Shown here piece by piece: positions 1-64,000 of a stretch of DNA of 64,000 nucleotides. The translations under genes and the position numbers were made by a program. Each line of letters starts with the position of its first letter. Positions within the stretch are counted from its first letter, which is position 1. Below the pieces are notes generated by a model. That model was not told the origin of the DNA, searched no databases, and was given only the letters and a program-made list of their open reading frames with translations. Source of the DNA: Liolophura sinensis (lineage: Eukaryota > Mollusca > Polyplacophora > Chitonida > Chitonidae); assembly GCF_032854445.1 (NCBI RefSeq), contig NC_088299.1, forward strand, positions 13,507,608 through 13,571,607. The letters run 5' to 3'.

Positions 1-20331
<20,331 letters not shown>

Positions 20332-23051
20332 CCATGGCGACTGCCCCCGTGGTGGAGGCAGCAGCCATTTTTGGATGGTGATGATCATCATGTTAGTGAC
20401 TTGATGTGTTGTATGTGACCTGTAGACCAAATGATACCCCATTGAGTTCAGTTAGCACCTTTGTAAATATTCATTACTTACACTGCTGTGTCTTTATGAT
20501 ATTGCAGGTTGGAAATTTCTGGGTTTTTTTTTTTTTTTCCTTTTTTTGGACAAAATCATGAATTCTTTCTCATCTGGAGAAGGCGAGGTTTGTTTTATGT
20601 CATTTATTTTTTGTTTTCATGAGTTGTGTACAATATGATTGTAAATTCAGAGTCATGGCCTAATAATTGTTTAATTTGTGTTTACTGAAATTGTTGACTA
20701 TCTTTTTCATGGCAGAGACATGAAGTTACTTAGGGCGTGACGTTGACATTGTACACATTCTGTTTGGTCATGTCCTCATGACCTCTTTCTGCTGCTGCTG
20801 ATGCAGGAAGCTTTATCTCTGAGACTCCCAGGCACAGTGCCCTGTGTTCGTACCACACACACTATATACCTCAGCCAGGATGTCAAGTCTGGCACCCGCA
20901 GGGTGATGGCGGGGACAGCACCCTCCTTGGAACCACACATCTGTGCTGTGGTTTGTGTGGTCTTGCGCGTGCTCTGATAACCCCCAAGTGGTCTGGATAC
21001 CCCAGGTTCAGACAGCAGAATAAGTTGGAGGATTTGCTCAAGGTGGTCAGTGCAGCTGTCCAGTTTTCCGGAGACTATTGTCATCAATTGTCGTGTGGTG
21101 TTAGTGTTATCTTATGTGCAGCTGTACAGCTGACCATTAACTGTTGCATTACCCTCCTTTCGTAGTTTACAATGTGACTGTCACATCATTGTTCTCTATA
21201 CTATCGCCTGGTTTCTTAGTCTTGTGTGCAAATGTGACTATCACACCATTGTTATCGATACTCGTGCCTGGTTTCTTAGTCTGCTATACAAATGTGACAC
21301 TCACACCATTGTTCTCTATTCTAGCTCCTGGATCTTAGCTCACTAGTTTGACTGTCACATCACTGTTATCTATACTCACGCCTGGTTTCTTAGTCTGCTA
21401 TACAAATGTGACACTCACACCATTGTTCTCTATTCTAGCTCCTGGATCTTAGCTCACTAGTTTGACTGTCACACCATTGTTATCGATACTCGTGCCTGGT
21501 TTCTTAGTCTGCTATACAAATGTGACACTCACACCATTGTTCTCTATACTAGCTCCTGGATCTTAGCTCACTAGTTTGACTGTCACATCACTGTTATCTA
21601 TACTCATGCCTGGTTTCTTAGTCTGCTGTACAAATGTGACTGTCACACCATTGTTCTCTATACTAGCTCCTGGATCTTAGCTCACTAGTTTGACTGTCAC
21701 ATCACTGTTATCTATACTCATGCCTGGTTTCTTAGTCTGCTATACAAATGTGACTGTCACACCATTGTTCTCTATACTAGCTCCTGGATCTTAGCTCACT
21801 AGTTTGACTGTCACATCACTGTTATCTATACTCATGCCTGGTTTCTTAGTCTGCTATACAAATGTGACTGTCACACCATTGTTCTCTATACTAGCTCCTG
21901 GATCTTAGCTCACTAGTTTGACTGTCACATCACTGTTATGTATACTTGCGCCTGGTTTCTTTGTCTGCTATACAAATGTGACACTCACACCATTGTTCTC
22001 TATTCTAGCTCCTGGATCTTAGCTCACTAGTTTGACTGTCACATCACTGTTATCTATACTCATGCCTGGTTTCTTAGTCTGCTGTACAAATGTGACTGTC
22101 ACACCATTGTTCTCTATACTAGCTCCTGGATCTTAGCTCACTAGTTTGACTGTCACATCACTGTTATGTATACTTGCGCCTGGTTTCTTTGTCTGCTATA
22201 CAAATGTGACTGTCACACCATTGTTCCGGAAATGAGCTCCTGTATCTTAACTCACAAGTGTGACTGTTACATCACCGTTATCTATGCTTGTGCCTGGTTG
22301 TCTAGTCCTCTGTACAAATGTGACTGTCACACCATTGTTCTCTATTCCAACCCTTGGTATGGTACACCTCTGTGCTCTGTCAGCCTGATTCACGCACAAA
22401 GTTTGCAACAAAGCTGTTCAAAGTCCTGCAAATGGCATTTTGTATCTGCAGTAATATTTGAAGATGATACATGTAATTACAGACTGCACAACCTTAATTT
22501 ATAAGTTATTTCTGAAACCAGCAGATGATGTAAGCGATGTTCAGTACAGGTATGGCCTAAGCCAGATTTTGTTCTTTCAGGAGATATTATTTTTTTTTTT
22601 TGCTTGTGCTGAATAAACAAATTATTTTCAAGCTAAATAAGCATGTCAAATTTTCTGTTTTTTAGACGGTAAGTTTTTGTTACCTCATAGATTTGGAAAG
22701 TTGAAACTTCTGCCCTGTTCTGTTAAAAATTCATTAGAACAAAACAATCAGAAGAATGCTTTGTCTTGATTAAAGAAACTGACATAATCAAAATAACATA
22801 ATTGAGACTGTTCCGTCAGTCAGGTAGAAAAACTCAGTAAAAAGCATGGATTGTTTTGAAGAGTTATTTGTTTTATACCAAGATTCTAAGATTGGACATA
22901 CGTCCAAAGTAAATGTTGCAAGAGTAACAATAGTGATACGTTAATGAAATTTTGTACTAAGCTGTTTGTGTTTTTGCCTCTTCCAGTGAGTTTGTTACAA
23001 GAAAATGGGTTGACATTTATATTTGTCATCGTAGTTACTTTTGTAAATAAA
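20332..23051 (+). other. CHD 3' flank / putative 3' UTR
   Basis: No gene is visible here. I find no canonical AATAAA or ATTAAA between the stop and the satellite. The first AATAAA is at 22612-22617 and another is at 23046-23051, so the 114-bp satellite may be inside the transcribed 3' UTR. A poly-T run lies at about 20523-20540. Confidence 0.5.
21165..22350 (+). repeat. 114-bp satellite, about ten units
   Basis: A period of 114 bp is exact across the units whose ggatcttagctcactag words I located (21331, 21445, 21559). Each unit is a dimer of two related ~57-bp halves: one has gactgtcacatcactgttat, the other gactgtcacaccattgttct. Many units contain the dyad TGTGAC-T-GTCACA, first at 21173-21185. 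Terminal units are more diverged. No acceptable coding frame runs through it. Confidence 0.92.
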
Positions 23052-23907
23052 GTACTGTGGTGAAATCTGAAGAACCCATTGACCTGCATACTAAAGAAAC
23101 TTGAAGCTGTTTGCTTAACTTTTATAACTTAACTTTGGAATCCGCCATCAGCTAATGAATTAAATGCTTAATGAATGAGATGTAAAATCAAAGTGGCCCA
23201 CATCAGGAACATTCCGTTTATACCAGTTATGTTAAACCTGATTCCAGTCCTCGAGAGATCCCAACATGTTATACTTCCGTTGTTAAACCATGTGTGTGTG
23301 TGTTTTTTTTTTTTTATATGAATTCATGTGTTCGGTCATTTTGAGGTTCGTGTTGATACAGTGGGTGTTTCGCGTAGGTGATTTAGTTGGGGGTTTCCCC
23401 CTAAATCCCCCCAATCCCCACTCTCTTACAATGTGTAGTTTGTAAGGGGGACTGGACATGACATATGCAATTCACTCATCAGGAACATGTTGTCGATATC
23501 ACTAACTTATTTTCTACTTGGTAAATTATTCAGCTCTGTACAACAAACTGGGTGCTGTACACTGACCACATGCCCGGGCTGTCAACTCTCTGTAATCAGC
23601 ATCTATATGTATTTATTGAAACCAGATTTTGTAACAATGGTTATTTTTTATTAAAGTATGGCTTTCATGTCAATATATACCGGAACTTTGGATTTCATTT
23701 TTCCTGCAAATATTTGGCCTTGTGGCTGGGGCCTAAAAAGGATGGATCCCTACATTGTCTTCTTTCAGTTGGCAATTCTGACATTTCTAATTGCTGCAAA
23801 TCATTGAGAGGTTTCCTGCAAAGGAAGAAAAAGCGGGTCTACCTCTGATTGGCACTAGAAGCTCTAGATGCAGTACAGGTAGCTAGTGTTTTTTTCTCAT
23901 TTGTGAT

Positions 23908-23945
23908 CATGTGGCGTTAGGCCATAATCATTCATTCATTCATTT
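23908..23945 (+). mobile_element. Short repeat tail with (CATT)n, family 3
   Basis: Consists of catgtggcgttaggccataa and a following (attc)n run, matching the family-3 tail at 2265. Very short, 5'-truncated. Confidence 0.5.
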
Positions 23946-24092
23946 GTGATCAAGACTGTTCCAGCCATTAAACTGACCACCATTTTAAATGAAAACTTAA
24001 CAACAATCAAATACTCCGTTAATATAAAGTTACTTTTAACTTGGTGTGAAACCTTTGTACGTTCAAGCTAACTAACTTACCTGTCAGTAAGT

Positions 24093-24489
24093 CAAATCAG
24101 TTAATTTGCGTGAAAAACGGAATGCTGTAGCTTGAGTTGTCATGTACAATAATCAAATCCTAGTATGTCACCTTAAAATGCTGATAAATTCACCCATGGA
24201 TGTATGAATCACCAGATGTCTGTTGACATGTTGCTGTCAGGGTTGCATGATGTTGACTGAAGGGAGACCACTCTTACGTAGATCTTCGGAGAACCAAAAT
24301 ATGGCTATCTCCCTTGAACGACTGTCACTCACACACTCATGTATGCATGACCGTTTCTTGCATATCTTTCTAGTGTAAATAAGACGACTCTAAACGGAAC
24401 GGGAGTTTGTTTGCTTATAAAAATGAGTAAAAAATTAGACACTTAATCGGTCGTCTACATCAATCCACAACATTTTGAATAAAAGTCGT
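24093..24489 (+). repeat. ~400-bp direct duplication, copy 1
   Basis: Starts caaatcagttaatttgcgtg and ends aataaaagtcgt. It is about 95% identical by eye to 24795-25219. The two copies are separated by about 305 bp holding two SINE-tail-like fragments. No long terminal inverted ends or coding region are seen. Confidence 0.85.
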
Positions 24490-24794
24490 GAACACCAACC
24501 AAATAAATAAATATATAGGAAACAGGGCAAGTCAGAACTATAGAACACAAAAGTCCTAGTGCAGAGGGCTAAATGAACACTATCGTATTAAAGTGAAAAG
24601 TGTTGAGTACCGGTATCGTGTTAACCAACAATGAGATAAGTAAACAAAGAGACAGATATGCCCATGTAGTCCTATACACGCAATGTCTCTTGCTGTAACA
24701 TAGACAATGAAACCACCTTCGCAGCTATTATCTTTTCATTTGTGAAATGAAGGTGAAATATTCTTGAGTATGGCATTAAATAAACCTCTGACAA

Positions 24795-25033
24795 CAAATC
24801 AGTTAATTTGTGTGAAAAACGGAATGCTGTAGCTCAGAGTTGTCATGTACAATAACCAAATCCTAGTATGCCACCTTAAAATGTTGATAATAAATTCACC
24901 CATGGATGTATAAATCACCGGATGTCTGCTGACATGTTGCTGCCAGGGTTACATGATGTTGACTGAAAGGAGACCACTCTTACGTAGGTCTTCGGAGAAC
25001 CAAAATATGGTTATCTTCCTTGAACGACTGTCA

Positions 25034-25073
<40 letters not shown>

Positions 25074-25219
25074 TGCATAGCCGTTTCTTGCATATCTTTG
25101 TAGTGTAGATAAGGCGACTCTAAACGGAACGGGAGTTTGTTTGCTTATAAAAATGAGTAAAAAATTAGACACTTAATCGGTTGTCTACATCAATCCACAA
25201 TATTTTGAATAAAAGTCGT
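24795..25219 (+). repeat. ~400-bp direct duplication, copy 2
   Basis: The second copy; longer because a CA dinucleotide run has expanded at about 25035-25069 where copy 1 has only cacacactcatg. Small substitutions elsewhere. It ends aataaaagtcgt like copy 1. Confidence 0.85.
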
Positions 25220-26030
25220 TTATTTGAAGACTGAAAAAATATCCCGTAACTTAAGCCTACATTACATACAGGTAAGTCTGCTGTCTTAACTATACCTTAG
25301 ATATAGTTCGACAAAAGTGGACTTTACGCTGTTGGTCAAGTACTTTCCATTACTTCGCTGGCATGCACATTTATATCCACCTTTTTTACGTTTACACAGG
25401 GTAGGTAGTTTAGCATAAAATTCCAGCATGTGCCTTAGGGGGTAGTTTAAAATTTATAACTTTCAGTATTAGGCAATTTTATATCTAGCTATCACTGTAT
25501 CAGTTCTTTTCTTTGGTTTTGTGCGTGTGCAATTTCGGTGACCCCACCACGACTGACAGCTTCTGAAAGAAAACGCCTGTGATGCGACTGATCTAGGTGA
25601 CCTGGAACTATCACCCCTTTGACCCGCATGTGTATTGCCTGTCAGTGTCATAGTAATACATTTCTGCGGAAAGCAACTTTAAAATTGCGGTTTATGAACA
25701 AGTGTTTTAGGTAACTGCTAGTAGAATGCATTAACCAAGTATCCAAAACACATGTGGAATTTTTTTTTTGTAGGAAACAACTTCGTTTAGAATCAAATAC
25801 ATTTTTTACTCCAGACCTAATGTTATGCATCTATATATTGCAGAACCAAGCAGTCCGGTTATTTTTACTCCCACCGCACGTTGCCCTGTATTCATACGCC
25901 ATGAAATCGTTGCACCTGGAAAGTGTTCAAGTTTGAAAGTATGCATTGCATCAGGTTAAGACGATGTCTGTAGTGAATATGCATTTTCTTGACGAGGAAG
26001 AAGCATATGCAATGCTTTATTTCGTTAAGT
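25220..26030. other. Intergenic spacer upstream of RBL
   Basis: AT-rich sequence without convincing ORFs, repeats or RNA genes. Only short unrelated open frames occur on both strands. Confidence 0.5.
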
Positions 26031-26188
26031 ATTCTCTTTGAACGGCAGAGAAAGGCCGGCGTAAGGACATTGGATCAATGAGCACGGCGGTTGTTTAGTT
26101 TCCCGCCACACGAGAGCTCGCGCGATAGACAGTTCGGAAAGTAATCATTGTCGCAGTGTTAGACGCTGTGGACGCGGAAGGCAGCAAA
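26031..26188 (+). promoter_or_regulatory. RBL proximal promoter and 5' UTR with E2F-type site
   Basis: CpG-richer than the flanks. TTTCCCGCC at 26099-26107 is a perfect match to the E2F consensus (TTTSSCGC), 82 bp upstream of the chosen ATG. TTTGAA, the core of the cell-cycle CHR element, is at 26037-26042. Human p107 is known to be E2F-regulated, so the site fits autoregulation by pocket-protein/E2F complexes. No TATA box is visible. The transcription start is not determined. Confidence 0.6.
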
Positions 26189-29100
26189 ATGGGGCTGTCT
26201 GATGAGGGTGAGGATGCTGTGGAACAGCGCTTTGACGACTTGTGTCTGGCATTAAACATGGACAGACACGCAAAGGAAGAAGCTTGGGAATCTTACCAAA
26301 AGCAGCGCACAAATTATTCTTTAGAGGCAAGTAGACGTAAAATGGGCAGCCATTTTACTTTCCTGATTTGAAGTTGAACCCTGCTGAGCGGAGTATACAA
26401 GCTGTTAGTATAGCGGGACTTCATGTCCACTTATGGCCAGTAGGGGGTCTGCTTTGTCTCAGAAGTAGTGATGCAGATTAAGGAGAAGTTTACTGTTTTG
26501 TTTTAGGGGGATCAGATCCAGTGGCTGGCGTGTGCGCTTTATGTGGCGTGCCGGCGAACGGTCCTTCCCACTGTAGATGGTGGAGTCACGGAAGGAAATG
26601 GAGTGTCACTCACTCGACTCCTGAGATCGGCGTCATTTAGGTATAAAACACACTTCTAGCGAATGATTCAGTTTTCTGTTTTCATCCTGGATGGAATGGA
26701 TGCACTTTGCACTGATGTTGTTATAAACTGAGAAAATGCAACCATATCATGTCTCGACCTGCTGAAATCCACGAACGTACATTAATGCCTTCTGTTTTAA
26801 AAACCCAGAGGAAATGCAAACCGGGGTTTAAGTGAATTATAAGATAAGCAACAAGCATCTAATGGTTAAGTTGCATCTTTTTGAAAGTTTGTCAGGCAGT
26901 GAGGTGGTTTCCTCCACCCGTAAAATTCACTGCCATTTTACTGAAATGTTTTTGAGCACAGTGTTTTCTGTTAGGTCCTAATGTAATAATAAAGCACCAT
27001 TCACATAAATAAATAACACCATGGAGACAAGCAATCTGAGGTGGTTCAGCGGGTTAGCACGCCAGCACAGCGCAATGACCCAGAAGCCACCCACCAATTT
27101 GATCACTATGAGTCCAGCTCATGCTGGCTTCCTCTTCAGCCGTACATGGAAAAGTATACCAGCAACCTCCAGATGGTCGTTTGTTTCCCCGGGCTCTGCC
27201 TCATTTCCTCCTACCATAATGCTGGCATCCGTCGTACACGTGAAATATTCTTGAGTACGGGGTAAAACACAAATCAAATAAATAAATATGTAAAACCAGC
27301 AATCGGGTACTCTGTCACTGAAAACTGGCTTAGTTAAGTTGATATATATTCACAATCACATCATGTTGTGAATCCGTAATCATTTGTCTAAATACATCTG
27401 GTGAGTTTCCTCCTGGCTCTGTCCTGTTTCCTCCCACTATAATGCTATCCACCATGTGTAGCAAAATATTCTGGAGTACCAGGAGACACCAGTCACATAA
27501 ACAAATCAAATACATCTGGTAAACGTAGTGGTGGAAGACCCAGGAACTCGGTCTAGAGGAACAGTTATAAGCCATTCTTCGTGAGCATAGCATTCTGTAA
27601 TTATAGGTAAAAACATAAGCCTACACACAGAGAAAAAAACAGTGAACAACCAGAAATTTTCACAGACAAGGTACCGTCGGTGGAGAAATTTAAAAAAAAA
27701 AAGAACGAATTTGGATAAAGCACGAGAAAATTCACATCTCGCAGGTAAAATATATATTTACACTGTATGAACAAGGCAGTGAGCTAGAACCAACTGGTCA
27801 ACTGGTGCATTTACATTGTTACACTCATCTGTGAATCTTGCTGACATCCAGTCTGCATTTACATTGTTACACTCATCTATGAATCTTGCCGACATCCTGT
27901 CTGCATTTATATTGCTACACTCATCACTCAAACTTGGTCTATGCAATTACATTACCAGTCTGCATTTACATTGTTACACTCATCTGTGAATCTTGCTGAC
28001 ATCCAGTCTGCATTTACATTGTTACACTCATCAATGAATCTTGCCGACATCCTGTCTGCATTTATATTGCTACACTCATCACTCAAACTTGGTCTATGCA
28101 ATTACATTACCAGTCTGCATTTACATTGTTACACTCATCTATGAATCTTGCCGACATCCTGTCTGCATTTATATTGCTACACTCATCACTCAAACTTGGT
28201 CTATGCAATTACATTACCAGTCTGCATTTACATTGTTACACTCATCTATGAATCTTGCCGACATCCTGTCTGCATTTATATTGCTACACTCATCACTCAA
28301 ACTTAGTCTATGCAATTATATTACCAGTCTGCATTTACATTGTTACACTCATCAATGAATCTTGCCGACATCCTGTCTGCATTTATATTGCTACACTCAT
28401 CACTCAAACTTGGTCTATGCAATTACATTACCAGTCTGCATTTACATTGTTACACTCATCTATGAATCTTGCCGACATCCTGTCTGCATTTATATTGCTA
28501 CACTCATCACTCAAACTTGGTCTATGCAATTACATTACCAGTCTGCATTTACATTGTTACACTCATCTATGAATCTTGCCGACATCCTGTCTGCATTTAT
28601 ATTGCTACACTCATCACTCAAACTTAGTCTATGCAATTACATTTGTCGTGAATCTTGCCTGTGCCTTTACATTGTTACATTCATCCCTGAATCTTAGTGA
28701 CATCCAGCCTGTGCATTTACATTGTTGCAGTCATCTGCGAATCTTTCCCACAAGTCAGTCTGTGCATTTACAATGTTACAGCCAGCCGTGAATCTGAGCA
28801 ACAGTCAGCCTGTGCATAAACATTGATATATTCTTAAACTTAGTCTATGCAATTACATTTGTCGTGAATCTTGCCTGTGCCTTTACATTGTTACATTCAT
28901 CCCTGAATCTTAGTGACATCCAGCCTGTGCATTTACATTGTTGCAGTCATCTGCGAATCTTTCCCACAAGTCAGTCTGTGCATTTACAATGTTACAGCCA
29001 GCCGTGAATCTGAGCAACAGTCAGCCTGTGCATAAACATTGATATATTCTTAAACTTAGTCTATGCAATTACATTTGTCGTGAATCTTGCCTGTGCCTTT

Positions 29101-32100
29101 ACATTGTTACATTCATCCCTGAATCTTAGTGACATCCAGCCTGTGCATTTACATTGTTGCAGTCATCTGCGAATCTTTCCCACAAGTCAGTCTGTGCATT
29201 TACAATGTTAAAGCCAGCCGTGAATCTGAGCAACAGTCAGCCTGTGCATAAACATTGATATATTCTTAAACTTAGTCTATGCAATTACATTTGTCGTGAA
29301 TCTTGCCTGTGCCTTTACATTGTTACATTCATCCCTGAATCTTAGTGACATCCAGGCCTGTGCATTTACATTGTTAACTTACATTCATCCACGTGACAGG
29401 CCCCAATAGCACAGTTGGTAGAGCGTCCTTTGGGAGGTAGTAGATCCAGAGTGAATCCTGGGTCAGATCACATCTAAGACCTGTAAAGAGGAAGCTGAGG
29501 AAGCTTGGGCTTCAGCATTAAGGGAATAGTGCAGTGAGTGCTTGACTCGTGTCAGTATAATGTCTTCGGTAAGTTGTCTCCGTGAAGCAGCACTAGATAA
29601 AAGAGCGGCGGAAATCCGTCCTGCAACAAGGAGGCACATTACATGCACTTTAAGGACTCCGTTGTTGTCATATAACTGAAAAATTGTTAAGTAGAACATT
29701 AAACTCCAAGCACTCACTCATTCATCTGTGGATCTTGTTGGCTTTCAGCCTGTGCATTTACATTGTTACATTTACATGTGAATCTTACTGATGGTCATCC
29801 TGTGCTTTTGCATTGTTACATTCTTCAGTGAAAATTGTCAGTCCCTCTTTGTTCTTCCAGCCTTATTCAGTTTTTTGACAAGATGAAAAAGTGGGCTGAC
29901 ATGGCGAATCTTCCAAAAGATTTTCGAGATAAAGTAGACAGACTGGAGAGGAACTTTGCAGTGTCTACAGTGATCTTCAAGAAGTTTGAGCCCATTTTCT
30001 TGGACATCTTCCGCAGCCCCTCTGATGACCCTCCACGTGTTCAGCGAAGTCGAAAGCAAAGGTACAGTGGGTTTTAAGGTAGACAGCACGAAAGCTTGTG
30101 GACATGCCTGAATTTGAATCACTTTCTCAAAGGACTTTCAGAACCTTCATGTTCACTTACGTTATTTGCTCTATTATGCCTGATCCATTTCAGGCTGTGG
30201 TAAAGTTTGTCACAAAAATTACCACGTGATATATTGCAGGGTATATTTAGTAGAACCGGCATGTTAATGTTCTGCTCACTTAAATAGATATATAGGTGGG
30301 CATTGATGATGTCAATCACTACTGAAGTTTTGGCTAAAAGTTTTTTGAGAATTGTTTGAAATTCTTAACCATATCTACATGGAATGGGTAAGGCTGCATT
30401 TTTTTTTGTCTAATATGGTGCATTCTCCACTTACGCTTTTTTTTTTTTCTTAAATTAAATGTAGTCATTAAATAGGAGTGTTTCAGTAATAAATGGCCAA
30501 ATGTTTTCTTTTTTTTTTTTAACTGTTTAGTGCTAATTTGGGCAATGAACCAAGCACTCACAAAAAAAAAAAAAAAATTATCAGTATGAAGCATTGAACA
30601 TTTCTCTTTTGTAGTTTCCAATTAGGTGATTTTTCATGCATTTCATGCATGAAGTTGTTTACTGTACGAATACAAAATTTAAAATACCCTGTTTAATTGT
30701 CTTCCATTCCTGGACTGTGTTGTTACAGAATTTGTAATTAAACGCCAGTGTATTATATTGTAAGGAAGCCTTGTATTGGTTAATGTCTTCAGGATGTTAA
30801 TACGCTCTCCTGTTATTCCTAGACGTCTGCCGTGCACTGTCACAGATGTGTTCAACTTTTGTTGGACAATGTTTGTCCAGGTCAAAGGTAAGTATGTAGT
30901 GGTCTACCCTTGTAGAAAGCTGCCAGGCAAAGGCAGTTGTATTGGGCTGTTGCTTTGAGGTGAAACCAGTCGTGAACCATGTTTAAACAGGAGACTGATT
31001 AGGTCAGCAGTGTGAATGATTCCAAGAGTGAACATTTTCTTTGTTCCAGATTTGTGCATGGAAATGTAGAGCATAAGAAAGCAAGCATTTTATGCCGTGT
31101 CACTCGATATCCAAATTAAATTAATCACTCAAAAATTTGACAGATATGATTTTGACCTAAGTAAAAATGAAGCTAGCAAGTATGTAGCAAGACATCTAAG
31201 TTTGGATAATCAACTTTTCCAATGTTAAGTCATTTATTCTATTATCTAATTATCTAAATTATATAATTGTTCCACAGCTTATCTGGCAGACTTGTTTTAA
31301 AACTACAGGCTTTTACCAGAATTGAAAAGCATTGAACTTTAGTTACATGTATACATAAATATAGTCTGGTCAAGAGGAATAAATTTTATATAGAATATGT
31401 CACCTGTTTACATCTGGTTTGACTTTATCTGTTCTTCACCTGTGCATATGCTTTGCTTTCTTCTCCGTGCAGCTAGTATCCACTGCATTTTGCTAATGTA
31501 TTGAGAGCTTCTGCGATTTTGCTGTGGATAGATTTTGACCACCATAACCTGTCATACCATTAAAGTGCTGCTTTGATGAACTGATTGTGTGTTTATTATT
31601 TTGTAATACTGCGTATGTGTTCCCTCTTCTCGTTTTTCCTCCCTCTAGTTTAGATGCCTAATTCTGCCTTGCATGTTATAAGCTGTACATGTTAAAGTGA
31701 TCAGCAGCTTGGCTTCAGTCGGTTGATCAGCAGAATTCCTTTGGGCTGTTTTACTGCGCCAGCAAGCTTTAGTGCTAGAGTGTGGTTGTGCTCTTTAGAC
31801 TCAAAAATACAAATAACTAAATTAGCCCAGCTTTTTAGTTGACTAATCAGAAAATTTGCATGTTAAACGTAGATCTACATTTGGCTGCGGTCTCGGTCAA
31901 ATCTTAGATATTTTATGTCAGGAAAACTGGTGTCATTTACATTCACAACACTTAAACTTGCAATGATTAGGTTTTTCTGGAAAAAAAATTGCATAGGTGT
32001 TTTGCCAAACATTACAGTAACAGAATATGTAAGGCAATATGTGTATGAACAGTAGTTAAAGGGTAGTTGTATGATGTGGTTTCCGGTGTCAGACACTGCA

Positions 32101-34931
32101 ACCCAAGATGAGTAAACACTTGTAGACAGTGACATGCTAGACGAGTAATTATGACATCCTGTTGAATATCTACTTGTGGAATATAAGCTGGTTTGTTGGA
32201 GATCCGTGGAAATTATGACACTGCGGGTGGTTTTGATTTAGGTAACTTTCCGGCGATCAGCGATGATCTCGTCAACTCTTACCACCTTTTGCTCTGCTGT
32301 GTGGACTGGATTTTTGCCAACGCCATTCTCGGTGGTCGTAGAGACCTGCTGAATCCAGAATTCTCAGGTAAGACCAGGTGCTTGTTACTGGTTAATAGGG
32401 CTCATCAGCCTCTCCTCTGACAGGCAGGGCGGATATTTGTGGCCCTCTAGAGAGGGCGGGGCGCTGTGCCCCTCTGTTGTGCGCAAGCGAGGGATCTGAT
32501 AACATAACAACTCGATTACATACGAAAACATTGCTCTACAATTCTTACGCAGACCACAAACAGTCACAGTTGTGACAGTGTAACAATTTGGGCCTTTCTT
32601 GTATATTTAATGTCGAGATCTTGGCACTGTCTAATCAGAGTAATATCTGTTCATGACAGTGTCAATCACTCTGCTTCACAGAGGTCAATATTTAATCGTA
32701 TCACTTGACTTTAACATTATGCAATGTTAGGCGATCTACTGTTATTCTCTGAATGTCTTGTTGCGAAATGTGCCCTTGGTGTCATAGGTATCATGTTTGA
32801 AGAATCTTTCTACAATCGTTTAGAAGTAATTTTTTGGGGCCAACTTCTTCAAAGCATGGTTATAAAGTTTTGACAACTTTTTAAAAAAAGATACAAGAAA
32901 TTAAATTTTTAATGATTTGTGAAAGTGGCCACAGACTTTGATATTGTAAACTGTTACCATGATATTACCTGTTAAAGATCTGTCTCCATTCTGTGGTTGT
33001 AGGACTTCCTGATAATTTTGTAAGCGGGACATGGCGACCCCCATCAGAAGCACCTTGTATCATTAATATCCTGTGTGAGAAACACGAAGGGCTGGTCCTG
33101 GAGGCGAAAGGTATCAAGGAACACTGGTGGAAACCACACATCAAGAAACTCTTTGACAGAAAGGTCTGTTTATAACGGATAGATTTTTCAGTTGTACACG
33201 TATTTCACGGTAAAGTCCATCAGAATTATTTGTGTAGCTTGTAAGTTATTTGTTGTCATGGCCCACTTGACTCGTAGTTGGAAAAGCTTCAGTTACCTTT
33301 AGACTCCTGCATTAAGCAGCTATAAAATGAATAAATAAATTTATTATACCTCGCGTAAATTTATTGTTACCTCAGGGGATAATGTTACCTCACATGGGGT
33401 TCAGCATTTCACGATGTTGCACACTGTGATGTCATTGAAGAAGCAAATGCAATATAGCATGATAAACTTTTATGTTTGATCGCGTTTTGGGTAGTCTTCC
33501 CTTTGTGTTGTATGTTACATCTGCTGGCGGTTTTGAAACTGGCTGTTTTGACGGTCTTTACTTCCCTACCCTAACCCTTTCATGTATTGAAATGTAAATG
33601 AAGGTTTGAGTGATGGGTTATCCGGTGTAATAAAACAATTATTGCATTGTTCAGAGTGGAACATCTTGATTTGTGGGCTCCCGACAGTCGATGTACAACT
33701 CGCGCTGCACCCTTGTACATCACTTGTCTCGAGCCGACAAATCATGAAACATGCAATAATTGTATAATATAAATTGTTTCTCTTGTGCCCAAATTGCACA
33801 GTGTTCAGACTGATTGTGTCAATTTGCTGACCAAGTGGTCCAATATTGACACAGTCTTGAATGATTTAACTTCAGAGATTATGAAGATATTCATTACGAT
33901 CAGTATAAGAAGTTGGTACTTTAATTCATCACCCTTTTTGGTATGAAAGAGCAACTTTCATTGCATTTTATGCACATTGGACAAAACTACATTGGTTGGA
34001 TTAACCAATTTCAGAGCTTTGCAAAAAAGTATAATTTTAACAGTTTGCAAAGAATAATGCCGTCAGAAAATGCTTGAATAAACACTTTGAGATCCTGTGA
34101 AAAGGTTGAAGAATTACAGTAAACTTAAGGATTGACTGTGTTGAGTGAAATACAGAATTTCATGCAAATTGTAATTTGTTGTACACGTGTATTTACCAGT
34201 ACAAGAACGCAGTGTTGATGGATGAAAAAATTCCACATTTTATGTGAACTGTCTCAGTTTTTTTTGTTTTTTTTTATAGATTATACGGGGGAAGGGAGAG
34301 ACCCTCTCATCAGTGCTGGAAATTGGAAACTTTGAGTTTAATGTGTAGGTATAGTTATTTAGCCTGAAAATTGTTTAGAACTAGTTCCTTTCTGATACTT
34401 AGGGTTTAATGTCGTACTTGACAATTTATCACTCATGTGAAGATGAGTCTTTAGAGGTGTGTGTACATGTCCTGTGTCTTCTTTTTGGCAGGGCGAGTTC
34501 ATGCTGCCAAAGTGATGCCGCCACTGAAGTATAATGCCAAAGATATCCGACATGAAATCTCACGTAGTCAAATTATTTTGACACTGGGTCAACCAGTCCT
34601 GTTTTCTTGCTCTAACCTGTTACTGCAGAGGGAGCATGTGAAAAATGCGCAGAATGTGATGTGAATTTGTCCGGTACATCTAATGACAGTGTCTGATCAT
34701 ATGTAGGACTACTCTGATCATTTGATTTTCTTGTTTCCTATTTGTGATTCTAGGAAAGCTGTAAACAATGCATATGAAGAGTATGTGTTGAATGTGGGCG
34801 ATTTTGACGAGCGTATTTTCTTGGGGGATGAAGCAGAGGAGGAGATAGGGACGCCTGCCAAGATGGGCAGTCCAGGGGAGCTGGCTGTCAAGATGCAGGA
34901 GAAGCGGTCACTACAGCAACATGTCAGTCAG
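26189..34931 (+). CDS. RBL1: RBL exons 1-8: N-terminal cyclin-fold region
   Basis: Residues 1-356. Exon 1 begins MGLSDEGEDAVEQRFDDLCL and ends NYSLE; exon 2 continues GDQIQWLACALYVACRRTVL; exon 3 LIQFFDKMKKWADMANLPKD and RLERNFAVSTVIFKKFEPIF; exon 6 CEKHEGLVLEAKGIKEHWWK; exon 8 AVNNAYEEYVLNVGDFDERI. These match the paired cyclin-like folds at the N-terminus of p107/p130. The exon-1 donor is AG|GCAAGT. Exon 7 (34280-34344) is less conserved than its neighbours. Exon 8 is the exon whose end has been copied into the 116-bp array. Confidence 0.94.
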
Positions 34932-37900
34932 GTGAGGTGTACATGGGTATCATCTACTCTGTAGTTAGACTGTGCTAGATGAGAAGCCAAGAGGAGCTGG
35001 CTGTCAAGATGCAGGAGAAGCAGTCACTACAGCAACATGTCAGTCAGGTGAGGTGTACATTGGTGTCATCTACTCTGTAGTTAGACTGTGCTAGATGAGA
35101 AGCCAAGAGGAGCTGGCTGTCAAGATGCAGGAGAAGCGGTCACTACAGCAACATGTCAGTCAGGTGAGGTGTACATTGGTGTCATCTACTCTGTAGTTAG
35201 ACTGTGCTAGATGAGAAGTCTAGAGGAGCTGGCTGTCAAGATGCAGGAGAAGCGGTCACTACAGCAACATGTCAGTCAGGTGAGGTGTACATGGGTGTCA
35301 TCTACTCTGTAGTTAGACTGTGCTAGATGAGAAGCCAAGAGGAGCTGGCTGTCAAGATGCAGGAGAAGCGGTCACTACAGCAACATGTCAGTCAGGTGAG
35401 GTGTACATGGGTGTCATCTACTCTGTAGTTAGACTGTGCTAGATGAGAAGTCTAGAGGAGCTGGCTGTCAAGATGCAGGAGAAGCGGTCACTACAGCAAC
35501 ATGTCAGTCAGGTGAGGTGTACATGGGTGTCATCTACTCTGTAGTTAGACTGTGCTAGATGAGAAGCCAAGAGGAGCTGGCTGTCAAGATGCAGGAGAAG
35601 CAGTCACTACAGCAACATGTCAGTCAGGTGAGGTGTACATGGGTATCATCTACTCTGTAGTTAGACTGTGCTAGATGAGAAGCCAAGAGGAGCTGGCTGT
35701 CAAGATGCAGGAGAAGCAGTCACTACAGCAACATGTCAGTCAGGTGAGGTGTACATGGGTGTCATCTACTCTGTAGTTAGACTGTGCTAGATGAGAAGTC
35801 CAGAGGAGCTGGCTGTCAAGATGCAGGAGAAGCAGTCACTACAGCAACATGTCAGTCAGGTGAGGTGTACATTGGTGTCATCTACTCTGTAGTTAGACTG
35901 TGCTAGATGAGAAGCCAAGAGGAGCTGGCTGTCAAGATGCAGGAGAAGCAGTCACTACAGCAACATGTCAGTCAGGTGAGGTGTACATGGGTGTCATCTA
36001 CTCTGTAGTTAGACTGTGCTAGACGAGAAGTCCAGAGGAGCTGGCTGTCAAGATGCAGGAGAAGCAGTCACTACAGCAACATGTCAGTCAGGTGAGGTGT
36101 ACATTGGTGTCATCTACTCTGTAGTTAGACTGTGCTAGATGAGAAGTCCAGAGGAGCTGGCTGTCAAGATGCAGGAGAAGCGGTCACTACAGCAACATGT
36201 CAGTCAGGTGAGGTGTACATGGGTGTCATCTACTCTGTAGTTAGACTGTGCTAGACGAGAAGTCCAGAGGAGCTGGCTGTCAAGATGCAGGAGAAGCAGT
36301 CACTACAGCAACATGTCAGTCAGGTGAGGTGTACATGGGTGTCATCTACTCTGTAGTTAGACTGTGCTAGATGAAAAGTCCAGAGGAGCTGGCTGTCAAG
36401 ATGCAGGAGAAGCGGTCACTACAGCAACATGTCAGTCAGGTGAGGTGTACATGGGTGTCATCTACTCTGTAGTTAGACTGTGCTAGATGAGAAGTCCAGA
36501 GGAGCTGGCTGTCAAGATGCAGAAGAAGCAGTCACTACAGCAACATGTCAGTCAGGTGAGGTGTACATTGGTGTCATCTACTCTGTAGTTAGACTGTGCT
36601 AGATGAGAAGTCCAGAGGAGCTGGCTGTCAAGATGCAGGAGAAGCAGTCACTACAGCAACATGTCAGTCAGGTGAGGTGTTCATTGGTGTCATCTACTCT
36701 GTAGTTAGACTGTGCTACATGAAAAGTCCAGAGGAGCTGGCTGTACAGATGGTTAGTTTGGATAATCAACGTGTCATATTAAATCTGATGGGAGATACAC
36801 AAATTGATCTTCTCGGTTCAGGGTGGGTTTTAATCTCCTAATCTGGAGAGCTTCTTGGCTTCTTCTCATCATGGAACAAAGTTTTAGACTTAGTAGTCTA
36901 AAGCAAATTATTTTGAAATGATCTCTTCACTTGGTTTCAGACTAAAACTCTTGCTCCATCCACACCTCTGACAGGGAGGAGGTATCTGAAGGGCAAGGAC
37001 CAGAGTACAACACCAGTCTCCACGGCAACCCAGAGTGTCAGTCGTCTACAAGCTCTCCTGTCAGGGAGGAAGACTTGTCCCAGTGATCTGCTGGAGGAAA
37101 TGTTCCTGTAAGTACTGGATCAAAATGGATTGCCATCAAAACTTCTCCATGAACCAAACAAAAGAGCTTTACAGTGAAGAAACAAGAAGCTGCATGTGGT
37201 GGATAGATATATTAGGTTGATCAGTTCAGTTTATTCACAACAAAGAAATGGTGATTTTAAACATTCATAAATGAAAACACAATGGACAAAGACCGTGGAT
37301 AGTCAAGTGACAAAACAATTGAGTGGTAAGAAAGCTATAATGTCTATCTGTCGTTAAAATTAAGACATTTTCTTTCTTTTGATTGACATGTTCCTGGAAC
37401 AGAATTGAGGGGGGGTGGTAGCTAACGGTTATCTCAAATGTCCATGTACTAGAACCAGAAATACCTTAAAAATGTATTGTCATCAAATATTTTTAAATAC
37501 TAAGCGTGCCACAGAAATAATGCAACTTTATCCAGATAGTTGTTCACAGGTCTTTGTTTACAGTCTGTGTCTAAGGAAACATTCTATTTTTTTGGACTTT
37601 CAGACTTTGAACTACACTATGTAAAATTTTCAGGTTTGCTTGAAATATTGTAAAGCTTGGTTTATTTGTATCAGGGAATGCAGCTCAAATCCCAAGGCTA
37701 GTATTAAGGATAGGATGAGTGAGATGGGAGCCATTTTCTGCAAACGTTACTCACAGGTGAGCGCTTATTAATCCATGTAAAACTCCTCTGTGCTTTGTCT
37801 TGAATGGGAAAGCTGGCAAATGCTGTGCAGCAGGATCTTGACGTCATTTTATTGACGTCAGATGTTCCTTTCCCAGCTCATCCTGATGATTTCACTTTAG

Positions 37901-40900
37901 AAGACAGTATGTCACAACGGAAACAGATATATTTGAACATTGTTGACGTGCTACAATTCATTTTTGACGTAATAAGGGCTCAACGTCCTTTTACAGGCAT
38001 GAGGATTTCACAGAACCATTTCCCACAAAAATAGGCTTGGCTACTCACTCAATACTGCTTAGTTAACATTGAACAGAGTTAATTGTCCAAAGACTTGAGT
38101 TGTCAGCCTTCGAAAAATGGGCCTTTTTCAGTCATGTGCACAGCGAATCAGGCAATGCTATCTGCCACATTGGACAGGAAGTAGCACAGCCGATGAATTA
38201 CATGTTGGACAGAAAGTGAATCAAGGTCCTTGACCAAAGAGATTTTGGTTTACATGAAATTCTGATTCTGAGATGCGTTTGATTGCAAGGCTGTTGTAGA
38301 AGTGGTATTTAACAGTTGGTGTGTTGTACTCTCCTGGTAGGGGGGACATCAATCCAGCTGACAATGTTTAGAGTACCCCGTTCTCCCTTTTTTTTTTTTT
38401 TTTTTCCATAGTATGATACCGTGATCGTTCAGTGACATTTCATTCATTTTAAACAAAAAGGTTGAGGGAGTATGGTGATTTTTAGTTTACGAAGTAAATG
38501 GAAATTAGACCTACAAGAAACACCAAACACCAAAATTTGTTTGATGAAATACCATTAATACTAGAATTATTACAGGTAAATGGGTTCCCATAGCAGAAAT
38601 GTTGGGAACTGAAAACACATTTCCCAAGTCAAAAGTACATGGAACCGAAAAAATGTTTCCCTACATTTCTGAAATCCTCATGCCTGTTTTAGATTTGAAA
38701 TTTCTCTAGGACATCTCCATGCAGAAGTTTATCTGCATGGCCTTGCCTTGTCCTTAATAACATAATGCACGGTGTCATTTATAAAACTATTTGTAGGACA
38801 AAGAATGGCTTGGATACATTTTGGTATGGAGCCATTGGTTTTGCCAGTTGTGAAGCTGGTGTAAATATATCTGACATTTGTCATAAATCTGTTTTGGCGA
38901 CAATATGTTTTCAGCCTTCAGACGATCACCCGGGCTCTCATGAGGATTTCGCACAGAGGAGACTACAATTGGCTGAGAGTTTGTACTACAAAGTTCTGGA
39001 GAATATCCTTGTCAGCGAAAAGAAACGGCTGCAGGGCAAAGACCCAAAGGCTGTTTTGACGGTAAGCATTGCCTGCCAGATTGTGTTTGTGCTCATATTT
39101 CCGGTGATGTCCAATTGGTGTCAATTCTGTATCACTGTACATGAATAGCATTGACTTCCATATTTACATGCTGCTTGGGGAAGTGAATTGATGATGCTGG
39201 TTGGTTAAGTAAATTGATGATGCTGGTTGGTTAAGTAAATTGATGATGCTGGTTGGTTAAGTAAATTGATGATGCTGCTTGGTTAAGTAAATTGATGATG
39301 CTGCTTGGTTAAGTAAATTGATGATGCTGCTTGGTTAAGTAAATTGATGCAATGTTTGTTCCTTAATACATTAGGACTTTAATATTTGAAAATGTGAAGA
39401 ACAAGGTAGCTGGAGCCTTAAAGGAAAAAAAATCTGAAAATCAACGCTCAATAGACCACTTAAAACTATGCACAAGTATGCTTTAATTTATTTTTTTTTT
39501 TAGATTTTTATGAATTTTGTAAAAAGACTAAAGGCATTCCAAGCATTTGAATTGTAAGGTGGGCTTGATGGACCATACCAACAAACAGAAGATTTTCCTA
39601 ACTCTAATCACGACACTGAATGATGGAATAACTATTTTTACTCATGAGTAAAACATGACTGAAACAATGTTCCCAAAAAGTTCATTCTTATGGTAAACAT
39701 CAGGAAAAAACCGTGATGTGACGTCCCTAGAGTTCCTAGATAACGTCAGTATAGCTCATGAAGTCCACTGTGGTATTTAAATATTGAATGCCTTTCAACA
39801 CTCATTAAAAAATCTGAAAAAATGAAAGACGGTATTTTTACGCATGGTTCTCAGTTGTCTGGGTGATGAACCTTACTTCATATTTTGGCTTTCTTCTACT
39901 TTAACAACCACTCCGGAAAATGCCTAAGCATTCAAACCTGCATGATTAATGGTGGCATGAGCAAAATTCAAGAACACGATTTCTGATTAGCAGATGTTTT
40001 CTGATGGACATCAAAGGTGGGTTCCCGGAGCTATTTTTGTAAGGCTTTTTATCGTGTATTAGTTTTAACGGAGTTCTGCGAAAGTTACTTTCTCTGCAGC
40101 CGACATTTCCTGATGAATTTACATGTATTTTGCCCTACAGGGTTTACTAGAGCAAGACATCTTCCACAGATCTCTGTTTGCCAGTTGTTTAGAGATTGTG
40201 ATATTTTCCTACAACTCGCAAAGGTAATTGTCAGATGATACGAGTCATTGTGAATGAGATGTAACGCTGCTGCTTGGTAAAGAACCATAATGCTGGTCGC
40301 AGTCTTATAAGTGAAATATTCTGGAGTATGGTGTAAAACACCAAATAAATAAATCATGGTAAAGAAAGTGACATTCAGATTTTTGAATAGAAATAAAAAC
40401 ATCTGTTTAAAGCATTTGAGTATTTGAACTCTTGAGGGCTCTGTGCACCATTGATGATGGGTTTTTTTTATCTTTATGTTTACTTTCTTATTAAATTCTT
40501 GTGGATTGCATATATAATATGCCCTAAGAAAAACTACTTCCAATTATTCTGACTGGAATAACATGAATCAGAGCAGAAAACAGAACCTTGTGACATCATA
40601 TATGCTCATCATGCCATAATCAAAACGTCTCATTTATTTAATTGATTGCTGTTCTATGCTGTACTCAAGACTATTTCACTTATACCACAGCAGTGAGCAT
40701 TATGGTGGGAGCAAACCCACGATCTGCAGGTTGGGAGCAGACTTTCCCATGTATGGCCTCAATGTCGCTTGTATAACCAGTCCTGAAGTTCGTATGCATA
40801 GGCATTTACTTCTGGTCAAGGTATTTTTAGATACCCTTTTCAGTGGAATATCTGAATACGTTAACTGCTGCTTTTTGTTGTCTCTTCCTGGAAGTCCAGA

Positions 40901-43900
40901 CAGGATATAAATGTGACACTCTACTTTTCGGAAGCTTACCAACATTCATTTATGAAGATTGTTGTATGAGATTGTTCTCATCCATCACTTTGTAATTCTT
41001 AGAGTTCAAGTATTCTTTTATTAAATGCTTTGACTTTGATAATCTAAATGCAAGCAAGGCTTAAGGTGATCACTTTCTGTTACTAGGATATTCCCCTGGA
41101 TTGTAGACATATTTGATATGGCACCTTACCACTTCTACAAGGTGATAGAGGTACTGATCAGAGCTGAAGAAGGGCTGTCCAGAGATGTGGTGAAACACTT
41201 GAATCATGCAAGTATTTTAGACACTGCTATTATTTTTGTAGAGCTGATAGAACCCTTATGGGTGACTGTGAGGTCACAAGCTTCTATTAACCTCTATCTA
41301 CATTGTAGATCAGCTCTCGCTTCAGTCAGATTGTAAGATTTGTATTGTTTGACAGGACACATTTTTCTAGAGATTCCAGTTGTCAAAATTTTCCCTTAAA
41401 TCATAGTTACAGGAATTTGTCTGGATTCCTTTAAATAAACAGTAAAAAAAAAAAAACAGGAAATAGTTTAAATGATTAGTAAGACCCTTACCTGTCGGAA
41501 GAGTTAGTATTTATCTCTGATACAGCTGACATTTTGTCGTTTATTTCTCATGAGAAAAAAGGACTAAAAAACAATGTGCAGGAATCTCAAATCAGATTCT
41601 CAAGAGACGGAGTTATGGGAATCCATTTGGAGTCTGCAACACATTAACGGAGAAGACAACAAAACCCAAATAAGTTAGCCTTTATTATTTACAAAAGTGG
41701 GGTAGAAACAGACGTAAATGTGGACAGACATTTCGTTTTGACATGCTTCATAACTCCATAATTCAACTTTTAGTCTGAAATTTTTGCGACGTAGATGATG
41801 CGCCATGTTAGAGAAACGGCAAACATGATGTCGCATCACTCATACCCTATGCTCATACCGTAGATAGGCAAAACAAAGTTCAAGTGATATCTGGAAAAAC
41901 AGCTGCTTTCTCGAGTTTAAGGAAATACCTCCGATCTGATTGGTTCAAACTGATGGCATGGTGACGTCTTTGATTACATCGTTATTAGTAATTTTGCTCA
42001 CTTTGAGATGTCTCTCATGCAATGTGTCAGAAGTAATATGGTATGTTTTTTAAACTTCATATGTAATATTATATCCATGCATGTACAGGGTGTCCCAGAT
42101 GTCGTGCACCATCCAGGTTGAGGTTGAATGCTTGAGCTACAGAGCGGTGTGTTGCCTCATCTGTTCCAAACATAAAAACCAATTCAGCTCTTTCTTGTAC
42201 TGTTAGTTTATTAGCCATAATTAACTCTGAGAGAGAGAAAAAATTAAAATCAGTATTAAATCTGAAACACAGAAAAAAAAATTAAAATCATGATGGTGCA
42301 CAACTTCTGTATATGTGTGTGTGTGTGTATATATTTGTACTATTGGCATCTCTTGAGGAAAATGAGCCCTGTCTGAAGATAAAGGATGAAGGGACAATGG
42401 TGATGGTTGTGTAGCTGATTCAGAAATGGTGTGTCTAGACATGAAGTGTTCTTCAAGCCTTGAACTTCGATGGTTTCAGATTGAAGAGTGTATCTTGGAG
42501 AGTTTAGCTTGGCGGTCTGATTCACCACTGTGGGATGCAATAAAAGCACAACAAGGCAATTTACCTACGTGTGAAGAGGTAAGCTCTCTGCTTGGTACTT
42601 CTCTGCCGTGGCCTTCATGGCCTGGTGGTTAGTGTGCTACCGCAGCACGACTCAAAGCCTCCCCCTATTGTGATCACAGTGAGTACAAAGTACAGCTCAT
42701 GTTGGCTCTCTGTCCGGTCCTAAGTAGGAGGGTCTACCAGCAACCTGCAGATTGTCCTAGGATTTCGTCCCACCCTAATGCTGGCCACTGTTGTATGAGT
42801 GAAATATTCTTGAGTACTTCGAAAAACACTGATCAAATAAATAAAACTTTGACCAGGGGGCAGTGCAGAGTGAAATGTAGAAAAGTAAATTACACAGCTG
42901 CCAATCACAAGGCACGAGGTGTGGGAATTTGTAGATTCACTCGCTTTCACTGGTCTTGAAGACACTGCTGACAGTAAACAGTTGATGAAGTTTGTAGGGT
43001 CGTTTGCAGTCTTGCATTTGTTAAAAACTCTTTATCATCCTCCGATATGGTGTACAATTTTGTCCATCATGTGTGTAAAAGTTTGAGTCACTTGCCAAAG
43101 GTCTGTGGCTTACTCCACCTTTCTGCACCCTAAAACTGACTGCCGTTGTATAAGTGAAAAGTCCTTGAATCTGGTGTTTAACAACAATCAGTCTGTGACA
43201 GCCTGTTACATGTGTAATCCCCAGGTAACCTTACCCAATCAGATGGAGTCCGGAGGAGGATTACCCACAATAACTGGCTCCCCGCCCGTACATCCAGCTG
43301 TGAAGAGACTTGTGGTAGGGGAGGCCCGCTTCGGATCTGCGAAACCTAAAGGTACTATACACAGTCTGTCCTGACTGCCCATAATCTATGCATAGCAGAT
43401 ATTGCCATAGTGTATTTCTTTCTCATTGTCAGTGATCTAATGTTACTGTAACAGTAGTTTGAGCTTTGTTTTGTCCAAAACCGTCAAATATTTAAAAAGT
43501 GGAGAAACATAAAAATTACAGTAAGTGTAGATGAAGGTGCGAAAAATGGTTGTGAATGTGGTCTTACATTTATCGTAATCTGCACTAGGATTTTGTCTTT
43601 TTCAACAACAGATGTGTTAAACCTGGATTTGGGTCATATTTGTATTTTTAACGTATTCTTAAATATAACGATAATTCAGAATAAATATGTATGGTTGGAT
43701 ATAGACAAATTTATATTCAAATATATTTATTAGACAGGCATAGCATCCTTATTTAGAACATAATTACCCTAAATGACCATAAATTTTGTCCGTGACTAAC
43801 TTGCCCATTTTTCCTGATTCTGAAAGTTCTGTTGATTTTAGAAAGGTCTTTTTGTTTGGAACAGGAGATGATACTCTGCTGGAGAGTTCCAAGTTTCAGC

Positions 43901-46900
43901 ACCAAAAACAAAATTTTGTGACATTTATTTGCCTCTAAAAATGCACTTTGTGGATGAAAGTGTAGGTCATTTAGGGTATAGAAAGAACAATAGATACCAA
44001 GAACTGGTCGCAAATACCCAATAAGTATAGAAAAAAATTTGCAACTAAGCATCATTTTTGTGTGGTCTTCTCTATTAAGTTTGTTATTCTCTGGATGCTC
44101 TAGCATATGCAGTTCCCAGGATACTTTGGAGTTTGGGGCTATTCATAGATTACAGGGTGGAGAGGGTGAGGTTAACACAGCTTCATGTTATGCTCTGAAA
44201 GAGAGACTTGATGACCCATATACCTTCACAATGATTTAAAGTGTTGAAGTCTCTTCCAAAGTTGCCGTTAAATTTACAGAAACATTGAGGAACTGGGTTT
44301 TTTGTGTGGACACTTAACTTTCCAACACTGACCAATGTAATCCAATCTGCTTGCTCTACCTGCAGACCCGCTGACCTCCCCTACAGGCCCCTCAGCCGCT
44401 GATCGCTTCAGCTCCCCAACCCCAGGTAGTGCTAAACGGCGTCTGTTTGACAGCACCACAGCTGGGGAGACTCGCACAACGACCACCATCCCTGCAGCAG
44501 CCGTCTCCCTACTCCGTGATAAAGTCCCTCATACCAGTGAGGCGGGTCAGAAGAGTCCACTAACAGCAACAGGGATTATAGCTTTCCAGAGGGCTCAAAC
44601 AGAGGATGGACAACAGGTGCGCCAGTTACCTCCCTTAGATCATTGATCATTTGTTGGTAATGTATAGTTTCACTAAATCAGCAAATTTAAAGGGTTGGGA
44701 TGTATCATTGGACTATGCCAAGTGAATTTGAAGGGTTGTTGTCCTGTAGAAAATGGCATGCTGAAGAATATATAATTTCTCCAATGTTTCATTTCTAGGT
44801 GCTAATCAAACTCCCTATAGCAAATACCTGCACACTGGTCTCAACAACTCAGCTGTCCTCCAAAAACAGCACCCCAAGTAAAGCAGTGCCTAATAAACCC
44901 AAGCGCACAGGCTCCCTGGCATTGTTCTTTAGGAAGGTGAGAGGACTTAATTCTAATGTTTAATTTCGTCAATTCCAGTTTTTAGTTTGACCAAGAATAT
45001 TTTTCATGGTCAGTCTAGGCTTTGATGCATGTATTGAACACTTTATGATTAGCCACTTGGAAAATGCATATTAAAAAATTGTGGTAGTTTCTTTCTGCCG
45101 GAAATAAAAGCTTTTAAAGTTCAAATATATTAGAGTTTATAATTCTGTTGGCCGCGCTTTTGTGTTGTTTGTTTTACCTCTGTCATGACAGAATCATGTA
45201 TTTGTATTTCATTGTTTTTTGGGAAGAGTTCTTTTTTGACAGTTTTTGAACAAAGAATAAAACCTTACCTCAGACATTGTCGGCTGCTTTTTATCATTAA
45301 ATATATGGTCGTGTGTCTTTGTCAGGTGTATCACTTGGCAAGTGTGCGTCTGCGTGAGCTCTGTGACAAGTTAGAGGTTACAGACGATCTGCGGAGGAAA
45401 ATGTGGACGTGTTTTGAGCAGTCGATGGTCCAGAATGTTGAGCTGATGATGGACCGACATATTGATCAGCTCATCATGTGCGCTGTCTACGTCATGGCAA
45501 GGGTAAGTGTCTGCACTCAAAATAGTCTTCAAAATAACATATTACAGAAGATAGTTCAGGATACATCAGTTGTGAATTTGCTCAGAGGCTGCTTTTTCTA
45601 TGGGAGTGTGTTTGATTTCACAATAGGCTGTTCCAGTTATTAAGGATTCTATGAATTCTGTGATTCTAAAAGAAAATTAATTTTTGCCAAACTTATGTCC
45701 TTGAGAATGGTTTAGATAAATAAAGACATTGAAATGCTGCAGGTGGACAACCAGCCTCAGTCATTCCAGGATATCATGCGGTGTTACAGACTACAACCTC
45801 AGGCAGGGAGTCATGTAAGTATACAGTCTACTGTCATGATAGCCTTTTGTTACAAGGGACCAGCATTTATTACTTTAGCACCAGCTGCCTTAAATCCTCA
45901 GCTAATTTGACCACCTACATTGTTCCTTTTGAGTACATTTAGAAGACTGTTGCTCTACTGGGGCAAATTATTTTAGGATTTTTGTGAAGACTTAAATGCC
46001 CCTTTTTAATCATTTTTGATTTTAATCTGTAGTGTGTTTTTATACGTCTACAATTTTCATCTCTGTCTGGACTTCACTGGTCATGTTTGTTGAGGATGTA
46101 GGGTAGCTTCAATTTTCTTGCCTCAAGCAATTCTAGATAAATGCACTGTGAGCTTACAATTGGGAAGCAGGTTTCCGTCCACATGACTAATATGTGACTA
46201 ATATGTGACTCAAAAGCCTTAGACGTTTGCTCATTCACACGGAGACTGTTTACATCTTATGTAGAAGAATGAAACCAGTTACCCACAACTTGTACAGGCT
46301 GAAAGTGCTCTCAACTTAGAGAATTATGAAATAACTTGATTTCAACTCATGCAAAATGTAAAGAACACATTTTTTTTCATTGCACAGCTATGTTGGGTGC
46401 AGTGATTTTTGTCAATCAATTGAATCTATTTCAGTCTATGTGGCCCATGTTAAAACAGTCAAATTATACGAAAGTGAAGAGTATTTTTGGGTAGTGCATG
46501 ATTACTTCAGGATTTTACAGTACCCTCCACTCACATCACTAAGGGTGCTAGAAGCCCACCGGGCATGTTGAGAATATGTCTACAACCTGACACCCCTCTG
46601 ACATTCATGCTGATGTTTCAGGTGTACCGCAGTGTTCTACTCAGCACGCGTCGGCGCCGCACCTCTGGCAGTAGTGACAACAGCAGTAAGAATGGAGCCA
46701 GCGGTTCCTCCTCCCCTGTTAACCTGGCAGAGGAAATCAAGGACAAAGACAAGAGTAAGTTTTGATTGAAATAGCCCAAACTTTTTCACAGGTGGAGCTC
46801 TTTCTCTAATTTACTTCTTTTCAATAACATCTAGGAGTTGTATTTCAAGGTAGAATAGAATATTTTAAGTTCTATTTCTTTGTTCCCTTCATGATATTTT

Positions 46901-49900
46901 GTTGCATGTGGATGAGAAAAATTTTCAGACTTTTAAGTCTTAATTGTACATGGGAACTACAGATTTACCATACATGTATTTTTCAGTTTCCTTGTCACCT
47001 ACCAGATTTATAGTTATGGTTTTTATGCACACAGAATGCCATGTTAAACATAATTGAAAAGCTACTTGTTCATATAGATATAGGCTTTTGTGGGCGATGG
47101 TGGCATAATAGAAAGATAATAATAGATAATAATCTACCTGTACCTTGTACTGATAGGTCTGGGTTCAGTCTTTTGCTCACAGCTTAAGACTTCCATGTAT
47201 AGTCTTACAAAAGAATGAATGATTATGGCTTAACGCCACATTGGCAATATTTCAGCCATATTGTGGCGAGCGTTACATAAGAGGAATAGACTATGATGTT
47301 ACTGAATGGGTCATTGTCTGGTGTTTTCAGCATGGCATTTCATTGAGGTAGCACTATAATTATGTTGGCACAGGTCTCGCCTGCTACAAGAGGGCACTAT
47401 CATGTTACAACCGAAATATTGTTTAGAGGAACATGTAACTCCACACAGGCATTGAATTTTGTAACTAACTTTTACAGAGCGAGCGGAGAGTCTGCACATT
47501 CGCTCTTCCAGTACCCTTCCTGTACCCCATCCAAACAGCCAGCCCCCAACCCCGACACGGTTCTCGGGTACAGGGTCAAGTTTTGAATACGAAGAGAGGG
47601 GTGATCTCATTACATTTTATAATCAGGTATGTATCACAGCCACCTTGACCTACATACTGTGTGCCATTATAAAAAAATGATAATGTTTAATGGGAGGCCA
47701 TTTCTCGCTCTACGGCAGCTTGGTTTATAAGCCACTGTTCTCTTATAGAACACAAGAAGTAGGTTACCAGCTTTTCCTCAAAGATGAGAGGGCCCAATAG
47801 ACTGCTGCTCAGCTGTGCCACAAATTACTTAGACAAGAAAGGTTCCAGAATGAATCTCTTTCCAAGTCAGAGGAGGGTATAAAAATAAAAAGGAAAATTC
47901 TTTATTATTTGTGGGAAATGAGGACTTACTCTGTACTTATTCCTATTAAAGAGATGTATGAGCTATCAAAAAGCCCAGGAAAACCATAACAAATGTTAAG
48001 ATCAGAGAAAATAAAATGGTTGAGTGTTAATTTCATTTCATTCTTTTTAATGCTGGCTCACGTGTAAAAAAAAAAAAAAAAAATTAATTGACCGGCTCCG
48101 ATGACTCGGTAGAGCATCCGCTTAGGGGCTGCAAGATCCAGGGTCAATCCTTGGTCGTGTCACACCTAAGACTTTAAAAGAGGAAGTTGCAGCTTCCTCG
48201 CTTGGCGTTAAGCATTAAGGGGAAGTGCAATGACTGATTGACCCGTACCAGTATAATGGCTCGGGTGGATCAGCTTACTTGCTCTTGGTAAGCTATCTCA
48301 TTGAAGCAGCACTAGATAAAAAGAGCAGTGGAATCTGTCCTGCAACAAGGAGGCACATAACACGTACATGCACTCTGAGGACTTCTTCATCATCATGACT
48401 GAAAAATTGTGACAGTAGAAGAAAATTCAAATATCAATGAAATACCATTGAAAAAGAGACCATTTCCTCGCAGGTGCATGTCATAAATAAGATTTTTATA
48501 TGTACCTCCAGTTGATAAATAATAAATAAAGCCTGCGCCAAAATCCGCTGTGGGTGATTCTATTTTGCCCAAGAACTAGTGCTGAAGTCTTCTGTGTTGG
48601 GAGGAGAATTGCCGTCGAAAACCGCTGAAGTGCTATTCATACATTTCCAGTGGAACTCTTCTTCCCAGAAGGTAACGAACAGTACAGTTGGTTTTCCGCT
48701 TGACGATCAGGAAACTGGAATGTTGGACGTAGGTTCCGAGTTTACATGAACAAGCCGGCAGTTTTAACAACTCTCATTGGCTGAGAGGCAACACACCCCC
48801 AGCATAAATTACAGGGTGTTAAAGATGGAGGATGCCATGGACTCAGCAATTTATGCCAGCTTTGCAGTTTCGAGGCTTTACATGTATGGCGAGGAAAAAT
48901 TACAAAATGATGCAGCAGGCACCACCAGATAGAAGAAAATGTGCTCTTTTCAGCCTATAGTGTCATGTTTTTCAGTTTTCTTCTCCTTTGAGTTTGACAT
49001 TGAACACCGAACACTCACTCACTGACTCACTCAAAAAAATTAAATTGGTGTTGCCCAACATACAAGTCGTGTATAAATATTTAATACTGCTGACTTATGG
49101 GAAATCTCATAGATTGTGTCTTCAGATGCTTTACTTGAAAACTTGCCCGTCCAAAGTAAATTACAGCTGGGAGACTTTATTTGTATTTCATTTGTAGGTG
49201 TACGTTGAGAAGATGCGAATGTTTTGTGTTAAATTCTCATCTCAGAACAAAAAAGGGGTGAGTTTTGCATTACTTCATCTTTGATAATAATGGTTAGTAA
49301 GAGTTTTAAGACAGCATTTCTCTTATCTCATTGGGGCATTTTGGTGTAAGATTTCACAATTTCAAAATCTTACATTTCGTTGTTTGTTTTCTTTGTCCTG
49401 TAAATAAGCATATGTATCGAGCAATTTGAAATAGTTTCAGATTGAAGGATGTGTGTGGCCGTAAGTGGGAAGCTCTGCCAGCGACCTGCGGATGGTCATG
49501 GGTTTTCTTATTTCCTCCCACCATGCTGGCCGGTGTGATATAAGTGAAATATTCTTGAGTATGGTGTAAATCACCAGTCAAATAAATAAATAAATGGAAG
49601 GATGTGTGGAGTACCAGTCTCGTAGTTCACTCTCTAGAGTTGAGCTTACATTTACCTTGTAACTAGAAGCTTCAGATCGTGTACTGGTTTTAATTAGCTT
49701 CCACAAGCATTTGATTACATTCATGGCTCAATAAAGTTTCATCGATATAAGCCTGCTTACATTCACTTTGTGAGAATTGCTCACACTCACAGGGTTTTGT
49801 CAAACTTTCGACATAAATGTTACACGCAGGTCTGTTTTGCCTAGTTGGACTTGGTTTCTTAAAGTCAAGTGTGTTTTGCAATCCTAAGCAGCTGGGACCA

Positions 49901-52229
49901 ACTCAACAAAGTCAACTTGCACGTAATTTCTTATCAGAAAAGGTCTACCAGAAACCTGTGGACGGCAGTGGGTTTCCCTTGGTTTCCTCCCACCATAATG
50001 GTGTCCATTGTCTAAGTGAAATATTCTTGACGGTGTAAAACACCAATCAAATAAATACGTAGAAAAGTTTAAGAAAATCTTACCTTCATGAGCCCATCTA
50101 GCAGTTTCACGTGACCTGTTACATGTGGTGCATCTCAATGACCAAATGTGGATAAACTCTCTTAACTGGGTGCAAGGACACATAGCTCAACACAACTCGA
50201 GACCACTGAATGCTTCTGGCCGCAGAAAAGTAGAACATGTTCGACTCTGAGCAACTGTCGAATCAGCTTGAGTAGATGGACTTCAACCAGCACTAGATCA
50301 AATGCTCTCTTCAGCTCCAACTCGCTAAAAATCCAGTTGACCCCAGTTTTCAGGTCTATCTACACCCTTGTATTTGATATAGTAATTTGCCCCAAAAAGA
50401 ACATTTTTGGAGGCAAATAAAAGTCCTAAAATATTTTTGCACTTTAAGTGACAATTGTCCAGTAGTATATATCCATACCTTCTGAAGAAACTCATGACAC
50501 CTTTCCTTGCACAGAGGGATCGTAAGTCTAAGTTGGTTGTAAATCGTAAGTCAAAGTTGACTGTAAATCACCAAGATCACTAACATAGTCCTATAAACTT
50601 ACAGCCGATACCCTTTGGGATGAAGGGATTGTAAGCTATGACAGTCGTAATTTGTAATTAAAAATTAGGTTGAACGTGTTGGAAATATTTACAGTCGTCC
50701 CAAAGTTAATGTGAAGTACAAATACTTGGTGCAGGTAGACATTTTGTTAGTAACTTTCGACTTGGTTTGTAAAGATGTGCAATTTGATGGTCTCAGTAAG
50801 ATGTTATGAGAATTTTTTCAAACGTTGTTTGCTGCTGAACCATTATGATGTTGAAATTTTTCGAAAATGAAGGCAAGAAAAAGTTAGTGACATATACATT
50901 TTCCATTTAAGAAGAGCTCATTGGGTACATTGAGTCAAATTTGGTATACGATAGCGCTCGTAACTCCAAAATGTTACCGTCACCTTACAATCCATTGTAA
51001 CCGTAGTTGTACATGGCAAACCAGTAGAATTGAGTAAAAATGAGTACCTTGAGTTGTGGAGGAAATTACAGGTTGTTAAGAGTAATCTGGTTATTCTATG
51101 TAAGAACACTTCTTTGTAAAATTGGTCTTTGTTCTTACCAAGTTCGTCATAAAACCTGATCAATTCGGATTTCAGGATTGTCCCCCTTTGTCACCTCTAC
51201 CAATGCCCAGATCTCAGCCATCATCCCCTCGCCGAGTTTCAACCAACCACAGTGTGTATATATGTCCACATAAGACCGGCTCTGCACCGACTACCCCTTC
51301 TAAAGGGATGTCTTACCAATTCAGCAGGAGTCCTGCTAAGGTTAGGTTTGAAGTGAAGCTATAGTTCTGGTATTTATGGCTCTACTTACAGCTGTTTAGT
51401 TTTTATGCCCAATAACAGGTAAAGCAGTGCTCCAGTAAATGTTGGGTACGGTACCTTAAACACTAGTTCATGTATTGAGCTCATGTTTTGCATACATGTA
51501 GAGAGCAGATAATATGAGGAGGGTGTTTCATTGTTGTACATATTAAATACCGTAAATTACAAAATTTCATGTATTGTGTATTACCATTAATGGCAAAAGA
51601 AATGTTGGGGATGGTATCGCAAAAGGTATGACATACATGTAAAGCACAGTGACACCAGAGGGATGTTCCATCATTAATGAGCTGTGTGCATATAAATCAC
51701 TTAAAATTATCAAATGCACAATTACTTGGATGTATTGAGTTGAGGTTTTGCATTTATGTGTCGCCTACAGACAAGCTCTTTGATAGCCTTACTACCAACT
51801 CTAAGTTATACATTTTTGAGGTAACTGTCTAGAATTATGCGCCTTCAAACTGGGTAAAGAAAGGGGTCGTCATCATGATGGAGTGGTTAAGATGTCTATC
51901 TTTAAATTTCTAGAACACCCCAGGTACTGGTTCAATCCCAACCTCAGGCAATGAATACATCATGGAAGGAAGCATAACCTCAAGTTTTGGTGTTTTTTTT
52001 TTTTTGATAACTATACGGTTTTGTTTTTTTTCTCACTTTTCAGGACCTCCGTGCTATTAACAACATGATCAAGATGGGCGAGCGGCGCATCACGGTCAAG
52101 CGGTCACTCCAAGTTGACCAGGAGGAGGAAATACTAACCAGTCCGGCTAAAAGGGCGTATCCAGGCTCGCTGGAAAGACGCCTCCAGTCTATCAGCAATG
52201 AAAGGAGAGAGGCCAATGGCAATGTCTAA
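26189..52229 (+). CDS. RBL1: Retinoblastoma-like pocket protein (p107/p130 type), complete, 24 exons
   Basis: Nuclear E2F corepressor and cell-cycle regulator. Exons: 26189-26326, 26507-26640, 29861-30061, 30823-30887, 32242-32367, 33003-33163, 34280-34344, 34754-34931, 36941-37107, 37675-37756, 38915-39061, 40141-40223, 41087-41207, 42480-42578, 43225-43351, 44366-44616, 44799-44936, 45326-45502, 45743-45814, 46622-46754, 47478-47626, 49198-49257, 51176-51340, 52044-52229. They join into 1,074 residues, very close to human p107. Similarity runs over the full length: DDLVNSYHLLLCCVDWIFAN, NVGDFDERIFLG, HFYKVIEVLIRAEEGLSRD, KRTGSLALFFRKVYHLASVR, SPAKxLRAINNMI. Two introns (after exons 1 and 13) use GC-AG. 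The start is the ATG at 26189; an in-frame upstream open stretch has no ATG. p107 and p130 split in vertebrates, so the symbol denotes the RBL family. Confidence 0.96.
27034..27291 (+). mobile_element. SINE family 1, near full-length copy
   Basis: In RBL intron 2. It carries the tRNA-like head (gtggttcagcgggttagc), the core (ataatgctggcatccgtcgt) and the tail (tgaaatattcttgagtacgg, aaacacaaatcaaataaata). A short repeat agcaatc occurs at both sides, a possible target duplication. Confidence 0.8.
27390..27505 (+). mobile_element. SINE family 1, decayed fragment
   Basis: Core and tail words are recognisable but diverged (gtttcctcccactataatgc, aaaatattctggagtacc). It lies just downstream of the better-preserved copy. 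Confidence 0.6.
27805..28640 (+). repeat. 107-bp tandem array in RBL intron 2
   Basis: The word cagtctgcatttacattgtt recurs at 28111, 28218, 28325, 28432 and 28539, exactly 107 bp apart. Each unit contains two or three related sub-units (ctgcatttacattgttacac, ctgcatttatattgctacac). The left end contains a variant with an additional sub-unit. Units are nearly identical, so the array is recent or homogenised. Confidence 0.93.
28621..29381 (+). repeat. 216-bp tandem array in RBL intron 2
   Basis: The word aacttagtctatgcaattac recurs at 28621, 28837, 29053 and 29269, exactly 216 bp apart, giving about 3.5 units. It shares sub-unit words (gtgcatttacattgttgcag, gaatctt, tctatgcaattacat) with the adjacent 107-bp array, so it is a diverged, roughly doubled version. 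The right end is interrupted by a SINE. Confidence 0.93.
29390..29718 (+). mobile_element. SINE family 2, inserted into a satellite array
   Basis: A tRNA-like head (tagcacagttggtagagcg) is followed by a body shared with the copy at 48091 (agaggaag, gaagcagcactagataaaa, gtcctgcaacaaggaggcac, gactgaaaaattgt-like). The 8-bp sequence cattcatc occurs at 29382-29389 and 29719-29726. The satellite sequence resumes directly after it. Confidence 0.8.
33917..34121 (+). mobile_element. MITE-like element, family 1, copy c
   Basis: The third copy of the family, 205 bp, in the RBL intron before exon 7. It begins TA-CTTTAATTCATCACC and ends GGTTGAAGAATTACAG-TA, an imperfect TIR pair, and shares the internal acaaaactacattggttgg word with the others. 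Confidence 0.65.
34881..36760 (+). repeat. 116-bp tandem array containing an exon end and its splice donor
   Basis: The word ctggctgtcaagatgcagga starts at 34881 inside RBL exon 8 and recurs every 116 bp (34997, 35113, 35229 and so on) to 36737, which is exactly 16 periods with no length variation. Each unit holds about 51 bp of exon-8 coding sequence ending GTCAGTCAG, the donor GTGAGG, and about 60 bp of intron. Units differ at only a few recurrent positions (aagcggt/aagcagt, ccaaga/tccaga, gggtatc/ttggtgtc). Confidence 0.97.
36941..42578 (+). CDS. RBL1: RBL exons 9-14: pocket domain A
   Basis: Residues 357-589. Starts with the linker segment APSTPLTGRRYLKGKD and TPVSTATQSVSRLQALLSGR, which matches p107 (APSTPLTGRRYLR, ATQSVSRLQ). 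It then runs through FAQRRLQLAESLYYKVLENI, LLEQDIFHRSLFASCLEIVI, FPWIVDIFDMAPYHFYKVIE and IEECILESLAWRSDSPLWDA. Pocket A together with B forms the E2F- and LxCxE-binding surface. The exon-13 donor is AT|GCAAGT (GC at 41208), and using it gives exactly the p107-like junction LN(H)-IEE; no GT donor nearby keeps the frame. Confidence 0.94.
39181..39350 (+). repeat. 26-bp tandem array in an RBL intron
   Basis: About six copies of gtaaattgatgatgctggtt plus ggttaa, 120 bp downstream of exon 11. The later units change ctggttggtt to ctgcttggtt. No coding role. Confidence 0.9.
39510..39915 (-). repeat. Dispersed ~400-bp repeat, copy 2
   Basis: The minus-strand counterpart of the repeat at 6010-6400, lying in an RBL intron. 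The order of shared words is preserved over the whole length, so the unit is a mobile-element relic and not chance similarity. Confidence 0.65.
40283..40356 (+). mobile_element. SINE family 1, 3' end fragment
   Basis: Contains ccataatgctggtcgcagtc, gtgaaatattctggagtatg and the aaaacaccaaataaataaat tail. Short 5'-truncated copy in an RBL intron. Confidence 0.75.
40628..40760 (-). mobile_element. SINE family 1, reverse-oriented copy
   Basis: Reads as the reverse complement of the family core and 3' unit: tttcacttatacc, gagcattatggtgggagc and acccacgatctgcaggttgg. This is the only clear minus-strand copy that I see in the window. Confidence 0.7.
42606..42846 (+). mobile_element. SINE family 1, near full-length copy
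   Basis: Starts with a tRNA-like head (ggccttcatggcctggtggt), continues with gtccggtcctaagtaggagg and the core, and ends in gtgaaatattcttgagtact and an A/T-rich tail. It lies just after RBL exon 14. Confidence 0.8.
43225..44616 (+). CDS. RBL1: RBL exons 15-16: A/B spacer with cyclin-binding RxL motif
   Basis: Residues 590 to about 715. The spacer is Ser/Thr/Pro-rich with several SP/TP sites (for example DPLTSPTGP, FSSPTPGSAK). It contains KRRLF at residues 655-659, within GSAKRRLFDS; human p107 has the same AKRRLF motif, which binds cyclin A/E-CDK2. The long spacer is what distinguishes p107/p130 from pRB, so this supports assignment to the RBL group. Confidence 0.93.
43765..43978 (-). mobile_element. 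MITE-like element, family 2, intact copy with perfect TIRs
   Basis: 214 bp in an RBL intron, bounded by TA on both sides. The ends are perfect 14-base inverted repeats including the TA: TACCCTAAATGACC at the left and GGTCATTTAGGGTA at the right. The interior is the reverse complement of copies a and b. This is the clearest copy and defines the family as a non-autonomous TIR transposon with presumed TA target duplication. Confidence 0.8.
44799..52229 (+). CDS. RBL1: RBL exons 17-24: pocket domain B and C-terminus
   Basis: Residues 716-1074. Pocket B begins at about KRTGSLALFFRKVYHLASVR, then LCDKLEVTDDLRRKMWTCFE, DRHIDQLIMCAVYVMAR, EERGDLITFYNQVYVEKMRM. A p107-like B-domain insertion rich in Ser/Arg is encoded by exons 20-21. 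The C-terminus has PPLSPLPMPR, SPRRVSTNHSVYICPHKTGS and DLRAINNMIKMGE, matching the conserved p107 tail. Stop TAA at 52227-52229. Confidence 0.94.
47210..47282 (-). mobile_element. Family 3 tail, reverse orientation
   Basis: Reads gaatgaatgattatggctta, acgccacattggcaatattt and cagccatattgtggcg, the reverse complement of the family-3 tail. Located in an RBL intron. Confidence 0.6.
48091..48425 (+). mobile_element. SINE family 2, second copy
   Basis: A tRNA-like head (gatgactcggtagagcatcc) and a body matching the copy at 29390 (cacctaagac, aagcagcactagataaaaag, tcctgcaacaaggaggcaca, atgactgaaaaattgtgaca). It follows an A-rich run at 48066-48083. Confidence 0.8.
49450..49596 (+). mobile_element. 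SINE family 1, 5'-truncated copy
   Basis: Begins within the core (gtaagtgggaagctctgcca) and continues to tgaaatattcttgagtatgg and a (AAAT)n tail. Located in the RBL intron after exon 22. Confidence 0.78.
49940..50060 (+). mobile_element. SINE family 1, 5'-truncated copy
   Basis: Core and tail words (tggtttcctcccaccataat, gtgaaatattcttgacggtg, aaaacaccaatcaaataaat). The element has lost a short segment of the usual ttgagtacgg word. Confidence 0.75.
50370..50520 (+). mobile_element. MITE-like family 2 fragment
   Basis: A partial copy recognisable from ggaggcaaataaaagtccta and the following words, ending near cacctttc. No clear terminal repeats remain. Confidence 0.45.
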
Positions 52230-55200
52230 AGCTCTCATTTACTCAACTGTGCATGCTGTATGTATATATTTATTATATAATTTTAATTTTGAGAGTTAGG
52301 AAATACCAAATGTACAGCAAGCCAATTCTCCTTATAGATTGTTATTAATGAAGTAATGTCATGGTTTTTTAGACTTGCTGCAAGGGGGCTGTGAAGTGGT
52401 GATGGAACTGTGGCTGGTGTGTAAAATAAAATGCAACAAAATAGTCTTGAGGAGGCTATTTTAAGCACTTGCAAATTTCAGTTTGAGAAAACGGAGGATT
52501 AACTGGCGACACTCATATTTGCTAAAACACAAATTGAAGATGTTTAGAATTGAAAGTTTGTGTCAGAAATCAGTGAACAAAAAAAAATCATCTGCCTGTA
52601 TTGCCATGAAAGGGGAATATAAATGGTCATCAGGAAGACGACTGAATTAAGGCAACTGTAAATAGTTTAACTGAAGATTTCATCTTTTCAACTGAATCTC
52701 TCCAGATTTCAGTGTTTAAAATTTTGTGGCTAAATTTAGTCTTTCAGCTGAAGTATTAGTCTCACTGAATCGAATCTGTGCCTGACCAATGAGATTGTGA
52801 TTTCTGTTCCAGTTCTCAGTTAGGCGGTGGCTTTGAAACAGAAGATGTTTTTGAGAACCTGGTTAAAGGCAGTTATCTCTGCACACTTTGGTGTTCTCCA
52901 ACCAGTGTCGTGCAAATCCAAATCTCTCGGGTATTAGTTCTGCACCAATCAAATAAATCAGCAATTCCCTCTACACTGCGATGATTATTGGTACAAGTTA
53001 CCAGGGTTTTGTTGAAGGCCTTAAGTACATACCTTTACCTGTGTTTTCTTAGCCAGGTTAATCAAGTATATTATAGAGCAGACAAAACAAGTACATGAGT
53101 ACCTGGTAGTTGTTGATCTTCGTTACAGATCTTGGGTCATTGTCTCTTGTTCATATCTGAAGGAGTTTGATATCTACATGATGCAATTGCAAGAACCAAA
53201 AAGCATGAGAAGGGTCTGCAATACACCATATTTTGTTAGCCCTCTGAACTTCAAAACATGACTTTGACAATGAATTGCATTTGATGGAGAGAAAATCTGT
53301 TCTCAGTCTTTGGTCTACAGTTAAGATCTGTGTATTATCTATACTGTTATAATCACTTTTTGATATCATGATTTATATGGTTTTTGAGATAGCTTAAATT
53401 GAAGTTTGTCGTGCATGTTTGTACTGATGTCATGATTGATATTGTAATGTGTTTAATAGATTCAGGAAATGATTTTAAAGCAGCTGGGATGCACTCTGAT
53501 AGACAGCTCCATGAAATGGAGCAGTATTTTTGAATGACTTAAAACCTTTGATATGATATTATAAATTCTTACTATTTTGGAAGATGTTTGTCTTTTAGAA
53601 GTTCAGGAATAAGTCTAGCTCGTAGTGATGAAACTACTGTTAACCTGTACAGTTGCCATTTCACGAAGGCAGGTATTTGATGATCTCCTTTCGTGTTGAC
53701 GATGCATTTTTGTTTATTGTAACAGGACTGGCTAGGGCGTTAGTGATACGTTCAATTCTCAGCTTGGTTAATAAGATTTTGTGCATATATCACCATCCTG
53801 CATGTTCCCAGCTTTTCCCCTTTGTCCATTGCTAATTTTACATAACGGTATCTGAGCCTTCACCAGGTCAGCCATGTTATATGCCAGAATGTACAGTTAC
53901 GATTTTAACTTCAGCCATGACTAGGCTGAAACCTTGTTTTTGTTTATGCATAACTTGTTCTTATGACTGTTAAGATTTGTTAAATTTTAACCTAATTTTT
54001 TAACTGATGTCAAAGTAATGACACCAGAGAGTAGCATTTAAAAATATTTAGCACTGCTAAATGTAGAGTCCCTTTTAGCATTTTGTTTAATCGTTCGGTC
54101 TTTTATTGATGATAACGCAGACATGGTTTCATTTTGCCACGACATTGGAGAGCTGCTAGCTACCCAGGGCCTGCTTCTTTTGTAAAACAAAATTGAGCAG
54201 GTTATTGACCAAAGTTCTCATTTTACTTCATTAAATCCTTGGTCTTGTAGCTCGCTTCTTCTCCAGTGTAACCTTCGACTCGAGAAAATAACCAATGCCT
54301 TCCACATAACCGTTACCAGTAGCTGCGTTGTGTCACGTTCCGTGTGTGCAGTAGGGTGATACTATAATGTCGAGTACAGTTGTACCCGTTATTGCTCAAT
54401 ATACACGATGCGTGGCTTGTGTGTTGTATGTACTTAAGTTTGTGCACCCCAGACCTAGGAGTCGTAGACTTCAAAGGGTTGCTGCAGGCACACCTGTTAC
54501 ACCAGAAACTTGTATGTGGGTTATAGCCCTGAGCCAACGTCTGATGAAGAGTGCTGTCCACGATCCGTTAGAGGGTCTGTTACCAAATAATTGTGTCAAT
54601 ACATGTACATTTACTTTTATAAGATTTAATGTACATATACTGGTTCATACACTTTTTTGAGTAGGAAACCTACCAAGAGTAAATGTTGTTCGGTGATATT
54701 TTACTGCCATGAAGACATAAATTTCACAGTTTATCTTGATCCAGATGAGAATTGCACATGTAGCTGTATCTTTAAAACTAACGAGTGAAATGTAAACTTC
54801 ATACATGGACTTATTAGTTGGAACACTCGTACTTGGGATTAATTTAAGAGTTTGTACCTGGTTTATAGATTGTGATCAGTACAAATGAACTTTGACCAGT
54901 GTTGTTGGGTCTTAGTGGTTCAAAACTTAGTCAAGAATGTTTCAGATGTTTTATTGTTAGACCCTATTGTGAGGAACCTAAACCAGAGAATGTTGGTTAG
55001 TGTTTTTGGGTCTTTGTGGTTCAAAACTTAGTCAAGAATGTTTGAGATGGTTTATTGTAAGACCCTGTTGTGAGGAACCTGAACCAGAGAATGTTGGTTA
55101 GTTTAGCTAGATTTCTTGCAACTCCGGCAGAGCTCTCATTTCCACGACTGTTGAGTATTTTGGTGAAATTATACAATTTGTGTAAAGAGTACTCGCTGCA

Positions 55201-56194
55201 GTACTTGCCTACTTGTATGTATTTATTACATACGCAGGGCACTAAGGATTTCTGGAAGCAGCGGGTATTTGTATTACATGTAAAACATATTCCATGTAAC
55301 AGATGTTGGCTGTGCCAGCATTAATTGAGGTATTGTGTGTAAAAGCCAGTCTCTAGAACTGACAAGTCTCTTTCAGACGTATTGTGTAAGCCATAAAGGG
55401 AAAGCAGTTCTCTGAGGTGGAGAGTGTACATGATACATACATGTACAAGATCTAATTTGAATTTACATCTGACCGGTCAGCATTTATCAAGGTCATTTCA
55501 AACAGTGTATTACCCAAGAATCCTTGAAATCGGGTTTGGGGCTTTTAGGTTTTCTTGCCCGTAAAAACTTGCGGCTGGTGATTTCATGGAAATAGTCAAG
55601 ACACGTTGATCGAATGAGTTAGTGGTTCACCCCCATGACATTGGACGATCTGGAATCTGCCATTATCCCCTGAATGTATTCTTATAATGTTAGCGTACCC
55701 TTTCTTTTCACACTCCCCATATTTTATGAAAATGTATGTCGGACAAAATTCATGATTAAACAATGTAAAAATTTGACGTTTGGAATTTGCTACAAAAGAT
55801 TTTTGACTGGGTTGACTGATGTATATAGCTGTGCTAGCCTGACCATATTTTGTTCACATTTTTGACCTCCATGTGGAGCTAAGCATTGCGATGAATTTTT
55901 TTTCTTTCCACAATTTATCTCGATCACCTGATATTGTTACACTGTAAATAGGCATTGGATCATATTGACTCTGATCACTATAAAATCTCATCAATGACTC
56001 CGGTAGCAGAGTCGCCAATCGTTTTAAGCAATTAAGAGAAATAACACTATACAACAATAATAAATGTTGAAACTATATTGCTTTTTGAGTTGTATATTAT
56101 ACATTGAAATTTACATTCTGGGGGTATATTGCAGTTTGTAGAATATACCATGGGTTAGTAAAGATATTTCATTGGTGGTTTTGGGAAGCCTGAC
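52230..56194. other. RBL 3' flank and intergenic spacer
   Basis: No gene is visible. An AATAAA poly(A) signal lies at 52425-52430, about 200 bp after the RBL stop; another AATAAA is at 56058-56063. A tandem duplication of about 101 bp is at 54901-55102. The rest is AT-rich with only short, unsupported open frames. Confidence 0.5.
54901..55102 (+). repeat. 101-bp tandem duplication
   Basis: The words ggttcaaaacttagtcaaga and gaggaacctaaaccagagaa occur at 54917 and 54972 and again 101 bp later with a few substitutions. Two copies only. Confidence 0.85.
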
Positions 56195-56430
56195 TGGCTT
56201 GAATGGTTAAAGCTCTGGCTGCTGAGCTGTCAGGCTCTTAACCACTGAGGTTGCATGTTAGAATCCAGCTCTTTCTGCTTGAACTGCAGCGTCAAGTCAG
56301 GACGTTTGTCAGGTTTCAAGCAAAGGCCAGTGGTTTACTCCGGACGCGATTTCCTCCAGCAATAAACCCGACTGCTGACGTAGGTGAAATAAAACTCCTT
56401 TGGATGGTGGTGAACACTGAACATTAGGGT
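56195..56430 (+). mobile_element. Possible tRNA-headed SINE-like repeat
   Basis: The start (gactggcttgaatggttaaa, and later gttagaatccagctctttct) resembles a tRNA-like head with A and B boxes. The rest includes agtggtttactccggacgcg and ends near ggatggtggtgaacactgaa. It lies in the 3' flank of ALPK1. No second full copy in the window, so confidence is modest. Confidence 0.45.
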
Positions 56431-56882
56431 TTTGCACCATATTCAAGAATATTTGTTCGGCACGAAAGTGGTGAAGTGAAAAGATCATAGTGGAAATCAA
56501 TCTCCGTTCTTCATCAGTTGTGTCCTGACAAAACGCCGATTGGACCCCAGCACAGTGCGACCTTATTGGTTCAATAGCTTTTTGTGTGCAGCAAGAGGCA
56601 CCCCTTAATCTGAGCCAACCAGGGTCTTCGATAGTACAGAAAAACTTGATTAATATTTTCGACATGGCAACCATTTGTGTTAGAAATGTTTCCAGAGAAG
56701 AAAAATCCAGGATAAAGTTCATGTAATGCGAAACCCCGCTTCTCAAGGTGAATTTAATTCAAAATGTTTGGACTGACACGAAAACGAGTCTATCCGATAA
56801 CCTTCAAATGTGAAGCGTGATTTCGCCTTGCATGACTGATATGCCAAAACTCTTCCAGAAATAATTATTCCCCAGAAAATTC

Positions 56883-58268
56883 TTATTTCGGTCTCTGGAG
56901 GTGTAAATCCAGGCACAGTTGTTTACAGTGTGGGTGAACTTGCTTCCAAAATACCTCTATACCCCTCTCCTTCTGATCGAATGGACTCGCCTTCCCGTCT
57001 CCGCTGCTGTTCAGCTGTGGGTCCGTTAGATACAGGACGTCACTTGTGTCGCGCGGCACCCATCCCTGAAGGTCAACTATCATTGTCTGACCTTGAGACA
57101 CGGCATAAGTGAAGTGGGTGAACGCTAGGACCGTTTCCAGCATTTCGGACTTGACTTTGGTATTGACGTAGTCGAAATTATTGGTCAGTTTCACGAATTC
57201 GGAATCCCCTTCTAAATATGGTTCCACGTTGAGGTAGTCCATGATTTGACCACTAGGTGTGAGCACCTGTAAATGAGCAGCAGGTAAATACTGGATTTTG
57301 GCAAATCTGTCGACATTGGGCAATGACTGTAACCTCTGATTGAACAAGGTCACAAAGAAACGTGCAGTCATCTGACTCTTCACGTCCTGAAGGTATTCTT
57401 CAAGAATGGGATTCTCCTTCCTGTACCGCTTTGCCACGTACCTACACAGGATGAAAAATACCACATTTGTGATGATATTATACCGAGACATTTATTAACT
57501 CTTCCATATAAAAGTAACTGCGTAGAACTGTTTGGATTTGGCGCACTCAGAATAATGCTTTTGATTCATTGCCTACATCATATATAAGAAAGAGTCGACG
57601 GCCTTGAGATATACACGCATTTATCGGTTGTCTGTTGATGTGTATAGACTTCGGCAAACGTTTATTGATCAAAACGTAGGCTTTTAAAAGATCGGATGCA
57701 TGTTATGGTGTGCTGTTAATGATATAAACGAGACGGGTTTTATATGATTTTCCGTTGTCAATTTTGACAGTGACTGGGACGCTTTGCCCATTCCGTCTTA
57801 GCCCAACGGGCAGCAACATCATTCCTGAACAAGTCTTTTTGAGATATAACATTTTCCTCTGGTAATGCAACTTGAAGATGGCATTCATGCCGTCAATTCT
57901 AACCGAGGTTGTTTGACATTACATTCCTGTAGAATTTGATTCTGACTACATCATACTAACGGTTTGGTCTCCTCCACCCGAAAAGCTGACGGCTATTGTT
58001 TTTAAAAATTCTTCAGGAGTTCTACGGTACTCTAACCAGCTAAAATATAAATAAATCTATTTATGGCTATTTATTTCTTTATACACCATGCTGGTCAGGG
58101 ATGCGTACCTGCCAAGGGATTCGTCCTGGTGCAAGAACTGAATGTGAATAGTGTCCCGGTGTTTGCCTTTCTTGTGCTTGGGAATGTCAACTAAGGAACC
58201 AATGAACACAAGCGTACTCTGTGGGTTCCACTGCTTCTGTAAGGGGTCGTACTGCCAAAGTAAAGCAC
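56883..58268 (-). CDS. ALPK1: ALPK1 alpha-kinase domain (two exons)
   Basis: Residues 649-886. Lys705 in RYVAKRY aligns with the ATP-binding Lys1067 of human ALPK1. Other conserved parts are QFLHQDESLGR, the acidic VEPY motif (773-776), FVKLTNN, HFTYAV with His810, VDLQGWV with Asp824, LYLTDPQ (837-843), and a Cys-x3-Cys pair (C873, C877) that with upstream His fits the zinc site of alpha-kinases. The segment before RGI is FDQKE, where the human protein has a Gly-containing NFGK; it may alter the loop but not the catalytic lysine. The kinase is predicted active. Confidence 0.92.
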
Positions 58269-61200
58269 CTGCAACCCGAGGAAGTAATCGAAAATCACCT
58301 AGGAACTTCAAATTGTGACATTAAAAGCAGAGCTGAAAAATGTAATACAGATTCTGGTGTTAACCATTCTGCTTAAAGTTTAATGCATCTGTGGAATACC
58401 AATCAAAAGAAAGATACCTATACTGGTACAAAGGCATTACAATTCAAACGTATTGAAATACTGAATAGCCACCAAAACCACAAATGGCGAAGAGATAACT
58501 CTGGCTGTGGCACGACCAGAGAGGTATTCACCAGTATACTTACGAGAAGCGCCCATTTTGTTGACAGCATTCGCATAGTTGTCCTCCACTACTTGTTGAA
58601 CCTGATGGAAGTTGGTGTGCGTGTTGGGCGAAAAGCTGGTCAAGCCACCATGTTGACTATGAGCACTTGCGTTGGGAGGGACATGGTCTCCCCAATCCAC
58701 AAGGGGGCGATACTGAGTAATGGGAGAGAACTCCACTTCATCAGGAACAGTGTATCCGCTTGTGTCGGTTTCACGAGAACTACAGCCCGAGGAATCTGTC
58801 GATGCGGAGGCAGATCCTGAATTTGAGGACAAGGAGAGATCTCCTCTCTGAAGGTCCCTAAGAGCCTCGATGGTGTACGTCGAACAAAGAGTAGTGGCCG
58901 CTGGGTCGACTTTTGCGGACAGGCTGGAGTCCGATGGATCTTGTCTGGTTTCACTGGACTGATGCGCCGCTCTCACAAGATCATGGTCGATACTGGTGTA
59001 CCGTGGACTATGTGGATTAGCTGGCAACCCAACTTCTCTCATCTGTGCCAGCCTCACCAGATTATCATGTGATTTGGATTTATCGTCTTGGCCCAGAATG
59101 AGTTTTGGGATCTCAGGCTCTACAGAAACCTTCACAACATCTGCTGCATTCCCATCGTTGTCTGGATTACTGATATAGAGTTCCTCACCTGTTGTGTTCT
59201 GTAGATTCCCGTGCTGTTTAACCAAATCATGTTTCGGATTCACTCTGAGCTCTTGCAAAGTTTTACTCAATTCATCGCCGCCCGGGCTTCCATTAAGCGT
59301 TGGGAGATTCAAGAACTGCAATGCCATATTACAAAGTCGGACAGCTTCTGGATTTTTACCTAGGCCTTCCGCATTTCGGCAGTAGATGCTGTAGAGAGCG
59401 ATAGACAGTTCCTCCAAGACCCAGGCTAAGCGAGTGTCATGTCCATTGGGAGAGTGCATCAATGCGATACTTGCCAGGTAAAGGGCCTTGAGGAATTCGA
59501 AGCTCTGTTCCCGACTCTGCAATCCCTTGACTGCCTGATGCTGCGCTAGGCTTTCGTTGAGACGCGATAAAGCGGTATCCAAGACTTGGTGTTTCATATG
59601 GAACTGGTTCTGCTGAACAGCGAAACGCAACAAGGATTCACCGGCATCGAGCTGAAGTAAAGACGACAGATTAGAGAGGAACTTGCCAAGACAGTATGAC
59701 GTTTAAGAAGTACAACCTATTTTATATATGAGGTTGCAGTTCGATAATGTCACAACCGTTGTTTGATGCAAAAAAAAAAAAAACTTCAGTCATTCCTCGC
59801 TGGCTCAATAAGCTAAAATGCATGCGCTCGTGTCACCCCCGCTAGTCACTTCCTTAGCCATAATGTCGCACGCTCAAATTCGGCTTAATTTATCTACTTC
59901 GGCGTGGCAAGACGTTAGTTTGGGAACTTACACAGGTAGCAATTTATCCCAGGCAATTCAGAATCCGCTACTACCAACCCTGACCGCCATTACACGAGAA
60001 ATCCTTGGGTGAAGCCAAGCGAATGGTTTTATCAAATTAATAACATAAGTTACGAAACCAATTTTTGGGGAAAACAGTGAATGATTCAACTTTTTGTCTC
60101 TTCCTAACCAAACCTTCTCTGTCTTGCATACTCACCCAGTGTCTAGCCGTGAAGAGGTTCTGTGGGGGGCAGAGCTGAGCTGCGCTAACAGCCTTGCTGT
60201 ACGCTTCCTGGCAAGGGTGGGGCTGTACAAGCCCCGGATACCTCCTCCTCAGCTCCTCGTACTCCTTCATACTCAGCTGTTTCAAGCATTTGCCGAGGAT
60301 TCCCAGCGACGAGGAAATCCCTTTGTCATCTTTAACGGGTAAGCTTTCAAATCCCGTTATTGACTGCACGAGGAGATGGATAGCCTCAGGCCATAAACCT
60401 ATAATAAAAGACAGGCTTATATTATATAAAGCAATGAAAACAACAAAAACAGAACTTCTTGTGGACGGCCACACTGTCACATACAGACCAACAAAGAACC
60501 CCGACATTGTATATTATGTAACAAAGAACACAATTCCCGTTACATGCAGCCAGAAAAAGAACCCAGTCCATGTCACATGCAGCCAGAGAAAGAACCCAGT
60601 TCCTGTTACGTACAAAGAAAGAACCCTGTCTCTCTTAAATACTGTCAAAATAAGAACTCAGTGACTGTTGCATACACTCAAAGACAGAACTCGGTCACTG
60701 CTACATACATTCAAGGGTTCTGCCCTGTTTCCTCCCACCATAATGCTGGCCACCGTCGAATAAGTGAAATATTTTGAGTACGGCGTAAAACACCAATCAA
60801 ATAAACAAATAAATAAACATACAAAGAAAGAACCCAGTTACTGTTACATACAGCCAAAGAAAGAACCCAGTCCCTGTCACATACAGTCAAAGAAAGAACC
60901 CCGCCATTTTGGCATACAGCCAAAGAAAGAACCTCTTCACTCCTACATACAAAGAAAGAACCCAGTCCAGGTCACGTACAATCAAGGGGAAAACCCAATC
61001 CCTGTTAAATTCAACAAAAGAAAAAAAAACAATTTCCAGCAAAGAACCCATTCCCTGTTCTGTACCGTCGAATGATAAAAGAACGTGCGTGATAATCATA
61101 CCACCTCGATTTCAATCCCATCCACTATACATTCTAGGCGTATAAACATACATACGCAACGATGCTATTTTCCAAATAAAAATAATCTAATTATGGAGGC

Positions 61201-63908
61201 TAACCTACACTTTTTTCCTTCTTTTTTTTTTCTTTTTTCTAGCAGCCCTTATATAGAGTAGTCAGATTTAAGGCTAATTTTGTCACACAACTCACACGAC
61301 AGTCCCAGCTGTTCACTACATACGGGTTTAACAAATGTAATTACTGGGACGGAAAAACAGCCTATAAAGAGTCCGGGATTTGTACACATTCATTGTAATA
61401 CCCATAGTCTTCAGACAGAGGTCACGTGATCAGTCACTCATGAGCCGGTAAGTTTGTATGTTGTGTCGTCGTCAGAGTACATAATACCTTCCGGATTCGC
61501 GTTTTTGATATTTCGCAGAAATCTGGCTGACCTATATGAAACATTGAAAGCAAAAATAGTTTCAATACATACCCAAATTATGTAGAATTTGTCCTTCAAT
61601 TTGAACGCAGACAGCTACCACGTTGTCATGCTGAGCTTTTGACTTGTACTGCCACGAACCAGGGGCTGTTTGCAAAATGATACTTTTATTATAGTTGGTA
61701 AAAATTGTAGTGAAATCATAGCACGCAAACTGAAGCAAATTCCACAAACACCAAATTGCGTGTACCATAAGTTATGTTAACGGATAAAATAACCTCAAAA
61801 ATTCAACTAGATCAAATATTCGAAGTGTAAGCATATGCGAGACAAATTCATTCTAATTGAGTACTTTAACTCCTCAACCTTTTTGCATATGAAAGAGCTA
61901 CTTTAAATTCAATTTATCTGCATTTTTTATCTGATTTTTGGAGACATTTTGAAATTACATTGGTTTGATTGGCCCATATTAGAGCTTCATAAAAAGTATA
62001 ATTTTATCCGTTACACAGAATAGTGCCTTCAGAATAGGCTTGCAGAATATGGTTGGCTAATCACCTTGTAAACATGCGAAAAGGTGCGAAGAATTACAGT
62101 AATGAATATTACATGTACAATTCCAAATGAAGATATTTTGAATCATGTGTTAAATAACCCATCAATAAATCAAGCAACCAAGGTAGGAGAATATGTTCGC
62201 TATGGTGACTACATATTACATATCTCAGCTTTTTAAATTTCAGATATATATGTCACTATTTTCAGACGATGTTTCACGTAATATTGTAAAAATGTCTTCT
62301 TTTTGTCTTTTCCTCCTTTTTTCTTGGTGGTATGTTAAGTCGTTGATATTCTGATTCTTTGACACATGTACATCAATGGAGGTGGAGATATTAAAAGGAT
62401 TAACCACGCACAGTTTTTCATCGTTATTTAACACAAAACTCCTAAATATCATTTATATATTGGTGGTCAGTAAACCGCAGTTCCCGAGGAAAACCACTGA
62501 CCTCTGGTAAGTTATTGCAAACTTTCTCAAGCAGATATGGATAGGCACGTTGTCCACCGTGTATTGTCACCATGGTCCAACAAACGATGCATGGCAGGCG
62601 AGGAATCTACAAATACCCTGCCCAAGGCCAAGGTTGAACCCGCACATCGTGTTTCATATAGATCCAAAGGCAAGCTTCTTTAAACATTTTATATTAGGGG
62701 ATATAATTTATACATATTCCATGATACATTCAGCAATGTTTCTTAACGAAGTGGGCATCTCAGCCAAAATAAATATCGTGGTATTTAAAAACTCTTCTCC
62801 CAAAAAATCTTTGTGTGGAAATTTCATTGCTGTTACCTGGACTGTTCCAGTCCGATGCCACAATGGCGTGAAGGACTCTGACAGCTCCATGCAAATCCCC
62901 GGAGTCCTTCAGAACGCGAGCCTTCCGAATGAGCATCTGAGGGGCGATCGCTGGGCATTGGTCACAAGCTGCCAATACAGACACGACGTTCAGGATTACC
63001 TTGGCGCCCCCATACCAGTACATGAATCGGTCCAAAACAAAGGCCACTGCAGAGGCCAAGGAGAATTTTTCGTTTTCTAATGCCAACAGAAGACTTTTCT
63101 GAAATTCATAGAAATGTTAATTGTAAATGTGCAGTATACAATGGGAGAAAATTTGGAATGAATTAATTTACTCAAAAACTTACTCAGCTTACCATATAGC
63201 TTAATTATATTATTGCATTTTATCACCGATTGGATGAACAACTTGACTCATCGAGTAAGACAATAGTAACTCGTCGGTTACGTTAATTATTCACTCACTT
63301 GGTCTGTTGAAGGGCTTGTTTGTCTGGTCAAAAAATCCTCTAAACTGGTCAAAAGGCTCACTCAAATTGTCAAAAGACTCACTCATCAAATCAAAATTAA
63401 CCATATTCATGTCCATATTAACCATATTTTGTTCTAGAATTTAATCTCACTGCTTCCTCCTACCATAATGCTGGCCGCCGTAGTATAAGTAAAATATTCT
63501 TTAGTACGGCGTAAAACACCAATCAAATAAATAAGTAAATAAATACGAAAGTAAGGAAAGTAAGCTAACACTATCGACATGTAAAGTAACTTAAACTGAC
63601 TAAATTGGAAATATATCAAATAAAAAGCAAGACTACATAGTCAGTCATTGATAAGTTTTAAATAAAATTGTTATATATCCCTTAACTTACCAAGAGAATT
63701 AAGTTCTGGGAGACCGATGGATGACTATCATTACGAGAGGTAAGCCAATCAGGTTTAATGTCGGGAGGTAAGAATGGCCAGTCCTGCTGTATGGCCGACT
63801 TCACCAACGTCTGTAATCTTCTTGGCAAGGTCGTCAACCATTTCCCGGCATTTCCTGCTTCTTCCCAATCCTGAGGCCCCGGTTCATCGTCAATGCGCAA
63901 CAAGAATT
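56883..63908 (-). CDS. ALPK1: Alpha-protein kinase 1 (ALPK1) homologue, 5'-partial, last 7 exons
   Basis: In vertebrates ALPK1 is a cytosolic receptor-kinase: its N-terminal domain binds bacterial ADP-heptose and its alpha-kinase domain then phosphorylates TIFA to activate NF-kB. Exons in transcription order: 63908-63691, 63098-62837, 61665-61573, 60398-60136, 59651-58544, 58268-58109, 57441-56883, all GT-AG, with phases joining into 886 residues and stop TAA at 56885-56883. Similarity to human ALPK1 covers both ends: WPF, FVLDRF, APQMLIRKAR, CVQIEGQIL, DDKGISSSLGILG in the sensor; GRYVAKRY, NVEPYLEGDSEFVKLTNN, VDLQGWV and LYLTDPQ in the kinase. The middle linker is much shorter than the human one. 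The right-most exon starts after an acceptor (63909-63910) in the middle of a codon, so at least one more 5' exon lies outside the window. Confidence 0.94.
58544..59651 (-). CDS. ALPK1: ALPK1 large central exon: end of helical domain and linker
   Basis: A 1,108-bp exon, residues 279-647. The first third (LRFAVQQNQFHMKHQVLDTA, FLKALYLASIALMHSPNGHD, AVRLCNMALQFLNL) still looks helical and matches the end of the N-terminal domain. The remainder is Ser/Asp/Gly-rich and low in hydrophobic residues (SLSSNSGSASASTDSSGCSS), a disordered linker to the kinase. Human ALPK1 has several hundred more residues here, so the linker is compact in this species. Confidence 0.9.
60136..63908 (-). CDS. ALPK1: ALPK1 N-terminal sensor region (four exons)
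   Basis: Residues 1-278 of the partial protein, an all-helical TPR-like region. By alignment to human ALPK1 from memory, the ADP-heptose-contacting residues correspond as follows: F61 to F45, R116 to R96, R150 and R153 to R130 and R133, D231 to D214, K233 to K216, F295 to F273, all identical. Q67 corresponds to K51 and is changed. The alignment needs no gap between F45 and K51 and keeps a constant offset of 20 over R96-R133, so the correspondence there is firm. The conserved context is IAPQMLIRKAR for the two arginines and KDDKG for the acid-lysine pair. Confidence 0.9.
60535..61065 (+). repeat. Degenerate ~31-33-bp minisatellite in an ALPK1 intron
   Basis: Repeated words of the type cagccaaagaaagaacccag and tcctgttacatacagcc recur roughly every 30-33 bp, with many substitutions and gaps. 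A SINE-1 copy interrupts it at 60715-60818. It creates artificial open frames on both strands with a KEPSPCHMQP-like repeat, but it lies in an intron (left of exon 61573-61665) and has no support as coding. Confidence 0.85.
60715..60818 (+). mobile_element. SINE family 1, 5'-truncated copy inside a minisatellite
   Basis: Core and tail (gtttcctcccaccataatgc, ttgagtacggcgtaaaacac) interrupt the ~31-33-bp degenerate tandem array in an ALPK1 intron. The array continues on both sides, so insertion came after the array formed. Confidence 0.8.
61862..62101 (+). mobile_element. MITE-like element, family 1, copy d
   Basis: The longest copy (240 bp), in an ALPK1 intron. It begins TA-CTTTAACTCCTCAACC and ends GGTGCGAAGAATTACAG-TA. 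The terminal inverted repeats pair over roughly 25 bases with mismatches (TTTTTGCAT against ATGCGAAAA). No coding capacity. Confidence 0.65.
63450..63545 (+). mobile_element. SINE family 1, 5'-truncated copy
   Basis: Contains ccataatgctggccgccgta, taagtaaaatattctttagt and the aaaacaccaatcaaataaat tail. Lies in the ALPK1 intron between the two right-most exons of the window. Confidence 0.78.
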
Positions 63909-64000
63909 CTGTGTCTTAAAAATTTTAAAATCAAAAACGGTTTGTTCCATTTTCTGTCATTTTTTACTTTATCAGTTAATAAATTAGTAAATAATTAACA

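Follow-up and report, generated by a model that had tools for sequence, protein, structure and literature searches.

A 64,000-nucleotide stretch of chiton DNA, called the window below (G000:C5:13507608-13571607), was found to carry a real gene that, judged by its domain content, is ALPK1. What is new is a genuine chiton ALPK1, with most of its ligand pocket kept, where print says there is none. The best reading by analogy is a mollusc kinase activated by NDP-heptose, so that heptose sensing would predate vertebrates.

The host genome comprises 609,464,459 bases in 632 contigs; the assembly is given in print as 632 scaffolds and 609,495,693 bases (PMC11068029), and the name first published for it, Liolophura japonica, was later corrected to L. 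sinensis (PMC12441733). The host is a Liolophura chiton and hence a mollusc and a protostome, in agreement with the sequence-only reading, which had supposed an invertebrate. On a 108,685-base contig (C99, L024-L027), COX1 occurs seven times at a spacing of about 15.5 kb; the contig is a concatemer of the mitochondrial genome, of which a further copy lies on C632. Genes were assigned to the mitochondrial frames by eye. One strand has the order COX3-ND3-ND2-COX1-COX2-ATP6 and the other has ND1-ND6-CYTB and ND4L-ND4-ND5, an arrangement that we take to be consistent with that of molluscs.

Gene model and family assignment

Seven minus-strand exons with GT-AG borders joined in frame to encode 886 residues and a stop, the frame being open across 7/7 exons. 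Window positions are as follows.

63691..63908 (-): exon A, residues 1-72, with F45 (human F61); supported by splice borders, frame and ALPK1 match
62837..63098 (-): exon B, residues 73-159, with R96, R130 and R133 (human R116, R150 and R153)
61573..61665 (-): 93-nt exon, residues 160-190; supported by splice model and ALPK1 match
60136..60398 (-): exon C, residues 191-278, with D214, K216, S220, Y237, S262 and F273 (human D231, K233, T237, Y254, S277 in 5/9 alignment schemes, and F288 or F295)
58544..59651 (-): exon D, residues 279-647, last part of the N-terminal domain plus the linker
58109..58268 (-): exon E, residues 648-700, start of the kinase domain
56883..57441 (-): exon F, residues 701-886 plus stop codon; carries K705 (human K1067) in the alpha-kinase domain

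This model reproduced to the residue the length and numbering of the 886-residue protein read earlier from the letters, and F45, R96, R130, R133, D214, K216, F273 and K705 were found exactly where that reading had put them. The interval it had assigned, 60136-63908, covers the N-terminal exons, but the gene continues to 56883. Residue 1 of the model is not a start, and the splice acceptor that precedes exon A indicates a further exon upstream; among 28 candidate pieces in the 28 kb upstream, no start-codon exon was convincing. An alternative acceptor for exon D, 30 nt upstream (window 59681) and adding 10 residues, was set aside because, by eye, it looked weaker than the chosen acceptor. The gene sits in a 19,479,325-base scaffold and is present in a single copy, as 5/5 matches of the N-terminal domain genome-wide were exons of this gene.

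When the spliced N-terminal part (414 residues) was searched against the PDB, only ALPK1 chains were matched up to E 10, with a best E of 5.3e-34. BLASTP aligned this domain to ALPK1 with 78/221 identical residues (E 8e-37), and the alignment score of 331 compared with at most 55 in 200 shuffles of the chiton domain. The kinase exon also matched ALPK1 best in the PDB (E 1.5e-29, against 1.2e-9 for the next-best other kinase); this comparison was made without ALPK2 and ALPK3, so that it is chiefly the N-terminal domain that justifies naming the gene ALPK1. Residues 681-877 matched Pfam Alpha_kinase at E 1.3e-35. These results bear out the earlier identification of an ALPK1 homologue. They also bear out its claim that the kinase lysine is kept, since K705 aligned with the RYVGK lysine of the ALPK1 kinase domain; in human ALPK1 this lysine is K1067 and is required for activity (PMC10113258, PMC11614533).

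Human ALPK1 (PDB 5z2c, 8zd3, 9j4p) likewise combines a helical N-terminal ligand domain with a C-terminal alpha-kinase. It is 1244 residues long, and the chiton protein is shorter at 886 residues in a model that lacks the first exon. MHCK A, TRPM7, eEF2K and two other alpha-kinase loci of this genome, on C9 and C1, share the alpha-kinase domain with chiton ALPK1; in contrast, the kinase match of other alpha-kinases was far weaker (best 1.2e-9) and their PDB chains are without the ALPK1 N-terminal domain. The C9 locus (C9:28013688-28014302, minus strand; G000, L001) holds its entire kinase domain in one 365-codon frame. No relatives of the N-terminal domain were detected in the viral and genome contig collections searched.

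Two further observations concern the window itself. A dispersed element with the core ACGGCGTAAAACACCAATCAAAT had six matches with two or fewer mismatches, at 60780-60802, 63506-63528, 5485-5507, 9155-9177, 27257-27279 and 50030-50052 (all on the plus strand), and none in 100 shuffles. Two of the six copies fall within ALPK1 introns, and no mention of the element was found in the literature searched. Exons of the retinoblastoma family were detected at 38699-39145 and 45143-45640 (plus strand; Pfam RB_A 2.3e-10, RB_B 1.2e-25).

Register and conservation of the ligand pocket

The sequence-only reading had listed seven ADP-heptose contacts of human ALPK1 and held all seven to be identical in this protein. 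We take F61, R116, D231 and F295 of that list to be such contacts. As for the remainder, R150 (PMC11614533) and both R153 and K233 (PMC10723048) are reported to be needed in the human protein. The register was examined in nine global alignments of chiton and human ALPK1 (three matrices by three gap settings); the human 1-456 sequence used is identical to 8zd3_A. F61, R116, R150, R153, D231 and K233 were paired with F45, R96, R130, R133, D214 and K216 in 9/9 schemes. The seventh pair did not hold. F273 was aligned with F288 in 5/9 schemes, with F295 in 1/9 and with neither in 3/9, and the phmmer and MAFFT alignments likewise paired it with F288. The equation of F273 with F295 was therefore rejected; in its favor, by eye alone, the 12 positions from F to the LL pair align gap-free. 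Aligning the 886-residue protein with human ALPK1 thus left six of the seven residues in register, with F295 out in 8/9 schemes.

The list was also incomplete, as it left out T237, a gatekeeper that forms a bond with the sugar in the crystal structure (PMC11614533, section 3.5). In the chiton this position was Ser220 in 9/9 schemes. Two other human residues had counterparts, Y254 in the identical Y237 (9/9) and S277 in a serine, S262 (5/9). Compared with human ALPK1, the chiton protein is therefore identical at 6/7 of the listed pocket residues, at Y254 and at the kinase lysine, but has Ser at the T237 position and no clear counterpart of F295.

Over human residues 38-288, 84 of 240 aligned residues were identical (35%). 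Against this background, the hypergeometric probability was 0.0016 for 6/6 identical pocket residues (F295 left out), 0.008 for 6/7 (T237 included) and 0.023 for 6/8 (F295 counted as missed); for the paper-backed contacts R150, R153, K233 and T237, of which 3/4 were kept, it was 0.12 and not significant. A control on residue type, post hoc in that it was noticed after the alignment, showed that only 4/27 aligned human arginines and lysines in this region were kept, namely R116, R150, R153 and K233, all of which are on the pocket list. By type, 3/8 arginines (116, 150, 153) and 1/19 lysines (233) survived. The same four were kept under four alignment settings, one of which aligned 10 Arg and 18 Lys. 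If four of 27 residues survive at random, the probability of obtaining exactly this set is 1 in 17,550, or 24 in 17,550 when only R150, R153 and K233 are counted as known contacts.

Proposed sensing mechanism and its evolutionary meaning

We consider it likely that this single-copy ALPK1 orthologue is a sensor whose N-terminal domain would most likely bind bacterial NDP-heptose and free the kinase, with an adaptor passing the signal to TRAF and Rel proteins. The proposal starts from what is observed, namely a gene with both domains, six pocket residues and a kinase lysine that align in register, and the TRAF and Rel domains of the genome (TRAF MATH domains at five places; seven matches to Rel domain exons in two regions). 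The ligand, activation, substrate and immune role of the chiton protein we infer by analogy with the activation scheme of human ALPK1 (PMC10113258). Bacterial NDP-heptose would be held by the helical N-terminal domain through the kept F/R/R/R/D/K pocket, and its seating in the concave face would release the hold on the C-terminal alpha-kinase. The K705-dependent kinase may then phosphorylate an adaptor that would feed TRAF and Rel (NF-kB) signalling.

Whether such a ligand would be foreign to the animal was addressed by profile searches of the genome for heptose synthesis. SIS_2 gave no match at E 1. The two rfaE domains gave none past the cut-off, each leaving one stretch below it (domain I, E 0.0012; domain II, 27 positions, E 0.043, in a frame resembling a cytidylyltransferase by eye). 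As no heptose-synthesis domain passed the cut-off, the ligand may be non-self in this chiton; genome matches come exon by exon, however, so that these results do not prove the absence of heptose synthesis. Mollusca are named among the heptose makers in PMC11573728, and heptose may therefore be self in some molluscs.

An unlikely alternative is that the protein is a true ALPK1 whose pocket fits a different nucleotide sugar or metabolite, with the conserved arginines and lysine holding the diphosphate rather than the heptose. The gatekeeper position, Ser in 9/9 schemes, agrees with this, as loss of T237 opens human ALPK1 to UDP-mannose, ADP-ribose and GDP-mannose (PMC11614533, section 3.5), and so does the uncertain counterpart of F295. 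On the other hand, serine retains the hydroxyl, Y254 is kept in 9/9 schemes and S277 in 5/9, and D231 and F61, which we take to be contacts, are kept as well. Quite improbable is an ALPK1 orthologue that has lost ligand sensing and acts as a kinase in some other setting, such as cilia or the cytoskeleton. The genome searches yielded no clear TIFA partner and identity over human 38-288 is just 35%, as such a role would allow; yet the arginines and lysine that survive are precisely those of the pocket, and the kinase lysine and domain are intact. That vertebrate DNA entered the assembly by contamination or recent horizontal transfer is extremely unlikely; nothing was found in its favor, and against it stand a seven-exon gene within a 19,479,325-base scaffold, 35% identity to human over 38-288, and two introns carrying the dispersed element present six times in the window.

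The gene bears on published statements about the age of this pathway. ALPK1 and TIFA are stated to be vertebrate-only in PMC12457700, their homologues are said to be limited to vertebrates in PMC11573728, and ALPK1-3 are described as three vertebrate kinases in PMC13143021. According to PMC11573728 and PMC11461863, the receptor arose in vertebrates once heptose synthesis had disappeared from deuterostomes, and certain protostomes, including molluscs, make heptoses. No invertebrate ALPK1 was found in print among the titles and abstract openings listed by searches of open-access literature. A two-domain ALPK1 in a mollusc is evidence that the receptor predates vertebrates, and a protostome ALPK1 with a largely kept pocket contradicts the vertebrate-only distribution, thereby taking away the assumption on which that account is built. 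The origin of the sensor would be moved back at least to the ancestor of protostomes and deuterostomes. The earlier suggestion that heptose sensing is older than vertebrates thus gained a mollusc ALPK1 with both domains, but lost part of its pocket evidence, as F295 was out of register in 8/9 schemes and T237 is Ser. Proteins of other invertebrates carry automatic annotations of the kind 'alpha-protein kinase 1-like'; if these hold, the gene is present in databases but has gone unnoticed in the literature examined.

A candidate TIFA beside ALPK1

A TIFA homologue, for which a genome search had been suggested earlier, was not clearly found by protein or FHA search. Human TIFA and a non-PDB TIFAB sequence each gave 0 matches in the whole genome. 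Pfam FHA gave 22, and no TIFA-like frame was recognized by eye at 18 of these loci (the four weakest left out; at 13 of the 18 the four longest ORFs per locus were inspected). Pfam FHA recognizes human TIFA with 30.4 bits, so that a close and unsplit TIFA should have been detected; one that is split or diverged could have escaped.

Upstream of ALPK1, the closest long ORF is on the opposite strand, head-to-head with the gene, outside the window and about 3 kb above exon A. It and an overlapping ORF are located as follows.

C5:13574473-13575771 = L006:3074-4372 (+): candidate TIFA ORF, 433 codons, ATG at L006:3083
L006:4318-4926 (+): second ORF, overlapping the end of the first in another frame

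The candidate ORF contains a 39-nt tandem repeat of 11.8 copies (13-residue units) ahead of a domain with many beta-strand-like stretches by eye. This domain is single copy in the genome, barring one chance-level match at E 8. MAFFT placed T14, S43, R51, H57, S66, R67, F85, S91, V98, L103, F119, G131, S133, E135 and S171 in common among TIFA, TIFAB and the ORF. R51, S66 and S91 are thus identical in all three, and N89 is shared by TIFA and the ORF; in contrast, G50 and K88 of TIFA are Ala and Met in the ORF, and the 13-residue repeats distinguish the ORF from both TIFA and TIFAB.

The strength of this resemblance depended on the query. The score of the domain was reached by 9/3000 shuffles with a TIFA+TIFAB profile, 1/3000 with the non-PDB TIFAB and 239/3000 with TIFA (PDB letters: 40/3000 with the profile, 218/3000 with the 8wwy TIFAB chain), and that of the whole ORF by 4, 5 and 241 of 3000, respectively (PDB letters: 21/3000 and 426/3000); Smith-Waterman shuffles of the domain gave 1/1000 with TIFAB and 87/1000 with TIFA, and all these figures flatter the ORF because it and the domain borders were picked by eye. 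Among 120 ORFs, the candidate ranked 1 with the profile, 1 by Z with the non-PDB TIFAB and 2 with phmmer TIFAB, but 6 with the profile and 42 with the 8wwy TIFAB chain in PDB letters, and it was absent from the best 12 of 120 with the TIFA query. The hhalign P values were 0.057 and 0.086. The ORF had no Pfam FHA match up to E 10, and a PDB search gave no TIFA; its matches at E 0.05 were confined to plant receptor kinase chains. It contained no TRAF6-binding motif of the form PxExx(acidic/aromatic); PVENSE in the second ORF matches this motif, which 585/5000 shuffles also contained. From its sequence, the ORF resembles TIFA weakly and in a query-dependent manner, and we regard it as a rather doubtful candidate.

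Human TIFA and ALPK1 are presumably arranged divergently. A human 4q25 gene list reads AP1AR, TIFA, ALPK1 and NEUROG2 (PMC9935865), in which TIFA adjoins ALPK1, as the candidate ORF adjoins chiton ALPK1. It is conceivable, though we hold it only tentatively, that the chiton has the full ALPK1-TIFA circuit as a head-to-head pair like that of human 4q25, with a repeat-bearing adaptor, and that the bilaterian ancestor had both genes side by side. Threonine was found ahead of the domain in 8/11 repeat units starting DS(L/I/M)A, and in ADT just before it. In such an adaptor some twelve 13-residue repeats would precede an FHA-like domain, and since most of them have a threonine followed by acidic residues (APTKED), a single kinase could phosphorylate the adaptor at many threonines and so give rise to a multivalent TIFA polymer.

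Above the candidate ORF, on C5, lies an intronless 636-codon frame (L028:3514-5421, minus strand) that matched Pfam Glyco_transf_61 at 1e-12 and looks POMGNT2-like by eye. Among the FHA loci, near-identical stretches were observed at C39:63846-64040 (L019) and C1:85986435-85986629 (L018), a small contig and a chromosome, and this pair is probably a leftover haplotype copy.
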